Source: Rhodospirillum centenum SW (GTDB taxonomy: Bacteria; Pseudomonadota; Alphaproteobacteria; Azospirillales; Azospirillaceae). From it: a stretch of 64,000 nt of DNA. The stretch lies in the NCBI RefSeq assembly GCF_000016185.1, contig NC_011420.2:248001-312000 (forward strand), read 5' to 3'. Numbering within the stretch: position 1 is the first letter of the stretch; every line of letters starts with the position of its first letter. Below are positions 1 through 64,000 of this stretch, piece after piece. A model generated the notes under the pieces. It ran no database searches. It was not told the origin of the DNA and saw only the letters and a list, made by a program, of their open reading frames with translations. The position numbers were made by a program, and so were the translations under genes.

Positions 1-227
1 CGCAGCCGCTCCTCCGCGTCCGTGGCCAGCCGGGCCGCCTCCTGCACGCGCTGTTCCACGATCGCGGCGCTGGACGGATAGAGCAGCTTCAGCATGGCCA
101 GGTCGCGCAGCGTCAGCAGGCCGGTCAGCCGGGCGCCGTGCCAAGCGGCAAGACGCAGGGCGACCTGCACGGACTCGCCGTCCACGGCATGCGGCCGCAC
201 ATGCACCAGGATGTCTTTGAAGCCCAT
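1..227 (-). CDS. universal stress protein (UspA family), 3' end outside window
   Basis: The reverse strand reads MGFKDILVHVRPHAVDG followed by a Leu/Ala-rich helix and a TGLLTLRD strand. This is the usual beta1-alpha1-beta2 opening of the UspA fold, in which a soluble cytoplasmic protein binds ATP or acts in general stress. About 75 codons are present, roughly half of a single-domain Usp or a quarter of a tandem one, so the nucleotide-binding GxxGxS end cannot be checked. The ATG has a GGAGG ribosome site about 8 nt upstream. It lies 69 nt downstream of the GNAT gene on the same strand and could be the last gene of that operon. The family is clear; the specific role is unknown. Confidence 0.8.
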   Translation of the reverse strand, partial: MGFKDILVHVRPHAVDGESVQVALRLAAWHGARLTGLLTLRDLAMLKLLYPSSAAIVEQRVQEAARLATDAEERL

Positions 228-296
228 CGCATCCTCCCTCCGGCTGTTCGTCGCGCTACCCTCGGCTGCCGGACGGCGCGCGGGCGATGACCTGGG

Positions 297-968
297 TCAA
301 GCTGCGCCGAAGGAGCCCACCGGCGTGGACACCGGCGCAGGTCCGCGCCACATGGTCCACTGACAGGGGGCGCCCGGCAGCGGGCGGTCCTGCTTCACCA
401 GCCGGAAGCCGTGCCGCTCGTAGAGCCGCAGGTTCGCCGGCGTGGAATTCTCCAGATAGGCCGGCAGCCCGTCCGCATCCACCCGGGCGAGCGTCGCCGC
501 CAGGATGGCGGAGCCGAGCCCCCGCCCCTTGAGGGCGGGATCGACCGCCAGGAAATAGAGATACCAGTGCGGTGGCGCGGGGGGATGGTTCCTCTCCATC
601 ATGTCCCCGAGCGCGATCAGCCGCCGTGCCCGCGCGACCCCGCAGAAGCGAAGATAGCGGGGCACCATCATCAGCTTGCGCCAGAACGGATAGTGCCGGA
701 CAGCCATGTCGGGCGGCAGCCAGATCGCACAGGCGGAGGCATCACCCGCCATGAAGCTGGTGCCGAACGGCAGCACCTCCGCAAGCTGGTCATCGTAGAA
801 GCCGTACAGCGCCTCCGCCCGGCCGGCCCCGTCCCGCACCCACCAGTCCATCACCGGATCGGTGGCGAAAGCCGCCGCCAGCAGGCGCGCCAAGGGAGCG
901 CGGTCCTTCGGTCCGGCGACCCGGGGGCTGGCGGCGGCGGCCCGGGCTTCGTGCGGAACCGATACCAT
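297..968 (-). CDS. GNAT family N-acetyltransferase
   Basis: A 223-residue soluble protein. The acetyl-CoA binding signature FLAVDPALKGRGLGSAIL lies near residues 145-160 and is followed by the C-terminal GNAT element LRLYERHGF, so it should transfer an acetyl group from acetyl-CoA to an amine. The length and the aromatic-rich middle (WYLYFLAVDP) resemble the bacterial group that contains puromycin N-acetyltransferase-like proteins, but the substrate cannot be read from sequence. The ATG lies one base after the stop of the upstream thioesterase gene (TGAGATG), with no separate ribosome site, which indicates translational coupling in a MaoC-PaaI-GNAT operon. Confidence 0.85.
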   Translation of the reverse strand: MVSVPHEARAAAASPRVAGPKDRAPLARLLAAAFATDPVMDWWVRDGAGRAEALYGFYDDQLAEVLPFGTSFMAGDASACAIWLPPDMAVRHYPFWRKLMMVPRYLRFCGVARARRLIALGDMMERNHPPAPPHWYLYFLAVDPALKGRGLGSAILAATLARVDADGLPAYLENSTPANLRLYERHGFRLVKQDRPLPGAPCQWTMWRGPAPVSTPVGSFGAA

Positions 969-969
969 C

Positions 970-1455
970 TCAGGGACCGGACAGACGCCGGATGATGCCG
1001 GAGAAGCCGAACAGGGTGCGCTCGCCCGACGTCAGCAGGCCGCGCACGAAGACGAGGCTGCGCGAGGCGCGGGTCACCTCCCCCGTCGCCTCCACCAGCT
1101 CCCCCTCCTTTCCGGCCGCGATGAAGTCCCCGTGCAGGGACACCGTGACCGCCGGCCCGGTGCCGATCAGGGGATGGGCAATGGCGAACAGGGCGAAGTC
1201 GGCGAAGGTCATCAGGCACCCGCCATGGATCACGCCCAGACCGTTCAGGTGCTTGGGCTCGACCCGGAAGGCGCAGCGCACGACCTCGCCCTCCCGGCGG
1301 AAATAGAAGGGGCCGGTCAACGTCTCCCAGGGGTCGCGCCCGCTCCAGCTCCGCCAGCCCGCGAACGGCCCCTCGGTGACCAGCGGCAGGTCGGTATCCG
1401 CTCCGTCCTCCGATGCGCCGGAGAACGGGGTCGCGCAGGCCGCAGATCGGGCCAT
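970..1455 (-). CDS. PaaI-type hotdog-fold acyl-CoA thioesterase
   Basis: A 161-residue cytoplasmic protein with the hotdog helix signature LNGLGVIHGGCLMTFAD (about residues 70-86), typical of the PaaI/YdiI/4-hydroxybenzoyl-CoA thioesterase group. The HGG turn and the following Asp are the usual active-site elements. It would hydrolyse an acyl- or aryl-CoA thioester. The start codon overlaps the stop of the MaoC gene (TGATG), so the two hotdog proteins are translationally coupled and may act on the same CoA intermediate. The substrate is unknown. About 35 residues precede the first recognisable strand and could contain a later true start. Confidence 0.85.
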   Translation of the reverse strand: MARSAACATPFSGASEDGADTDLPLVTEGPFAGWRSWSGRDPWETLTGPFYFRREGEVVRCAFRVEPKHLNGLGVIHGGCLMTFADFALFAIAHPLIGTGPAVTVSLHGDFIAAGKEGELVEATGEVTRASRSLVFVRGLLTSGERTLFGFSGIIRRLSGP

Positions 1456-1940
1456 CAGGCGCCCCCGCCGGCTGCCATGTCCGCCGGCAGAGTCCGCGCG
1501 CGCACCATGCCCATGCCGACATGGCTCATCACCACCTCACCGTCCTGGTTCAGGGCCTCCAGCCGCTGGCGGACGATCCCGATGGAGGGCTTGCTCTGCG
1601 ACCGCCGGACCTCCAGCGTCGTGACCCGGACGCGCAGCCGGTCCCCCGGCCGCACCGGCCTGTGCCAGCGCAGCTCGTCCAGGCCCGGGGAGCCGAGGCT
1701 GGTCTCCGGATGCAGGTACTCGTCCACCAGCATCCGCATCACCATGGCGGCGGTATGCCAGCCGCTGGCGACCAGCCCGCCGAAATGGGTGCGGGCCCCG
1801 GCCGCCTCGTCCAGGTGGAAGGGCTGGGGGTCATAGTCACGGGCGAAGGCGACGATCTCCTCCGCCGTCACCAGACGGTCGCCGAACTCGACCGTCTGGC
1901 CCGGTTCGATGTCTTCCAGATAGCGCGGCTGTGCGGGCAC
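1455..1940 (-). CDS. MaoC-like (R)-specific enoyl-CoA hydratase/dehydratase
   Basis: A 161-residue protein beginning MPAQPRYLEDIEPGQTVEFG, with the MaoC hydratase-2 motif (FARDYDPQPFHLDEAAG). The Asp and His of this motif are the catalytic pair that hydrates trans-2-enoyl-CoA to (R)-3-hydroxyacyl-CoA. I chose the GTG at 1940 because a GGGAG ribosome site sits 7 nt upstream. An in-frame ATG at 1985 has no such site, and the extra residues look unlike the family. It is the first gene of the coupled MaoC-PaaI-GNAT run. A role in fatty acid or polyhydroxyalkanoate metabolism is possible but not shown. Confidence 0.85.
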   Translation of the reverse strand: MPAQPRYLEDIEPGQTVEFGDRLVTAEEIVAFARDYDPQPFHLDEAAGARTHFGGLVASGWHTAAMVMRMLVDEYLHPETSLGSPGLDELRWHRPVRPGDRLRVRVTTLEVRRSQSKPSIGIVRQRLEALNQDGEVVMSHVGMGMVRARTLPADMAAGGGA

Positions 1941-2086
1941 TCGTGGTCTCCCTGCAGGGACGCCCGCAGCATCGGGCGCTTGCATATGGTGACCGACCCG
2001 GCGCGAGGATGCCAGCACACGGCAGGCCGGCGCGTCCGGCCGATCGGCATCGCACCGCAGCGCGGTCACCCGCCCCGCCCCAGGAG

Positions 2087-2857
2087 CTACCGGGAGCTGC
2101 CGAAGGCGGCCGCGATCTGGGCGACCTGGGTCTCCGAGGTCCGGGCGACCAGCGCATAGGCGAAGTTCTTGCCGCGCCAGCAGCCGACGACATAGCCGTG
2201 GACCTCACTGAGTTCGAGCTGGTCGGGACCGGCCGATTCCTCCGGCACCATGGCGAGCGTGACCCGGCGGCCGGTCCGGTCCTCGTAGACCAGCATGCCG
2301 GACATGCCCTGGTCCCCGTCCTCCAGCGTCGCCCCCACGAGGCGGAGCCCGATCATGTGCAACTCGGGAAGCTTCACCGGCTCGCCCATACGGGCGGAGA
2401 GCCAGCGCGACACCTCCTCCTGGCGGACACCGGCCGCCTCGATCACCTTTGCATCAGCACCGCCCAGCGCCTCATGGACGGCCAGGGCATCCTGCGCATA
2501 GGCCGGCAGGACCAGCGCGGGCATGCGGTCGGACAGTTCCGCCGCGATCCAGCCCGCCCCGAACAGCAACAGCCCCACCGCGGCCCGCAGCGCCCGCTCG
2601 CGCGGGCGGGAGCGCTGCCAGCGCGCCAGCAGATGCCGCATCACCGGCAGCGCCGCGGCCTCCCGTCCGTCCGCCTCCCCTTCCGCCTGGGACATGCGCA
2701 GCAGCAGCATCTGCTCGGCATAGGCCCGCATCCGCTCGCGCGTTGCGGGGTTCGCCTCGATAAAGGCCCGGACGGCGGCTTCCCGCCGGGGTTCGAGCTG
2801 CCCGTCGAGGTAAGCGTGCAGGTCGAACTCGTCGATCTCGTCGATCTGGTCGGTCAT
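2087..2857 (-). CDS. anti-sigma factor, single transmembrane segment
   Basis: A 256-residue protein with the anti-sigma N-terminus LHAYLDGQLEPRREAAVRAFI near residues 13-33, one hydrophobic segment at about 91-108, and a periplasmic C-terminal domain of about 145 residues containing HGYVVGCWRGKNFAYALV. It should hold the neighbouring ECF sigma factor at the membrane until a periplasmic signal arrives. The N-terminus lacks the HxxxCxxC zinc motif of ZAS anti-sigma factors. Its ATG overlaps the sigma-factor stop by 4 nt, the usual arrangement for coupled stoichiometric production. The C-terminal domain resembles ChrR-unrelated RsiW/FecR-like anti-sigma factors only in layout; the signal is unknown. 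Confidence 0.85.
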   Translation of the reverse strand: MTDQIDEIDEFDLHAYLDGQLEPRREAAVRAFIEANPATRERMRAYAEQMLLLRMSQAEGEADGREAAALPVMRHLLARWQRSRPRERALRAAVGLLLFGAGWIAAELSDRMPALVLPAYAQDALAVHEALGGADAKVIEAAGVRQEEVSRWLSARMGEPVKLPELHMIGLRLVGATLEDGDQGMSGMLVYEDRTGRRVTLAMVPEESAGPDQLELSEVHGYVVGCWRGKNFAYALVARTSETQVAQIAAAFGSSR

Positions 2858-3372
2858 GACTTGCCCCCCACAAGGCGCAGCCGGGGCCGCACCCCCTCAT
2901 CCATAAGCCGCCGCAGGGCCTCCCGCCCGCGGGCGAGACGGGACATCAGCGTACCGACCGGAATGCCCAGCCGGCGCGCCGCGTCCTCGTACTTCATGTC
3001 CTCCAGGGCGACCAGCACGATGGCCTCCCGCTGCGCCGCCGGCAGCCGGTCCAGCGCGGACAGGACACGCTTCACCTCCAGCCGGCGGGGCTGTTCGGGA
3101 TCGGCGGACGTCTCCGGCACCTCCCCCTGCTGCGCCCGGGCCCGCACCTGCTGCTTGCGCAGGAGACTGACATGGCAGGTGTAGAGGATGCGGAACAGCC
3201 AGGCGCGCAGATCCGTGCCGGGCTGCCACTGGTCCGCGCAGGACAGCGCCTTGGCGAGGCAGTCCTGCACCAGATCTTCCGCCTCCGTCCGGCTCCGGGT
3301 CAGGACCAGCGCATAGCGCCTGAGGGCTGCGATCTGTTCGGCGAGCTGGTCCTCGAACGGGTTGCTGGGCAT
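2854..3372 (-). CDS. ECF (extracytoplasmic function) RNA polymerase sigma factor
   Basis: A 172-residue sigma-70 family protein. Region 2 is at about residues 15-75 (AEDLVQDCLAKAL, then DLRAWLFRILYTCHVSLLRK). Region 4 is at about 100-155, with the helix-turn-helix YEDAARRLGIPVGTLMSRLARGREALR. It directs RNA polymerase to a small regulon when released by the anti-sigma factor encoded next (4-nt overlap). I chose the ATG at 3372; a longer reading adds 29 residues unlike the family. The gene is divergent from the SPOUT methyltransferase. I did not find a convincing self-recognised promoter upstream. Confidence 0.9.
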   Translation of the reverse strand: MPSNPFEDQLAEQIAALRRYALVLTRSRTEAEDLVQDCLAKALSCADQWQPGTDLRAWLFRILYTCHVSLLRKQQVRARAQQGEVPETSADPEQPRRLEVKRVLSALDRLPAAQREAIVLVALEDMKYEDAARRLGIPVGTLMSRLARGREALRRLMDEGVRPRLRLVGGKS

Positions 3373-3535
3373 CTCAGCGGCCGGCCTCCGGAAGGAATGA
3401 TGGATCACGAACGCACGGGCGCCGGCTTTAATCCCCGGGAGGGGCGGGGCCAGGGGCACGGGCGCGATTTCCGCTCGCCTTCCGCCGCCGCTCCCGGCAG
3501 GGTGCCGGAAATCCGTGCCCGCCTGGAAGCGAAAG

Positions 3536-4315
3536 ATGCGCCGCGACCGCTACCGCCTGATCGAGAGTCCGCAGAACCCCGGCTTCAAGCTCTGGGACTC
3601 GCTGCTGGACCGGCGGGGTCTGCGCCGGCACGGCCGCTTCCTGCTGGCCGGACGCAAGACGGTGCCGGAGGCGCTCATGCGCCACCCGGATCGGTTCGGG
3701 ACCGTGCTGGCGGCCGATCCGGGCCAGATCGACGCGCTGCCGCTGCCGCCGGGGATCGAGGCGCTGCTGCTGGCGCCCGCCCTGTTCGAGCGGCTGGACG
3801 TCACCGGCACCGGCTTTCCGCTGTTGGTCGGGAGCGTGCCGGCGATGCCGGCGATCGACCTGTCCGCCCCGCCTGTGGGGCTGGAACTGGTCTGCGCCCT
3901 GGGCGACCCGGCGAACCTGGGGGCCCTGATGCGCAGCGCCGCCGCCTTCGGGGTCCGGACCCTGATCCTGCTGGAGGAGGCGGCGCACCCCTTCCACCCG
4001 AAATGCCTGCGCGCCGCGGCGAACGCGCAGTTCGAGCTGTCCCTGCGGACGGGACCGGGCTGGCGGGGGCTGGCGGGGATCGCGGGGCCGGTCTTCGGGC
4101 TGGACGGGGGCGGACACGACCTGACGGATTTCGACTGGCCGGCGGATGTGCGGCTGGTGCTGGGCGAAGAGGGACAAGGACTGCCGCCGGACCTGCCGGT
4201 CGAACGGCTGGCCGTTCCGACAACGGGGGCGGTGGAATCGCTCAATGCCATGGTGGCCGCCAGCATCGCGCTCTACAGCCACCATGCATCCCGGCGCCAT
4301 CGTCCTGACGCATGA
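3536..4315 (+). CDS. TrmH/SpoU family 2'-O-ribose RNA methyltransferase
   Basis: A 259-residue SPOUT-class protein with all three family motifs: motif 1 GDPANLGALMRSAAAFG (Asn and Arg of the active site), motif 2 LVLGEEGQGLP, and motif 3 AVPTTGAVESLNAMVAASIALY, which form the trefoil knot that binds S-adenosylmethionine. The N-terminal 80 residues resemble the substrate-binding domain of 23S rRNA methyltransferases. It should methylate a ribose 2'-OH in rRNA or tRNA; the target base is not predictable. I prefer the ATG at 3536 (GGAAG 8 nt upstream) over a GTG 21 nt earlier. It is divergent from the sigma factor gene. Confidence 0.88.
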   Translation: MRRDRYRLIESPQNPGFKLWDSLLDRRGLRRHGRFLLAGRKTVPEALMRHPDRFGTVLAADPGQIDALPLPPGIEALLLAPALFERLDVTGTGFPLLVGSVPAMPAIDLSAPPVGLELVCALGDPANLGALMRSAAAFGVRTLILLEEAAHPFHPKCLRAAANAQFELSLRTGPGWRGLAGIAGPVFGLDGGGHDLTDFDWPADVRLVLGEEGQGLPPDLPVERLAVPTTGAVESLNAMVAASIALYSHHASRRHRPDA

Positions 4316-4458
4316 CTGAGACATGCGAACCTTCCTCTCATCCTACCCCGATCTATACTGGTAGTCTTCGCTGATTTCCCCGCGCGGGGTCTTGCCGGAG
4401 CCGTTGCCTCCCACGTCGCCGCTGGTCCATCGTGCCGGCGGACCAGGAGGACGTGAGC

Positions 4459-4800
4459 ATGGCAACCCAGGAGACGCCCCTGCGGGAGGCGGCCGCCGCC
4501 CTGCGCGGCGATTCCGACCCGGCGCCCGGCGCAGAGGCGCCGCTGGTGGAGCGGCTGACCCGTGAGCTGATGCTGGCGCGGGCACGGATCGACGAGTTGC
4601 AGAGGCGCCTGGAGACGGTGCAGGAACAGCGGCTTGAGGAGGCGCGCGAGCTGGGCGAGGTGCGCCGCCACCGGGAAGGACTGCTGTTCAAGGTCGATTA
4701 CCTGGAAGAGAAGCTGGACATCGCCAAGCGCGCCGTCCGCCCGCGCCGCCGCTCCCTGTGGCAGCGCCTGACCGGCAGCGGCAGTTCCGCCCCGGACTGA
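4459..4800 (+). CDS. small coiled-coil protein of unknown function
   Basis: A 113-residue protein that I do not recognise. Residues 1-35 are low-complexity and acidic. About 36-95 is a long charged helix with heptad character (VERLTRELMLARARIDELQ and onwards), predicting a coiled coil. The tail is basic (RAVRPRRRSLWQRL). The ATG at 4459 has a strong AGGAGG site 8 nt upstream, which settles the start. The charge layout suits a self-associating or nucleic-acid/membrane-associated scaffold, but that is a guess. It stands alone between the RNA methyltransferase and glpD. Confidence 0.7.
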   Translation: MATQETPLREAAAALRGDSDPAPGAEAPLVERLTRELMLARARIDELQRRLETVQEQRLEEARELGEVRRHREGLLFKVDYLEEKLDIAKRAVRPRRRSLWQRLTGSGSSAPD

Positions 4801-4903
4801 CGATCACCGTCGTGCCCACCCTCCCGGCGGCTTGTGCCCGGCCGGCGCGCCCCGCACACTTCCCCCGGGGCCTGTCGGTCCCCGGAACGGACGGAGGCGG
4901 CGG

Positions 4904-6454
4904 ATGGACGGTCCGGTGGACCTGCTGGTGGTGGGCGGCGGCATCAACGGCACCGGCATTGCCCGCGACGCGGCCGGCTGCGGCCTGTCGGTCGTGCTGT
5001 GCGAACAGGATGATCTGGCCGCCGCGACCTCCTCGGCCAGTTCGAAGCTGATCCATGGCGGCCTGCGCTACCTGGAGCACCGGGAGTTCCGGCTGGTGCG
5101 GGAATCCCTGGCGGAGCGGGAGGTGCTGCTGCACTCGGCCCCGCACATCATCCGGCCCCTGCGCTTCGTGCTGCCGCACCATGACGGGCTGCGCCCGGCC
5201 TGGATGCTGCGGGCGGGACTGTTCCTCTACGACCATCTGGGCTGGCGGCCGGGCGTCCGCTCGCACCTGCCGCCGACGCGGACGCTGCACCTGCGCACCG
5301 ATCCGGCCGGCGTGCCGCTGCGGCCCGCCTTCCGGCTGGGATTCGCCTATTCCGACTGCTGGGTCGAGGATTCGCGGCTGGTGGTGCTGACCGCCCTGGA
5401 CGCGGCCGAGCGCGGCGCCCGCATCCTGACCCGGACCCGCCTTGCCGCCGCCCGCCGGGCCGGCGATGTCTGGGAGGCAGAGCTTGAGGATGCCGGAACC
5501 GGCCGGCGGACGCCGCTGCGGGCCCGTGCCCTGGTGAACGCCGCCGGCCCCTGGGTCGCGTCCGTGCAGGCGCTGCTGGGTTGGCCGGCCGGGCGCCGGG
5601 TGCGGCTGGTCAAGGGCAGCCACATCGTCGTGCCCCGCCTCTACGAGGGGGAGCAGGCCTATACCCTTCAGAACGCCGACGGCCGCATCGTCTTCGTCAT
5701 TCCCTACGAGGGGGCGTTCAGCCTGATCGGCACGACCGACGTGCCGGTCACCGGCGATCCCGGGACGGTAACCGCGTCGGCGGAGGAGACCGCCTATCTC
5801 TGCGGCGTCGTCGCGGACTACTTCGAGCGGCCGCCGACACCGGCGGACGTGGTCTGGAGCTTCGCCGGGGTGCGCCCGCTGCATGATGACGGCAGCGCCG
5901 ATGCGTCGGCGGTGACCCGAGACTATGCGCTGGACCTCGACGGGCCGGCAGACGGGCAGGAGGACGGGCCGCCGCTGCTGACCGTTCATGGCGGCAAGCT
6001 GACCACCTTCCGTCGGCTGGCAGAGGATGCGCTGGTGAAGCTGATGCCCCGGCTGGGTCGGCAGGCTGCCCCCTGGACGGAGGGTGCGACGCTGCCGGGC
6101 GGCGACATTCCGGACGGTGACGTCGACCGCTTCGAGGCGGAAACCGCGCGCCGCTATCCGTTTCTGCCGCCGGCAATGCGGCACCGGCTCTGCCGCGCCT
6201 ACGGCACCCGGATCGCGCGGGTGCTGGGCGATGCCCGCTCGCTGGCTGCGCTGGGACGGGATTTCGGCGGCGTGACGGAGGCGGAACTGGACCACCTCCG
6301 CCGCGAGGAATGGGCCAGGACCGGCGAGGATGTGCTGTGGCGCCGGTCCCGGCTGGGGCTGCACCTGGACGCCGACGCCATGGCGGGCGTCGGCGCCTGG
6401 TTCGCGGGGGAACGCGCCCCCGCCCCTATTCCTGCTTCAGCCCGGCCTGGATGA
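4904..6454 (+). CDS. glpD: aerobic glycerol-3-phosphate dehydrogenase (FAD)
   Basis: A 516-residue flavoprotein. The FAD-binding Rossmann motif DLLVVGGGINGTGIARDAAG is at the N-terminus, followed by TSSASSKLIHGGLRYLE and GTTDVPVTGDP, all typical of GlpD. It oxidises sn-glycerol-3-phosphate to dihydroxyacetone phosphate at the inner face of the membrane and passes electrons to ubiquinone. The ATG at 4904 follows a GGAGG site and begins right before the Rossmann strand, matching the length of E. coli GlpD (501). The last 29 bp overlap the 3' end of the convergent S10 peptidase gene. glpK lies 2.8 kb downstream on the same strand, not adjacent. Confidence 0.95.
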   Translation: MDGPVDLLVVGGGINGTGIARDAAGCGLSVVLCEQDDLAAATSSASSKLIHGGLRYLEHREFRLVRESLAEREVLLHSAPHIIRPLRFVLPHHDGLRPAWMLRAGLFLYDHLGWRPGVRSHLPPTRTLHLRTDPAGVPLRPAFRLGFAYSDCWVEDSRLVVLTALDAAERGARILTRTRLAAARRAGDVWEAELEDAGTGRRTPLRARALVNAAGPWVASVQALLGWPAGRRVRLVKGSHIVVPRLYEGEQAYTLQNADGRIVFVIPYEGAFSLIGTTDVPVTGDPGTVTASAEETAYLCGVVADYFERPPTPADVVWSFAGVRPLHDDGSADASAVTRDYALDLDGPADGQEDGPPLLTVHGGKLTTFRRLAEDALVKLMPRLGRQAAPWTEGATLPGGDIPDGDVDRFEAETARRYPFLPPAMRHRLCRAYGTRIARVLGDARSLAALGRDFGGVTEAELDHLRREEWARTGEDVLWRRSRLGLHLDADAMAGVGAWFAGERAPAPIPASARPG

Positions 6455-7958
6455 ACTTCCGCACATCGTCGACCAGCTTATCCAGCGCCGGCTTGTTCAC
6501 GTACATCATGTGACCGCCCTGGTAGTAGGTGAAGGTCACCCGCTCGGTCGGGACGCCGTTGTTGTTGAGCGTGTTCTCCTTGGCGAAGAAGGGCGTCGCC
6601 AGATCGTAGTAGCCGCTGGCGGACAGGGTGCGCAGATCCTTGTTCTCGCGCATGGCCTGACCGATCCAGGGCGTGACGTCGATGTAGCCGTTGCGGCTGG
6701 AATTCTCGCCCACCGACCAGTTCCACCTGTTCCACATGGAGCCGAGGACCTTGTACTCCCGGTCCATGTCGATCCCGAGATCACGCTCCATGTAGTCGTT
6801 GATCGCTACCGTGTAGGCACCGGCCACGCCGTAATAGGACGGATCGTTGTCGAAGGTCTCCCCGGCGTCGTCGAAATCGTCGCCGGTGTAGCGACCGTCG
6901 AAGCGGCCGATGGTCTTGCCCTGGTCGCGCAGCAGTTCCTTCTGGAAGCGGGCGGCGCTGACACGCAGGTTGGCGCGGTCGATGAAGGTCTCCGAAAGGC
7001 CGGTGAAACGGGCCAGCTCCTTGACGATGGCGGCGCGTTCGGCCGGTGTCAGCCGGTTGCCCTTCAGCAGGGCCGGGGCGTAGCGGTCCAGCGCGAAGCG
7101 CCGCGCCTCCTCGATGAACGCTTCGAAGTTGCCCTTGTTCGGCACCTTGCCGTGATACCACGCATTGGCGGCGTAGGACGGCAGGAAGGTCCAGTAGGCC
7201 TCGTCATTGCCGCGGCCGAAATCCAGCGTGGCGAAATCCACCGCGCCGGAGATCAGCAGGAGACCGTTCAGCGACACCCATGAATCGCCCTTGCTCAGTT
7301 CCTTCGCCACGGCGGCCGTGCGGACGGCGCCATAGCTCTCCCCGCCCAGGAACTTGGGCGAGTTCCAGCGCTTGTTGTCGCTCAGCCACTGGCGGATGAA
7401 CTTGGCGACGGAGCGCGCATCCTCGGAGACGCCGAGGAAGTCCTTCTCCTCCCCCTTGCCGACGACGCGGCTGTAGCCGGTGCCCACCGGGTCGATGAAG
7501 ACCAGATCGGTGACGTCCAGGATGGTCTGGGCGTTGTCCACGATGGGATAGGGCGGCGCGCCGGCGTTGCCGCCATCGCTGGGCACGTCGATCCGGCGCG
7601 GGCCGAAGACACCCATGTGCAGCCACAGGCTGGCCGAGCCGGGACCGCCGTTGAACAGGAACGTCACCGGCCGGCGGGTGGGGTCCTTCACCCCCTGGCG
7701 CAGATAGGCGATGGAGAACATGTCGGCCACCGGCTCGCCCTTGTCGTTCTTCAGGCGGGTCTCATGGGCCACGACGGCGTAGTCGATCTTCGTGCCGGCG
7801 AAGGTGCCGCTGCGCTCGACCTTCCAGGTCCGGGGTTCCGGAAGATCGGTCGCCTTCTCCGCCTCCTTGCCGGCCGGGGGTTTCGCGTCCTGGGACAGGG
7901 CAGGCGACGCGACCGCGAGCGCCAGCAGGAAGGCCGAAAGCAAGGCACCGACACGCAT
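6426..7958 (-). CDS. secreted S10 family serine carboxypeptidase-like protein
   Basis: A 510-residue protein with a clear Sec signal peptide (MRVGALLSAFLLALAVASPALSQ). The S10 signatures are FLFNGGPGSASLWLHMGVFGP (oxyanion region, about 99-120), VFIDPVGTGYS, and the nucleophile motif GGESYGA with Ser near 208. The catalytic Asp and His are expected near DLATPF and the QGGHMMYVN segment at the C-terminus. It would cleave C-terminal residues from peptides in the periplasm. Of two adjacent ATGs, 7958 gives the better 7-nt spacing from AAGGA. It is divergent from the Ldh2 gene and overlaps glpD by 29 bp at the 3' ends. Confidence 0.9.
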   Translation of the reverse strand: MRVGALLSAFLLALAVASPALSQDAKPPAGKEAEKATDLPEPRTWKVERSGTFAGTKIDYAVVAHETRLKNDKGEPVADMFSIAYLRQGVKDPTRRPVTFLFNGGPGSASLWLHMGVFGPRRIDVPSDGGNAGAPPYPIVDNAQTILDVTDLVFIDPVGTGYSRVVGKGEEKDFLGVSEDARSVAKFIRQWLSDNKRWNSPKFLGGESYGAVRTAAVAKELSKGDSWVSLNGLLLISGAVDFATLDFGRGNDEAYWTFLPSYAANAWYHGKVPNKGNFEAFIEEARRFALDRYAPALLKGNRLTPAERAAIVKELARFTGLSETFIDRANLRVSAARFQKELLRDQGKTIGRFDGRYTGDDFDDAGETFDNDPSYYGVAGAYTVAINDYMERDLGIDMDREYKVLGSMWNRWNWSVGENSSRNGYIDVTPWIGQAMRENKDLRTLSASGYYDLATPFFAKENTLNNNGVPTERVTFTYYQGGHMMYVNKPALDKLVDDVRKFIQAGLKQE

Positions 7959-8151
7959 CATTCTTTCCTTCGATAGGTAAAGGACTTGCCGACAATAATG
8001 GCTAGGGTCCAACAGACAAGAGAATCCTGCGCTGGATGCGGCTTGAGGATGGAACCGCGCTGTGCGCTTTACCGCCGCATCCGGCCGACGCACAATCGTC
8101 GGCCCTGTCGTCCGACGCGGCGGCCCCCGTCGCCCGTACTCTGCCCCCGAG

Positions 8152-9183
8152 ATGAAAGCGCCCATGATGAGCGGTCCGATCCGCATGACCCTGCAGGAGG
8201 CCGAAGGCCTTGCCATGGACGCCCTGGTCGCCTGCCGGACCAGCCCGGACACTGCGCGCGCCACCGCCCGCGCCCTGGTCCAGGCCGAGGCGGACGGGCA
8301 GAAGGGGCACGGCCTGTCGCGCGTGCCCTGCTATGCCGCCCAGAGCCGCAACGGCAAGGTCGATGGCTTTGCCAGACCCAGCGTGCGGAAGCTGGCACCG
8401 TCCGTGCTGCGGGTGGACGCGGCGCACGGCTTCGCCTACCCCGCCCTGGATCTGGCCGTGGCGGAGATCGCGCCGCTGGCCCGCAGCCAGGGCATCGCGC
8501 TGGCCACCATCCATCGTTCCCATCATTTCGGGCAGGCCGGCGCCGTGGTGGAGCGGCTGGCGGACCGGGGTCTGGTCGGGCTGCTGCTGGGCAACGCGCC
8601 CAAGGCCATGGCCTTCTGGGGCGGGCGCCAGCCGATGATCGGCACCAACCCCGTCGCCATCGCCGCCCCGGTGCCGGAGGGGCCGCCGCTCGTGATCGAC
8701 ATGGCCCTGTCGCAGGTGGCGCGCGGCAAGGTGATGGCGGCGCAGCAGGTGGGCGAACCCATCCCGGAGGGCTGGGCGCTGGACCCGGACGGCAATCCCA
8801 CGACGGATGCAGCGGCGGCGCTGAAGGGGTCCATGCTGCCCATCGGCGGGGCGAAGGGGGCGGCGCTCGCCCTGATGGTGGAGGTGCTGTCGGCGGCGCT
8901 CACCTCCAGCCATTTCGGCTGGGAGGCGTCGAGCCTGCTGGACGATGTCGGCCCGCCGCCCGATCTGGGCCAGACTCTGGTGGCGATCGACCCGGCCCCG
9001 TCGTCGGAGGGCGGCTTCCTCTCCCGCATGGGCGACCTGATCGCCGCCTTCGCGCGGGAGCCGGGGGTGCGGCCGCCGGGCAGTCGGCGGCTGGAGAACC
9101 GCGCCCGCGCCGCCCGGGAGGGGATCACCCTGCCGCCGACCCTGCATGCGGAGATCCTCTCCCTGCTGGAAGCGGCGGCCTGA
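8152..9183 (+). CDS. Ldh2 family malate/L-lactate/ureidoglycolate dehydrogenase
   Basis: About 343 residues and soluble. Family markers are [17 protein letters not shown] (substrate Arg/His region), the catalytic-type [24 protein letters not shown], and the [13 protein letters not shown] and [13 protein letters not shown] segments. Ldh2 enzymes use NAD(P)+ to oxidise or reduce 2-hydroxy acids (malate, sulfolactate, ureidoglycolate, 2,3-diketogulonate), or act on cyclic imino acids. The substrate cannot be chosen here. The start is uncertain: ATGs at 8152, 8164 and 8167 are all possible and none has a strong ribosome site. It lies 70 nt upstream of glpK on the same strand. Confidence 0.85.
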
Positions 9184-9253
9184 TCAGGGCCACGGCACAT
9201 GTCAGGGATTTGCCGGGCCGCAGCGCCCGGCCGGCATTCGGGGAGGCAACGCG

Positions 9254-10750
9254 ATGGGTGAGAGGCCTTGCATCCTGGCGATCGACCAGGGCACCACCAG
9301 CAGCCGTGCCATCGTCTTCGATGCCGCGGCCTCGGTGCTGGCGGTGGCGCAGACGGAGTTCCCGCAGCACTATCCGGCTGACGGCTGGGTCGAGCACGAT
9401 CCGGAGGACATCTGGCGCTCGACGCTTGAGGTGTCCCGTCAGGCCCTTCAGGCGGCGGAGGCGAAGGGGGCGCGGGTCGTCGCCATCGGCGTGACCAACC
9501 AGCGCGAGACGACGCTGATCTGGGACCGGCGGACCGGCCGGCCGATCCACAACGCCATCGTCTGGCAGGACCGCCGCACCGCCGCCGACTGCGCCGCCCT
9601 GGCGGCGGACGGGAACGAGACGATGGTGCAGGCCCGCAGCGGCCTGCTGCTGGACCCCTATTTCTCCGCCACCAAGGCGGCGTGGCTGCTGGACCATGTC
9701 TCCGGCGCCCGGATGCGGGCCGAGAACGGGCATCTGGCCTTCGGCACGGTGGACAGCTTCCTGCTCTGGCGGCTGACCGGCGGCCGCGTGCATGCCACCG
9801 ACGCGACCAACGCCAGCCGCACCAACCTGTTCAACATCCATACACAGGACTGGGACCCCGAGCTGCTGCGCCTGTTCCGGGTGCCCGCCGCCCTGCTGCC
9901 CGAGGTGAAGGACAGCGCCGACAGCTTCGGCCAGACGGACCCGGCCCTGTTCGGCCGCCCGCTTCCGGTCCTGGGGCTGGTCGGCGATCAGCAGGGCGCC
10001 ACCATCGGCCAGTGCTGCTTCGAGCCCGGCACGATCAAGAGCACCTACGGCACCGGCTGCTTCGTCGTGGTCAACACGGGCGCGACGCCCGTGCCGAGCC
10101 GGCACCGGCTGCTGACGACCATCGCCTACCGCATCGACGGCCGCACCGACTATGCGCTGGAGGGCTCCATCTTCATCGCCGGGGCGGCGGTGCAGTGGCT
10201 GCGCGACGGGCTGGGGATCGTCCGCACGGCGGCGGAGACGGAGGCGCTGGCCGCCGGCCTGCCGGACAATGGCGGCGTCTACATGGTGCCGGCCTTCACC
10301 GGCCTGGGCGCGCCGCACTGGGACGCCGCGGCCCGCGGCACCCTGACCGGCCTGACCCGCGCCAGCGGCCGCGCCCATCTCGCCCGCGCCGCGCTTGAGG
10401 CGTCCTGCTACCAGACCTGCGACCTGCTGGCGGCGATGCGCGAGGACGGGGCCACGCCCGCGGCGCTGCGGGTGGACGGCGGCATGGTCGCCAACGGCTG
10501 GATGGTGCAGTTCCTGGCCGACCTGCTGGACCTGCCGGTGGACCGCCCGGTGGTGATGGAGACGACGGCCCTGGGGGCCGCCTATCTGGCGGGCCGCAAG
10601 GCCGGCCTCTACGGCGACTTCGCCGAGTTCACCAGGGTCTGGCGGCGCGACCGGCGCTTCGACCCGGCGATGCCGACCTCCACCCGCACGGCCCTGCTGG
10701 CCGGCTGGCAGGATGCGGTGCGGCGGACCCGGAGCGGGGCGCCGGACTGA
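9254..10750 (+). CDS. glpK: glycerol kinase
   Basis: A 498-residue FGGY-family kinase. The N-terminal phosphate loop is [17 protein letters not shown], followed by [28 protein letters not shown] (the glycerol-binding Arg/Glu segment) and the C-terminal ATP-domain signature [22 protein letters not shown]. It converts glycerol plus ATP to sn-glycerol-3-phosphate, the substrate of GlpD encoded upstream. The ATG at 9254 is preceded by GGGAGG. Glycerol released by the glycerophosphodiester phosphodiesterase in this window could enter here. No glpF or glpR is visible in the window. The gene is convergent with the ACT-domain gene, 24 bp apart. Confidence 0.96.
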
Positions 10751-10774
10751 CCCGGCGCACCCCGCGGGCGGCCG

Positions 10775-11299
10775 TCAGCGCAGCGCCTCGGACAGGTTGA
10801 TGTCCACCATGATCTCGCCGGAGATGTGCTCCAGCGCGTCGGCGACCACCTCCAGCGGCAGGCTGGCCGGCACGAAGATCTGCACATCGGCGCGGAACAG
10901 CTTCTGGCCCGTCCAGGCCTCGTGCTCCAGCCCCGTCTCCAGGCTCTCGATGTTCACCCCCATTTCGGCCAGGACGGACGTCACTTCCCGCAGGATGCCC
11001 TGGCGGTCCTGCCCGACCAGGCTCACAGAGAAGCGGCTGCCCTCCGGCGGGTGGGGCTCCGGCGTCACCTCCACGAGGGTGACGGTCAGGTCGTCGGGCA
11101 GGCACCGCAGCGCCTGCTCCAGCGCCGGCAGTCCGCCGGCCGGCAGTTCCACCAGCACGGACCCGACATAGTGGCCGCCGAGCCGGGCCAACTGGCTGTC
11201 GCCCCAGTTGCCGCCCGTTTCCGCCACGACGTCCGCCAGCGCCTGGGTCAGACCGGGCCGGTCCCGGCCGATGACCGTCAGGATTGCCGAAACATGCAT
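10775..11299 (-). CDS. ACT-domain protein, GcvR-like regulator
   Basis: A 174-residue protein made of two ACT domains. One begins [25 protein letters not shown], and the second is near 92-165 ([33 protein letters not shown]). The layout and length match GcvR, which in E. coli represses the glycine-cleavage regulator by binding GcvA and responds to glycine. Small-molecule sensing by ACT domains is established; the partner here is unknown, since no gcv gene is near. The ATG has AGGAG 8 nt upstream. It is divergent from the formaldehyde dehydrogenase gene, whose product pathway leads to formate and one-carbon units, so a regulatory link is possible but speculative. Confidence 0.8.
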
Positions 11300-11510
11300 C
11301 CCCTGTCTCCTGCTTCACGTCGTGTCATCTATACCATGTCCGCCGGCCGCTTCACCGCCGTTCCGCCGCGACCGATGCGCGCCGCCGGTTCCGGGGTCGC
11401 ATTCCGGTCCGCCTCTGCTAGGATGCGGCCCCGCCGCCCGAGCGCGGGACAACAGTGGCAACGCAATCCGGCCGCGGAACGGCCGGGACCGGAAACACCG
11501 GGGAGGGATC

Positions 11511-12623
11511 ATGAAGACACGAGCCGCCGTCGCGGTCGCGGCCGGGAAGCCGCTGGAGATCATGGAGGTCGATCTGGCCGGCCCCAAGGTCGGGGAGGTG
11601 CTGGTCGAGGTGATGGCGACAGGCATCTGCCACACCGACGCCTATACCCTGTCGGGCCAGGATTCCGAAGGCGTCTTCCCCTCCATCCTGGGGCATGAGG
11701 GGGCCGGCATCGTCCGCGAGATCGGACCCGGCGTCACCTCCGTCGCCGTGGGCGACCATGTGATCCCGCTCTATACGCCCGAGTGCCGGCAGTGCAAGAC
11801 CTGCCTGTCGCGCAAGTCCAACCTCTGCACCGCGATCCGCACGACGCAGGGCAAGGGGGTGATGCCCGACGGTACCAGCCGGTTCAGCCGGAACGGGGAG
11901 CCCCTGTTCCACTACATGGGCTGTTCCACCTTCTCCAACTTCACGGTGCTGCCGGAGATCGCGGTGGCGAAGATCCGGCCGGACGCGCCCTTCGACAAGG
12001 TCTGCTACATCGGCTGCGGCGTGACCACCGGCATCGGCGCCGTCATCTACACGGCCAAGGTGGAGCCGGGGGCCAGCGTCGCCGTCTTCGGCCTGGGCGG
12101 CATCGGACTGAACGTGATCCAGGGCGCCCGCATGGTCGGGGCCGACAGGATCATCGGGATCGACATCAACCCGGCCAAGCGGGCGATGGCCGAGGCGTTC
12201 GGCATGACCCACTTCGTCAACCCCGACGAGGTCGGCCGCGACAAGGTCGTGCAGGCGGTCATGGACCTGACCGGCGGCGGTGCCGACTACAGCTTCGACT
12301 GCACCGGCAACGTGCAGGTGATGCGGCAGGCGCTGGAGTGCTGTCACCGCGGCTGGGGCCAGTCCATCATCATCGGCGTCGCCCCGGCGGGGGCCGAGAT
12401 CTCGACCAGGCCGTTCCAGCTCGTCACCGGACGCGTCTGGAAGGGCTCCGCCTTCGGCGGCGCGCGCGGCCGGACGGACGTGCCGAAGATCGTCGACTGG
12501 TACATGGAGGGGAAGATCAACATCGACGACCTGATCACCCACACCATGCCGCTGGAGAAGATCAACGACGGCTTCGAGCTGATGCACCACGGCGAGAGCA
12601 TCCGCTCCGTCGTCGTCTACTGA
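11511..12623 (+). CDS. frmA: S-(hydroxymethyl)glutathione dehydrogenase / class III alcohol dehydrogenase
   Basis: A 370-residue zinc-dependent dehydrogenase. The catalytic zinc motif is [12 protein letters not shown] with [10 protein letters not shown]. The structural zinc cluster is [15 protein letters not shown]. The coenzyme fold is [15 protein letters not shown]. This is the class III pattern, which oxidises the spontaneous formaldehyde-glutathione adduct to S-formylglutathione with NAD+ and can also reduce S-nitrosoglutathione. The start at 11511 follows GGGAGG by 4 nt. The next gene, 40 nt downstream, encodes the hydrolase for its product, so the two form a formaldehyde-detoxification operon. 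The names adhC and flhA are also used. Confidence 0.95.
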
Positions 12624-12663
12624 CGGCGGCACCCCCGGGGACCCGGCAACCAACAGGCAGGCC

Positions 12664-13530
12664 ATGACCGGCGCGAGCATGACCGTAGAGACCATCAGCC
12701 GCCACCGCTGCTTCGGCGGCATCCAGGGCATCCACCGCCATGTCTCCGCCGAGACGGGGACGCCCATGCGCTTCTCCGTCTTCGTCCCGCCGCAGGCGGA
12801 GCACGGGCCCGTCCCCGTGCTCTGGTTCCTGTCCGGGCTGACCTGCACGGAGGAGAACTTCACCGTGAAGGCCGGGGCGCAGCGGGTGGCGGCGGAGCTG
12901 GGCCTGATGCTGGTCGCCCCCGACACCAGCCCGCGTGGCGACGGCGTGCCCGACGACCCGCAGGGGGCCTACGATTTCGGCCTGGGGGCGGGCTTCTATG
13001 TCGATGCCGTACAGGACCCCTGGGCACGGCACTACCGGATGTACAGCTACATCGCGCGGGAGCTGCCGCAGGTGCTGGCGTCCGCCTTCCCCGCCGACAC
13101 GGGGCGCCAGGGGATCAGCGGCCATTCCATGGGCGGCCATGGCGCCCTGACCATCGCGCTGAAGAATCCGGGCCGTTTCCGCTCCGTCTCCGCCTTCGCG
13201 CCCATCGCCGCCCCCATGGCCTGCCCCTGGGGGGAGAAGGCGCTGGGCCGCTATCTCGGCCCCGACCGCCGGGACTGGCGCGCCTACGACGCCTGCGCCC
13301 TGATCGAGGACGGGCACCGGCTGGAGGCGCTGCTGGTGGACCAGGGCGGTGCCGACCAGTTCCTGGAGACGCAGCTCCGCCCCGACCTGCTGGAAGCGGC
13401 CTGCGCCGGCGCCGGCATCCCGCTGACCCTGCGGCGGCAGCCGGGCTACGACCACAGCTACTATTTCATCGCCAGCTTCATGGAGGACCATCTGCGCTGG
13501 CATGCGGCCCGTCTGACGGAGCGGGACTGA
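12664..13530 (+). CDS. fghA: S-formylglutathione hydrolase
   Basis: A 288-residue alpha/beta hydrolase of the esterase-D family with oxyanion segment LWFLSGLTCTEENF and nucleophile GISGHSMGGHGAL (Ser155). The His of the triad is in GYDHSYYFIASF near the C-terminus. It splits S-formylglutathione into formate and glutathione, completing the pathway begun by the dehydrogenase 40 nt upstream. A second ATG at codon 6 is a possible alternative start. The final 53 bp overlap the 3' end of the convergent histidine kinase gene, an unusually long tail-to-tail overlap for two well-conserved proteins. The name frmB is also used. Confidence 0.95.
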   Translation: MTGASMTVETISRHRCFGGIQGIHRHVSAETGTPMRFSVFVPPQAEHGPVPVLWFLSGLTCTEENFTVKAGAQRVAAELGLMLVAPDTSPRGDGVPDDPQGAYDFGLGAGFYVDAVQDPWARHYRMYSYIARELPQVLASAFPADTGRQGISGHSMGGHGALTIALKNPGRFRSVSAFAPIAAPMACPWGEKALGRYLGPDRRDWRAYDACALIEDGHRLEALLVDQGGADQFLETQLRPDLLEAACAGAGIPLTLRRQPGYDHSYYFIASFMEDHLRWHAARLTERD

Positions 13531-14746
13531 CCGCGGCGGGCGCACCGACCGGTTCCGAGCGCGGGACCAGGACGGCGAAGGTCGAGCCGCGGCCGGGCGT
13601 CGAGCGGACCTCGATCCCGTGGTTCAGCACGCTGGCCATGCGCCGCACCACGCCCAGCCCCAGCCCGAAGCCGCGGCTGCTGCCGTCGCCCCCCTCCCCC
13701 AGGCGGGTGAAATCCTCGAAGACCGCCTTCAGCTTGTCGGCCGGAATGCCGATGCCGGTGTCCACGACGCAGAGGGCAAGCTGCCGTCCCCGGGGCCGGC
13801 AGCCCAGCAACACGCCGCCCGACGACGTGAAGCGCAGGGCGTTCAGCAGCAGGTTGCGCAGCAGCCGCTCCAGCAGGACCGGATCGCTGACCACCCACGC
13901 CGACGTGGGAACGACGCGGAGGCTGAGCCGCTTCGCCGCCGCTTCATCCCGCACCTGATCGGCGAGCGACGCCAGCAGCGGTCCCAGCGGGAAGGCCGAG
14001 ACGTGCGGCTGGACCTGACCGGAATCGAGCACGGCCGCGTCGAGCAGGGCGTTCAGCAGGTTCTGCGTCGCCGCGACCGCCTGCTGGAGCTTGTCGACCG
14101 TGCCTTCGTGCTCCGTTCCCGCCAGCCGCTGCGTCAGCAGTTCGGTGAAGATGGAGACCGCCTGCACCGGCTGGCGCAGATCGTGGCTGGCATGCGCGAG
14201 GAACCGGCTCCGCTCGGCCTCGCGCTGACGCGCCTGCTCGACCAGGGTCGCGCTGTGGACGACGAGCTGGTCCCGTTCCTCCCCCTCCGGCGGCCTGGGA
14301 ACGATCTCGTACTGGGATTCGACGACATGGCAGCCGGGACCGAAAGCCTTGCGGTGCAGAAGCATCCGGACGCCGAGTCGTTCGGCCAGATCGTAGAGGC
14401 AGAGATTGAGCGGACAGGCCAGGAACGGATTGTCCGAGAAGCGGTGCAGTTCGGCATAGGCCGGGGCGCCGTAGAGCTTCCGCCAGACATAGGTACTGCC
14501 CCGGTCGGCCGGCACGATCTCCACGCCCTCGGCGAAGCCGTTGGCGACGAACAGCCGGATCAGGACATCCAGATCCGAAACGGAGCCGGTTTCCTTGAAG
14601 CCCAGGCCCTTTCTGTTGAGGTATTCGATGAGTTCCCGGCCGACGTCGCGCATGACCTCTGCCTGCGCGAAACCGTCGAACCTCGCCATCGCCTTGCCGA
14701 ACGCGACCAGCACCCCTTCATAGAGGGCCTGTCTGAAATCATCCAT
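13478..14746 (-). CDS. orphan sensor histidine kinase with unrecognised N-terminal domain
   Basis: A 422-residue soluble kinase. Residues 1-150 form a compact globular domain I do not recognise, with cysteines at 111, 116 and 139 (FLACPLNLCLYDLAE, GPGCHVVESQYEIV). About 150-180 is helical linker. The HisKA H-box is HASHDLRQPVQAV with His188. The ATPase lobe shows NLLLNALRFT, DTGIGIPADKL and RGFGLGLGVVRRM. No membrane segment or receiver is present and no response regulator is adjacent. The ATG at 14746 has an upstream AGG; longer readings add 70 unlikely residues. It overlaps fghA tail-to-tail by 53 bp. The signal is unknown; Cys-dependent redox or metal sensing is only a suggestion. Confidence 0.85.
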   Translation of the reverse strand: MDDFRQALYEGVLVAFGKAMARFDGFAQAEVMRDVGRELIEYLNRKGLGFKETGSVSDLDVLIRLFVANGFAEGVEIVPADRGSTYVWRKLYGAPAYAELHRFSDNPFLACPLNLCLYDLAERLGVRMLLHRKAFGPGCHVVESQYEIVPRPPEGEERDQLVVHSATLVEQARQREAERSRFLAHASHDLRQPVQAVSIFTELLTQRLAGTEHEGTVDKLQQAVAATQNLLNALLDAAVLDSGQVQPHVSAFPLGPLLASLADQVRDEAAAKRLSLRVVPTSAWVVSDPVLLERLLRNLLLNALRFTSSGGVLLGCRPRGRQLALCVVDTGIGIPADKLKAVFEDFTRLGEGGDGSSRGFGLGLGVVRRMASVLNHGIEVRSTPGRGSTFAVLVPRSEPVGAPAAVSPAPSDGPHASADGPP

Positions 14747-15054
14747 GGCGCGCCTGCCAGAAACCGACGCAGCCCGGCGTCGGATTGAACCGGACACCCT
14801 GAGGATACTGCCCCGCCCCGGAAAACGCCTGCGCAGCGGAGCGGGCCGCGGCAGACACCCTTTCCGGCAGTGAGCGGAAAAGGGAAAGGACCCGACATTC
14901 AATCGAAACGATACACGGCGTCCGGAGAGGGGAAAAGGTAAATTGCCGGTCCCCATCGGCGGAGGATGAGCAGCCGTTACAACAGAATCCCCTCATGGTC
15001 ATTGACTATAACGCCCTTACTCGCAGCGGAGCGCCAGGGGGGCCGTCCTGCCCT
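14747..15054. other. 308-bp gap between kinase and TetR genes
   Basis: Both flanking genes are on the reverse strand, so this stretch should hold the kinase promoter and the end of the tetR transcript. It is less GC-rich around 14990-15025, where the reverse strand has a TTATAGTCAATGACC segment. I see no convincing -35/-10 pair, terminator hairpin with T-tract or small gene. Confidence 0.4.
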
Positions 15055-15738
15055 TCAGATGCGGCGGCCCGGGACACTGATCCCGCACAGCAGCATGTCG
15101 GTCGCCGTGGCGACCAGCTCGTCGACGGGCGTCCAGTTGAAATGCGCGTGCGTGATCAGCAGCGACACGATCCCGTGCATCGTGGCCCAGAGGGCGTCGG
15201 CATAGGCATGGCGGTTGCCGGGGACCAGCAGACCAAGCTCCAGCAGCCGGGCGATCTCCGCCTCCAGCACGCCGAAGGACTGCATGCCCTTGTTGGGTGG
15301 ACAGACCGGATCGGCGTCCGGCGGGGCGCGATGACCCGGCACAGGAGAGAAGGCGGGCAGCGTCGTCATGAACACCAGCCGGTATTCATGCGGATGCCCG
15401 GCACCGTAGCGGACATAGCCGCGGCCCAGCGCCCGCAGTCGGTCCAGAGGATCGGCCGGATCGGCCGGTTCCTCCTGCATGGCGACGATCAGCCCGTCCA
15501 GGAAGTCGCCGGCGATGGCCGCAAGCAGATCCTGCTTGTCCGCGAAATGGTCGTAGATGGCTGTCGGCGTGATCCCGGCACCGTCCGCGATGCGCCGCAG
15601 GGACGTTCGCTCGATCCCCTCCTGCACGAACAGGTCGCGCGCCACCCGGAGGATCTGTGCCCGCCGTTCGGCGGCGGGCAGACGCTGGGTGCGCCCGCCG
15701 GGACGCTCGCTCCCGGACGGCCCCGCCTCCTCCGTCAT
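15055..15738 (-). CDS. TetR/AcrR family transcriptional regulator
   Basis: A 227-residue regulator. The N-terminal helix-turn-helix domain (ILRVARDLFVQEGIERTSLRRIADGAG, then ITPTAIYDHFADKQDLLAAI) is at about residues 28-75. The C-terminal ligand domain is rich in Leu and has the WATMHGIVSLLITHAHF segment typical of a WHG-type TetR C-terminal domain. The ATG at 15738 follows a G-rich ribosome site; a 14-residue longer start is possible. It is divergent from the RND efflux operon by 106 bp, so it very likely represses that operon and itself, being released by a pump substrate. The ligand is unknown. Confidence 0.88.
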   Translation of the reverse strand: MTEEAGPSGSERPGGRTQRLPAAERRAQILRVARDLFVQEGIERTSLRRIADGAGITPTAIYDHFADKQDLLAAIAGDFLDGLIVAMQEEPADPADPLDRLRALGRGYVRYGAGHPHEYRLVFMTTLPAFSPVPGHRAPPDADPVCPPNKGMQSFGVLEAEIARLLELGLLVPGNRHAYADALWATMHGIVSLLITHAHFNWTPVDELVATATDMLLCGISVPGRRI

Positions 15739-15844
15739 GCCCGCTTCCCCCCTTTTTGCGTGAAGCTTCCGCAAAGCCATTGACGAACCCCTGGATGACG
15801 CTAACCTAACGCCGTAAACTTAACACTGTCAGGTCGAGGGTGCC
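15739..15844 (+). promoter_or_regulatory. divergent promoter region of tetR and RND operon
   Basis: A 106-bp divergent gap. On the plus strand, a TTGACG at 15780-15785 could be a -35 element, with TAACCT 16 bp downstream as a weak -10 (3 of 6 matches). The following stretch repeats TAAC: CTAACCTAAC at 15801-15810, then TAAACTTAAC at 15815-15824. Such repeated half-sites over a promoter suit repressor binding, but I find no clean palindrome, so the operator position is not settled. Confidence 0.4.
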
Positions 15845-16930
15845 ATGGTACGCGCGCCGCTGCTCCCCGTCCCCCTCGCCCTCACCGCCCTGGTGCTCGC
15901 GGTGCCGCTGCTGACCGGCTGCGGCCGGCCGGAAGCCGGGGAGGCCGCGGTCGGCCCGGCCCCCGTCGTGGTCACCGTGGCGGAGGCGGTTCCAGCCCCG
16001 GGCGCCAGTCTCGTCCGCGGCACCGGCACCCTCGCCTACAAGCGCGAACTACCGCTCTCCTTCAAGGTTTCCGGCCGCATCGCCGCAATCAGCGTGGACG
16101 TGGCCGACAGCGTCCGCAAGGGCACGCGGCTGGCGCTCCTGGACCAGGCGGAAGTGTCGGCCCAGCTCCGCGAGGCGGAAGCGGCGGTGACCCGGGCCCG
16201 GCAGGACCTGGACCGGCTGGAGCCGCTGCTGGAGAAGGGCTTCGTCGAGCTGTCGCGGATCGAGACGGCGCGGACCTCGTTGCAGGCCGCGAAGGCCCGG
16301 CGCGACGCCGTGGCCTTCAACCGCAGCCTGTCGGAGATCACCGCCCCCGCCGACGGCGTGGTGCTGTCCCGCCCGGTGGAGCCGGGGGAGATCGTGCCGG
16401 CCGGCGCGCCGGTGCTGATCCTGGGCGACCGCGGCAGCGGGCTGATCGTGCGGGTCGGGCTGGCCGACCGCGACATCGGCCGGATCGCCCCCGGCAATGC
16501 GGCGGAGGTGCTGCTGGACGGGCGCACGCTGCCGGCGACGGTGGACCGCATCGCTGCCAAGAGCAGCCCCGGCACGGGTGTCTTCGATGTCGAGCTGGCC
16601 CTGGACCCGGCACCGGAGCGGCTGTCCAGCGGCCGCATCGTCGGGGTGCGGATCGCCCCGGTGGCGGGGGCGGATGCCGGCCTGCTGGCCATCCCCTCCT
16701 CCGCCATCCTGGAAGGTTTCGGCATGGAGGCGACGGTCTATGTGCTGGACCCGGAGACCGGCCGGGTGTCGCGGCGGATGCTGACCGTCGCCGGGCTGGA
16801 CGGCCCCTTCACCCTGATCGCGGGCGGGCTCGCCCCCGGCGAGCAGGTGGTGGCGACGGGGGCGGCCTATCTCCGGCCCGGCGATCCGGTGACGGTCGCC
16901 GGACCGCAGACCGCCACCATCGACCGCTGA
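15845..16930 (+). CDS. RND efflux periplasmic adaptor lipoprotein (AcrA/HlyD family)
   Basis: 361 residues. The signal peptide ends in a lipobox (VPLLTGCGRP), so Cys26 should be lipidated and anchor the protein to the inner membrane. The adaptor order is visible: barrel-sandwich half LSFKVSGRIAAISVDVADSVRKG, alpha-hairpin (about 95-155), second half ITAPADGVVLSRPVEPGEIVPAG, then beta-barrel and membrane-proximal domains. It links the RND pump encoded 7 bp downstream to an outer-membrane channel. No TolC-type gene is in the operon, so a channel encoded elsewhere must serve. Control is probably by the divergent TetR. Confidence 0.92.
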   Translation: MVRAPLLPVPLALTALVLAVPLLTGCGRPEAGEAAVGPAPVVVTVAEAVPAPGASLVRGTGTLAYKRELPLSFKVSGRIAAISVDVADSVRKGTRLALLDQAEVSAQLREAEAAVTRARQDLDRLEPLLEKGFVELSRIETARTSLQAAKARRDAVAFNRSLSEITAPADGVVLSRPVEPGEIVPAGAPVLILGDRGSGLIVRVGLADRDIGRIAPGNAAEVLLDGRTLPATVDRIAAKSSPGTGVFDVELALDPAPERLSSGRIVGVRIAPVAGADAGLLAIPSSAILEGFGMEATVYVLDPETGRVSRRMLTVAGLDGPFTLIAGGLAPGEQVVATGAAYLRPGDPVTVAGPQTATIDR

Positions 16931-16937
16931 GGCCGCC

Positions 16938-19900
16938 ATGTCCGGGATCGTCGGCTTCGCTGTCCGGCAGTGGCAGTTCATGCTGGTGCTGTTCGCCATG
17001 CTGGCGGCCATGGGGGTGGGGGCGTTCCTCTCCATCCCGCGGGCCGAGGACCCGGACTTCCCCACCCCGATCTTCAACGTCATCGCCGTGCTGCCGGGCG
17101 CCGACCCGCTGGACATGGAAGAACAGGTGACGGATCCGCTGGAGGATGCGCTCGACGGGCTGGACGACGTCATCAAGATCACCTCCCGCACGCGCGACGG
17201 CAGCACCGTCATCCATGTCGAGTTCGACTGGAACAGCGAGCCGGAGCGCAAGTACGACCAGGTCGTGCGCGAGGTAAACGCCCTGCGGCCGAGCCTGCCC
17301 GACGGGCTTGTCCGGCTGGAGGTGAAGAAGGTCGAAACCAGCCTGACCAACTTCGCCCAGGTCGCGCTGGTCAGCGACCGCGCCAGCGACCGCGAGCTGG
17401 AGGAGCGGGCGACCGACCTGAAGGACATCATCGACCGCATCCCCGGCATCCGCGAGACGGAGGTCTGGGGCGAGGCCCGGACGGAGGTGCGGGTCGCCGT
17501 CGATCTCGGCCGGCTGGCCGCGCTGGGCATCCCCGTCTCCGCCCTGGCCGAGGCGCTGAAGGCGGAAGGGGCAGCACTGCCCCTGGGGGCCGTGCATTCC
17601 GGCGAGCGCCGCTTCAATGTCAAGGCGACGGGCGATTTCCGCAGTCTGGCGGACATCGGGGAGACGACGGTGCGTGCCGCCGACGGCCGCGTCGTCAAGG
17701 TGCACGACGTGGCCGCGGTGTCCTGGGCAGGCGACGAGCCCAGCCACGTCACCCGCTTCAACGGCCGGCGCGCCGTCCTGGTCACCGCCAACATGAAGCC
17801 GGGCCAGAACATCTTCGATCTGACGGCGCGGCTGGACGCGGCGCTGGGGGGCTTCGCGGCGACCCTGCCCGACACCATCCGGATCGAGCGGGGCTTCGAC
17901 CAGTCCGTCAACGTCGCGCACCGCCTGTCGCGCCTGTTCAAGGATTTCGGCATCGCACTGGCCCTGGTCCTGGTGACCCTGGTGCCGCTGGGGCTGCGTG
18001 CCTCCCTGGTCGTCATGCTGGCGATCCCGCTGTCGCTCGCCATCGGGCTGACTCTGTTGCAGGCGGCGGGCTTCTCGCTGAACCAGCTCACCATCGCGGG
18101 CTTCGTGCTGTCGCTCGGCCTGCTGGTGGACGACAGCATCGTGGTGACGGAGAACATCGCCCGCCACCTGCGCCTGGGACGCCCGCGCGAACAGGCGGCG
18201 ATCGAGGGGACACGGCAGATCGCCGTGGCCGTGCTGGGCTGCACCGCCACGCTGATGCTGGCCTTCCTGCCGCTGATGTTCCTGCCGGAGGGGTCGGGCA
18301 AGTTCATCAAATCGCTGCCGGTGGCGGTGCTGGTGACGGTGGCGGCGTCGCTGTTCGTGGCCCTGAGCATCATCCCGTTCCTGGCCGGCCGGATGCTGAG
18401 CCGGCACGGCGACCCGGAGGGCAACCGCGCCCTGCGCGCCGTCATGGCGGCCATCCACACGGTCTACCGGCCGCTGCTGCACCGGGCGCTGGAACGGCCC
18501 GGCCTGACCGTGCTGCTGGCGGCGGGCCTGTTCGCGGCGTCGCTGCTGCTGGTGCCGCGGATCGGCTTCAGCCTGTTCCCGCCGGCCGGCACGCCGCAGT
18601 TCCTGGTCGAAGTGGATCTGCCCGACGGCGCCTCCCGCGCCGCCACGCAGGCGGCGGTGGACTTCGTGGAGGCGGAGCTGCGGGCGACGCCGGAGGTGGC
18701 GTGGTTCATGGGCAATGTCGGCCACGGCAATCCGCGGGTCTACTACAACGTGCAGCCGCGCGAGGAGGACCCGACCCACGGCTCCGTCCTGGTCGGGCTG
18801 GAGAGCTGGCAGGGCGAGGCGGGGGTGGCCGTGCTGGACGGACTGCGGACCCGGCTGGCCCGCTATCCCGGCGCCCAGATCATCGTGCGCGCCTTCGAGA
18901 ACGGCCCGCCGATCGAAGCGCCCGTCGCCATCCGCGTGCTGGGCCCCGAACTGGACGTGCTGAAGGAGATCGCGGGCCGGGTCACCGCCGCAATGGAACG
19001 GACCCCGGGAACGCGCGACATCGTCAACCCGGTGCGGCTGAACCGGACCGACCTGAACCTGGGCGTGGACCTGGAGAAGGCCGGCGTCCTGGGCGTACCG
19101 GCCGGCGCCATCGACCGCGCCGTGCGGCTGGCCCTGTCCGGCGAGCAGGTGGCCCTGTTCCGGGAGAGCGACGGCGACGCCTTCCCGGTGGTTCTACGCC
19201 TGCCGCTGGGGGAGCGGCACGAGCTGGAGACGCTGGGCGAGATCTACGTACCGGCAGCCGGCGGCGCCACCCCGCTGGCCGCGGTCACCGACCCGCGCTT
19301 CGAATCCGGCCCGGCCCGCATCGACCGCTACAACCGCGAACGCGCCGTCACGGTCACCGCCTACACGGCGACGGGCCACAACACCGACCAGGTGACCAGA
19401 GCCGTCATGGCTGCGGTGGCGGAAATCCCGCTGCCGCCCGGCTACCGCATCACGGCCGGCGGCGAGGCGGAGGCGCGGGCCCGCAGCTTCGCCGGCCTGT
19501 CCAGCGCCATCCTGATCGCCGTCTTCGGCATCGTCGCCGTGCTGATCCTGGAGTTCCGCAGTTTCTCCGCCTCCGCCGTGGTGGCGGGGGTGATCCCGCT
19601 GGGAATCGTCGGCGGCCTTGTCGCCCTCCATGTCGCCGGCTACACGCTGAGCTTCACGGCGATGATCGGCTTCGTCGCCCTGATCGGCATCGAGATCAAG
19701 AACTCCATCCTGCTGGTGGACTTCACGACCCAGCTCCGCCGCGCCGGCGTGCCGCTGAAGCAGGCCATCGAGCAGGCGGGAGAGGTCCGCTTCCTGCCGG
19801 TGCTGCTGACCTCCGCCACCGCCATCGGGGGGCTGCTGCCGCTGGCGCTGGAGGAGTCCGGCCTCTACTCGCCGTTGGCCGTCGTCATCATCGGCGGTCT

Positions 19901-20012
19901 CGTCTCCTCCACCTTCCTGTCGCGGCTGGTGACGCCGGCCATGTATCTGCTGCTGGCCCCGCGGGAAGTGGCGGCGGCCAGCCCGCCTGCCCCGGCGACC
20001 GCGGCTCCCTGA
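16938..20012 (+). CDS. RND family efflux transporter permease
   Basis: A 1024-residue inner-membrane pump with the normal RND length and duplication: TM1, large periplasmic loop, TM2-7, second loop, TM8-12. The proton-relay residues are present: LGLLVDDSIVVTENIARHL in TM4 (Asp398 and Asp399), and the Lys in VALIGIEIKNSILLVDF of TM10. The substrate loops are not of the heavy-metal CzcA type by eye; the best description is a drug/solvent or uncharacterised HAE-like exporter driven by the proton gradient. It follows the adaptor gene by 7 bp. The gene ends 33 bp from the convergent small gene of the M1 peptidase pair. Confidence 0.92.
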   Translation: MSGIVGFAVRQWQFMLVLFAMLAAMGVGAFLSIPRAEDPDFPTPIFNVIAVLPGADPLDMEEQVTDPLEDALDGLDDVIKITSRTRDGSTVIHVEFDWNSEPERKYDQVVREVNALRPSLPDGLVRLEVKKVETSLTNFAQVALVSDRASDRELEERATDLKDIIDRIPGIRETEVWGEARTEVRVAVDLGRLAALGIPVSALAEALKAEGAALPLGAVHSGERRFNVKATGDFRSLADIGETTVRAADGRVVKVHDVAAVSWAGDEPSHVTRFNGRRAVLVTANMKPGQNIFDLTARLDAALGGFAATLPDTIRIERGFDQSVNVAHRLSRLFKDFGIALALVLVTLVPLGLRASLVVMLAIPLSLAIGLTLLQAAGFSLNQLTIAGFVLSLGLLVDDSIVVTENIARHLRLGRPREQAAIEGTRQIAVAVLGCTATLMLAFLPLMFLPEGSGKFIKSLPVAVLVTVAASLFVALSIIPFLAGRMLSRHGDPEGNRALRAVMAAIHTVYRPLLHRALERPGLTVLLAAGLFAASLLLVPRIGFSLFPPAGTPQFLVEVDLPDGASRAATQAAVDFVEAELRATPEVAWFMGNVGHGNPRVYYNVQPREEDPTHGSVLVGLESWQGEAGVAVLDGLRTRLARYPGAQIIVRAFENGPPIEAPVAIRVLGPELDVLKEIAGRVTAAMERTPGTRDIVNPVRLNRTDLNLGVDLEKAGVLGVPAGAIDRAVRLALSGEQVALFRESDGDAFPVVLRLPLGERHELETLGEIYVPAAGGATPLAAVTDPRFESGPARIDRYNRERAVTVTAYTATGHNTDQVTRAVMAAVAEIPLPPGYRITAGGEAEARARSFAGLSSAILIAVFGIVAVLILEFRSFSASAVVAGVIPLGIVGGLVALHVAGYTLSFTAMIGFVALIGIEIKNSILLVDFTTQLRRAGVPLKQAIEQAGEVRFLPVLLTSATAIGGLLPLALEESGLYSPLAVVIIGGLVSSTFLSRLVTPAMYLLLAPREVAAASPPAPATAAP

Positions 20013-20045
20013 ACCTGCGGCCGGCGGGAGCCCGGACCCGGCCGG

Positions 20046-20591
20046 TCAGCCGCGCTTGGCCGTCTTCCAGTCGTCCGTGCCGCGGAACATCAGGGTGCGG
20101 ACGCCGCCGGTGCCGTCTGCCGAAAAGTCGATGTTCACCTGGTTGAGCTGGTCGGAGAAGACATCCAGCATGATGGTATCGCGCACCGCCAGTTCCGCCG
20201 GCGGCGCCGGAAGCGCCAGCTCCTGGTAGACATAGACATGGTCCATCTCCACCTCGGCGCCGACCAGCGTCAGGGCCAGCGGCGCACCGGCCGCATCCGC
20301 CAGCGCGAAATTCTTCTCCACATAGAGGGCGAGGATCGCCCGGGTCTTCAGGTCGGCAAGGTCCGGGGCCGCCACCTTCTCCACCCGGTTGAGCGCGATC
20401 TCCGCATCATGGGCGTGCAGGCGGTGGACCACCTCCAGCGTCCCGCTGCGCGGATTCCAGGCGATGGTGGTGAGCGCCGCCTTGGCCCGGTGCGCCAGCA
20501 CCGGCCCGGGGGCACCCGCCACCCCGGCGAGGCCGAGCCCCGCCAGGGCGAGCGAGAGGAGGCGACGGCGTGCGAGCACGGGTGGCCTCAC
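20046..20591 (-). CDS. exported DUF6702-like protein coupled to M1 peptidase
   Basis: A 181-residue protein. An Arg-rich start (MRPPVLARRRLLSLALAGLGLAG) and Ala-X-Ala-like site near residue 33 predict secretion. The mature part opens HRAKAALTTIAWNPRSGTLEVVHRLHAHDAEIALNR, which fits the small exported DUF6702 family. That family often sits beside M1 aminopeptidase genes; the function is not established. Its ATG overlaps the stop of the peptidase gene (20588-20591), so the two are translationally coupled and probably work together in the periplasm. The conserved His residues (HRLHAHD) could bind metal, but this is inference. Confidence 0.7.
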   Translation of the reverse strand: MRPPVLARRRLLSLALAGLGLAGVAGAPGPVLAHRAKAALTTIAWNPRSGTLEVVHRLHAHDAEIALNRVEKVAAPDLADLKTRAILALYVEKNFALADAAGAPLALTLVGAEVEMDHVYVYQELALPAPPAELAVRDTIMLDVFSDQLNQVNIDFSADGTGGVRTLMFRGTDDWKTAKRG

Positions 20592-23170
20592 TTCGACGGG
20601 GCCGGCGCCGCGGCCGGAGCCGGCTTGCCGTCCCGCGGCGCGTCCTTCGGCGCCGGGCCGAGCGGCACGGTCTTGCCTTCCCCGGCCTTGCCCTCGCCGG
20701 CCTTCCCCTCGTCCGCCTCGCCCTTGGTGTCGCCCGTCCGCTCGGACTTCAGCTCGACCAGCATGTCCGACATCAGGTTGCGCGTGGACTCCCTGTCCTT
20801 GAACAGTTCCAGGCGCGACGCCTCGATCCGGCGCGGGAAGCTGTTGTCGCTGCGGTCGGCGTCGGCGATCTCGTGCCGCGGGTCCAGCTCGATGGAGACG
20901 AGGCGCTTCGGACGGATCAGCATCTTGGTGACGCGCTTGGGGTTGTAGCGCCAGATCTCCACCGGGATCATCACGAACTCGCTGGAGCCGTCCGCGAAGG
21001 TAAGCTTGAGGGGCAGCGGCATGACGAGGCCGCCCTTGTTGGTGAAGTCGGCGAAGTAGATGAAATCGCCGTCCTTCTGCGCCCGCTCCAGCGCCGCCCG
21101 CTCCCAGTCCTCCAGGCCTTTGATCAGATCGGCGTAGTCGTTGCGGTCCTTGTTCGTGACCGTATGCTGGTCGTTCTCGTTGTAGAAGTCCTTGAGGTCG
21201 GGAATGCGCTCCACCCGGGTCTTCAGCCCGTCCTCGCGGTTATGGATCTGCATCAGCGGCTCGACCCGCTCCTGCCGCTGCTCGGTCCGGGCCAGCGGCT
21301 TCTCCACCTCGGGATTGCGGGTGGAGATGGTGTATTCGCGGACGCCGTCGATGGCCATGTCCACATGGTCGGTCGTGTAGAACCAGCCGCGCCAGAACCA
21401 GTCGAGATCCACGCCCGACGCATCCTCCATGGTGCGGAAGAAGTCGGCCGGGGTCGGCCGCTTGAACTTCCAGCGCGTGGCGTATTCGCGGAAGGCGTGG
21501 TCGAACAGGTCGCGGCCCAGCACCGTCTCGCGCAGGATGGTCAGCGCCGTCGCCGGCTTGGTGTAGGCGTTCGGGCCGAACTGCAGGATGCTGTCCGACT
21601 GCGTCATGACCGGCACCTGGTTCTCGCTCACCATGTAGGCCGTGATCGTGTCGGGCAGGTTCGGGTTGCGGTCCTGGCCGCCGAAATTCTCCTCCCACTC
21701 CAGATGGGCGACATTCTGGAGGAAGGTGTTCAGCCCCTCGTCCATCCAGCTCCACTGACGTTCGTCGGAATTCACGGTCATCGGGAAGTAGATGTGCCCG
21801 ATCTCATGGATGACGACACCGATCAGGCCGTACTTGGCCTGCGAGGAATAGGTGACCTTGCCCGTCTTCTTGTCCTTCACCGGCCGCGAGCCGTTGAAGG
21901 TGATCATCGGGTATTCCATCCCGCCCCGGTCCCAGGTGTTGACCGACTGCGCCGTCGGGTAGGGATAGGGGAAGGAGAACTTGGAATAGACCTCCATCGT
22001 ATGGACGACCGCCTGGGTCGAGTACTTGGACCAGAGCGGCTCGGCCTCGTTCGGGTAGAACGACATGGCCAGCACCTGGGGCTGCTGCGGGCTGTCCTGG
22101 CGGAACCCCATGGCATCCCAGATGAACTTGTTGGAGCTGGACCAGGCGAAGTCGCGCACGTTCTTCGCCCGGAAGACCCAGGTGCGGGTCGCCGTCTCCG
22201 TCGCCTTCTCGTTCTCCTTCGCCTCGTCCGGGGTGACGATGAAGACGGGGCTGGTAGCGGTGCGGGCCTGTTCCAGGCGGCGGCGCTGCTCCGGCGTCAG
22301 CACGTCGGACGGGTTCTGCAACTCGCCCGTGGCGGCGACGATGTGGTCGGCCGGCACGGTGATGGAGACATCGTAGTCGCCGAATTCCAGCGTGAACTCG
22401 CCGCGGCCGAGGAACGCCTTGTGCTGCCAGCCCGCATAGTCGGTGTAGGCCGCCATGCGCGGGAACCACTGGGCCAGGAAGAACAGGTCCGTATCGGTGT
22501 CCTTGAAGTGCTCGTAGCCGCTGCGGCCGCCGACGCGCTCCTCGTCCACGATGTTGTAGGCCCAGTCGATCCGGAAGGTCGTGGCCTTGCCGGGGGAGAG
22601 CGGCTGCGGCAGGTCGATCCGCATCATCGTATCGACGACGCGATAGGGCAGCGGGTGGCCGGCCTCGTCCGTGACGGCCCGGATCTCCACCCCGAATTCG
22701 ATGTCCTTGAAGATCTGTTCGCGGGCGAGGCCGTTGTAGGTCAGGCGGTCACCGTTGTCGCCGCCGCCCGTGGCCGGCCGGCGGGCCCCGCCGGTCTGCA
22801 CCGTCTCGGTCATCCGGGCGATGCTGTCGTCCTTGTAGATGTTCTGGTCGAGCTGGACCCAGAGATAGGACAGCGTGTCGGGGGAGTTGTTGGTGTAGCG
22901 CACCGTCTCGCTGGCCGTGAGGCGCTTGCCCGCAGCGTCCAGCTTCACGTCGATGCGGTAGTCCGCGCGCTGCTGCCAGTACTGGTGTCCCGGCGCGCCC
23001 GATGCGGTGCGGTAGGTGTTCGGGGTCGGCAGGTCCACCTCAAGCTGGCGGAACTTGTCCTCCCAGTCGCCCTTGGTCTGCTGGATGGCATCGGCACTTG
23101 CCGACGCGGCGGCCAGCAGCAGGAAACCGGACCCGACCGCGACGGATACCCAGGCAGACCAACCACGCAT
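20588..23170 (-). CDS. secreted M1 family zinc metallopeptidase
   Basis: An 860-residue protein with a signal peptide (MRGWSAWVSVAVGSGFLLLAAASASA). The gluzincin site is intact: HEIGH at 455-459 and the third zinc ligand Glu478 in WSWMDEGLNTF, with the canonical 18-residue spacing. A Tyr-containing segment downstream would supply the transition-state tyrosine. The C-terminal tail (about 830-860) is Lys/Glu/Gly/Pro-rich and disordered. It should remove N-terminal residues from peptides outside the inner membrane. The ATG at 23170 has GGGAG 7 nt upstream; a start 19 codons earlier is less likely. It is translationally coupled to the downstream DUF6702-like gene. Confidence 0.9.
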   Translation of the reverse strand: MRGWSAWVSVAVGSGFLLLAAASASADAIQQTKGDWEDKFRQLEVDLPTPNTYRTASGAPGHQYWQQRADYRIDVKLDAAGKRLTASETVRYTNNSPDTLSYLWVQLDQNIYKDDSIARMTETVQTGGARRPATGGGDNGDRLTYNGLAREQIFKDIEFGVEIRAVTDEAGHPLPYRVVDTMMRIDLPQPLSPGKATTFRIDWAYNIVDEERVGGRSGYEHFKDTDTDLFFLAQWFPRMAAYTDYAGWQHKAFLGRGEFTLEFGDYDVSITVPADHIVAATGELQNPSDVLTPEQRRRLEQARTATSPVFIVTPDEAKENEKATETATRTWVFRAKNVRDFAWSSSNKFIWDAMGFRQDSPQQPQVLAMSFYPNEAEPLWSKYSTQAVVHTMEVYSKFSFPYPYPTAQSVNTWDRGGMEYPMITFNGSRPVKDKKTGKVTYSSQAKYGLIGVVIHEIGHIYFPMTVNSDERQWSWMDEGLNTFLQNVAHLEWEENFGGQDRNPNLPDTITAYMVSENQVPVMTQSDSILQFGPNAYTKPATALTILRETVLGRDLFDHAFREYATRWKFKRPTPADFFRTMEDASGVDLDWFWRGWFYTTDHVDMAIDGVREYTISTRNPEVEKPLARTEQRQERVEPLMQIHNREDGLKTRVERIPDLKDFYNENDQHTVTNKDRNDYADLIKGLEDWERAALERAQKDGDFIYFADFTNKGGLVMPLPLKLTFADGSSEFVMIPVEIWRYNPKRVTKMLIRPKRLVSIELDPRHEIADADRSDNSFPRRIEASRLELFKDRESTRNLMSDMLVELKSERTGDTKGEADEGKAGEGKAGEGKTVPLGPAPKDAPRDGKPAPAAAPAPSK

Positions 23171-23282
23171 GCGCACGCTCCCACCAGCCACGTTCCCTGG
23201 CCGGCCCACGCGGACCGGCAGCAGCACTTTAGTAGAGTCCGGCGGGTAACCAAGCGAATTCTGGGGCAGGGAGCGCTATTCG

Positions 23283-24227
23283 TTAACCATCCAGTCCGGG
23301 GTATCCTTCGGCAAGGAACTTGCGCACGGGTTCCAGCGACCGCGCCGGCGCCTCCTCCTGCGGGACATGGCCGAGATCGGGGAAGGTCACCGTCCGGCTG
23401 TCGTGCAGCGCGCGGGCATAGTCCGCGGCGTTCGAGACGGGGATCATGGCGTCCTTCTCCCCCCACAGCAGCAGGGTGGGCGCCTGGATGCGGCGCAGCA
23501 GCGGCTCGGGCGGCTCCAGCATCACCTGCTCCAGCCGGGCGAACATGGCATCGCGCACGCCAGGAGCCAGCATCAGGTCACGGTAACGGGTGGTGAGCTG
23601 GTCCGTCAGCACGGCCGGGTCGCCGTAGGCCGGTTGCAGGTTGGCCCGCACCGCGGCGGTGGGCAGGATGAAGCGCATCAGATTGAGGATGCCCGGCACC
23701 TCCGCCTTCCGGCCGTACTCGAAGCCGGGGCTGGCGAAGCCGTCGGGCGAGACGAGCACCAGCTTCTCCACCCGGTCGGGATGCAGGGCCGCGAACTTCC
23801 AGGCGATACGGCCGCCGATGGAGTTGCCGATGAGGCTGGCCCGGGCGATGCCGAGCCGGTCCAGCAGCGCCTCCAGCACCACCATGGCGCGCTCGTCGCC
23901 GTAGTCGCCCGTCGGGTCCGGTCCGGTCAGGGCGAAGCCGGGCAGGTCGAAGCGGACGACGCGGAACGGACCGGCGAGCCCCTGTGCCCACCCCTCCCAG
24001 GTGTGAAGGCTGGCCCCGAACCCGTGCAGCATGACCACCGCCGGCGCGTCGCGCGGGCCGTCGTCGCGCACATGCAGGCGCATCCCCGCCGCCTGCACGT
24101 AGTCCGCCGGAGAGCGCAGATAGAGCGCCTCAAGCTCGTCGCGCGGCCTGTCGGGGGTGTGTAGCCAGACCCCCAGCCCGAACAGGCTGGCCACCAGCAC
24201 GACAAGAAAGGGAAGCGACAGCTTCAT
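23283..24227 (-). CDS. membrane-anchored or secreted alpha/beta hydrolase
   Basis: 314 residues. The N-terminal hydrophobic segment MKLSLPFLVVLVASLFGLGVWL is a signal anchor or signal peptide. The hydrolase fold follows with oxyanion VVMLHGFGASLHTWEGW, nucleophile elbow ASLIGNSIGGRIAWKFA, Asp in LLLWGEKDAMIPVSNA, and His in FPDLGHVPQEEAP. The complete triad implies an esterase, lipase or C-C hydrolase acting at the periplasmic side; the substrate is unknown. The ATG at 24227 has a GGAATCC spacing; a longer start adds 20 residues. It is divergent from the small gene at 24400 and lies 112 bp upstream of the M1 peptidase gene. Confidence 0.88.
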   Translation of the reverse strand: MKLSLPFLVVLVASLFGLGVWLHTPDRPRDELEALYLRSPADYVQAAGMRLHVRDDGPRDAPAVVMLHGFGASLHTWEGWAQGLAGPFRVVRFDLPGFALTGPDPTGDYGDERAMVVLEALLDRLGIARASLIGNSIGGRIAWKFAALHPDRVEKLVLVSPDGFASPGFEYGRKAEVPGILNLMRFILPTAAVRANLQPAYGDPAVLTDQLTTRYRDLMLAPGVRDAMFARLEQVMLEPPEPLLRRIQAPTLLLWGEKDAMIPVSNAADYARALHDSRTVTFPDLGHVPQEEAPARSLEPVRKFLAEGYPGLDG

Positions 24228-24399
24228 GGATTCCGATCCCGGTCCCGTGTCCCTGGCCCCGTCCGGACAGCCGAGGTCCAGCGGCACAGGGTTCCGTAAG
24301 GTTAAGATGGGGCGCCGGCGCCATCGTCAAGACCGCGCCGCAACAACCGGCCGCCCCGGACCGTTGCTCCCGGATGATGCCGGGAAACGGGGGGACGCC

Positions 24400-24645
24400 A
24401 TGACGGAGAATGCCGCCGCGCGGTACGAGGCGATGCGGGACAGGCTGGCCGGACTGGTCGAGGCCGAACTGACGGCCGCAGCGCTGGCCCAACAGACGGC
24501 CGCCCTGCTGAGCGACACCGCCATGCGGGAACAGGCCGGCGCCCTTCTGCGCGACCTGCGGGACCTGCTCGACCGCGCCTCCGCCGAGGCGGAAACCGAT
24601 CTCCAGACCTGGCGGGCGGAGCGGGGCATCCATCCCGACGACTGA
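24400..24645 (+). CDS. small helical protein of unknown function
   Basis: An 81-residue protein I do not recognise: MTENAAARYEAMRDRLAGL followed by two or three amphipathic helices (LTAAALAQQTAALLSD, AGALLRDLRDLLDRASAEAE) and a charged tail. It has no signal, Cys or membrane segment. The ATG follows a G-rich site (GGGGGGACGCC). High Ala/Leu/Arg/Glu content suggests a helical bundle or oligomer. A 7-bp stem hairpin 23 bp after the stop may end its transcript. It stands alone; the divergent neighbour is the alpha/beta hydrolase. Coding status rests on codon pattern and ribosome site only. Confidence 0.55.
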   Translation: MTENAAARYEAMRDRLAGLVEAELTAAALAQQTAALLSDTAMREQAGALLRDLRDLLDRASAEAETDLQTWRAERGIHPDD

Positions 24646-24667
24646 CATGCCCTGGATTGCCGGAATG

Positions 24668-24688
24668 CCCAGGGGCTTCGACCCTGGG
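24668..24688 (+). terminator. possible terminator hairpin
   Basis: A perfect 7-bp stem CCCAGGG / CCCTGGG closes a 7-nt loop (GCTTCGA), 23 bp after the stop of the small helical protein gene. It is followed by TAATTC rather than a U-run, so termination would be weak or factor-assisted. Confidence 0.4.
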
Positions 24689-24887
24689 TAATTCGGGCGC
24701 CTTCCTGTACCCGTTGCGCGCCCGGATCGACTCGCCCTAGGATTGTTGCCACCGGGAGTACATCTTCCGCCCCCCTCCAGCAACGGGCGCGGACGGTCGA
24801 TGCTCCCGGCAGGGCCTTGCGGACGGTGCCGCCGGAGTGCCGCCGTCCCGCAGGAGTCGCGCAACGAAGAAGACAGGGGGAGCATTC

Positions 24888-27311
24888 ATGCCTATGGTCA
24901 CCACCCGCGGACGCCTTGTCCGCGGAACGGCGGTCCTGGCCCTGATGGCCGGCGCACCTCCGGCACTGGCGCAGTCGGCACCGCCCGGCGGCAGCCCGCC
25001 GCCGCAGGGCGGCTTCATCGAGGAAATCCTGGTCACCGCGCGCAAGCGTGAGGAGACCCTTCAGGACGTGCCGTTTTCCATCAATGCCCTGGGTCAGGCG
25101 CAGCTCCGTGCCCGCGGCGCCGAGACTCTGGAGGACGTGTCGCGCAACGTCGTCGGCCTGACCATCGAGAATCTGGGGCCGGGCCAGAGCCAGGTGGCCG
25201 TGCGCGGCATCTCCGCCGGGCAGATCGTGCGCGACCAGCCCGGCGTGAAGGAGCAGGTCGGCGTCTATCTCGATGAATCGGTCATCTCGCTGTCCCTCTT
25301 CACGCCGGACCTCGACCTGTTCGACCTGAACCGGGTGGAGGTGCTGCGCGGGCCGCAGGGCACGCTGTACGGTTCGGGCTCGCTCTCCGGCACCATCCGC
25401 TACATCACCAACCGTCCGACGACGGAGCAGGTGGAGGGTACGGCGGAGGCCGGAATCGAAACGCTGAAGGACGGCGGTACCGGCTGGTCGGCACGCGGCG
25501 CGGTGAACGTCCCGCTGGCCGAGAAGGCGGCGTTCCGCGCCGTCGGCTACTACACCGACTATGCCGGCTTCGTCGATGCGGTCCGTCCCGACGGCAGCAT
25601 CGACAAGAACGTCAATGACGGCACCCGCAAGGGCTTCCGCCTGTCGGCCCTGGTCGAGCCGACCGAAGGGCTGAGCGTCGTCCCGCGCGTCATCTACCAG
25701 AAGATCGAGACGAACGGCTTCAACCGCGAGGATGTCTTCAACATCCTCGCCAACGACCTGACGCCGACGACCGATCCGCAACGGCTCTACCGCTTCGACG
25801 AGCGCCAGCAGTTCACCCAGCTTGAGGAGCAGTTCGAGGACGATTTCCTGCTGGCCGACCTGACGCTGGAGTGGGAACTGGACGCGGTCACCCTGACCTC
25901 GATCACCACCTACACCGACCGCGACCTGCTGGTGGTGCGCGACGCCTCACCGCTCACCGGGTCGATCACCGGGCAGCCGGGGTCCTTTGCCCCGGGCGGG
26001 CTGCCGCGGTCGGTCTATTCCATCGCCACGCCGCTGAACGACACCACCGACCTGGAAGTCTTCACCCAGGAGGCGCGGGTCGCATCGAACGGCGACGGAC
26101 CGTTCCAGTGGGTGCTGGGCGCCTTCTATTCGGATATCGAGCGCACCTATGCCCAGCGCCTGGACGTGCCGGGCTTCGAGGCCCTGACCGGCATTCCCAC
26201 GGCCGGGCCGCTGGCGCCGCGCGACGTGCTCTACTATTCGCTGATCCCTTACGACTTCAAGCAGCTCGCCCTGTTCGGGGAGGGCAGCTACGACCTCACG
26301 GACCAGCTCAGCGTCACGGCCGGCGTGCGCTGGTTCGACTTCGAGGAGGAGCGGGTCCTGAACTTCGACGGTCTGTTCGCCGACCAGAGCATCGGGCAGG
26401 CGGGCAAGACCAGCAGCGACGGCTTCTCCCCGCGGGTGATCGTCAGCTACGCGGCGACTCCCGATCTGACGCTGAACGCCCAGGTCTCGAAGGGCTTCCG
26501 GCTGGGCGGCATCAACGACCCGCTGAACGCCCCGCTCTGCTCGGCGCAGGATCTGGTCACCTTCGGCGGCCGCTCCAGTTTCGACAACGAAACCGTCTGG
26601 AACTACGAGGTCGGGGCCAAGCTCGGCTTTGCCGAGGGGCGCGGTCAGCTCAATCTGGCCGGCTTCTATGCCGACATCAGCAATCTCCAGGTCACGCTGG
26701 ACGCCGGCACCTGCTCCTCCCGCATCGTCTTCAACGCCGACGCCCGGACCATGGGCGGCGAGGCCGAGCTGAGCTTCCAGGTGACCGAGGCGCTGTTGCT
26801 GGCCGTCTCCACCAGCTACACGGACAGCGAGTTCACGGAGACCGTGTCCTCGGTCGGGGCCGGGGGAGCCGCCACGGTCGTCGGCGGCATCAAGGACGGC
26901 AACCGCCTGCCCACCGTGCCGCGCTTCCAGTTCAACGCCAGCGCCAACTATGAACAGGAGATCGCGGACGACCTGCTGGGCTTCGTCACGGCCACCTACC
27001 AGCATGTCGGCTCGCGCTACACCCAGGCGGTGGACCAGGACCCGGCCGCGGTCGGCACCGTCACCCGCATCCCGATCGGCGGCCAGCCGGCGACCAGCTT
27101 CAGCTTCGACCCGAAGCTGCCGGCCTACGACATCGTCAACCTGCGCCTGGGCGTCCGCCGCGACACCTGGGAGATCGCGGGCTATGTCAACAACCTGTTC
27201 GACGAGAATGCGCGCCTGTCGCTGGACCGCGAACGCGGCTTCCGCGCCCGCGTCGGCTATCAGGTCATCAAGCCGCGCACCATCGGGCTGAACGTGCTGA
27301 CGCGCTTCTGA
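24888..27311 (+). CDS. TonB-dependent outer-membrane receptor
   Basis: 807 residues with a signal peptide (ending APPALAQS). The TonB box-like segment is FIEEILVTARKREETLQDVP. The plug domain includes VGVYLDESVISL and NRVEVLRGPQGTLYGSGSLSGTIRYITNRP. A 22-strand beta-barrel ends in the outer-membrane signature IGLNVLTRF with terminal Phe. It would import a large or scarce substrate with energy from TonB-ExbBD. Its class is common in Caulobacter and sphingomonads for carbohydrate or aromatic uptake, but no transporter or enzyme beside it defines the ligand. The ATG has GGGGGAG upstream. A strong hairpin terminator follows. Confidence 0.92.
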   Translation: MPMVTTRGRLVRGTAVLALMAGAPPALAQSAPPGGSPPPQGGFIEEILVTARKREETLQDVPFSINALGQAQLRARGAETLEDVSRNVVGLTIENLGPGQSQVAVRGISAGQIVRDQPGVKEQVGVYLDESVISLSLFTPDLDLFDLNRVEVLRGPQGTLYGSGSLSGTIRYITNRPTTEQVEGTAEAGIETLKDGGTGWSARGAVNVPLAEKAAFRAVGYYTDYAGFVDAVRPDGSIDKNVNDGTRKGFRLSALVEPTEGLSVVPRVIYQKIETNGFNREDVFNILANDLTPTTDPQRLYRFDERQQFTQLEEQFEDDFLLADLTLEWELDAVTLTSITTYTDRDLLVVRDASPLTGSITGQPGSFAPGGLPRSVYSIATPLNDTTDLEVFTQEARVASNGDGPFQWVLGAFYSDIERTYAQRLDVPGFEALTGIPTAGPLAPRDVLYYSLIPYDFKQLALFGEGSYDLTDQLSVTAGVRWFDFEEERVLNFDGLFADQSIGQAGKTSSDGFSPRVIVSYAATPDLTLNAQVSKGFRLGGINDPLNAPLCSAQDLVTFGGRSSFDNETVWNYEVGAKLGFAEGRGQLNLAGFYADISNLQVTLDAGTCSSRIVFNADARTMGGEAELSFQVTEALLLAVSTSYTDSEFTETVSSVGAGGAATVVGGIKDGNRLPTVPRFQFNASANYEQEIADDLLGFVTATYQHVGSRYTQAVDQDPAAVGTVTRIPIGGQPATSFSFDPKLPAYDIVNLRLGVRRDTWEIAGYVNNLFDENARLSLDRERGFRARVGYQVIKPRTIGLNVLTRF

Positions 27312-27329
27312 ACGGATTCCGACCACGCG

Positions 27330-27355
27330 ACGCCCCGCCCTGCCGGGCGGGGCGT
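27330..27355. terminator. strong hairpin terminator between convergent genes
   Basis: An 11-bp perfect stem (ACGCCCCGCCC / GGGCGGGGCGT) with a TGCC loop lies between the TonB receptor stop and the convergent tetR stop. It is followed by TTCCG on the plus strand, with no long T-run. Its position and symmetry suggest it serves both transcripts. Confidence 0.75.
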
Positions 27356-27376
27356 TCCGCGCCGGGCACCGGCCGT

Positions 27377-27994
27377 TCAGGCCGGATCGCGGATCAGGGC
27401 CTCGACCGCCGCGATGGCGCGGCGGAGCACCTCCTCCCGGTCGTCGGTCGCCGTCGCCACCCACTCCGCCAGCTTCCCGACGGCGCCGTCCACGATCCGG
27501 ATCGCGGCGTCCGTGTCGGCCGGCAGGCTGGCCCCGGCCGCGATGGCGCCACGCACCGTCTCCATGAAGCGCGGATACCAGGTGCCCTGGTCCAGTTCGG
27601 CCATCGCCTCCCAGCCAAGGACGGCAGGACCGTCTGTCAGCACGATGCGGGCGAAGTCGGGTTCCGCCGCGCGCCGCAGGAAGGCAATGCACCCGGCCCG
27701 GAGCTGCTCCACCGGGTCTCCTGTCGCGGCCCCCGTCTCCGAGAGGACCTCGTTCCCGCAACTGTCCATCATGTCCCGGCAGACGGTGCGGAAGAGATCC
27801 CGCATGCCTGAGAACTGGTGATAGAGCGCCCCCCGGGTCAGGCCGAGCGGCTGGAGGATGTCCTCTGCGGTGGTGGCGGCGAACCCCTTGACCGCGAAGT
27901 GCCGTTGCGCCTCGGCCAGGAGCGCTGCCCGCGTCGTTGCCGACTGTTCCGCCTTGCTGCCGCCCCGCCGTGCCGGCGCAGTCCGTCCTGCCAT
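27377..27994 (-). CDS. TetR family transcriptional regulator
   Basis: A 205-residue regulator. The N-terminal helix-turn-helix is at about residues 39-62 (FAATTAEDILQPLGLTRGALYHQFSG), and the C-terminal helical ligand domain resembles TetR_C-type regulators of RND pumps. The ATG at 27994 has an AAGGGA site. A much longer reading through 28204 would run across the palindromic operator and promoter and is rejected. It is divergent by 251 bp from the second RND operon and very likely represses it by binding the inverted repeat at 28034-28050. Confidence 0.88.
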   Translation of the reverse strand: MAGRTAPARRGGSKAEQSATTRAALLAEAQRHFAVKGFAATTAEDILQPLGLTRGALYHQFSGMRDLFRTVCRDMMDSCGNEVLSETGAATGDPVEQLRAGCIAFLRRAAEPDFARIVLTDGPAVLGWEAMAELDQGTWYPRFMETVRGAIAAGASLPADTDAAIRIVDGAVGKLAEWVATATDDREEVLRRAIAAVEALIRDPA

Positions 27995-28030
27995 CGTCCC
28001 TTCCCGTCCCGCCGCCGCCCGCGGCCATGA

Positions 28031-28066
28031 TTGACATACAGCGTGTATGTGCGTATCCATACATAC
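28031..28066 (+). promoter_or_regulatory. TetR operator overlapping RND operon promoter
   Basis: A consensus -35 TTGACA (28031-28036) overlaps a perfect inverted repeat ACATAC-N5-GTATGT (28034-28039 and 28045-28050). A third ACATAC copy lies at 28061-28066, with TATCCA at 28054-28059 as a weak -10, 17 bp from the -35. A repressor on the dyad would block RNA polymerase. The site lies between tetR and the RND operon, 180 bp before the adaptor start. The recognising protein is inferred from position. Confidence 0.65.
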
Positions 28067-28245
28067 TGTCTGCATGGTAATGACCGCGGCCGGCCGCGCC
28101 AAGGCGGAATCCACTTCCGCCGATCGTCCGCCCCGATCCATACCTTCGTCATCAGCCCGGCGGGCCGCCCCATGGCCTCTGCCGGGTTCGTCGTCTTCAG
28201 CCATCAGGTCCGCCCCGACTGCGGGGCCTTCGACAGGGTCGGGTC

Positions 28246-29382
28246 ATGCGCATCAGATCATGGGTCATCGCCGTCCTTGCCATGCTGGCGATCCTCGCCG
28301 GGCTGGGCGGCTACAAGACCATCGAGATCACCAGGGCCATCGCCGCGGCCGAGTCCTATCCCGAACAGCGGGAAACGGTCCAGGGGGCCCGGGCGGAACC
28401 CGGAACCTTCACGACCAGCGCCCGGACCGTGGGCACGGTCATCGCGCTGCGCCATGTCGAACTGCGCAACGAACTGGCCGGGCGGGTCATCGACGTGGCC
28501 TTCGATTCCGGCGACGTGGTCGAAGAGGGACAGGTACTGGTCCGCTTCGACACGGCGCAGGAGGAAGCGGATCTGGCAGCCCTGAAGGCGGAAGCGGACC
28601 TTGCCCGACTGACCCTGGAACGCCAGCAGCGGCTGGTGAAGACGCAGGCCACGGCGGAGGCGACGCTGGACCAGGCCCGCTCGCAGCTTGCCGCGCTGCG
28701 GGCCCGGATGCAGGGGATGGAGGTGCAGATCGCCAAGAAGACCCTGCGCGCCCCGTTCAGGGCGCGGGTCGGCCTGCGCGACCTGCACCCCGGCGCGTAC
28801 CTGTCGGAAGGCACCCTGATCACCGGCCTGCAAGGCGTGTCCGACGACGCCTTCGTGGATTTCGCCTTCCCGCAGGACATCGCCCCGCTGCTGGCCGGGA
28901 GCGGCACGGTCGCCCTGTCCGGCGCCCAGCTTCCCGGCGGCACCGCGGTGGCGCGCATCGTGGCGCGGGACGCGGCGGTGGACGACGGCGCCCGCTCGCT
29001 GCGGCTGCGGGCGGTGGTCCCCGGCCTGGGCGACGCCCTGACACCCGGCGCCTTCGTGGATGTCGTGGCGGAGACGGGCGCCCCCCGCCCCGCCCTGTTC
29101 GTGCCGCTGACGGCGGTGCGGCGGGCGCCGCATGGCGACCATGTCTTCGTGCTGGCCCAGGAGGACGGCCAGACCCGCGCCCGCCAGCGCTTCGTCCGGC
29201 TGGGTCCGGTGCGCGGCGCGGAGGTGGCGGTGCTGTCCGGGCTGGAGGCGGGGGAGACGGTCGCGGCGGACGGGTCCTTCAAGCTGCGCGAGGGGATGCT
29301 CGTGACGGTCAACGGCCTCTACACCCGCCCGGCACCGGGCGGTGAGGCGGCGACCGACGCCGCAGGCGCTCCGGCGCACTGA
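28246..29382 (+). CDS. RND efflux periplasmic adaptor (MFP)
   Basis: A 378-residue adaptor with an N-terminal signal anchor (MRIRSWVIAVLAMLAILAGLGG) and no lipobox. The barrel-sandwich halves are LRNELAGRVIDVAFDSGDVVEEG and LRAPFRARVGLRDLHPGAYLSEG, flanking a hairpin at about 105-160. A beta-barrel and membrane-proximal domain follow. It couples the RND pump encoded 10 bp downstream to an outer-membrane channel encoded elsewhere. It resembles MexE/MdtA-type adaptors in layout. A 251-bp leader separates it from the tetR gene and carries the predicted operator. Confidence 0.92.
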   Translation: MRIRSWVIAVLAMLAILAGLGGYKTIEITRAIAAAESYPEQRETVQGARAEPGTFTTSARTVGTVIALRHVELRNELAGRVIDVAFDSGDVVEEGQVLVRFDTAQEEADLAALKAEADLARLTLERQQRLVKTQATAEATLDQARSQLAALRARMQGMEVQIAKKTLRAPFRARVGLRDLHPGAYLSEGTLITGLQGVSDDAFVDFAFPQDIAPLLAGSGTVALSGAQLPGGTAVARIVARDAAVDDGARSLRLRAVVPGLGDALTPGAFVDVVAETGAPRPALFVPLTAVRRAPHGDHVFVLAQEDGQTRARQRFVRLGPVRGAEVAVLSGLEAGETVAADGSFKLREGMLVTVNGLYTRPAPGGEAATDAAGAPAH

Positions 29383-29392
29383 GGGGGCCGCC

Positions 29393-32300
29393 ATGCGTTT
29401 CGTCGAACTGTTCGTCCGCCGGCCGGTCGTCGCCATCGTCGTCAACCTGCTGATCCTGCTGATCGGGCTGCGCGCGGCGCAGGAGCTGCCGGTGCAGCAG
29501 TTCCCGCAGATCGAGAGCGCCTCCGTCGTCGTGACGACGGTCTATGTCGGCGCCCCGGCGGAGGTGGTGAAGGGCTTCATCACCACGCCGGTGGAACGCG
29601 CCGTCTCCTCCATCTCCGGCGTCGATTATGTCGAGTCGAGCAGCGTCGCCGGGGTCAGCACGGTGACGGTGCGGCTGCGGCTGAACCACAGCAGCACCGT
29701 GGCCCTGGCGGAGATCGGCAACCGGCTGGACCAGATCCGCAACGAGCTGCCGAACGAGGCCGAACCGCCGACCGTGGAGGTGATCCGGGCGGACCGTTCC
29801 TATGCCGCCTTCTATGTGGCGGTCACGGCGACCACGCTGGACCTGCCCCGGCTGACCGAATATCTGGACCGCGAAGTGCAGCCCCGGCTGACGGTGCTGC
29901 CCGGGGTGCAGAAGGTCGGGCTGGAAGGGGCACGGCCGCAGGCCATGCGGATCTGGCTGGACGCCGCGCGCATGGACGCCTTCGGCATCAGCGCCGACGA
30001 CGTGCAGGCCGCGCTCACGCGCAACAACTTCCTGGCCGCCATCGGCCAGTCGAAGGGCAATGCCGTGCAGGTCGATCTGCTGACCGACACGGACCTCAAG
30101 ACCGAGGCGGAGTTCGAGCAGCTCATCGTGCGGGAGAGCGCGGATTCCATTATCCGCCTGTCCGACATCGCGCGCATCTCCCTGGCGTCGGAGGAACCGG
30201 CGGCGGATGTCCGCCTGGACCATGTGCCGGCCGTCTACCTGTCCGTCTGGCCCCTGCCCGGCTCCAACGAGATCACCCTGGGCTACGATCTACGGGCCGA
30301 GCTGGACCGGATCCGGGCGGCGCTGCCGCCGGGCGTCGAGATCAAGATGGCCTATGACGGCACCATCTACATGGAGCGGGCGCTCACGGAGATCGGCAAG
30401 ACCCTGGCCGAGACGGTGTTGATCGTCGGGCTGGTGGTCTTCCTGTTCCTGGGTTCCGTCCGCACGGCCCTGGTGCCGCTGGTCGCCATCCCGGTGTCGC
30501 TGATCGGCGCCGCCGGCATGATGCTGGCGCTGGGCTTCTCCTTCAACCTGCTGACCCTGCTGGCGATCGTGCTGTCGGTCGGTCTGGTGGTGGACGACGC
30601 CATCGTCGTGGTCGAGAACGTCTCCCGCTTCATGCGCGAGGGCCGGTCGCGGACCGAGGCGGCGCTGGCCAGCGCGCGCCAGCTCTTCGGGCCGATCGTC
30701 GCCATGACCATCACGCTGGCCGCGGTCTATGCCCCGATCGGCTTCCTGTCCGGCCTGACCGGCGTGCTGTTCCGGGAGTTCGCCTTCACCCTTGCCATCG
30801 CCGTGCTGATGTCCGGCGTCGTCGCCATCACGCTCTCGCCGGTGATGAGCGCCCGCTTCGCCGCGGAGGGTGGCCGGGAAGGCTGGTTCACCCGCCGGGT
30901 CAACACGATCTTCGACGCCGTGCGCGACGCCTATGCCCGCGGCCTGGACCGCACGCTGCGCTACCGGCCGCCGGTGCTGGCCTTCGGCCTGTTCGTCGCC
31001 CTGCTGTCGGTGCCGCTGTTCCTGTTCTCCGGCAAGGAGCTGGCGCCGGTCGAAGACCAGGGCGACATCTTCATCATGGTCACCTCTGCCCCGGATGCGA
31101 CGCTGGATTATACCAGCGGCCACATGGACGCTCTGGTCGATACGGCGAAGACCTTCCCGGAGACCAATTTCCTCTGGCAGGTGGTGCTGCCCTCGAACGG
31201 ATTCGGCGGCGTGGTCCTGAAGGACTGGACCGAGCGCGACCGCTCGGCCCAGGAGCTGCAACCCCTGTTCTTCGAGGCCCTGTCGCAGATCAGCGGCATC
31301 CAGGCCTTCCCCGTGCTGTTCCCCGCCCTGCCCGTCTCCGGCAACTACGACGTGGAGCTGGTGGTGAAGGGCATCGCCTCGCCGGAGGAGATGGCGGCCT
31401 TCTCCCAGCGCCTGGTCGGCGCGGCGTTCGGGAGCGGCCTGTTCATGTACGCCGACACCGACCTGCGCATCGACCTGCCGCAGGTGAAGATCGCGGTGGA
31501 CCGGGAGCGCGTCGCCGATCTGGGCATGGATCTGGCGGAGGTCGGGCGTCAGCTCGGCGTGCTGCTGGCCGGCAACTATGTCAACCGCTTCAACTATGAC
31601 GGCCGTGCCTACAAGGTGGTGCCGCAGGTCGGCAACGACGCCAAGGCCACGGCCGACCAGCTTCTGGACCTGAAGATCCGCACGCCGTCGGGCGCGGCGG
31701 TGCCGGTCTCCAGCATCGCCCGGCTGGAGACCGGGGCGGCCCCGCGCGCCCTGACCCGGTTCCAGCAGGCCGACAGCTTCCGCGTCTATGGCGGTGTGGT
31801 GCCCGGCGTCACCAAGGAACAGGCCCTGAGCGCGCTGGAGCAGGCGGCCCGCGAGATCCTGCCCGCCGACTATGTGCTGGACCATGCCGGCGAGTCCCGG
31901 CAGATCCGGCAGGAGGGCAACACCCTGATCGGCACCTTGGGCTTCGCGCTGCTGCTGATCTATCTGGTGCTGGCGGCGCAGTTCGGCAGTTTCCGCGATC
32001 CGCTGGTGGTCCTGCTGGGGTCGGTGCCGCTGGCCCTGTCCAGCGCGCTGGTCTTCCCGTTCCTGAGCCTGACCACCGTGAACATCTACAGCCAGGTGGG
32101 CCTGATCACCCTGGTCGGGCTGATCGCCAAGAACGGCATCCTGGTCGTGGAGTTCGCCAACCATCTCCAGGAGGAGGGCCGGTCGAAGCTGGAGGCGGTG
32201 CGCGAGGCGGCGCTGACCCGGCTGCGGCCGGTGCTGATGACCACCGCGGCGACCGTCGTCGGCCACTTCCCGCTGGTGCTGGTGGAGGGACCGGGGGCCG

Positions 32301-32476
32301 CGGCGCGCAACAGCATCGGCATCGTGCTGGTGGCCGGCATGGCCATCGGCGCGCTGTTCACGCTGTTCATCCTGCCGTCGGTCTACATGCTGATCGCCGC
32401 CGACCGCCGCGCAGCGCCGGAGGCCGTCCCCGGCACGGGTGAGACGCTGCCGCCGGTCCGCGCCGCCGCCGAATAG
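29393..32476 (+). CDS. RND family (HAE-type) multidrug efflux permease
   Basis: 1027 residues, full length, with duplicated 6-TM halves. The N-terminal MRFVELFVRRPVVAIVVNLLI is typical. Proton-relay residues are LSVGLVVDDAIVVVENVSRFM (Asp401 and Asp402) in TM4 and the Lys of LVGLIAKNGILVVEFANHL in TM10. The porter loops include the usual PVQQFPQIESASVVVTTVY. It should export hydrophobic or amphiphilic compounds by proton antiport. The ATG at 29393 lies 10 bp after the adaptor stop. It differs clearly from the permease at 16938, so the two modules are not a recent duplication. Confidence 0.93.
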   Translation: MRFVELFVRRPVVAIVVNLLILLIGLRAAQELPVQQFPQIESASVVVTTVYVGAPAEVVKGFITTPVERAVSSISGVDYVESSSVAGVSTVTVRLRLNHSSTVALAEIGNRLDQIRNELPNEAEPPTVEVIRADRSYAAFYVAVTATTLDLPRLTEYLDREVQPRLTVLPGVQKVGLEGARPQAMRIWLDAARMDAFGISADDVQAALTRNNFLAAIGQSKGNAVQVDLLTDTDLKTEAEFEQLIVRESADSIIRLSDIARISLASEEPAADVRLDHVPAVYLSVWPLPGSNEITLGYDLRAELDRIRAALPPGVEIKMAYDGTIYMERALTEIGKTLAETVLIVGLVVFLFLGSVRTALVPLVAIPVSLIGAAGMMLALGFSFNLLTLLAIVLSVGLVVDDAIVVVENVSRFMREGRSRTEAALASARQLFGPIVAMTITLAAVYAPIGFLSGLTGVLFREFAFTLAIAVLMSGVVAITLSPVMSARFAAEGGREGWFTRRVNTIFDAVRDAYARGLDRTLRYRPPVLAFGLFVALLSVPLFLFSGKELAPVEDQGDIFIMVTSAPDATLDYTSGHMDALVDTAKTFPETNFLWQVVLPSNGFGGVVLKDWTERDRSAQELQPLFFEALSQISGIQAFPVLFPALPVSGNYDVELVVKGIASPEEMAAFSQRLVGAAFGSGLFMYADTDLRIDLPQVKIAVDRERVADLGMDLAEVGRQLGVLLAGNYVNRFNYDGRAYKVVPQVGNDAKATADQLLDLKIRTPSGAAVPVSSIARLETGAAPRALTRFQQADSFRVYGGVVPGVTKEQALSALEQAAREILPADYVLDHAGESRQIRQEGNTLIGTLGFALLLIYLVLAAQFGSFRDPLVVLLGSVPLALSSALVFPFLSLTTVNIYSQVGLITLVGLIAKNGILVVEFANHLQEEGRSKLEAVREAALTRLRPVLMTTAATVVGHFPLVLVEGPGAAARNSIGIVLVAGMAIGALFTLFILPSVYMLIAADRRAAPEAVPGTGETLPPVRAAAE

Positions 32477-32541
32477 GGGGCGGAGCCTGCGCAACACCTT
32501 CTGCCCCGGTGTTGCGCATGACCGCGACAGGCTGCGCCCTG

Positions 32542-32584
32542 GGAGAGGCTTGGAAGAGGCTTGGAAGAGCCTTGGGAGACCTTG
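32542..32584 (+). repeat. four degenerate 11-bp tandem repeats
   Basis: Units GGAGAGGCTTG, GAAGAGGCTTG, GAAGAGCCTTG and GGAGACCTTG run head to tail in the gap between the RND permease and bchJ, just before the terminator hairpin. The 11-bp period is about one DNA turn. No coding frame uses them. They may be slippage products or part of transcript-end structure. Confidence 0.7.
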
Positions 32585-32595
32585 GGGGGGGGCGG

Positions 32596-32632
32596 AAAAA
32601 GCGGAAGCCCCCGGCCGGCGGTCGGGGGCTTC
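32596..32632 (-). terminator. intrinsic terminator of the bchE-bchJ operon
   Basis: A 10-bp stem GAAGCCCCCG / CGGGGGCTTC (32604-32613 with 32623-32632) closes a 9-nt loop. On the reverse strand it is followed within 4 nt by TTTTT (32596-32600), the standard intrinsic form. It lies 32 bp after the bchJ stop. On the plus strand there is no T-run, so it serves mainly bchJ, with possible protection of the RND transcript. Confidence 0.8.
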
Positions 32633-32664
32633 GTTCCATCGGGACCGGCTCGGAAGAACAGCGC

Positions 32665-33366
32665 CTACCAGCGCACCTCGAAGGTGCAGCGGGAGGCCCC
32701 TGTCACTTCGCACTCCGTCTCCTCGGCCTGGGCGCGGGGATGCACGAGCACGCGGTACAGCCGCTCGAAGGTGCCGGTGTAGAAGTCGCAGACCGGCTCC
32801 GTCCCCGTCGCGCCGCGGGCGATGGGGCAGTTCTCGATGCTGACGACGGCCGGGCTGGCCGAGCGGATGGTGAAGGTGCCGGACCCGGAGAAGGTCCAGG
32901 AATGCTTGCCGATGGCCGAGAGCAGGACGCGGCTGGCCAAGGGGGCCGGCAGCAGCTTCAGGATCACCTGCACCGGCTTCGGAATGCGGTGAGCCAGCAG
33001 GTAATCGCCGGTGCGCTGCCCCGCCTCATGCGAGAGGCGCCGCGCCTGGGCCACGCCCAGTTCGGCCCGCAGAACCCGGTGCAGGGCATTGACCTCCCGC
33101 TCGTCCACCATCTGGCCGGGCGGGGTGTCGAGATAGCGGGACAGGCCCGCCTCGGTCAGCAGGCGCACCGTCTCGGCCGGACCGAGACGGTCCCGCAGCA
33201 CCGCCTCCATCTGGATGATGGCGTTCGGGCCGATGCGGAAGGCCATGTCCACGCCATGATCGGTCCCACCCTGGTCGGCCCCGTGTCCGGAGCCGCCGGG
33301 TGGCTGCCCCTGCCCGCCCCGGTCCGCGACCGGAGCAGGCAGGGGCGAGACGCTGTCAACGCTCAC
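32665..33366 (-). CDS. bchJ: BchJ-like V4R-domain bacteriochlorophyll synthesis protein
   Basis: A 233-residue protein. Residues 1-40 are Gly/Pro/Asp-rich and variable. From 41 (MAFRIGPNAIIQMEAVLRDRLG) the sequence matches the BchJ layout, ending in a V4R domain (about 165-233) with Cys at 180, 193, 219 and 227. BchJ was named 4-vinyl reductase, but BciA/BciB and COR are the established 8-vinyl reductases, so an accessory or substrate-handling role with the cyclase is possible. The GTG at 33366 has GAGGA 9 nt upstream and lies 12 nt after the bchE stop; the ATG at 33246 is an alternative start. Pairing with bchE supports the call. Confidence 0.85.
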   Translation of the reverse strand: MSVDSVSPLPAPVADRGGQGQPPGGSGHGADQGGTDHGVDMAFRIGPNAIIQMEAVLRDRLGPAETVRLLTEAGLSRYLDTPPGQMVDEREVNALHRVLRAELGVAQARRLSHEAGQRTGDYLLAHRIPKPVQVILKLLPAPLASRVLLSAIGKHSWTFSGSGTFTIRSASPAVVSIENCPIARGATGTEPVCDFYTGTFERLYRVLVHPRAQAEETECEVTGASRCTFEVRW

Positions 33367-33378
33367 GGGTGCGGGTCC

Positions 33379-35151
33379 TCAGTCGTCGCCGCCCACCGTC
33401 TCGGCGAGCTGCTCCTTGCCGCCACCGCAGGCCATGGGAACCGCGGCCGGCTTCTTCCCGGCCTCGGTCGTCTCCTCGACCTCGTCGGGAAGCTGGTCCT
33501 TGCCACCGCCACAGGCCATCGGGATGACGATCCCCTTGGCCTCGATGTCGGCGGTATCCTCCAGCTCGACCTCGTCCACCGGCTGCTGGTTCGCCTTCTC
33601 CTTCTCGGCGGCCTTCAGCCGGGCCTTGCGCGCCTTGTCGGCCGCGGCCTCCCAGTCGTCCGCCAGCGGCAGCAGCGCCGCGGTACGGTTGCGGTCGAAC
33701 TTGAAGTCGACCTTCTTCTTCGACTGCGGACCCCAGTAATCGACACGGCCCAGATCGTAGAACTTGCGCTCGAAGCCGCTCTTGAGGAACGCCTTGAGGC
33801 AGCCGAGCATGTACTTGCGCTTCACCTTGTCCCTGATCCACGGATAATGGAACAGGCTCTTGCGCATGTAGAAGCGGCGGTAGTTGTTCATCACGCGGTC
33901 GAGCAGCTCGGCGCGGTCCATGGCGGCCGGCTTGATGATCGGCGTGACGAAATTGTACTTCTCGAAGTCGTAGATCTCGACCTTGTCGCCCAGATCGCGG
34001 AACAGGTCGGAGAACGGCCAGGGCGTGTACATGGCCCAGTTGGCCATGTCCGGACCCCAGTCCATCGCCATCTGGTAGGTCTGCTCCAGCGTCTCGGCGG
34101 TCTCGTTCTCCAGGCCGACGATGAACTGCGCCTCGGCGACGATGCCGTTCTTCTGGAGAAGCTCGATCGCCTTCTTGTTCTGGGCGATCGTGGTCTCCTT
34201 GTTGAACAGGTCCAGCTTGAGCTGGGCCGCAGCCTCGGTGCCGAGCGAGACGTGGACGAGGCCGGCGCGGCGGTACAGCGGCAGCAGTTCCTCGTCGCGC
34301 AGGATGTCGGTCACACGGGTGTTGATGCCCCACAGCACCGGCAGCTTGCGCCGCTCCATCTCCTCGCAGAACTGGATGAACTTCTTGCGGTGGATGGTCG
34401 GCTCCTCGTCCGCGAGGATGAAGAAACCGACCTTGTGGTCGCGCACCAGCGTCTCGATCTCATCGACCACCTTCTTGGGGTCGCGGACGCGGTAGTTACG
34501 CCAGAACTTCCACTGCGAGCAGAAGGAGCAGGTGAAGGGGCAGCCGCGGGCCATGTTCGGGATGGCGACGCGCACGCCCATCGGGATGTAGATGTACTTG
34601 TCCCACTCCAGGATCGACCAGTCGGGATTGATCGTATCGACATCCGCGATCGGCGGTTCAGCCGGGGTGGCGACGATCTTGCCGTCCTCGATGAAGGCGA
34701 TGCCCTTGATCGACTTGCGGTCGGTCGCCCAGGTGCCGTCCTCGATGGCGCGGCAGAGATTGACCAGGATCGCCTCACCCTCGCCGCGGGCGATGGCGTC
34801 GACCCAGGGGGCCTCGCTCAGCACCTGCTGATACATGAAGGTGGCGTGGATGCCGCCCAGGATGGTGACGATGTTCGGGTTCACCTCCTTGGCGATCTGC
34901 AGCAGGCGCTCGGCCTTGTAGATCGACGGGGTGATGGACGTCGCGCCGACGAGATCGGGCTTCTCCTTCTCGAAGATGGCCCGCACCTCATCCTCGGAGA
35001 GGTTGTTGGTCATCGCATCGACGAAGATGAAGTCCGTGTAGCCCGCCTGCTTGAGGGCGCCGGCCAGGTACGCCGCCCATGCCGGCGGCCAGTTGCCGGC
35101 GATCTCGGCGCCGCCAGAGTGGTAGTTGGGATGGATAAGCAGGACGCGCAT
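33379..35151 (-). CDS. bchE: anaerobic Mg-protoporphyrin IX monomethyl ester cyclase
   Basis: A 590-residue B12-dependent radical SAM enzyme. The N-terminal cobalamin-binding-like domain has [20 protein letters not shown] and [10 protein letters not shown]. The radical SAM cluster is CPFTCSFC (Cys204, 208, 211), followed by [17 protein letters not shown]. BchE forms the isocyclic E ring of bacteriochlorophyll using water-derived oxygen, without O2. The C-terminus is unusual: PMACGGGK occurs twice (from residues 544 and 572), separated by an acidic linker. The ATG at 35151 begins the family-typical sequence. An FNR-like box lies 59 bp upstream, fitting induction at low oxygen. bchJ follows by 12 nt. 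Confidence 0.95.
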
Positions 35152-35209
35152 GGGAACCTTCCTGGCGTTCGGGTTTCCGCCAAGCTGACGTGAACTTTGG
35201 CGGACGTAT

Positions 35210-35223
35210 TTGACGCAAATCAA
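35210..35223 (-). promoter_or_regulatory. FNR/FnrL-like box upstream of bchE
   Basis: TTGACGCAAATCAA matches the FNR consensus TTGAT-N4-ATCAA with one mismatch, within a slightly longer dyad TTTGA-N6-TCAAA (35209-35224). It is centred about 66 bp before the bchE ATG, a position compatible with class II activation. FNR-type regulators bind when their iron-sulfur cluster is intact in low oxygen, which is when BchE is needed. It could also act on the divergent ribbon-helix-helix gene. Confidence 0.75.
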
Positions 35224-35291
35224 AGTCCGGGCACATGAGGCATCTGCGCGCGCCCCCACCCCTTGGAAACCCTACGGTTCGTGTCCACTTT

Positions 35292-35318
35292 CCATCCATG
35301 TGGATGGTGGATGGATGG
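35292..35318 (+). promoter_or_regulatory. probable operator of the ribbon-helix-helix gene
   Basis: An inverted repeat CCATCCA-TG-TGGATGG (35292-35307) is followed directly by another TGGATGG (35308-35314) and a partial ATGG. It ends 8 bp before the regulator ATG. Short repeated half-sites at the start of the gene are the usual autoregulatory layout for CopG/Arc-type repressors. Binding here would also limit ribosome access or transcription initiation of that gene. Confidence 0.6.
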
Positions 35319-35325
35319 TAGCGCC

Positions 35326-35745
35326 ATGGTGGAAACGGTTCATGAGCTGCGGCCCAAGGCAGCGGAGAGCGAGAAGATCACGATCAACCTCGGGTTCGTG
35401 GATCTGGGCCACATCGATCTGCTTGTGGCGGAGGGGTTCTATTCCAACCGCACCGACTTCATCCGAACGGCAATCCGGAATCAGATCGAACGGCACGGCG
35501 AGGCCGTCCGCCAGTCCGTGAAGCGCAAGGCGGTGGATCTGGGCCTGCGCCACTACACCCGGCAGGACCTGGAAGCGGCGCGCGATGCCGGCAGCCCCCT
35601 GCGCATCCAGGTGCTGGGCCTTGCCAGCATCGCCACCGACGTGACGCCCGAGCTGGCGCGCGCCGCCATCGCCTCCGTCTCCGTCCTGGGCGCGCTGCAT
35701 GCCAGCCCCGCCGTGAAGGCAGCCCTGGCCGACCGGATCCGCTGA
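35326..35745 (+). CDS. ribbon-helix-helix (CopG-like) transcriptional regulator
   Basis: 139 residues. The beta-strand KITINLGFVDLGHIDLLVAEGFYSNRTDFIRTAIRNQIERHG (residues about 17-57) is a ribbon-helix-helix DNA-binding domain: a short strand, then two helices with a YxNRTDFIR turn. The C-terminal half has an LRIQVLGLASIATDVTPELARAAI segment that may oligomerise or sense. It probably regulates itself and the esterase gene 25 nt downstream. The ATG at 35326 follows the repeated TGGATGG element. Its divergent neighbour is bchE. RHH proteins also act as antitoxins, but no toxin gene is adjacent. Confidence 0.82.
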   Translation: MVETVHELRPKAAESEKITINLGFVDLGHIDLLVAEGFYSNRTDFIRTAIRNQIERHGEAVRQSVKRKAVDLGLRHYTRQDLEAARDAGSPLRIQVLGLASIATDVTPELARAAIASVSVLGALHASPAVKAALADRIR

Positions 35746-35770
35746 TCCCCCCGTGAAAGGACCTCCCCCC

Positions 35771-36889
35771 GTGAAACTCGACGATCTGATGCCCGGCATG
35801 TCCGAGGCGACGCGGCTGACCCGGTCGGGCCGGCTGGCGGAGGCGACCGCCCTGATCCAGCGCCTGCTGGGACGGCAGTCCGGAAACCGCACTCCCTCGC
35901 CACCGCCGGCCGATGCCCGCGTGCTGGACCCGCCCACCCTGGATCTGGCCGCCGAGTCCGTGCGGGTGGCCGAACCGGAACGCCCGCCCCCGGAGCCGGG
36001 GGACGGCCGCATGACCGCGCACCGCTTCGCCAACGCCGCCGGCGCCCGCGATTACCGGCTGTTCGTCCCCGCCGGGACGCCGGAGCGGCCGCGGCCGCTG
36101 ATCGTGATGCTGCACGGCTGCACCCAGACGCCCGAGGACTTCGCCGCCGGAACCCGGATGAACCTGCTGGCACAGCAGCATGGCTGCATCGTGGTCTGGC
36201 CGGCCCAGACGAGTGGCGCCAACCCGTCGGGCTGCTGGAACTGGTTCCGGCCGGAGGACCAGGGCCGCGACCGCGGGGAACCCGCGATCATCGCCGGCAT
36301 CACGCGCGAGATCATGCGCGCCCACGACGCGGACCCGGCGCGGGTCTACGTCGCCGGGCTGTCCGCCGGCGGGGCCAAGGCGGCCATCCTGGCGCTGGCC
36401 TATCCGGAGCTGTTCGCCGCGGTCGGCGTGCATTCGGGGCTGGCCTGCGGTGCCGCCCGCGACCTGCCGGGCGCCTTCACGGCGATGCGCCAGGGCGCGG
36501 CGCCCGGCCGCCCCGTCCACCACGGCAGCCACGGGCGGCCGGTGCCGGCCATCGTCTTTCACGGCGACCGGGACAGCACCGTCAACCCCAGGAACGGCGA
36601 GGCGGTGGTGACGCAGTTCTCCGGCACCGTCGTCACCGGGACGCCGCGGGTGGAGCGCGGCCGGGCACAGGGCGGCCGCTCCTTCACGCGCGCGCTGCAC
36701 GCCGGCCGTGACGGCCGGGTGCTGGTGGAGCACTGGACCATCCACGGGGCGGGACACGCCTGGGCCGGCGGCAGCGCCGAGGGCAGCTACACCGACCCGC
36801 GCGGCCCCGACGCCTCCCGCGAGATGCTGCGCTTCTTCCTGGAGCACCCGCACCCCGCCGCCGGCCGGGCGGCGGGCGGTCAGTCGTAA
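35771..36889 (+). CDS. PHB depolymerase family esterase (LpqC-like)
   Basis: 372 residues. Residues 1-80 open KLDDLMPGMSEATRLTRSGRLAEATALIQ, an alphaproteobacterial leader with no signal peptide. The hydrolase domain has oxyanion LIVMLHGCTQTPEDFAAGT, lipase box YVAGLSAGGAKAA (Ser198), Asp in VFHGDRDSTVNP and His in HGAGHAWAGG. The family hydrolyses poly-3-hydroxybutyrate or related esters; lack of an export signal suggests an intracellular role. The GTG at 35771 has AAAGGA upstream; a GTG 18 nt earlier lacks it. It follows the RHH regulator by 25 bp and overlaps cydB tail-to-tail by 10 bp. Confidence 0.88.
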   Translation: MKLDDLMPGMSEATRLTRSGRLAEATALIQRLLGRQSGNRTPSPPPADARVLDPPTLDLAAESVRVAEPERPPPEPGDGRMTAHRFANAAGARDYRLFVPAGTPERPRPLIVMLHGCTQTPEDFAAGTRMNLLAQQHGCIVVWPAQTSGANPSGCWNWFRPEDQGRDRGEPAIIAGITREIMRAHDADPARVYVAGLSAGGAKAAILALAYPELFAAVGVHSGLACGAARDLPGAFTAMRQGAAPGRPVHHGSHGRPVPAIVFHGDRDSTVNPRNGEAVVTQFSGTVVTGTPRVERGRAQGGRSFTRALHAGRDGRVLVEHWTIHGAGHAWAGGSAEGSYTDPRGPDASREMLRFFLEHPHPAAGRAAGGQS

Positions 36890-37887
36890 CGCAGTTCCGT
36901 CGCCTTGCCGCGGAACACCCGGTAGACGAACAGCGTGTAGGCGGCGATCAGCGGCAGCACGACCGCCGCCCCGACGAGGATGATCATCAGGCTTTCCGGG
37001 GCGCTCGCCGCCTCCCAGACGGTGAGGCGCTCCGGCACGACATAGGGGAAGAAGGAATAGGCCAGCCCGTGGAAGCCCAGCACGAAGATGCCCACGGCTC
37101 CGGCGAACGGCACCCATGACCAGCGGTCGTCGGCGCGGGGCAGCCCGCGCAGGGCCAGGGCCACGATGCCGAACAGCAACGCCGCCATCAGCGGCACCGG
37201 GGCGAGCAGGAACAGCTCGGGCAGCGCGAACCAGCGCTCCGCGATCCGTCCGCTGGCCAGCGGCGTGGCGACCGACACGGCGACCATGCCCAGCGCGGCC
37301 AGCCCCAGCGTCCGCCGCGCCCAGACGACGGCCTTCGCCTGCAGCGGACCGTCCGTCTTCAGGATCAGCCAGGCAGCGCCGATGAAGGCGTAGCCGGCCG
37401 CGAGGCAGAGCCCCGTCAGCATGCCGAACGCCATGGCGGCCGGTCCCTGCGGCAGACCCAGCACGTAGAGCCCCAGCATATAGCCCTGGGCCAGCGCCGC
37501 CAGCAGGGACCCGGCGATGAACGCCTGGTTCCACCAGCGGCGCTGCACGCCCTCCGTCTTGGCCCGGAACTCGAAGGAGACGCCGCGCAGGATCAGCCCC
37601 AGCAGCATCGCCGCCACGGGCAGGTAGAGCGCGCCCAGGATCATTCCATGCGCCACCGGGAAGGCGACCAGCAGCAGTCCCACGGCCAGGACCAGCCAGG
37701 TCTCGTTGGCGTCCCAGAAGGGGCCGATGCTGGCCACCATGCGGTCGCGCTGGGCGTCGTCGGCATCGGCCATCAGGATGCCGACGCCGAGGTCGTAGCC
37801 GTCCAGCACGACATAGGCGAGCACGGCCACCCCCATCAGGACCGTGAAGGCGACGGGCAGCCAGTGCCCGGAGTCCATCATCTCCAT
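36880..37887 (-). CDS. cydB: cytochrome bd-type ubiquinol oxidase subunit II
   Basis: 335 residues with about eight to nine membrane segments. It has the subunit II signatures VLDGYDLGVGIL, IGPFWDANETWLVLAVG and the conserved Arg/Glu-rich RGVSFEFRAK segment. It pairs with CydA in the inner membrane to reduce O2 to water with ubiquinol electrons, contributing to proton motive force and oxygen scavenging. The ATG at 37887 uses a GAGGG site overlapping the cydA stop; a GTG 12 nt earlier is possible. Given subunit I's short Q-loop, the pair is probably the CioAB (cyanide-insensitive) type. It is the last gene of the cyd pair. Confidence 0.95.
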   Translation of the reverse strand: MEMMDSGHWLPVAFTVLMGVAVLAYVVLDGYDLGVGILMADADDAQRDRMVASIGPFWDANETWLVLAVGLLLVAFPVAHGMILGALYLPVAAMLLGLILRGVSFEFRAKTEGVQRRWWNQAFIAGSLLAALAQGYMLGLYVLGLPQGPAAMAFGMLTGLCLAAGYAFIGAAWLILKTDGPLQAKAVVWARRTLGLAALGMVAVSVATPLASGRIAERWFALPELFLLAPVPLMAALLFGIVALALRGLPRADDRWSWVPFAGAVGIFVLGFHGLAYSFFPYVVPERLTVWEAASAPESLMIILVGAAVVLPLIAAYTLFVYRVFRGKATELRYD

Positions 37888-37895
37888 GGTGTCCC

Positions 37896-39242
37896 TCACC
37901 CGACCGCAGGGACGGGCAGCGGTGCCGCCACGGGGCGGTGTCCGACGGCGCCGCCCGCTTTCGCCGCCAGTCTGAAGAGAACGGCGACATAGGCCGCCAG
38001 CAGCCCGGCATAGAGGATCAGGTACATCGCCAGGGTCATGCCGATGGAGGCCGCCGGGACGGCGCCGGCCGCGTCCCGCGTCAGCAGCAGGCCCGACACG
38101 AGCCAGGGCTGGCGCCCGATCTCCGTCACGTACCAGCCGGCCACCGTCGCCACCCAGCCGGAGAAGGTCATCCCGACCAGGGCCAGGAGCAGCCAGGGCC
38201 GCGGCTCCCGCCCGCCGCGGAGCTGCCAGAGCGCGGCCCAGGAGACCAGCAGCATCAGCAGCCCGACTCCGACCATGATGCGGAAACCGTAGAACACGGG
38301 CGCCACCGGCGGGTGCTGGCCGACGAAATCGTCCAGGCCCGGCACAACCCCGGCCGTGTCGTGCTTCAGGATCAGGCTCGCCCCGCCGGGCACGGCGATC
38401 TCGAAGCGGTTGGTCCGCGTCTCCTCGTCGGGCACGGCGAACAGCAGCAGCGGCACGTTCGGGCGGGTCTGCCAGTTCCCCTCCATGGCCGCGACCTTCG
38501 CCGGCTGATGCTCCAGCGTGTTCAGCCCGTGCAGGTCGCCGGCGACGATCTGAAGGGGGATCAGCACGGCCGCCACGGCGACGCCCGTGCGCAGCGCCGC
38601 CAGCACCCCGGGCGAGCGGTCGCCCCGCCGCCAGCGCCAGGCGGACAGGCCGGCCACCAGGAAGGCCGCGGTCAGGCCGGAGGCCAGCAGCATGTGGACG
38701 AGCCGGTAGGGCATGGACGGGTTGAAGATGATCGCCAGCCAGTCGGTGGCATGCGCCACGCCGTCCCGCATCTCGAAGCCGGCCGGCGTGTGCATCCAGC
38801 TGTTCAGCACCAGAATCCAGAACGCCGACAGGGTGGTGCCGACAGCCACCAGCAGCGTCGCCCCGGTGTGGACCCAGTCCGGCACCCTGCGGAAACCGAA
38901 CAGCATGATGGCGACGAAGGTCGCCTCCAGGAAGAAGGCGGTCAGCACCTCGTAGGCCAGCAGCGGGCCGGCGATGTTGCCGACCGTCTCCATGAAGCCG
39001 GGCCAGTTGGTGCCGAACTGGAAGCTCATGGTGATGCCGGAAACGACCCCGAGCGCGAAGCTGAGGGCGAACACCTTCACCCAGAAGCCGTAGGCCTCCA
39101 TCCAGCGCGACTCGCCCGTGGCCCGGAAGCGCAGCTTGAAGAACAGCAGCAGCCAGCCGAGCGCGATGGTGATGGTGGGGAACAGGATGTGGAAGGTGAT
39201 GTTGGCCGCGAACTGGAGGCGGGCCAGGGTCAACGCTTCCAT
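37896..39242 (-). CDS. cydA: cytochrome bd-type ubiquinol oxidase subunit I (CioA type)
   Basis: 448 residues with nine membrane segments. The heme b595 ligand region is QFAANITFHILFPTITIALG (His18). GGxxGW-like segments, WILVLNSWMHTPAGFEM and the His in YRLVHMLLASGLTAAF follow. The quinol loop (Q-loop) after IVAGDLHGLNTLEHQPAK is short, the pattern of CioA rather than E. coli CydA. It oxidises ubiquinol with high oxygen affinity, useful for a phototroph shifting between air and anoxia. The start is the first family Met. A perfect 12-bp palindrome TTCGCCGGCGAA lies upstream at 39390-39401. I found no FNR box in the 210-bp leader. Confidence 0.95.
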   Translation of the reverse strand: MEALTLARLQFAANITFHILFPTITIALGWLLLFFKLRFRATGESRWMEAYGFWVKVFALSFALGVVSGITMSFQFGTNWPGFMETVGNIAGPLLAYEVLTAFFLEATFVAIMLFGFRRVPDWVHTGATLLVAVGTTLSAFWILVLNSWMHTPAGFEMRDGVAHATDWLAIIFNPSMPYRLVHMLLASGLTAAFLVAGLSAWRWRRGDRSPGVLAALRTGVAVAAVLIPLQIVAGDLHGLNTLEHQPAKVAAMEGNWQTRPNVPLLLFAVPDEETRTNRFEIAVPGGASLILKHDTAGVVPGLDDFVGQHPPVAPVFYGFRIMVGVGLLMLLVSWAALWQLRGGREPRPWLLLALVGMTFSGWVATVAGWYVTEIGRQPWLVSGLLLTRDAAGAVPAASIGMTLAMYLILYAGLLAAYVAVLFRLAAKAGGAVGHRPVAAPLPVPAVG

Positions 39243-39452
39243 GGCCTGCCTCCTCCGGGGCGGTTGCCAGGGGGCCGGTGCTGCTGCGCGGGCGTCATGG
39301 TCTTTCCTCGTCCGCTCATGGTTCCTGCGGTGTGGCGCAGGATGTGAGGGCGGGCGACGGAACCGGAAGTGCGTTTCCCTGTCGCACCATTCGCCGGCGA
39401 AGCCGTTCGGACTACGATCTATTCCCTACGGACCGGAGGGGCTTCCGGCGGA

Positions 39453-39767
39453 TCAGCCGGCGGCGTCCAGCGTGCTGCGGAACGGGGACATCGCCCAGGG
39501 ATTGCCGTAGGGATCGGGTTCGGGGGCACCCGCGACGGCGCGCAGCCTGGCGATCATCAGGCCCTGGCGGGCGATCTCCCGCCGCACGCGCCCGGGCAGA
39601 CTGTTGAACGACCCCTCCACCGCCGCCATCGTCTTCGCCTCCGGACGCGCGCGCAGGGCGAAGGCGATGCGCCGCGCATCGGCGGTACGGTCGCCGATCC
39701 CGTCCATCGCGTCCGCCAGGATCTCCACGCTTTCCGCAAAGACCGGATCGGCCCAGTCGACAGCCAT
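39453..39767 (-). CDS. small conserved-looking protein of unknown function
   Basis: A 104-residue soluble protein: MAVDWADPVFAESVEILADAMDGIGDRTADARRIAFALRARPEAK, then a basic helical stretch and a Pro/Gly-rich tail (GAPEPDPYGNPWAMSPF). I do not recognise it. The ATG at 39767 has a strong GGAGG site 7 nt upstream, and the preceding AT-rich region holds likely promoter and dyad elements, which supports real expression. It is upstream of cydA on the same strand with a 210-bp gap, so it may or may not be cotranscribed. Confidence 0.65.
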   Translation of the reverse strand: MAVDWADPVFAESVEILADAMDGIGDRTADARRIAFALRARPEAKTMAAVEGSFNSLPGRVRREIARQGLMIARLRAVAGAPEPDPYGNPWAMSPFRSTLDAAG

Positions 39768-39821
39768 GCCCACGCCTCCCCTCCCTGGGAATATAACTGT
39801 ATTTGTTCTAATTCTTACACA

Positions 39822-39845
39822 TTCGGATAAATTTGTTAATCCGAA
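39822..39845. promoter_or_regulatory. 24-bp AT-rich dyad between divergent genes
   Basis: Arms TTCGGAT (39822-39828) and ATCCGAA (39839-39845) flank a 10-bp AT-rich centre that also pairs at two more positions each side. It lies in the only strongly AT-rich tract nearby, between the small gene at 39767 and the phosphodiesterase gene at 39943. It looks like an operator for a dimeric regulator. CTGTATT-N4-CTAATTC at 39797-39814 resembles a Pho box only weakly. Confidence 0.5.
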
Positions 39846-39942
39846 ATCGCACACCCGTCATCCGTGTGGTCTTCCGCGATTGGATCTGTAACGGAAGGCC
39901 CCGATCCTGCCCCCTTTCGCCCGAGAGAGGTCCGGAGGAGAG

Positions 39943-41076
39943 ATGATGGGAGTGCGACGGGCAGGACTGGCGGTCCTGGCCCTGGCGGCGACGCTGGGCA
40001 GCGCCGTTCCGGGAACGGACGGCAGGGCGGCGGAGCCGGGGAACGCGGAGACGGCAGCCAGACCCGTCCTGGTCATCGCCCACCGGGGCGCCAGCGGGGA
40101 GCGGCCGGAGCACACGCTGATGGCCTATGAGCGGGCGATCGACCAGGGGGCCGACTTCATCGAGCCCGATCTCGTCGCCACGCGCGACGGCGTGCTGGTC
40201 GCCCGCCACGAGAACGAAATCTCCGGCACCACCGACGTGGCCGACCGACCCGAGTTCGCCGGGCGTCGCACGACGAAGCGGATCGACGGGGCGGAGGTCA
40301 GCGGCTGGTTCACGGAGGACTTCACCCTGGCCGAGCTGAAGACCCTGCGGGCGCGCGAACGGCTGCCGCAGCTCCGCCCCGGCAACACCGCCTTCGACGG
40401 GCAGGAGACGGTGCCGACCCTGGCGGAGGTGATCGCGCTGGTCCGCCGCAAGGAGGCGGAGACGGGGCGGCGCATCGGTCTCTATCCCGAGACCAAGCAT
40501 CCGGGCCATTTCCGCGCCCTGGGGCTGGCGCTGGAGCCGCGGCTGGTGGAGGCGCTGCACGCCGCGGGCTACCGGGGACGCACCGCCCCCGTCTTCATCC
40601 AGTCCTTCGAGGTCGGGAACCTGAAGGAACTGCGGGGGATGACGGACCTGCCCCTGGTCCAGCTTGTCGCCGCCGACGGCGCGCCGGCCGATCTGGCGGC
40701 GGCCGGCGACAGCAGGAGCTATGCCGACCTGCTGACGGAGACGGGCCTGACGGAGATCGCCCGCTACGCCGACGGCATCGGGGCCGAGAAGGTGCTGGTG
40801 ATCCCGCGGGACGCCGAGGCGCGGTCGCTGCCGGCCACGGATCTGGTGCGGCGGGCGCATGCGGCCGGGCTGGCCGTGCATGTCTGGACCCTGCGGTCCG
40901 AGAATTACTTCCTGCCGGCGGAGCTGCGCCGGGGCGACAGCTCCGACCCGCGCTTCCCGGCCCTGAAGGGCGATGCCGGGGCGGAGGCCGCGGCGTTTGC
41001 GGCGGCGGGGGTGGACGGGGTGTTCGCCGACTTCCCCGCCGATGCGCTGGCGGCCCTGCGCCCGGCGAGGAAGTGA
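39943..41076 (+). CDS. glpQ: periplasmic glycerophosphodiester phosphodiesterase
   Basis: 377 residues with a signal peptide (MMGVRRAGLAVLALAATLGSAVPG). The GDPD signature is complete: VIAHRGASGERPEHTLMAY (His47, Arg48, Glu56), DFIEPDLVATRDGVLVARHE (Glu74, Asp76, His89), and a late SENYFLPAELRRGD segment characteristic of the GlpQ subgroup. It cleaves glycerophosphodiesters to sn-glycerol-3-phosphate and an alcohol outside the inner membrane, supplying phosphate and glycerol for the glp genes. GGAGGAGAG precedes the ATG. It begins the phosphorus-scavenging run and is convergent with phoD, 28 bp apart. Confidence 0.93.
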   Translation: MMGVRRAGLAVLALAATLGSAVPGTDGRAAEPGNAETAARPVLVIAHRGASGERPEHTLMAYERAIDQGADFIEPDLVATRDGVLVARHENEISGTTDVADRPEFAGRRTTKRIDGAEVSGWFTEDFTLAELKTLRARERLPQLRPGNTAFDGQETVPTLAEVIALVRRKEAETGRRIGLYPETKHPGHFRALGLALEPRLVEALHAAGYRGRTAPVFIQSFEVGNLKELRGMTDLPLVQLVAADGAPADLAAAGDSRSYADLLTETGLTEIARYADGIGAEKVLVIPRDAEARSLPATDLVRRAHAAGLAVHVWTLRSENYFLPAELRRGDSSDPRFPALKGDAGAEAAAFAAAGVDGVFADFPADALAALRPARK

Positions 41077-41104
41077 CGCTGACGGGAGGGACGTTCCCGC
41101 CGGC

Positions 41105-43207
41105 TCAGGCCAGCGGGAACGGCTTCTCCCCCTCGATGGCCGGCTCGTCCAGCACCGCCGGCGCGCCCTCGCCCCAGGGGGCGATGTCGAAGCGGGCGGT
41201 GCGCAGCACCGGCGCCCCGTCCGGCCCGTAGGACCGGCGCGCGGGTGCCACGGTCACCAGCTCCACGCGGGTGCCCCTGGCGTCCACCGTGACAAGGCCG
41301 AAGCCGTTGGAGTTGCTGTCCACATAGCGCAGGTGCGGGTTCTGCGCCGGGTTGCGCGCGGCCAGCCCCTGGGCCAGATCGCCCGTCTTCACGGCCGTCA
41401 CGGAGGCAAGCGTGCCGTAGCGCAGCGTCATGTTCAGCATCTCCGCCACCGTGCCGGGACGGCCGAAGACGGCGCCGTCCGCCACGATCAGCGGCTTCAG
41501 CGGGTTCTCGTCCTTCGACACGGCGGCGGCGAAGGCCTGGAACACGGGGGTGCTGGCGACGCCGGTGATGCTGAACTCCATCGACACCGGCACGGGCTCC
41601 GCCGCCTCGTAGTCGTCATAGATCAGGCCGGCGAAGCTCTGGTGATGATCGCCGCTGAGGCTGACCACGTTGCCGACGCCCCGGCTGCGCAGGAAGCCCA
41701 TCAGTTCCCGCCGCTCGGCCAGATAGCCGTCCCAGGCGTCCGCCGTCAGCACCAGGGTCTGGGCCTTCGGGTCGATCCGGGCCATGTCCACGCGCATCGG
41801 CAGGAACGGCACGGAGGTCGCCAGCAGCTTCCAGGTCGCGTCGCTGCGGACCAGGGTCTCCTTCAGCCACGTCTTCTGCGGCCCGCCCAGCAGCGTGCCG
41901 GCCGGGCTGTCCTTGCGCGGGTTCGGCACCTGCTTGTCGCCCAGCGTCAGCACGGCCGGCGGGTTGCCCCCGTTGGCCGTGCGGCCGGCATCCATCACCG
42001 CGACCAGCGGCAGCGGCAGCATGTAGGTGGCCTGACCGCTGACGGCGATGCCCAGCTCGTCCGGCACGGCATGGTCGGAGCGGTAGCTGCGCGTGTCGGT
42101 CAGCACCAGTTCCACATGCCGGCCGAAGCGCAGGCTGCGGTAGATGGTCAGGCTGCCGATGGCGGCGAGGTTGTTCGGCTCCTGCAACAGGTTGTCGTCA
42201 TCGACCGGCGCATGGGTGGCGTCCACGTCGGTGACGCTGACCGGCTGGAAGTCCTTCGCGGCCGGCGCCACACCCGGCACGCCGACGGTGCCGGTGAGCA
42301 GAGCCGGGATGTACTCGAACCACGCCTGGTTGGCTGCGGCCTTGGTGGTCGGCGCCGACTTGCCGGCCGGCGTGTAGGTGATGACCGACTGCCAGTAGTC
42401 GTTGACGAACTCGTGGTCGTCCCAGATCGAGATGAAGGGGAAGCGGGCCCGCGCCTCCCGGTAGTCCGGATCGGACAGGTAGGTCCGGTAGAGGTAGCGG
42501 AAATCCTCCAGCGTCAGGGCGTTGCGGGCCGCCCCCCACTTCGTCTCGCCACCGCCGCTGGGCAGCGGCGGGATGGTGCGGGCATGGCCGCCGCCCACCG
42601 TCTCGTAGATCTGGTCGCCCAGATGCAGCACGAAGTCGATGCCGTCCGCCCCGGCCGCCGCATCCTGCTTCAGCAGGGTGCGGTAGGCGCCGTAGAAGCC
42701 GTCCTCGAAATTCTGGCAGGAGACGAAGGCCAGCCGCACCGTGCGGTCCGCATCGGGTGCCGGCGCCGTCCGGGTGCGGCCGGTGAACTCCGGCACCGCC
42801 CCGTCGGGGGCCACGAAGCGGTAATGATAGACGCGGTCCGGCCGCAGCCCGTCCACCAGGACGCGGACGGTGTGGTCGTGCTCCGGCCGCGCCGCGACCG
42901 TGCGCTCGACCACCACCGTGGCGAAGTCCGGCGTCTCCGAGACATGCAGGGTGAGGTCCACCGGCCGCGCCGCGGCGGCGGGGTCCTTCGCCTCGACACG
43001 GGTCCACAGCACCACCCGGTCCGGCATCGGGTCGCCCGAGGCGAGGCCCTGCGGGAAGTGGAAGCTCTCCCCCGCCGCGGCCAGCGCCGTGCGCAGGCCG
43101 GGCACGAGGCCCGCCCCGGCCGTCACGGCGGTCATGGCGCCGGCGGCGAGCATGAGGTCAAGGAAGGACCGGCGGCTGATGCCGCCGGTCTTGGTCTGGC
43201 TGGTCAT
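41105..43207 (-). CDS. phoD: PhoD-family alkaline phosphatase/phosphodiesterase, Tat-exported
   Basis: A 700-residue protein with a Tat signal (GGISRRSFLDLMLAAGAM) and the PhoD N-terminal domain (FPQGLASGDPMPDRVVLWTRV). The metallophosphoesterase core has FVSCQNFEDGFYGAYR, FVLHLGDQIYE, ISIWDDHEFVNDYW and LSGDHHQSF, giving the Asp/His/Asn metal ligands. PhoD releases phosphate from phosphomonoesters and diesters outside the cell membrane and uses Fe3+/Ca2+. It is larger than the Bacillus enzyme (about 550), with extra loops between the Asn and late His motifs. The gene follows a TonB receptor gene by 13 bp, so both are probably induced by phosphate starvation. Confidence 0.92.
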   Translation of the reverse strand: MTSQTKTGGISRRSFLDLMLAAGAMTAVTAGAGLVPGLRTALAAAGESFHFPQGLASGDPMPDRVVLWTRVEAKDPAAAARPVDLTLHVSETPDFATVVVERTVAARPEHDHTVRVLVDGLRPDRVYHYRFVAPDGAVPEFTGRTRTAPAPDADRTVRLAFVSCQNFEDGFYGAYRTLLKQDAAAGADGIDFVLHLGDQIYETVGGGHARTIPPLPSGGGETKWGAARNALTLEDFRYLYRTYLSDPDYREARARFPFISIWDDHEFVNDYWQSVITYTPAGKSAPTTKAAANQAWFEYIPALLTGTVGVPGVAPAAKDFQPVSVTDVDATHAPVDDDNLLQEPNNLAAIGSLTIYRSLRFGRHVELVLTDTRSYRSDHAVPDELGIAVSGQATYMLPLPLVAVMDAGRTANGGNPPAVLTLGDKQVPNPRKDSPAGTLLGGPQKTWLKETLVRSDATWKLLATSVPFLPMRVDMARIDPKAQTLVLTADAWDGYLAERRELMGFLRSRGVGNVVSLSGDHHQSFAGLIYDDYEAAEPVPVSMEFSITGVASTPVFQAFAAAVSKDENPLKPLIVADGAVFGRPGTVAEMLNMTLRYGTLASVTAVKTGDLAQGLAARNPAQNPHLRYVDSNSNGFGLVTVDARGTRVELVTVAPARRSYGPDGAPVLRTARFDIAPWGEGAPAVLDEPAIEGEKPFPLA

Positions 43208-43220
43208 GGTGCGGGTTCCC

Positions 43221-45494
43221 TTAGAACCGGGCGGAGACTTCGACGCCGTAGAAGCGCGGCGTGCCGGCGATGAAGGTCGGCAGGCCGAAGGAGCCGCCGG
43301 TGTTGCCGGCGTCGATGATGTACTCGCGGTCCAGCGCGTTCTCGACGAAGGCCGTCAGGGTCCAGACGCCATCGGCCGACTGCACGCCGCCACGCAGGTT
43401 CAGCAGGCCGTAGGCGCCCTGCTCGATGCCCGGCGTGTTGGCATCCTCGAAGTAGACCCGCGACTTGAAGGTGAAGGACGGGGTGAAGAAGACCTCTAGA
43501 TTGTCGGCCACAGCATAGACCGCGTTGGCGCCGACGGAGGCCGCGTGCTTCGGCGTCAGGCGGAAGGTGTTGCCGCCCAGCTCCTGCTGCTGGCCGTTGG
43601 AGTCCTCGTCGTCGATGCGGGCGTTGATGTAGCCGTAGGTGGCGAACAGGGTCAGCCACTCCGTCGCCTGGGCGTTGAGCGCCACCTCGAAGCCGTAGGA
43701 GCGCGCCTCGCCGGCATCGTCCACCCGGACCAGGGCCGAGTTGGGGACCCGGACGGACGTCTGGAAGTTGGAGTAGTCGTACCAGAAGGCCGAAGCCTCG
43801 GCCGTCAGCCGGTCGTCCAGCAGGCTCAGCTTGCTGCCGGCCTCGTAGCTCCAGACGATCTCGTTCTTCAGCACCTCGCGGTTGGTCGCATCGACCTGCA
43901 CGACGGCGGGACGGCGCCCGCGGGAGACGCTGGCGTAGAACAGGCTGTCGGGGGTCGGCTGGTAGCTGGCGACCAGACGGCCGACGACGCTGTCGAAGTC
44001 CTCGGACAGCTCGCGCCGGGGCACGTTCGGGAACAGGGCCGGCAAGAGGATGGCGGTCGGGCTGACCGACTGCTGGAAGGCCGACTCCTGCTCCTCATGC
44101 GTGAAGCGGATGCCGCCGGTCAGCGAGAATTCCTCGGTGACATGGTAGGTCGCGTCGGCGAAGGCCTCATAGGCCTTGTTGGTGCCGAAGTTGGTGAACT
44201 CGCCCGTCGCCAGCGCGGGCAGCGGGAAGGGCAGCGGGTTACCGGCCGAGCGCGGCAGGCCGAGCAGCGCCACCAGCGGGTTCAGCGTACCGGCCGGGGT
44301 GATGATCGGGCCGAGATTCGGGAACGGCAGCGCACCGCCCGGATTGAAGATGGCGAGCTGGCGCTCGTCGGTGCGCAGCGGCACGCGCTGGAAGCCGTCC
44401 TCGTAGAAGTAGCTGACGCCGGCGAAGCCTTCCAGCTTGTCGCCGATCTCATAGTTCAGCCGGAACTCCTGCGACCACTGCTTGCCCTGGGCGTCCTCCG
44501 CGAACTCCAGCAGGTAGGCCTGGGTGCCGTCGGCGTCGAACTCCTCCAGCGCGTTGAACTCGCGGTAGCCGGTGATGCTGGTCAGCATCAGGCTGTCGTT
44601 CAGCTCGTACTCGGCCGTCAGGGTCGCGTTGAACAGGCTGCGGTCGGTGCCCAGCTCGTCGCCGCGGTTGAGCTGCGCCGCCGTGAACGGGCTGGTGCTG
44701 CCGCCGGCCGGGGCGAAGCGCTTGTTCTTGAAGGCAGTGCCCGTGTAGTCGTCCTCCTGGTAGTTGACGACGCCGGTGATCGTCAGGTCGTCGTTCGGGA
44801 CCAGGAGGAAGGAGCCGCGGGCGGCCTGCACGCCCACGCCCATCAGCGCCTTGCTGCCGGCGATGTTGTCGATGTAGCCGTCGCGGTCGCGGGTGGTGCC
44901 GGCCAGACGCACGGCCACGCGGTCGTTGACCGGCAGGTTCACCGCCGCCTCCAGCCGGCGCTGGCCGTAGTTGCCGACGCTGCCCTCGGCCTTCACCTCC
45001 ACCTCGTCCAGGGTGGGCTTGGCGGTGATGATGCTGACGGCGCCGATCTGCGCCCCGCGGCCGAACAGGGTGCCCTGGGGACCCTTCAGCACCTCGACCC
45101 GCTCCAGGTCGAACATCTCCACCACGGCGCCGCGGGCGCGGCTGGCCGGCACGCCGTCCACGAACACGGAGACGCGCGCCTCCTGCTGCGAGGAGCCGCT
45201 GTCGGAGGTGATGCCGCGGATCACGAAGCCGGGATTGTTCGGGCTCTGCAACTGGATCTGCAGGCCGGGCACGTAGTCCGACAGCTTGTCGAGCTGGTCG
45301 ATGCCGAGACGGTCGAGGAACTCACCCGAATAGGCGGTCAGCGCGATCGGCACGTCCTGCGCGCTCTGGGCGCGCTTCTGCGCGGTGACGATGATCTCCT
45401 CGATCTCCTGCGCACCGGCCGCGGCGGGAACCGCGGCAGCGACAAGGGCGGCACCCAGGAACGGGAGGACACGGGAAACGACCGGTCGCGACAT
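43221..45494 (-). CDS. TonB-dependent receptor, first gene of the phoD operon
   Basis: 757 residues. The signal peptide is MSRPVVSRVLPFLGAALVAAAVPAAAGAQ, followed by the TonB-box-like IEEIIVTAQKRAQSAQDVP. The plug has SVFVDGVPASRARGAVVEM and ERVEVLKGPQGTLFGRGAQIGAVSI. The barrel ends FYGVEVSARF. It is cotranscribed with phoD, so its likely cargo is an organophosphate or phosphate-bearing oligomer too large for porins; this is inference from context. A candidate Pho box lies 70 bp upstream on the same strand (45564-45581). The start ATG directly precedes the signal peptide. Confidence 0.9.
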   Translation of the reverse strand: MSRPVVSRVLPFLGAALVAAAVPAAAGAQEIEEIIVTAQKRAQSAQDVPIALTAYSGEFLDRLGIDQLDKLSDYVPGLQIQLQSPNNPGFVIRGITSDSGSSQQEARVSVFVDGVPASRARGAVVEMFDLERVEVLKGPQGTLFGRGAQIGAVSIITAKPTLDEVEVKAEGSVGNYGQRRLEAAVNLPVNDRVAVRLAGTTRDRDGYIDNIAGSKALMGVGVQAARGSFLLVPNDDLTITGVVNYQEDDYTGTAFKNKRFAPAGGSTSPFTAAQLNRGDELGTDRSLFNATLTAEYELNDSLMLTSITGYREFNALEEFDADGTQAYLLEFAEDAQGKQWSQEFRLNYEIGDKLEGFAGVSYFYEDGFQRVPLRTDERQLAIFNPGGALPFPNLGPIITPAGTLNPLVALLGLPRSAGNPLPFPLPALATGEFTNFGTNKAYEAFADATYHVTEEFSLTGGIRFTHEEQESAFQQSVSPTAILLPALFPNVPRRELSEDFDSVVGRLVASYQPTPDSLFYASVSRGRRPAVVQVDATNREVLKNEIVWSYEAGSKLSLLDDRLTAEASAFWYDYSNFQTSVRVPNSALVRVDDAGEARSYGFEVALNAQATEWLTLFATYGYINARIDDEDSNGQQQELGGNTFRLTPKHAASVGANAVYAVADNLEVFFTPSFTFKSRVYFEDANTPGIEQGAYGLLNLRGGVQSADGVWTLTAFVENALDREYIIDAGNTGGSFGLPTFIAGTPRFYGVEVSARF

Positions 45495-45563
45495 GGTTAA
45501 GGCCCCAGCGTGAAAGTGGTGATGACGACATTCGTCGGGTTGCCGGACCCTTCCCCGAATTCA

Positions 45564-45581
45564 GTGTCAGGACACCGACAG
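45564..45581 (-). promoter_or_regulatory. candidate Pho box for the TonB receptor-phoD operon
   Basis: On the reverse strand CTGTCGG-TGTC-CTGACAC matches the PhoB direct-repeat layout CTGTCAT-N4-CTGTCAT: two CTG(T/A)C starts exactly 11 bp apart. It lies 70 bp before the receptor ATG, a suitable -35-overlapping position. The second repeat deviates at one base of the core. The rest of the 393-bp gap 45495-45887 shows a second candidate on the plus strand and no small gene. Confidence 0.5.
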
Positions 45582-45731
45582 TCCAATGAACCTTTTGCGT
45601 TGCGGCGAAAGGGGGGCTTGCACTGCGCTTCCGGTGCCACAGGCCGGAAGACGGCCGGATACGGTGAGAGCCACCCTGGCGGCCGCCGCTGTGCGGACCG
45701 GGCGTCACCACGCCGCGGACGGCGGGGGCGC

Positions 45732-45760
45732 CCGTCACCGAACCTTCACGCGGGTTACAC
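45732..45760 (+). promoter_or_regulatory. candidate Pho box for the TonB receptor-phytase operon
   Basis: Three heptamers at exact 11-bp spacing, CCGTCAC (45732), CCTTCAC (45743) and GTTACAC (45754), match CTGTCAC at 6, 5 and 4 of 7 positions. They lie 128 bp before the receptor ATG on the same strand. PhoB binds tandem 11-bp repeats of this kind in alphaproteobacteria. The decay in match from first to third repeat is common in such boxes. Confidence 0.45.
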
Positions 45761-45887
45761 GCGGCCGACATGGCCGCCCTCTAGATCGGGCCGCATCCGA
45801 CCCGGCGGGTCTTCTCCCCGGCCCCGGTATTCCTCGATCCGCCCCCGCCGGCCGCCGCGGACGGCCCTCCCAGACAGGCTTACGACC

Positions 45888-48167
45888 ATGACGTCCTGGC
45901 ACCGCCCGCGGCTGACGGCCGCCCTGCTGCTTTCCGCCCTGTCCCTGCCCGCCCTCACCGCCCCCGCCCTGGCCCAGGAAGCCCCAGCGCCGCAGGGCGG
46001 TACGGCCGGTGGTACGGCCGGGACGGCAGCCGGCAAGGCGGCTGTCCGCCAGGAGATCGAGGAGATCATCATCACGGGGACGATCGCCTTCCGGAACCGG
46101 ACCAGCGATCCCAACCCCGTGCTGGCCTACGACCTGGAGTACTTCCAGCGTTTCGAGCCGGTCTCGGTCGGCGAGATGCTGAAGCGGGTGCCGGGCGTCA
46201 CCTTCACCTCGGACGTGCTGGAGTACGACGCCGTGCAGATGCGCGGCCTGCCGGCGGGATACACCCAGGTTCTCATCAACGGCCGCACCGCACCGGGCGG
46301 TGAGGCCGACCGCAGCTTCTTCGTGGACCGCATTCCGGCCGAACTGGTGGAGCGGGTGGAGATCGTCCGCGCCCCGCGCGCCGATCAGCCCAGCGAGGGC
46401 GTGGCCGGCACGCTGAACGTCATCACCAAGGACAGCGCCAGATTCGCGGGCGGCTTCGCCAAGATCGGCGGGCTGATCAACGATGACGGCAAGATCCGCC
46501 CGTCGGCCGCCGTGGCCTATGCCGATACCCTGCGCAGCGGCGACACCTCCTACTGGGTGGCGCTGAACTACCAGGGGCGGCGCAATCCGAAGGAGAAGGT
46601 CACGGACTTCTACGACGGCGACTTCGAGGAGTTCACCGGCCGCGAGCTGCAGTCCGACACCCGTGACGGCGTCGATATCTCCGCCAACGGCGAGCTGACG
46701 ACGACGCTGGGCGGTGGCTCGCTGCGGCTGTTCGGTCTGGTCGTGGACACCGACCGCGACGAGGACGAAACCTCCCTGACCTATGAAGGCGACAGCCCGG
46801 CGGCGCTGGAACTGGACGAGGTGGAGATCCAGCGCGAGCGCATCGGCCAGCGCACCTATGCCCTGGGGGCCGAGGCCACCCTGCCGCTGGGTGCGGGGGA
46901 CCTGGGGCTGGCAGCCGGCTGGTCGGGTTTCCGCGAGGATACGACGGCCGAGACCGACGAAGGCGACACCGTCGCGGAGGCCGGGCTGGTCGAGCGGGAG
47001 ACCCTGGACACCGACGATGACGAGGTCACCGGCACCGTCAGCTACCGTTTCGGTCCGGAGGGCTTCCGCACCAAGCTGGGCGTCGACCTGCTGCACAAGA
47101 AGCGGGACAACGCCGAACGCACCTTCGAGATCGACGGCGGCGACGTCGAGGAGGAGACCCCGCCGGGGGCCATCTACACGATCAAGGAGACGCGCATCGA
47201 CCCCTATGCCCGCCTGTCGCTGGATCTGACCGACCGCGTCATGCTGGACCTGGGTGCCCGCTACGAGATGACCGACCGTGAGGTGGACAGCGACGGCGAG
47301 GACGGCTCGCACGATTCGAAGAACCTGAACCCGTCGGCGCATCTGCGCTACAACCCGACGGCATCCGACCACTTCCTGCTGTCGGTCGCCCGCACCGTCC
47401 GCCGGCCCGACTACGACCTGCTGGCGCCCTACCGCCAGGAGGAGGAACCGGCGGACGATGACGAGCTGATCGGCAATCCGTCGCTGGCGAACGAGATGGC
47501 CTGGGGCATCGACGTCGGCTACGAGCGCCAGATCGGCCGCCGCGGCATCTTCGGCGTCAACGTCTTCTACCGCGATGTCACCGATGTCATCGAACTGGTC
47601 AATACCGGCGAGGAGGCGGAGGCCGGCGGCAGCGTCTATCAGGCGCGCAACATCGGTGACGGTGAAACCTGGGGGGTGGAGGCGGACCTGTCGCTGCCGC
47701 TGGATTTCGCGGGCCTGCCGGACACGGGCGTGTTCGCCAACTACACCTGGCTGGACAGCAGCATCACCGACCCCTTCACGGGCGAGGACCGCCGCTTCAA
47801 CAACCAGCCCCGCCACGTCTACAATGTGGGCTTCATTCAGACGCTGCCGTCCTGGGACGTGAGCTTCGGTGCCTCGCTCTCCGGCCGCAGCGGCGCCGAG
47901 GAGTCCTCTCTGGACGAGACGATCGACCTGCGCTACGGCCAGGAACTGGAAGCCTTCATCGAGAAGCGGTTCGCAGAGCGCTTCGTGCTCCGGCTGACCG
48001 GCACCAACCTGCTGAACCGCAAGAAGAAGGAGGATTTCCGCTTCTTCGACGGCGACTCCGTCGCGGAGATGCTGGAAGCCCGCCGCACCGGCGATGTGGA
48101 CGAGGCCGAGAAGGAGCGGGAGGAATCCGGTGCGCTGTTCCAGGTCACCCTGCGCGCCGCCTTCTGA
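45888..48167 (+). CDS. TonB-dependent receptor paired with phytase
   Basis: 759 residues with signal peptide (ALLLSALSLPALTAPALAQ). The TonB-box-like IEEIIITGTIAF is followed by plug segments VGEMLKRVPGVTF, YTQVLINGRTAPGG and ERVEIVRAPRADQ. A very acidic barrel (many Asp/Glu in loops) ends LFQVTLRAAF. It is 31 bp upstream of a beta-propeller phytase gene. Receptor-phytase pairs of this type are known in Proteobacteria and are thought to take up inositol phosphates; acidic loops could bind them through Ca2+. It is divergent from the other receptor-phoD operon. The ATG at 45888 has only a weak ribosome site. Confidence 0.9.
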   Translation: MTSWHRPRLTAALLLSALSLPALTAPALAQEAPAPQGGTAGGTAGTAAGKAAVRQEIEEIIITGTIAFRNRTSDPNPVLAYDLEYFQRFEPVSVGEMLKRVPGVTFTSDVLEYDAVQMRGLPAGYTQVLINGRTAPGGEADRSFFVDRIPAELVERVEIVRAPRADQPSEGVAGTLNVITKDSARFAGGFAKIGGLINDDGKIRPSAAVAYADTLRSGDTSYWVALNYQGRRNPKEKVTDFYDGDFEEFTGRELQSDTRDGVDISANGELTTTLGGGSLRLFGLVVDTDRDEDETSLTYEGDSPAALELDEVEIQRERIGQRTYALGAEATLPLGAGDLGLAAGWSGFREDTTAETDEGDTVAEAGLVERETLDTDDDEVTGTVSYRFGPEGFRTKLGVDLLHKKRDNAERTFEIDGGDVEEETPPGAIYTIKETRIDPYARLSLDLTDRVMLDLGARYEMTDREVDSDGEDGSHDSKNLNPSAHLRYNPTASDHFLLSVARTVRRPDYDLLAPYRQEEEPADDDELIGNPSLANEMAWGIDVGYERQIGRRGIFGVNVFYRDVTDVIELVNTGEEAEAGGSVYQARNIGDGETWGVEADLSLPLDFAGLPDTGVFANYTWLDSSITDPFTGEDRRFNNQPRHVYNVGFIQTLPSWDVSFGASLSGRSGAEESSLDETIDLRYGQELEAFIEKRFAERFVLRLTGTNLLNRKKKEDFRFFDGDSVAEMLEARRTGDVDEAEKEREESGALFQVTLRAAF

Positions 48168-48198
48168 GATGTCCCGCCAGAGAGGACCGGAACCGACA

Positions 48199-49548
48199 AT
48201 GACGCGCCTGCCCTTCCCCGCCGCCCCCGTCCTGGCCCTGCTGCTTCTGGCCGGGGTCGCCTGCGCCGCCCCGGTGGCGCCGGTCGCCACCGTGCAGCCG
48301 TCCCTGGAAACCGCGCCCGGGCTGCCGGACACGCCCGACGAGGCGGATGCGGACGACCCCGCCGTCTGGCTGCACCCGACCGACCCGGCCCGCAGCCTGA
48401 TCATCACGGCCGTGAAGGATGCGGGGCTGCGGGTCTACGATCTGCAGGGCCGGCTGGTACAGCGCGTCGAGGCGGCCAGGGCGGGCGCCGACGGGCTGCC
48501 CGGCCGCTACAACAACGTGGATGTGGCCTATGGTCTGGCGCTGCCCGGGGGCGGCGTCATGGACGTGGCCGTGGCCAGCGACCGCGGCCGCGACCGGATC
48601 ATGGTCTGGCGCATTGATCCGAACTCGGCGGCGACGCCGCTGGCCGACGTCACCGACCCGGAGCAGCCGCGGGTGTTCCCGACCCGGCGCGCCCCCGACG
48701 GCAGCGGCGAGATCGCCAATCCCGCCGCCGACCAGCGCAGCGCCTATGGCCTGACCACCTGGAAGGGGCCGGACGGGCACCGGGTCATCGTCGCCCAGCG
48801 CAAGGAGGCCCGGCTGGTCGAGCACCGGCTGGTCGTCAACCCCGACGGCACGGTGGGCCATGTCCGTCTGCGCCACTGGGACTTCCCCTACAGCCACCGT
48901 GGTCAGTCCCTGACCGCCGAGGACGACCACGACCCGGCCCGGGACTGGCAGCCGCAGTTCGAGGGACTGGTCGTCGATCAGGAGCGCGGCATCCTGTTCG
49001 CCGGGCAGGAGGATGTCGGGCTCTGGCGCGTGAACCTGACGACGGGCACGGCCGACGCCGCCCCGTTCCATGAGACCCGCGGTTCGACCCGCTCCCCGTT
49101 CGACAACCGCGCCAGCCGGGTGGCGCGGGACGTCGAGGGGTTGGCGCTCTATTACGGGCCGGAGGGCACCGGCTATCTGGTAGCCTCCAGCCAGGGCGAT
49201 GCCCACGGCGACGAAAAGGCGCCGGACCCGGAGGGTCTGGACGACACCTTCGCCGTGTTCGAGCGCGGCGGGGACAACCGCTACCTGGGGTCCTTCCGTA
49301 TCGTCGCCGGCGGCGGCGTGGACGGCGTGCAGGAGTGCGACGGTGCAGAGATCGTCAGCTACGCCCTGCCGGGGTTCCCCAACGGGCTGATGGTCGTGCA
49401 GGACGGCTACAACGATGACCTGAACGGCCTGTCCGGCGAACCGGAGGCCACCAACTTCAAGTATGTGGACTGGAAGGCCATCGCCGGCAGCTTCGACCCG
49501 GCCCTGATGGTGACGCCGCAGGCCTGGACCCCGCGCCCCACCCCCTGA
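48199..49548 (+). CDS. beta-propeller 3-phytase, exported
   Basis: 449 residues with an N-terminal export segment (PFPAAPVLALLLLAGVACA) that includes a lipobox-like LAGVAC, so it may be a lipoprotein. The BPP-family signatures are ADADDPAVWLHPTDPARSLIITAVKDAGLRVYD, RYNNVDVAYG, the Ca2+-binding RSAYGLTTW, and DVEGLALYYG with NRYLGSFRI. Six blades bind calcium and phytate, releasing phosphate stepwise from inositol hexakisphosphate. The start at 48199 follows GAGGA by 12 nt. It is in an operon with the TonB receptor upstream and is closed by a strong hairpin terminator. Confidence 0.92.
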   Translation: MTRLPFPAAPVLALLLLAGVACAAPVAPVATVQPSLETAPGLPDTPDEADADDPAVWLHPTDPARSLIITAVKDAGLRVYDLQGRLVQRVEAARAGADGLPGRYNNVDVAYGLALPGGGVMDVAVASDRGRDRIMVWRIDPNSAATPLADVTDPEQPRVFPTRRAPDGSGEIANPAADQRSAYGLTTWKGPDGHRVIVAQRKEARLVEHRLVVNPDGTVGHVRLRHWDFPYSHRGQSLTAEDDHDPARDWQPQFEGLVVDQERGILFAGQEDVGLWRVNLTTGTADAAPFHETRGSTRSPFDNRASRVARDVEGLALYYGPEGTGYLVASSQGDAHGDEKAPDPEGLDDTFAVFERGGDNRYLGSFRIVAGGGVDGVQECDGAEIVSYALPGFPNGLMVVQDGYNDDLNGLSGEPEATNFKYVDWKAIAGSFDPALMVTPQAWTPRPTP

Positions 49549-49607
49549 CACCAGCCGGGGCACCGCAGGACCGAGGGTCCCCCGCCCGCCGCACAATACC
49601 AGCCTGC

Positions 49608-49640
49608 AAGGCCCGGTCTCCGCAAGGAGGCCGGGCCTTT
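49608..49640 (+). terminator. terminator after phytase gene
   Basis: AAGGCCCGG-T-CTCC and GGAG-G-CCGGGCCTT form a 14-bp stem (one T-G wobble) capped by a GCAA tetraloop, a very stable GNRA fold. It is followed by TTCGCGTTCC. It lies 59 bp after the phytase stop and should end that operon. Confidence 0.8.
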
Positions 49641-49934
49641 CGCGTTCCGGGACCGGCCCGGAGCGGCCCCCGCCCCGTGCCGACCGCACCCCGCTTTCGG
49701 TCAGGTTGAAGACCCCGTCACGGCGGATAGTTCATGCCGGGGCCAACCCGTTCCAAGTGATTGTGCTGCGTGTGCCCCGTCCGCGGTCAGCGTGGCGAGG
49801 TTTCATAGCCGAACTTATCAAGTTTTTTAACCATATACCTATACCAAATAGAAACATCTTCTGGTCGGGGCACGCTCATACTAGATAGCACGCGGTTTCC
49901 GCCGAGCCGTCAGCGCCGTAATCAAGGGATCAGC
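49641..49934 (+). other. AT-rich leader of the first chemoreceptor gene
   Basis: The 294-bp stretch after the terminator turns strongly AT-rich at 49800-49885 (around TTATCAAGTTTTTTAACC and ATACCAAATAGAAAC), unlike the rest of the window. This is where the promoter of the downstream MCP gene should lie. GCCGAACTTAT at 49810 faintly resembles the -10 of flagellar sigma-28 promoters, but no proper -35 is at the right distance. I see no small gene. Confidence 0.5.
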
Positions 49935-51932
49935 ATGGACAAGTATCTTTCTCGCGTCACCGTCGGCCAGCGCCTCGTTCTCCTGATCGCCGTGCTGGTC
50001 GTGGCGCTGGCGGGCATGACGACGGCGGACCTCCTGGCCTCGCGCCGCTCGGCCTTCGACAGTCGCAAGGATCTGGTCCGCTCCATGGCGGAGTCCGCCC
50101 GCAGCATCGTCGCCAGCTTCCATGCCGCCGCCAAGCGGGGCGAGGCCACAGAGGCGGAGGCGAAGGCCGCCGCTCTGGCGGCGCTGGGCGCCATGCGCTA
50201 CGGCGACGGCGATTACGTCTGGGTCAACGACCGTCAGCCGCAGATGGTCATGCACCCGATCAAGCCCGAGATGATCGGCACCGACCTGTCCGGCACGAAG
50301 GACGCCGAAGGCAAGCTGCTGTTCATGAACATGCTGGCGGCGACCGAGGGCGGAAAATCCGGCTTCGTGGACTATCTCTGGCCGAAGCCGGGCCAGAGCG
50401 AGCCTGCGGCCAAGATCTCCTTCGTCACCCCGTTCGAGCCCTGGGGCTGGGTGGTCGGCACCGGCCTCTATGTCGATGACGTGCAGGCCCGGTTCATCGC
50501 CGATGCCAAGGCGGCCGGCCTGCTGACGGCGCTGATCCTGCTGATCGCCGGCTGTGCCGGCTATATCCTGATCCGCTCCATCCGGCAGCCGCTGGACCGG
50601 ACGACCGCGGCCGTGCGCCGGCTCGCCGAGGGCGACCTCGACGTGCAGATCGTCGATTCCGACCGCAAGGACGAGATGGGCGAGATCGCCCGGGCCCTGG
50701 AGGTCTTCCGCCGCAATGCCCGCGAGGCGCGGCGGCTGGAGAGCGCGGCGGCGACCGAGCGCGCCATCCGCGAACGCCGCCGGGCCGCCCTGGAGCAGCA
50801 TACGGCCGACCTGAACGCCGCCGTCTCCGGCGTGCTCCAGGGACTGTCGGGCGCTGCCACCGACATGCAGGGCACCGCCCGCAGCATGTCGGACACGGCG
50901 GGCCGGACCCGTGATCAGGCCAGCGACGTGACGAGCAATGCCGCCCAGAGCGCCGAGAATCTGACCACCGTCGCCGCCGCGACGGAGGAGATGCTGTCGT
51001 CGATCCAGGAGATCGGCCGGCAGGTCGAGGAGGCCCGCCGCGTGGCGAACGAGGCGGTGGACGAGACCGGGCGTACCGACACCATCATGCGCGGGCTGGT
51101 GGATGCCGCGGCCCAGATCGGCGACGTGCTGAAGCTGATCACCGAGATCGCCGCCCGCACCAACCTGCTGGCACTGAACGCGACGATCGAGGCCGCCCGC
51201 GCCGGCGAGGCCGGCAAGGGCTTCGCGGTCGTCGCCGGCGAGGTCAAGACCCTGGCCAACCAGACCGCCCGGGCGACGGAGGAGATCACGGCCAAGATCC
51301 AGGCCGTGCAGGCCGCGACGGGACAGGCCTCCGGCTCCCTGACCCACATCTCGGGGATCATCGGCCGCATGGACCAGATCTCCTCCTCCATCGCCGCCGC
51401 CATCGACGAGCAGTCGGCGACGACCCAGGAGATCGTGCGCAACGTCCAGAACGCCAGCGGATCGACCGCCCAGGTCACCGCCCTGATCGGTGACGTGTCG
51501 CGGGCCGCCCGGGAAACCGGCACGGCTTCCGAACAGGTCCTGAGCGCGACCGGCGACCTGGCACGGCAGGCCGAGAGCCTGCGCCACGAGGTCGAGAGCT
51601 TCATGCAGCAGATGGAAGGGGCCGGCGACCAGCGCAACTACGAACGGGTGCCCTGCGCCCTGGAGATCGGCATCGCGTGCGGCGAGCGGACGGTGTCCAC
51701 GAAGACGCTGTACCTCTCCATCGGCGGGCTGGCGACGCCCGACGTGCTGCCCGGCGCACAGCCGGGGCTGGGCGTCACCATCGGCTTCGGCCAGCGGCGT
51801 GTCGCGGCGCGCATCGCGCGGGTCGAGGCCGGGACCATCGCCTACACCTTCTCGCTGGCCGGCGACGCGGACGGACAGGCCTTCATCGACGCCCTGGTCG
51901 AGCGCCAGCGCGGCAACCGCACGGCGGCCTGA
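49935..51932 (+). CDS. methyl-accepting chemotaxis protein: single Cache, HAMP, MCP signal and C-terminal PilZ
   Basis: 665 residues. TM1 is at about 12-30. A periplasmic single-Cache domain (40-185) has [27 protein letters not shown] and [21 protein letters not shown]2 is 195-213, HAMP 214-265, and the kinase-control hairpin tip [34 protein letters not shown] is at about 404-437. The tail (565-665) looks like a PilZ domain: RNYER at 567-571 and LSIGG at 594-598, with Tyr593 where Asp/Asn is usual. Azospirillum Tlp1 has such a c-di-GMP-binding tail. Control of flagellar direction through CheA/CheW is likely; the ligand is probably a small organic acid-type compound. Confidence 0.9.
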
Positions 51933-51957
51933 ACCGGGGCCCACCGGACGATGGTGC

Positions 51958-51988
51958 CCGGACGGGGTGGAGTGTCCACCCCGTCCGG
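51958..51988. terminator. perfect 14-bp hairpin between convergent genes
   Basis: CCGGACGGGGTGGA and its exact complement flank a 3-nt GTG loop, between the stop of the first MCP and the stop of the convergent Cache protein gene. There is no T-run on either strand. The exact symmetry and position fit a shared bidirectional transcription end. Confidence 0.72.
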
Positions 51989-51995
51989 TCCTGGC

Positions 51996-52439
51996 TCACT
52001 TGTAGTATCCGACGGCGCAGACCTGATCGTCGGCCTTGGTCACGTAGGTGATCTTCTGCACCGGCTCCGTCTCACCCGGGCGCGGCCACATGTAGCTGAC
52101 TTCGGAGATCTTGCCCTCGGTAGCCGTAGCATAGATCTCTTCCCCCAGCGCCTTGCCGGTCTTGTCCTTCAGGTCGCGCAGGCTCTTGCCGGTAAGGGTC
52201 GGGTGGGCCGTGAACATGCCGTCCGGCCCGCCGCAGAAGGGATAGAGGTCGCGGTCCTTGAACCCGCCCTCGCCTGCGGCGAACTGGCGGAGCGCCTTGT
52301 CCTTGTCCTGCTGGATCGCCGTGACGGCACGCTCCAGCATCGCCTTGGCCTCGTCCGCGGTGCCGAAGTCGGCCGCATGGGCGCCGACCGCCGCGAACAG
52401 CAGGGTGATTACCAGTCCGATACGCATGGGCACTTTCAT
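51996..52439 (-). CDS. free-standing periplasmic single-Cache protein
   Basis: 147 residues: signal peptide (MKVPMRIGLVITLLFAAVGAHA), then only one Cache-2-type domain. It carries DLYPFCGGPDGMFTAHPTLTGKSLRDLKDKTGKALGEEIY and SEVSYMWPRPGETEPVQK. That last part closely parallels the sensor of the neighbouring MCP ([14 protein letters not shown]). It has no membrane anchor, HAMP or signalling domain, so it is a secreted ligand-binding module. The ATG at 52439 has GGGAGG upstream. It lies tail-to-tail with one MCP and head-to-head with the next. It may act as a soluble receptor partner or ligand buffer; other free-standing Cache proteins exist but their roles are poorly defined. Confidence 0.85.
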   Translation of the reverse strand: MKVPMRIGLVITLLFAAVGAHAADFGTADEAKAMLERAVTAIQQDKDKALRQFAAGEGGFKDRDLYPFCGGPDGMFTAHPTLTGKSLRDLKDKTGKALGEEIYATATEGKISEVSYMWPRPGETEPVQKITYVTKADDQVCAVGYYK

Positions 52440-52973
52440 CGGGGCCTCCCGGTGGCCGTTGTTCTGAGGGTGTGAATGCCTGAGTGCGTCAGGCCCTCTT
52501 GGACAGGCTCTGGTGACGCAACCGTGGACCGCATGCTGCTGCGCAGCGCTCCACGACCGAAAGCCGGTGCCCCCGGTCCGGCCCGCCCGGACCAACCCCG
52601 AACGCAACCGGGGCGGGTGGACGGCGGGCCTGTCGGCGGACATCGGGGCAGACTTCCGGCCCGGGAATCGACCCATGCGGCCCCCATCGCTGTCAATAAA
52701 AAACCCACGCAACCGGCAGGGACTCAAGGAGGAATCTCCCTTCCGCGGCCGGCAGCCCACCGACCGGACTCCCGATTCCTCCTTCCGGATGGTTCGCGGA
52801 GGGATTGCCGGAATATTAATGTTCGTTCCGCAATAGTGGGCTACTCATGCCGGAGGCCGCCAAGGCTGCTTTCACCATACCCGCGTAACGCGGCCCGCCC
52901 ACCGGCCGCACCAGAGATGCCCTCCGCCTTCCCCGGTTCCACAGCACGGACCACCCGATCCAGGATCCCGCCC
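52440..52973. other. 534-bp divergent gap between Cache protein and second MCP genes
   Basis: It holds promoters for both neighbours. AT-rich spots are at 52695-52712 (TCAATAAAAAACCC) and 52808-52830 (CCGGAATATTAATGTTCG). An inverted repeat TTCCGG-N19-CCGGAA spans 52783-52813. TAAA at 52700 with GC at about +15 is at best a poor sigma-28 match. No frame looks coding. Confidence 0.45.
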
Positions 52974-54647
52974 ATGACGCTGACCCAGAAAATCCTCGCC
53001 CCGGTCGCCATCCTGTCGCTCGTCGCCGCCATCATCGCCGGATCGGCGTTCCTGAGCCTGGACCGGATCGGTGAGGCGGTGACGCAGATGAAGGCGCAGA
53101 GCAATCGGGTGATCGCCGCCTCGGAACTGCGCAGCACCAGCCGCGCCCTGCAACGCGATGCGCTGAACCTGGTGTTCGAGCCGGCGGAGAACCGACAGGC
53201 CATCGCCGAGCGCTTCAACAGGCGTCTCGCCTCCATGTCCGCCCAGATCGTGGCCATCGAGCCGAAGCTGACCACGGCGGAGGCGCGGTTCACGCCCCTG
53301 CAGCGGGACGTGGTCGCCGCCCTGACCCAGGTCCGCGACGCGGCCCTGTCAGGCGACACCGCGGGCGCGCACGATCTCTTCAAGACGAAGGTCCGGACGG
53401 CGGAGCGGGCCGCCTCCGAGCTGACCGACCCGATGATCGAGGACGGTATCAAGCGGGTCGCCGAACTGGAGACATCGCTGGCCGAAACCAGCGCCATGGA
53501 AACCTGGATCATGGGCGCCGTCGCGCTGGTGGGCATTCTGGCCGGGCTGGCCGTGTCGCTGCTGGTGGCGCAGCGCGGCGTCATCCGGCCGGTGGACCGG
53601 GTGACCGAGGCCATGACCAAGCTTCAGGCCAAGGACTATGGTTTCGAGCTGCCCGACCACGGCCGCAGCGATGCCATCGGCGGCATGGCCCGGGCCGTCA
53701 TGGTGTTCCGGGACGCGATGCGCCGGGCCGACGCGCTGGAGGCCGAGCAGCGCCGCGAGCAGGAGCGGCGGAACCGGCAGGCCGCCCGGCTCACCGCCCA
53801 GGTCAAGGATTTCGTGGACGGCATGAACGCCATCACCGACGAACTGGCGCGGGAATCAGGGATGCTGAAGGCCGACGCGGATTCGCTGGCCGCCGCCGCA
53901 GGCCGCACCGCGCAGATGACGGAGGAGGCGACGACGGCGACCGAGCGCACGGCCAGCAACGTGCAGACGGTGGCCGCGGCGACGGAGGAACTGTCCGCCT
54001 CCATCCATGAGATCAGCGCCCGCGCCGGGGAGACGGCCGCCCGCTCCACCGAGGGCGCCACCCAGGCGAAGGAGACGGCGGAGCGCGTGGCCCGGCTGCG
54101 CGACACGGTGGCCGAGATCGGTCAGGTGGTGGACATCATCAACGGAATCGCTGCCCAGACCAACCTGCTGGCGCTGAACGCCACGATCGAGGCCGCCCGC
54201 GCCGGGGAGGCGGGCAAGGGCTTCGCCGTCGTGGCGCACGAGGTCAAGTCGCTGGCCACCCAGACCGCCAAGGCGACGGAGGAGATCCGAGCCCAGGTGG
54301 AAGGGGTGCAGGGCGCCACGGTGGACGCCGCCGCCGCCATCGAGCGGATCGTCGGCCTGATCGGTGACATCAGTGCCATGACCGGCGCCATCGCCGCCGC
54401 GGTCGAGGAACAGTCAGCCGTCACCAACGAGATCACCCGCAGCATCCAGGGGGCCGCCAGCGGCACGGAGACGATCCGGGTCGAGGTCCACCAGCTCCAC
54501 GCCACGGCCAGCGACACGGGCAGCGTCGCCGGCCGGGTGAACGGGGCCGCGTCCGATCTGGCCGGCCGCTCCGACCAGGTGCGCAGCCGCGTCCGTGCCT
54601 TCGTCACGGAGCTGTCGGCGGACACCGGCGACCGGGCGGCGGGGTAA
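52974..54647 (+). CDS. methyl-accepting chemotaxis protein with four-helix-bundle-like sensor
   Basis: 557 residues. TM1 is 8-28. An all-helical periplasmic domain (30-177) resembles 4HB_MCP sensors, with no Cache motif. TM2 is 178-199, HAMP 200-255, and the signalling hairpin with [44 protein letters not shown] is at about 380-425. No PilZ domain or C-terminal CheR-tether pentapeptide (NWETF-like) is present. It should relay an extracellular signal to CheA/CheW. It is divergent from the free-standing Cache gene by 534 bp. The ATG at 52974 opens directly into TM1, which settles the start, although the ribosome site is poor. Confidence 0.9.
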
Positions 54648-54662
54648 CGGAACCGCCCGGCG

Positions 54663-54690
54663 GGTCCGGCGGCGGCCGCGCGGCCGGACC
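54663..54690 (+). terminator. possible terminator after second MCP
   Basis: GGTCCGGC (54663-54670) and GCCGGACC (54683-54690) form an 8-bp stem around a GC-rich 12-nt loop, 16 bp after the MCP stop. No T-run follows directly (CTGTCAGG), so efficiency is uncertain. Confidence 0.45.
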
Positions 54691-54776
54691 TGTCAGGAAA
54701 TTCATGTGGCGGACAGACCGGCGTCGCGCGGGCGGTCGCAGGGTGCCCTTCCCGGTCGCCGGAAGGCTTCCCCGCC

Positions 54777-57413
54777 ATGCCGCACAGTGCTGATACCACG
54801 CTCCCCGCCGCCCCCGTTGACAGGGGCGCGGGCCCCCTCCCCTTCCTCTCCCTGCTCCGCCGCCTGCTGCCCTGGGCCGTCGCCGTCCTGGTGGCCTCTC
54901 TGGCGGTCGTTGCCGCGGGCCGGCTGCGCGCGGAGTTCGACCTCGCCGCTCTGGGCCGGGAGGTGGCGACCCTGCCGGCCGCGGCCCTGGCCGGCTGCGT
55001 CCTGTTCACGCTCGCCAGCTACACCGCCCTGGTCGGCTACGACCTGTCCGCGCTGCGCTGGATCGGGGCGCGGCTGCCGCTGGCGCGCGCCGCGATGGGC
55101 AGCTTCGTCGGATTCGCCTTCAGCAACACGCTGAGCTTCACCGCCTTCAGCGGCGGCGCCATCCGCTATCGTCTCTACACCTCCGCCGGGCTGTCGGGCA
55201 TGCAGGTGGCCAAGGCGGTGTTCTTCCTCAGCACCGCCTTCATGGTCGGGATCAGCCTCGTCGGCAGCGTCGGGCTGTGGCTGGCGCCGGAGCGCGCGGC
55301 ATCGGTGCTGCACCTGCCGCCGGGGGCTGTCCGGTCCCTGGCCGTGACCGTCGCGCTGACGGTTCCGCTTCTGCTGCTGGCAGCCGCCCTGCGGCGCCGG
55401 CCGCTGGTGCTGCTCGGCCGCGAGATCACGCTGCCGGGGGCGAAGCTGCTGCTGATGCAGCTCGTCATCTCCACGGCCGACATCGCCTTTTCCGCGGGGG
55501 CGCTCTATGTGCTGCTGCCGGCCGACGCGCCTGTCGGCTTCGCCGCCTTCGCCGGTGTCTACTGCGCCGCCATCGTGCTGGGGCTGCTGAGCCATCTGCC
55601 CGGCGGCATCGGCGTGTTCGACGGCATCATGATGCTGGCCCTGGCCGACGCCGTACCGGCGGAGCGCATGGGGGCCGCACTGCTGGTCTACCGCGCCGTC
55701 TATTACCTGCTGCCGCTGCTGGCGGCGGTGGCGCTGCTGGCCGGGCATGAGGGCCGCGCCCTGCGCGGCCGCCTGCCGCTCGCGGATCTGCACCGCCGGG
55801 CTGCGGACGCGCTGCGGCTGGGACGGGGGGCGCTGCCGGCGGCCGCTGCCGCGGTGGCCGTGACGGCCGGGATCGTGCTGCTGGTCTCAGGCGCGCTGCC
55901 GGCGGTGCCGGGCCGCGTGCATGCGGCGGCGGCGCTGGTCTCCCTGCCCGTGGTGGAGGTGTCGCACATCCTGAACAGCGTCGTCGGGCTGGGTCTGGTC
56001 CTGATCGGACGGGGGCTCTACCAGCGGCTGGACAGCGCCTGGACCCTCACCATGGGGCTCCTGGGGGCCGGCGTCGTGCTGAACCTGCTGAAGGGCCTGG
56101 ACTGGGAGGAGGCGGTGATCCTGGCCGGCTGCGCCGCGATCCTGTGGGCAGCGCGGGAGGAGTTCTACCGCCGCGGCTCCCTGACCGAGGTGCGGCTGAC
56201 CCCCGGCTGGGTGCTGGGCAGCGCCGGGCTGGTGGCGGGGGCCGTGGTGCTGACCCTGTTCGCCTTCGAGCATGTCGAGTACCGCGATGCGCTGTGGTGG
56301 CAGGTCGCCACCACGGCCGACGCGCCGCGCAGCATGCGCGCCCTGGTGGCGACGGGCGTGGCGCTGCTGGGCCTGTCCCTGCACACCCTGCTGCGGCCCG
56401 CCCCGCGGACGACGCCGCGTCCCGATGCGACGACGGTGGAGCGCGCCGCGGCCCTGCTGCCGGCCTCGCCCCGCACCGAGGGCAATCTCGTGCTGCTGGG
56501 CGACAAGGCCGTCCTGTTCAACGAGGCCGGCACCGGCTTCCTGATGTACGGGGTGCGGGGGCGGAGCTGGATCGCCATGGGCGACCCGGTCGGCCCGGTA
56601 GAGACCTGGCCCGATCTCGTCTGGTCGTTCCGCCAGATGGTCCACCGCCACGGCGGACAGGCCGCCTTCTACCAGGTCCGTCCCGAATCCCTGCCGCTCT
56701 ACCTGGACGCCGGGCTGCTGCCCGTGAAGATCGGGGAGGAGGCGCGCGTGCCGCTGGCCGGCTTCGACCTGGAGGGGCCGGAGCGGCGCGATCTGCGCTA
56801 TGCCGTGCGCAAGGGCGGGCGCGACGGGCTGAGCTTCGCCCTGGTCGGACGCGACGAGGTGCCGGCGATCCTGGACGAGCTGCGCACCGTGTCGGACGGC
56901 TGGCTGGCCGGGCGAAAGGTGCGGGAGAAGGGATTCTCCGTCGGCTGGTTCGACCCGGACTATCTGAGCCGCTTCGACCATGCCGTGGTGCGCCACGAAG
57001 GACGGATCGTCGCCTTCGCCAACATCTGGGCCGGGGCGCCGGGCGGCGAGCTGAGCGTGGACCTGATGCGGCACCGGCCGGACGCCCATCCCCTGACCAT
57101 GGATTTCCTCTTCGCCCACCTGATGCTCTGGGGGACCGGAGCCGGCTTTTCCTGGTTCAATCTGGGGATGGCGCCGCTCTCCGGCCTGACGGGGCGGCCG
57201 CTGGCGCCGCTCTGGCACCGGCTGGGGGCCTTCGTCTTCAAACGCGGCGAGCCCTTCTACGGGTTCCGCGGGCTGCGCCAGTACAAGGAGAAGTTCCGTC
57301 CGCGCTGGGAGCCCCGCTACCTCTGCTCCCCCGGCGGGCTGGCCCCGGCCACCATCCTGGCCGACGTGGCGGCCCTGGTGGCGGGCGGGCTGGACGGTAC
57401 CATCGGGAAGTGA
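54777..57413 (+). CDS. mprF: bifunctional aminoacyl-phosphatidylglycerol synthase and flippase (MprF/LpiA)
   Basis: An 878-residue integral membrane protein. The N-terminal two thirds have about 14 TM helices, including the flippase signature segments SFVGFAFSNTLSFTAFSGGAIRYRLY and SHLPGGIGVFDGIMML. The cytoplasmic C-terminal DUF2156 synthase domain (about 545-865) has LLGDKAVLFNEAGTGFLMYGVRG, DPVGP, the YAVRKGGRDG segment and FWxLxx-like WFNLGMAPLSG. It transfers an amino acid (commonly lysine) from tRNA to phosphatidylglycerol and flips the product, lowering negative surface charge. The acvB-type gene 13 bp downstream encodes the matching hydrolase, as in Agrobacterium lpiA-acvB. Confidence 0.93.
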   Translation: MPHSADTTLPAAPVDRGAGPLPFLSLLRRLLPWAVAVLVASLAVVAAGRLRAEFDLAALGREVATLPAAALAGCVLFTLASYTALVGYDLSALRWIGARLPLARAAMGSFVGFAFSNTLSFTAFSGGAIRYRLYTSAGLSGMQVAKAVFFLSTAFMVGISLVGSVGLWLAPERAASVLHLPPGAVRSLAVTVALTVPLLLLAAALRRRPLVLLGREITLPGAKLLLMQLVISTADIAFSAGALYVLLPADAPVGFAAFAGVYCAAIVLGLLSHLPGGIGVFDGIMMLALADAVPAERMGAALLVYRAVYYLLPLLAAVALLAGHEGRALRGRLPLADLHRRAADALRLGRGALPAAAAAVAVTAGIVLLVSGALPAVPGRVHAAAALVSLPVVEVSHILNSVVGLGLVLIGRGLYQRLDSAWTLTMGLLGAGVVLNLLKGLDWEEAVILAGCAAILWAAREEFYRRGSLTEVRLTPGWVLGSAGLVAGAVVLTLFAFEHVEYRDALWWQVATTADAPRSMRALVATGVALLGLSLHTLLRPAPRTTPRPDATTVERAAALLPASPRTEGNLVLLGDKAVLFNEAGTGFLMYGVRGRSWIAMGDPVGPVETWPDLVWSFRQMVHRHGGQAAFYQVRPESLPLYLDAGLLPVKIGEEARVPLAGFDLEGPERRDLRYAVRKGGRDGLSFALVGRDEVPAILDELRTVSDGWLAGRKVREKGFSVGWFDPDYLSRFDHAVVRHEGRIVAFANIWAGAPGGELSVDLMRHRPDAHPLTMDFLFAHLMLWGTGAGFSWFNLGMAPLSGLTGRPLAPLWHRLGAFVFKRGEPFYGFRGLRQYKEKFRPRWEPRYLCSPGGLAPATILADVAALVAGGLDGTIGK

Positions 57414-57426
57414 CGGGCGCACGGTG

Positions 57427-58788
57427 ATGGGACGAAGACTGCGGACCGCGGTCCTGCTGACGGGAACCCTGCTGGCGTTGGGCGCCGCCCTCGCGTTGGT
57501 CATCGGCCCGAAGGACCCTGCGCCGCGCCGGCTGGACGGCGGTGAGGCGGGCACGCTCCGCCTCTACGGGCCGGCGGGCGCCGTCGGCCGGGTCGTCGTC
57601 GCCCTGTCGGACGGGACCGGCTGGGCCGATGCGGACGACCGGGTGGCGCGGGCGCTGGCCGGGGACGACGCCCTTGTGGCGGGCATCGACCTGCGGGAGA
57701 TGGCGGCCGCGCTGAACCACCAGACCGACGGCTGCCACTGGATTTCCGGGAAGCTGGAGGCGGTGAGCCGGCTCGTGCAGCAGCACGAAGGGCTGCCGCG
57801 CTATCTGACGCCCGTGCTGCTGGGCCGGGGGGCCGGCGGCATGGTGGCCTACGGGGCGGCGGTGCAGGGGCTGGGCGGCATGTTCGCCGGTGCCCTCGCC
57901 CTCCGCCCGGGGGCGACGATGCCCTTCGTGGCGCCGATCTGCCTGGGCGTGGAGAGCGTGGCCGTGCCGGGCGGCCGGCGTTATCCCCCGCTCGACCGGC
58001 AGGAGACGCCGGTGACCCTGCTGGATGCAGGGGCGGAGAGCGTCGCCGGCAGCGGCATCGAGCGGGTGGAGGGAGCCGCGGACCTGGCCGACCTGCGCCG
58101 CCGGGTCGTAGCCCTGGCCCCGGCGCAGGAGGACGGTGCTGCCGCCGAGGATCTGCCGGTGGTGGAACTGCCGGCGGAGCGGCCGGGCGACACGCTGGTG
58201 CTGTTCTGGTCGGGCGACGGCGGCTGGCGCGACATCGACGCGACCATCGGGGAAGCCCTGGCAGCGGCCGGGGTGCCGGTGCTGGGCATCGACAGCTTCA
58301 GCTATTTCTGGCACCGCCGCAGCCCCGCCGAGGTCGCGCGCGACATGGACGCGCTGATCCAACGGCAGAGCGCGCGCTGGGGCACGCGGCGCGTGATCCT
58401 GATCGGGTTCAGCTTCGGCGCGGCCATCCTGCCGGCCGCGGTCAACGCCCTGCCGGCGGAGAGCCGTGCGCAGGTCGCCGCCCTCTGGCTGCTGTCGCCC
58501 GACCGCAAGGCGGACTGGGAGATCAACGTGGCCGCCTATCTGGGCGGGGACGGCGACGGCGCCTCCCCCGTCGCACCCGAGCTGGCGGGCTTGCGCGGTC
58601 TGCCGGTCCACTGCGTCCATGGCAGTGCGGAGTCGGCGGACAGTCTCTGCACCGATCCCGCGGCGACGGGGCTGATCCGCCTGGAACTGCCCGGCGACCA
58701 CCATTTCGACGGCGACTATGACCGCGTGGTGCGGGCGATTCTGGCGTCCCTGCACAGCCGGCCGCACGCGCCCGTCGGCGCAGGATGA
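57427..58788 (+). CDS. acvB: AcvB/VirJ family aminoacyl-phosphatidylglycerol hydrolase
   Basis: 453 residues with an N-terminal signal (MGRRLRTAVLLTGTLLALGAALALVIG). The first half (about 40-230) is an AcvB-specific alpha/beta domain (VVVALSDGTGWADADDRVARAL). The VirJ domain begins at PVVELPAERPGDTLVLFWSGDGGWRDID and has nucleophile VILIGFSFGAAILPA, Asp in the LWLLSPDRKADWE region and His in PGDHHFDGDYDRV. In Agrobacterium, AcvB hydrolyses lysyl-phosphatidylglycerol from the periplasmic side, counteracting LpiA/MprF. Its coupling 13 bp behind mprF matches that pair. A GTG directly before the ATG is an alternative start. Confidence 0.9.
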   Translation: MGRRLRTAVLLTGTLLALGAALALVIGPKDPAPRRLDGGEAGTLRLYGPAGAVGRVVVALSDGTGWADADDRVARALAGDDALVAGIDLREMAAALNHQTDGCHWISGKLEAVSRLVQQHEGLPRYLTPVLLGRGAGGMVAYGAAVQGLGGMFAGALALRPGATMPFVAPICLGVESVAVPGGRRYPPLDRQETPVTLLDAGAESVAGSGIERVEGAADLADLRRRVVALAPAQEDGAAAEDLPVVELPAERPGDTLVLFWSGDGGWRDIDATIGEALAAAGVPVLGIDSFSYFWHRRSPAEVARDMDALIQRQSARWGTRRVILIGFSFGAAILPAAVNALPAESRAQVAALWLLSPDRKADWEINVAAYLGGDGDGASPVAPELAGLRGLPVHCVHGSAESADSLCTDPAATGLIRLELPGDHHFDGDYDRVVRAILASLHSRPHAPVGAG

Positions 58789-58855
58789 AGACCGGACTGG
58801 AAGCGCCTGTCTTCCGGCGGGAAGATGGAAACGGCCGGATGGCGGCGGAAACGTG

Positions 58856-61483
58856 ATGATGGGCGCGATGAGAGTGACAGGAACCGAAGCCCCCTGCTGG
58901 TCGGAGCCGGCCGATGCGGTGGCCGAGAGGGCGGGCAGCGGGCGGGACGGGCTGACGACCGCGGAAGCCGCGGCCCGCCTTGCTGCCACCCGGCGGCGGG
59001 GAAGCGGCGACAGTGCGCTGCTCGCGGCGGTGCGGCTGTTCCTGCGCCAGATCCTCAGCCCCCTGGTGCTGATCCTGCTGTTCGGCGCCGGCGTTTCCGC
59101 CGTGCTGGGCGACTGGATGGATACCGGCATCATCCTGACCATCGTGCTGGGCAGCGCGCTGCTGAGCTTCACGCAGGAGTTCCGGGCCTCGGCCGCCGTG
59201 GCGGAACTGCGCCAGCGCCTCTCGCTCAAGGCGACCGTCCTGCGCGACGGCCAGCCTGTCAGGATCGACGCGACGGAGGTGGTGGCGGGCGACGTGGTGC
59301 TGCTGTCCGCCGGCAACCTGGTTCCGGCCGACGGCATCCTGCTGGAAGCCAAGGACCTGCTGGTGGCGGAGGCGGCGCTGACCGGCGAGTCCTTCCCGGT
59401 GGAGAAGCAGCCCGGCGTGCTGCCGGCGGCGACCGAACTGGGTGCCCGGAGCAACTGCCTGTTCCAGGGCACCTCCGTCCGCTCCGGCACCGGCCGCCTG
59501 CTGGTCGTCGCCACGGGCGACGCCACGGAACTGGGGCGGATCGGCTTCCGGCTGCGTACCGCCCCGCCGGAGACGGACTTCGCCCGCGGCCTGCGCCGTT
59601 TCGGCATCATGCTGACGCAGGTGATGCTGGTCATCGTCGTGCTGGTGCTGACGATGAACCTGCTGCGCGACCGGCCGCTCGCGGAGACGCTGCTGTTCGC
59701 CGTGGCGCTGGCCGTGGGGCTGTCGCCCGAGCTGCTGCCGGCCATCGTATCGGTGACGCTGTCGGCCGGTGCCCGCGCCCTGGCCCGCACCGGGGTCATC
59801 GTCCGCCGCCTGGAGGCGATCGAGAACCTGGGCAGCATGGACATCCTCTGCACCGACAAGACGGGGACCCTCACCCAGGGCATCGCCCGCCTGGACCGGA
59901 CGCTGGACCCGGACGGCGCCCCGTCGGACGAGGTGCTCCGCCTCGCCTTCCTGAACGCGGCCTTCGAAACGGGGATCGAGAACCCGCTGGACGCCGCGAT
60001 CACGGAGGCCGGCAGAGCGCGGGGGCTGGATACCGCCGGCTGGCGCAAGATCGACGAGATCCCCTACGACTTCGTGCGGCGGCGCCTGACGGTGGTCGTG
60101 GCCGGGGGCGGCCCGGGCAACCTTCCGCCGGGCAACCTTCCGCCGGACAGTCATCTGCCCGACAGCCACCTGCCCGACAGCCACCTGCCCGACAGCCACC
60201 TGATCGTCACCAAGGGAGCGGTCGAGCCGGTGCTGGACTGCTGCACCGTCCTCGGCCTGGAGGCGCCGCGGCCGCTGGACAAGGACGCCCGCGCGGCGAT
60301 CCTGGAGCGGTTCCAGCGCCTGGGCGGAGACGGGTACAGGGTGCTGGCGCTGGCCGCGCGGCGGGTCCCGGCCAGGGCCGCCTACGGCCACGGGGACGAG
60401 GCGGAGATGGCCTTCCTGGGCTTCCTGCTGCTGCGCGACCCACCGAAGCCCGATGCGGCGGCAACGCTGGACGATCTGCACCGGCTGGGCGTGCGGACCA
60501 AGATCATCACCGGCGACAACCGCCACGTCGCGGCCAGTCTGGCACGGGAGGTCGGGCTGGACCCGGCGGCGCTGCTGACCGGCGCCGATCTGGACCGTCT
60601 CTCCGACGATGCCCTGTGGCACCGGGCGCCGCGTACCGACCTGTTCGCGGAAGTCGATCCGCAGCAGAAGGAGCGGATCATCCGGGCCCTGCGGCGGGCC
60701 GGCCATGTCGTCGGCTACATGGGCGACGGCGTGAACGACGCGCCGGCGCTGCACGCCGCCGACATCGGCATCTCCGTCGAAGGGGCCGTGGACGTGGCGC
60801 GGGAGAGCGCCGACATCGTGCTGCTGCGGCCGGACCTGGGGGTGCTGCGCCAGGGCATCGAAGACGGGCGCCGCACCTTCGCCAACACCCAGAAGTACAT
60901 CGCCATCACCGTCAGCGCCAATTTCGGCAACATGCTGAGCATGGCCGTGGCGTCGCTGGTGCTGCCGTTCCTGCCCATGCTGGCGAAGCAGATCCTGCTG
61001 AACAACTTCCTGTCGGATTTTCCCTCGGTCGCCATCTCCACCGACCGCGTGGATCCTGAGTCGATCCGCCGACCGCCGCGGTGGAGCATCCGGGAAATCC
61101 GGCGCTTCATGCTGGTCTTCGGCATCGTCAGCAGCCTGTTCGATGTCCTGACGTTCGCCCTGCTGCTGCTGGTCTTCGACGCCTCCGAGCCGTTGTTCCA
61201 GACCTCCTGGTTCTTCGTCTCGCTGCTGACGGAACTGATGGTGGTGCTTGTGCTGCGCACCCGCCGTCCGGCCTTCGGAAGCCGGCCGGGCCTGTTGCTG
61301 CTGGCCTCCACCCTTGCGGTCGCCGGGCTGGCGGTCGCCATCCCCTATGCCGGCTGGCTGGCCGGCCCGCTGGGCTTCGTCCCGCTGCCACCGGCACTGC
61401 TGGCCACGCTGCTGGGCGTGGTGGCCCTCTATGTGGCGGCGACGGAACTGGCCAAGCGCCGCTTCTACCGGGCGGCTCCCTGA
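58856..61483 (+). CDS. mgtA: magnesium-translocating P-type ATPase (P3B)
   Basis: About 875 residues. The P-type core is complete: actuator LTGESFPVEK, phosphorylation site ILCTDKTGTLTQG (Asp near 334), hinge GDGVNDAPALHAADIG, and Mg-type TM segments LSPELLPAIVSVTLSAGARALA and LLNNFLSDFPSVAISTDRVD. It imports Mg2+ with ATP at the inner membrane. Length is slightly under E. coli MgtA (898). The nucleotide-binding domain carries an inserted Pro/Asp/His pentapeptide repeat (421-449). The start is unsure (58853, 58856, 58859 or 58868). It lies 67 bp behind acvB, same strand. No mgtC or leader gene is seen. Confidence 0.93.
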   Translation: MMGAMRVTGTEAPCWSEPADAVAERAGSGRDGLTTAEAAARLAATRRRGSGDSALLAAVRLFLRQILSPLVLILLFGAGVSAVLGDWMDTGIILTIVLGSALLSFTQEFRASAAVAELRQRLSLKATVLRDGQPVRIDATEVVAGDVVLLSAGNLVPADGILLEAKDLLVAEAALTGESFPVEKQPGVLPAATELGARSNCLFQGTSVRSGTGRLLVVATGDATELGRIGFRLRTAPPETDFARGLRRFGIMLTQVMLVIVVLVLTMNLLRDRPLAETLLFAVALAVGLSPELLPAIVSVTLSAGARALARTGVIVRRLEAIENLGSMDILCTDKTGTLTQGIARLDRTLDPDGAPSDEVLRLAFLNAAFETGIENPLDAAITEAGRARGLDTAGWRKIDEIPYDFVRRRLTVVVAGGGPGNLPPGNLPPDSHLPDSHLPDSHLPDSHLIVTKGAVEPVLDCCTVLGLEAPRPLDKDARAAILERFQRLGGDGYRVLALAARRVPARAAYGHGDEAEMAFLGFLLLRDPPKPDAAATLDDLHRLGVRTKIITGDNRHVAASLAREVGLDPAALLTGADLDRLSDDALWHRAPRTDLFAEVDPQQKERIIRALRRAGHVVGYMGDGVNDAPALHAADIGISVEGAVDVARESADIVLLRPDLGVLRQGIEDGRRTFANTQKYIAITVSANFGNMLSMAVASLVLPFLPMLAKQILLNNFLSDFPSVAISTDRVDPESIRRPPRWSIREIRRFMLVFGIVSSLFDVLTFALLLLVFDASEPLFQTSWFFVSLLTELMVVLVLRTRRPAFGSRPGLLLLASTLAVAGLAVAIPYAGWLAGPLGFVPLPPALLATLLGVVALYVAATELAKRRFYRAAP
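60116..60202 (+). repeat. 15-bp in-frame minisatellite within mgtA
   Basis: Six 15-bp units encode GNLPP, GNLPP, DSHLP, DSHLP, DSHLP and DSHL. The last three DNA copies (60158-60202) are nearly identical (CCCGACAGCCACCTG), and the first of the four DSHL units has two base changes. Unit size is divisible by three, so copy-number change keeps the frame. It sits between the strand LTVVVAGG and LIVTKGAVEPVL of the nucleotide-binding domain. Confidence 0.92.
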
Positions 61484-61531
61484 CAGCGCGGGATGCGACA
61501 TTCCGACGCTTCAGACTGTAACAAATCCCGT

Positions 61532-61545
61532 TTACCTACGGGTAA
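61532..61545. promoter_or_regulatory. dyad upstream of HD-GYP gene
   Basis: TTACC-TACG-GGTAA forms a 5-bp-arm inverted repeat 96 bp before the HD-GYP start, in the AT-richer 61515-61575 part of the 157-bp gap after mgtA. TACCTTAG follows at 61558. It could be an operator or part of a promoter; there is no T-run to make it a terminator. Confidence 0.35.
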
Positions 61546-61640
61546 CACACCTCTCATACCTTAGCATTCAAGGACTGCCGACGCGCCGGGACCCCGCTCC
61601 TGGGCGCCGGGGCTGAGACCGTAGACTTCCGGTGACCTGA

Positions 61641-62843
61641 ATGGGCACAGCTCATGCGTCGTCGTTCGTGATGGCGGACGACCCCTGGGTCGGACTGAAC
61701 GGCGGGCTGGAGGCCCAGCTCGCCGGACTGCACCGGGAGATCAGGGAGACGCCGGAACTGGCGGCGATCGACCGCATCGCCGTGGCGGTCCATGATCCCG
61801 CGTCGGGGCGGCTGCGGACCTTCGTCGAGTCCAACATCGGCTCCCGGCCGTTCGACCGCTTTTCCGACCGGCTGGAACTGCACCCCACCCTGGCCGCCGT
61901 CGCCACGACCGGCATCCCCTTCATCAACAACGCGATCGGCACCGGCGCCGCGGTCGGGGCTGACGGGCTGAACGACCGGCTGCTGGCACTCGGCCTGCGC
62001 TCCCGCTACATCGTCCGCATCCACCGTGCGGGCACGCTCTACGGCTTCATCTTCTTCAACTCCGGCCGGCCCGGCTTCTTCACCGAGGCGACGGTGGCGG
62101 CGCTCACCCCCTACCGCCGTCTGATCGACGTGCTGGTGGTCGGCACGCTGACCAGCCAGCGCACCATGCTGGCCGCCGTCCGCTCGGCGCTCCAGGTCAG
62201 CCACTACCGCAACGAGGAGACGGGCGCCCACCTGGACCGGATGAGCCGTTATGCCGAGCTGATCGCCCAGACCCTGGCTACCCGCTATCTGCTGTCCGAC
62301 GAGTTCGTGGAGTACGTGCTCCAGTACGCGCCGCTGCACGATATCGGCAAGGTCGCCGTGCCCGACCACATCCTGCTGAAGCGGGGCAAGCTGCTGCCTG
62401 ACGAATACGAGGTGATGAAGACCCATGTCGCCAAGGGCGTGGAGATCATCGACGCCATGATCCACGACCACGGGCTGGAAGCGCTGCCGTACCGCGACCT
62501 GCTGCGCAACGTCGTGGCCCATCACCATGAATGCTATGACGGCAGCGGCTACCCGCACGGGCTGGCGGGTGAGGCCATCTCGCTGGAGGGCCGGATCGTC
62601 GCCGTGGCCGACGTGTTCGACGCCCTGACCTCGCAGCGCCCCTACAAGGACGCCTGGAGCAACGACACGGCGGCCGCCTTCCTGCGGGCCCAGGCGGGCC
62701 GCCGGTTCGACCCGGCCTGCGTGGAGGCGCTGCTGGCCGATCCGGGCGCGATCCGGGACATCCAGCAGCGCTTCCGCGAGACCCCCGGCGGCTTCGGGCT
62801 GGCCGCGCTGCGGCAGCGGGCGGCGCAGGCCGCCGCCTGCTGA
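61641..62843 (+). CDS. GAF-like sensor with HD-GYP c-di-GMP phosphodiesterase
   Basis: 400 residues, soluble. Residues 25-165 look like a GAF-type domain (IAVAVHDPASGRLRTFVESNIG to LYGFIFFNSGRPGFF). The HD-GYP domain (about 190-375) is canonical: EETGAHLDRMSRYAELIA, APLHDIGKVAVPDHIL (HD at 233-234), VAHHHECYDGSGYPHGL and RIVAVADVFDALTSQRPYK. All metal-binding His/Asp and the GYP motif are present, so c-di-GMP hydrolysis is expected. It could tune the PilZ-tailed chemoreceptor encoded 10 kb upstream, but that is inference. The ATG has a weak ribosome site (GGTGACCTGA). Confidence 0.93.
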   Translation: MGTAHASSFVMADDPWVGLNGGLEAQLAGLHREIRETPELAAIDRIAVAVHDPASGRLRTFVESNIGSRPFDRFSDRLELHPTLAAVATTGIPFINNAIGTGAAVGADGLNDRLLALGLRSRYIVRIHRAGTLYGFIFFNSGRPGFFTEATVAALTPYRRLIDVLVVGTLTSQRTMLAAVRSALQVSHYRNEETGAHLDRMSRYAELIAQTLATRYLLSDEFVEYVLQYAPLHDIGKVAVPDHILLKRGKLLPDEYEVMKTHVAKGVEIIDAMIHDHGLEALPYRDLLRNVVAHHHECYDGSGYPHGLAGEAISLEGRIVAVADVFDALTSQRPYKDAWSNDTAAAFLRAQAGRRFDPACVEALLADPGAIRDIQQRFRETPGGFGLAALRQRAAQAAAC

Positions 62844-62867
62844 GGCCCCCCGCCGCAGGTCGGCCCG

Positions 62868-63989
62868 TCACGCCATCTGGGCGATGGTGCTGCGGAAGCG
62901 GCGGAGCGCGATGCCGAACAGGGTGGTCCCGATCCCGGCCAGGGTCAGGAACTGCGGCCACACCACGTCCAGCCCCGCACCGCGGAACAGCACCGCCTGC
63001 GCCAGCATGATGAAATGCGTGGTCGGCGCGGCCAGCATGATCGTCTGCACGGCTTCGGGCATGCTCTCCCGCGGGGTGTCGCCGCCCGAGAGCATCTGGA
63101 GCGGCAGCAGCACCAGGATCAGCAGCAGGCCGAACTGCGGCATCGAGCGGGCCACCGTTGCCAGCAGGATGCCCATGGAGGTGGTGGCGAAGAGGTGCAG
63201 CACCGCCCCGGCCAGGAACAGCGCGACGGAGCCCTGGACGGGCACCTCCAGCGCCCCCCGCACGACGAACAGCAAGGAGACGGTGCAGGCCAGCAGCACG
63301 ACCAGTCCCATGGACCAGACCTTGGCCGCCATGATCTCGAACGGGGTCACCGGCATGACCAGCAGATGTTCCACCGTGCCATGCTCGCGCTCGCGGATCA
63401 GGGCCGCCCCGGTGAGCACGATGGACAGCATGGTGATGTTGTTGATCACCTCCATGATCGAGCCGAACCAGGTCCGGTTCAGCTCCGGATTGAAACGCAG
63501 CCGCAGGGCCAGATCGACGGGCATCTCCGCCACCTCCCGGTAGCGCTTGGCGAAGGCCGTCACCTCGTCGCTGATGATGGTCTGGATGTAGCCGTTGCCG
63601 GTGAAGGCCTGGCTCATCCGGGTGGCATCCACGTTGAGCTGGATCGTCGGCCGGCGCCCGGCCAGCAGGTCGCTCTGGAAGTCGGGCGGAATGCCCAGCG
63701 CGAAGGTGTCCAGACCCGCATCCATGCGGGCATCCATCTCCGCCTGGGTGATCAGGGCGGGCGGCAGGAAGTAGGGCGGGAAGAAGGCGCTGGCGATGCG
63801 GCTGGACAGGGGCGAACGGTCCTCGTCCACGATGGCGATGGGAGCGAGGTTGAGCGTGTCCGGCAGCGCCTTCGCCGCCGTGTAGATGGAGAGGGTGAAG
63901 GCGTAGGCGATCAGGACCAGCATCACCGGATCGCGCAGCAGGCTGCGCAGTTCCTTGACGCCGAGCTGGAGCACGTTGCCGGGGCGCAT
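62868..63989 (-). CDS. ABC-2 type transporter permease (YhhJ/YbhR-like)
   Basis: 373 residues. TM1 (LLRDPVMLVLIAYAFTLSIYTAA) is followed by a long periplasmic loop (about 45-175: NLAPIAIVDEDRSPLSSRIASAFF) and five TM helices with the ABC-2 segment LIREREHGTVEHLLVMPVTPFEIMAAKVW. This is the ABC-2 layout of YhhJ/YbhR/YbhS-type exporters with a HlyD partner. It needs an ATPase encoded elsewhere. Its ATG lies 3 nt after a TGA (63993-63995) of a same-strand gene mostly outside the window, probably the ATPase or second permease. Substrate is unknown; drug or lipid-like export is usual. Confidence 0.9.
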   Translation of the reverse strand: MRPGNVLQLGVKELRSLLRDPVMLVLIAYAFTLSIYTAAKALPDTLNLAPIAIVDEDRSPLSSRIASAFFPPYFLPPALITQAEMDARMDAGLDTFALGIPPDFQSDLLAGRRPTIQLNVDATRMSQAFTGNGYIQTIISDEVTAFAKRYREVAEMPVDLALRLRFNPELNRTWFGSIMEVINNITMLSIVLTGAALIREREHGTVEHLLVMPVTPFEIMAAKVWSMGLVVLLACTVSLLFVVRGALEVPVQGSVALFLAGAVLHLFATTSMGILLATVARSMPQFGLLLILVLLPLQMLSGGDTPRESMPEAVQTIMLAAPTTHFIMLAQAVLFRGAGLDVVWPQFLTLAGIGTTLFGIALRRFRSTIAQMA

Positions 63990-64000
63990 GGCTCAGCCCT

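Follow-up and report, generated by a model that had tools for sequence, protein, structure and literature searches.

We propose, with a probability of roughly 0.6, that the lone Cache gene at 51996..52439 of the window (the whole 64,000-nucleotide stretch of DNA analysed here) encodes a small, soluble, periplasmic single-Cache protein, held by a disulfide and equipped with a carboxylate pocket, which would act as a diffusible ligand binder for a receptor or transporter encoded elsewhere. This proposal draws its direct support from the gene itself, the fold of its product in a confident model, the conserved pocket residues, the co-variation of two cysteines and the absence of conserved linkage, and it is further supported by related lone Caches that are paired with receptors. 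At a broader level, the chances are about even that free-standing Caches are periplasmic binding proteins of a new class, in which a chemoreceptor has been split in two and the Cache is the separate ligand-binding half, the membrane half having a helical domain. The window's orthologous family would then be a form whose gene moved out of the operon and whose product acts on a receptor in trans, perhaps with more than one type of output. A trans role for the window's own gene is a more tentative proposition.

Fold, pocket and cysteine pair of the lone Cache protein

The gene lies on the minus strand, with its ATG at 52439 and its stop codon ending at 51996, and its 147-aa product (P0001) comprises a putative signal peptide at about residues 1-22, judged by eye (MKVPMRIGLVITLLFAAVGAHA|ADFG), and a Cache domain at about residues 28-147. 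In the Pfam scan, the cut-offs are passed by Cache models only (sCache_2, PF17200, with 39.4 bits over a cut-off of 25, and dCache_2 with 42 bits, over its own cut-off), Cache_3-Cache_2 and RHH_6 remaining sub-threshold. The MCPsignal domain is absent from the same scan, so that P0001 is not itself a chemoreceptor (MCP); the protein has neither transmembrane helices nor an output domain, and the SBP profiles of Pfam give no match at E up to 0.1. The exact coordinates, the Cache-only Pfam matches and the by-eye signal peptide bear out the description, given in an earlier sequence-only reading of this DNA, of a secreted lone Cache between two chemoreceptor genes.

The AlphaFold2 model of P0001 (mean pLDDT 90.8) has the single-Cache fold, and the solved structures closest to it belong to single-Cache sensors, namely 4k08 (Z 13.7 over 123 residues, rmsd 3.9), 2qhk (Z 13.0, 124 residues, rmsd 5.8) and 5g4y (Z 13.0, 121 residues, rmsd 5.2), with a Foldseek E of 3.1e-7 to 4exo. 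In the account of PscD from which we take the pocket contacts, propionate is hydrogen-bonded by Tyr90, His103, Tyr143 and Lys156 (PMC5062169). The pocket of P0001 is lined by Y66, F68, H79, G99, Y116, W118 and K129, and all four hydrogen-bonding residues of PscD find an equivalent there, as Y66, H79, Y116 and K129 respectively, the pairing of H79 with His103 requiring a three-residue gap, since another residue occupies this position in the ungapped alignment. These four are kept in 88/88, 85/88, 87/88 and 88/88 orthologues, a set made up of the 80 listed loci described below, seven orthologues from related genomes and the window gene. PscD Trp145 corresponds to W118, which is kept in 85 of the 88. 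The correspondence does not extend to all seven pocket residues: the position of Trp92 is taken by F68 (Phe or Tyr in 81/88), and that of the back-wall Phe126 by Gly99, a glycine in every one of the 88. As a consequence of this last replacement, the pocket may accept an acid longer than C2/C3, and we infer from the sequence comparison that P0001 binds carboxylates in a pocket deeper than that of PscD.

The cysteines C69 and C141 are both present in 87/88 orthologues; among 48 distant relatives, five have both and 43 have neither. Such joint presence or joint absence is what is expected of a disulfide. In the P0001 model, the two residues belong to strands 67-70 and 139-146, and strands of this type adjoin each other in the topology of the PAS/Cache fold. 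With the four pocket residues kept and the cysteine pair co-varying, P0001 probably binds small carboxylates as a soluble, disulfide-bonded protein.

Orthologues and their genomic surroundings

A scan restricted to one genome per species found 86 orthologous loci, of which the 80 listed have 50-82% identity and come from Azospirillum, Rhodopseudomonas, Geobacter, Azotobacter, Accumulibacter, Magnetococcales, NC10 and others. By tblastn and motif, one of the 80 listed loci (L046) has an MCP signalling domain in its fetched stretch, encoded on the opposite strand; in 66 of the 80, the fetched stretch extends 2 kb or more to either side of the lone gene. About 5.6 MCPs would be expected near the 80 loci, an expectation built on the MCP density of the window genome and not on that of each locus's own genome. 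In the same-family genome that has the closest copy (L118, 73% identity), no MCP occurs within 5 kb of it. Among the seven related-genome orthologues, L120 and L123 do have a divergent MCP, with a sensor that looks NIT-like by eye, and L123 has a further MCP 3.3 kb downstream. The functional gene trio suggested by the sequence-only reading is thus not borne out, and the linkage to MCP genes that it had expected in relatives fails for the window gene. The window genome, a single contig, contains 34 MCPsignal matches, close to the 33 MCP genes given for Rhodospirillum centenum in a passage of its genome publication (PMC2890560), and in the light of this abundance and of the lack of conserved linkage, the place of the lone gene between two MCP genes is most simply a coincidence.

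Clustering of the ORFs of the 80 listed loci and the window revealed no cross-phylum neighbour beyond coincidences of two or three loci, shared neighbours appearing at the level of genus or class (Accumulibacter and kin, Rhodopseudomonas). The automatic gene choice of this clustering missed the second MCP of the window (MCP2) and, in some loci, the lone ORF itself, which is why MCP presence was counted separately by tblastn and motif. Upstream of 76 orthologues and the window gene, FNR-box and sigma-54 sites show no trustworthy enrichment (0, 1, 1 and 3 of 77 against 0.02, 0.22, 0.16 and 1.44 expected, from shuffles that preserved base content only).

These surroundings bear on the proposition that P0001 is a periplasmic buffer, scavenger or transport-associated organic-acid binder unrelated to taxis. 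It would account for the strong sequence conservation across phyla, for the absence of any link to signalling genes and for the presence of an orthologue in genomes without a detected MCP: of 50 orthologue-bearing genomes, our own choice out of the 80 listed loci, 45 have MCPs and five have none detected, all five being MAGs that may be incomplete. The last observation argues against an MCP as the sole partner of the family. However, the want of a conserved neighbour across phyla means that there is no conserved transporter either, and Cache domains are otherwise sensory modules, as a passage of the 2016 Cache survey presents them (PMC4822843). We therefore consider a role outside taxis unlikely, if still worth bearing in mind.

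Several features of the window lie apart from the lone gene. A phytase (PF02333, 173.6 bits) at 48130-49548 stands directly behind an ORF at 45510-48167 that resembles a TonB receptor by eye, which suggests a phytate-utilisation pair. A lysyl-phosphatidylglycerol synthase (PF09924, PF03706) followed by a VirJ-family protein (PF06057) occupies 54777-58788, possibly as a lipid-modification pair, and 15-bp tandem repeats with the units CCGGGCAACCTTCCG and GCCCGACAGCCACCT lie at 60113-60202, inside an ORF at 58718-61483 that is P-type-ATPase-like by eye.

Proposed split pairs in relatives and the two neighbouring receptors

Distant lone Caches (26-41% identity) were searched in the window genome and in 58 related ones, 59 in all. 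Outside the window genome, 55 matches look free-standing, 54 of them in frames of at most 306 aa and one (L157) in a frame of 612 aa; seven are the related-genome orthologues of P0001 (51-73% identity) and the other 48 are the distant relatives mentioned above. In 23 of the 48, a receptor gene follows directly downstream on the same strand. The MCP signalling domain is present in 20 of these receptors, two more (L135 and L143) end with their contig after the sensor domain, and one (L148) lacks the MCP domain, having a sensor domain of the partner type and a HAMP-like stretch. In the latter locus, the receptor frame of 383 aa is followed by a frame that looks EAL-like by eye (L148:3880-5519), and the split design may serve other outputs. 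The intergenic gap ranges from -21 to 90 nt in the 19 cleanly called lone Cache-MCP pairs. The partner receptors have no Cache, and their periplasmic part, between two membrane helices, looks all-helical; because Pfam recognises 4HB_MCP_1 in only 4/20 and TarH in 2/20 of these domains, the term four-helix bundle is for most partners a prediction. Two observations speak against the split-pair reading: the remaining 25 of the 48 have no such receptor alongside, and a 100-row tree does not separate the paired lone Caches from the solo ones. One subgroup from a single genus (L136, L138, L139, L140 and L144) has no adjoining receptor; L136 and L139 are each preceded by a long ORF on the same strand, the two ORFs sharing a stretch near their start.

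A model of 20 partner helical domains (A1) was run on 289 genomes of the class, 26 of which have matches at E 1e-6, and on 398 genomes of the phylum, 15 of which have matches at E 1e-12; match counts in both searches are lower bounds, since scoring in each genome was limited to the first 10 or 7 candidates. There are at least 37 class-level matches, seven of them outside the first fetch, and one of these seven was added (G010:C3, as L217). Among the matches listed, 14 are strong (E 1e-17 or better) and concern receptor domains outside A1, namely 13 and L217: a lone Cache lies directly upstream in nine, downstream in two and in neither place in three. Two of the nine (L186 and L203) share their lone gene with L135 and L143 of the set of 48, and a third (L188) has a weak Cache match (E 2.7e-11). 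The 14 weaker fetched matches of the class (E 3.8e-16 to 3.0e-8) have no lone Cache within ~1.5 kb. Among 16 new phylum-level matches listed at E 1e-12 or better, the lone Cache is upstream in four and downstream in one, with none within ~1.5 kb in 11. The A1-type MCPs devoid of a lone Cache count against universal pairing.

The upstream pairs occur in ten family-level groups (f1, f2, f3, f36, f42, f93, f99, f107, f159 and f181), f181 lying outside the window's class and the f36 case being a weak Cache match. In a mirror-tree comparison of the 27 of 33 pairs that have an intact MCP motif, the distances of Cache and partner domain are correlated (Mantel r 0.74, p 0.0005), with a partial r of 0.69 given the signalling-domain distance and r 0.36 among divergent pairs only. 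We read these pairs as probable split chemoreceptors, an arrangement that suggests a two-part sensor with its ligand-binding half free in the periplasm.

The idea that a lone Cache serves as co-receptor of a membrane receptor, put forward by the sequence-only reading, therefore gains ground from the 23 of 48 distant relatives paired with all-helical receptors; it does not extend to the window gene, which is convergent with the Cache MCP and divergent from MCP2 and is not part of such a same-strand pair. Nor is the paired arrangement found in any of the seven related-genome orthologues or the 80 listed orthologue loci.

The proposition that P0001 is the ligand-binding subunit of MCP2 must be weighed against the same data. 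MCP2 is encoded on the plus strand from about 52974, a start taken from the translation (the longest ORF begins at 52476), to 54647, and is thus a divergent neighbour of the lone gene. It combines MCPsignal, detected by Pfam, with an all-helical periplasmic domain, for which four long helices were modelled from the single sequence (pLDDT 84.1 in the best of five models and 59.0-78.5 in the other four), the general architecture of the split-pair receptors. However, its domain fails the A1 model, the best match in the whole window genome having an E of 0.297, and the orthologues of the lone gene do not stand beside such MCPs, with any MCP in 1/80 listed loci and the divergent NIT-like receptors in 2/7. 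As a partner of the A1 type, MCP2 is rejected, its helical domain being of another type, and a pairing of P0001 with this receptor would seem improbable.

A more intimate relationship had been proposed with the other neighbour, P0002 (49935..51932, plus strand, 665 aa), which has an sCache_2 sensor at residues 43-187, HAMP and MCPsignal. At its C-terminus, residues 565-644 resemble PilZ, with a score of 20.6 bits that falls short of the cut-off (22.5); if real, this stretch would link the receptor to cyclic-di-GMP. The sequence-only reading suggested that P0001 is a co-receptor or decoy of P0002, possibly arisen by duplication of its sensor. The genes are indeed adjacent and the homology is real (24/60 identities, E 3e-12 in a single comparison), with a largely shared carboxylate pocket. 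The 14-residue motif cited in favour of this relationship agrees with the P0002 sensor at 8/14 positions, but it agrees at 9/14 with the solved sensors 4k08 and 5g4y of other species, and whole-protein searches with P0001 place 4k08 (38.2 bits) level with the P0002 sensor (38.7 bits), with 5g4y at 33.1 bits. The similarity does go beyond the bare fold, pocket residues being held in common, but these are common to the sensors of other species as well, so that the likeness is that of a generic sCache_2 core, with nothing special to the neighbour.

The phylogeny points in the same direction. In the 100-row tree, composed of 25 of the 80 orthologue loci, seven family orthologues, the window gene, 57 other lone Caches and 10 MCP sensors, P0001 falls inside a clade of 33 orthologues that includes other phyla (SH-aLRT 97), while the P0002 sensor groups with other MCP sensors (84); the alignment is short, and the deep forks are accordingly weak. 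In a 97-row version, from which the long-branch rows L188, L147 and L172 were dropped, the AU test rejects a grouping of P0001 with the P0002 sensor (p-AU 0.0001), which, together with the equal likeness of other-species sensors, rules out an origin of P0001 by duplication of its neighbour's sensor. Above-cut-off sCache_2 matches in the window genome are confined to the lone gene, P0002 and two tandem MCP genes with sCache_2 sensors at G000:C1:940195-943640.

The linkage of the two genes (one of 80 listed loci) gives no support to a co-receptor or decoy role either, and the genes are convergent. The stretch between them (51933..51995) holds a 14-bp hairpin, the folding of 51938-51995 giving an MFE of -36.9 kcal/mol (z -2.95, 0/200 shuffles as good), and with this hairpin between convergent genes they look like separate transcription units. 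P0002 is neither the source nor a demonstrated partner of the lone domain, and the role of co-receptor or decoy derived from it is highly improbable. As for a remnant of a broken receptor gene, which the single domain devoid of output might recall, it has practically no chance of being correct, being refuted by the conservation of the free-standing form, with its signal-peptide-like start, at 50-82% identity in 80 listed loci of many phyla and by pocket residues invariant across orthologues.

A proposed diffusible ligand binder and its known counterparts

Our preferred reading of P0001 as a diffusible ligand binder can be formulated as follows. The protein would be a single Cache domain free in the periplasm, owing to the lack of a membrane anchor, and held by one disulfide, its pocket gripping a small organic acid by the carboxylate group. 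Its gene belongs to an old orthologous family spread across many phyla and would be transcribed on its own. Most probably it works like a solute-binding protein, the ligand-bound state being passed to a receptor or transporter in the membrane whose gene lies elsewhere. In the split pairs, the soluble Cache would bind a small acid and then dock on the helical receptor, and the window gene may play the same role in trans, with MCP2 as a mere candidate for the partner. Secretion, the disulfide, the carboxylate ligand, separate transcription and the partner in trans are what we infer for P0001.

Compared with the sCache_2 sensors of chemoreceptors (PscD of Pseudomonas syringae, 5g4y; Adeh_3718, 4k08; V. 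parahaemolyticus, 4exo), P0001 is alike in fold (Z 12.4 to 13.7) and has the carboxylate-bonding residues in common, whereas it stands apart as a domain detached from membrane helices and output. It further differs from PscD in the invariant glycine replacing the back-wall phenylalanine, in the added cysteine pair and in a loop three residues shorter after the pocket histidine. According to the 2016 Cache survey, every protein in which a Cache domain had been identified also had an output signalling domain, and the models were built from regions between two membrane helices (PMC4822843). What is already known of proteins such as P0001 includes their database annotation as cache domain-containing, as in the account of Rhodopseudomonas palustris rpa3751, which is likened to P0001 by this annotation and is described there as being among the top twenty growth-associated genes in a neural-network model for lignin breakdown products (PMC12844201). 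A full-text search of open-licence papers in PubMed Central found neither lone nor split Cache receptors described.

Among published split receptors, CetAB of Campylobacter and Magnetospirillum comes closest, a gene pair there encoding the small sensory protein and the MCP of which the receptor is made (PMC12442639). The split Cache pairs resemble it in that a small sensory protein and an MCP are encoded as a pair. They differ from it in their sensory half, which comes with a signal peptide and a ligand pocket of the Cache type, whereas CetB is a cytoplasmic FAD-binding PAS protein (PMC12442639); P0001, with its Cache models and by-eye signal peptide, is likewise not of the CetB type.

If it is true that soluble Caches exist without output and that some are paired with receptors, ligand binding and signalling would be separable into two genes, in parallel with binding-protein-dependent taxis, and lone Caches would become candidate ligand binders for helical-domain receptors of unassigned ligand. 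In E. coli, maltose-binding protein docks with the four-helix MCP Tar, to which it presents its ligand. The likeness that we propose lies in the combination of a soluble ligand binder with a helical receptor domain, although maltose-binding protein is two-lobed and the lone Cache fold comprises about 120 residues; in the paired relatives, the receptor gene comes right after that of the lone Cache.
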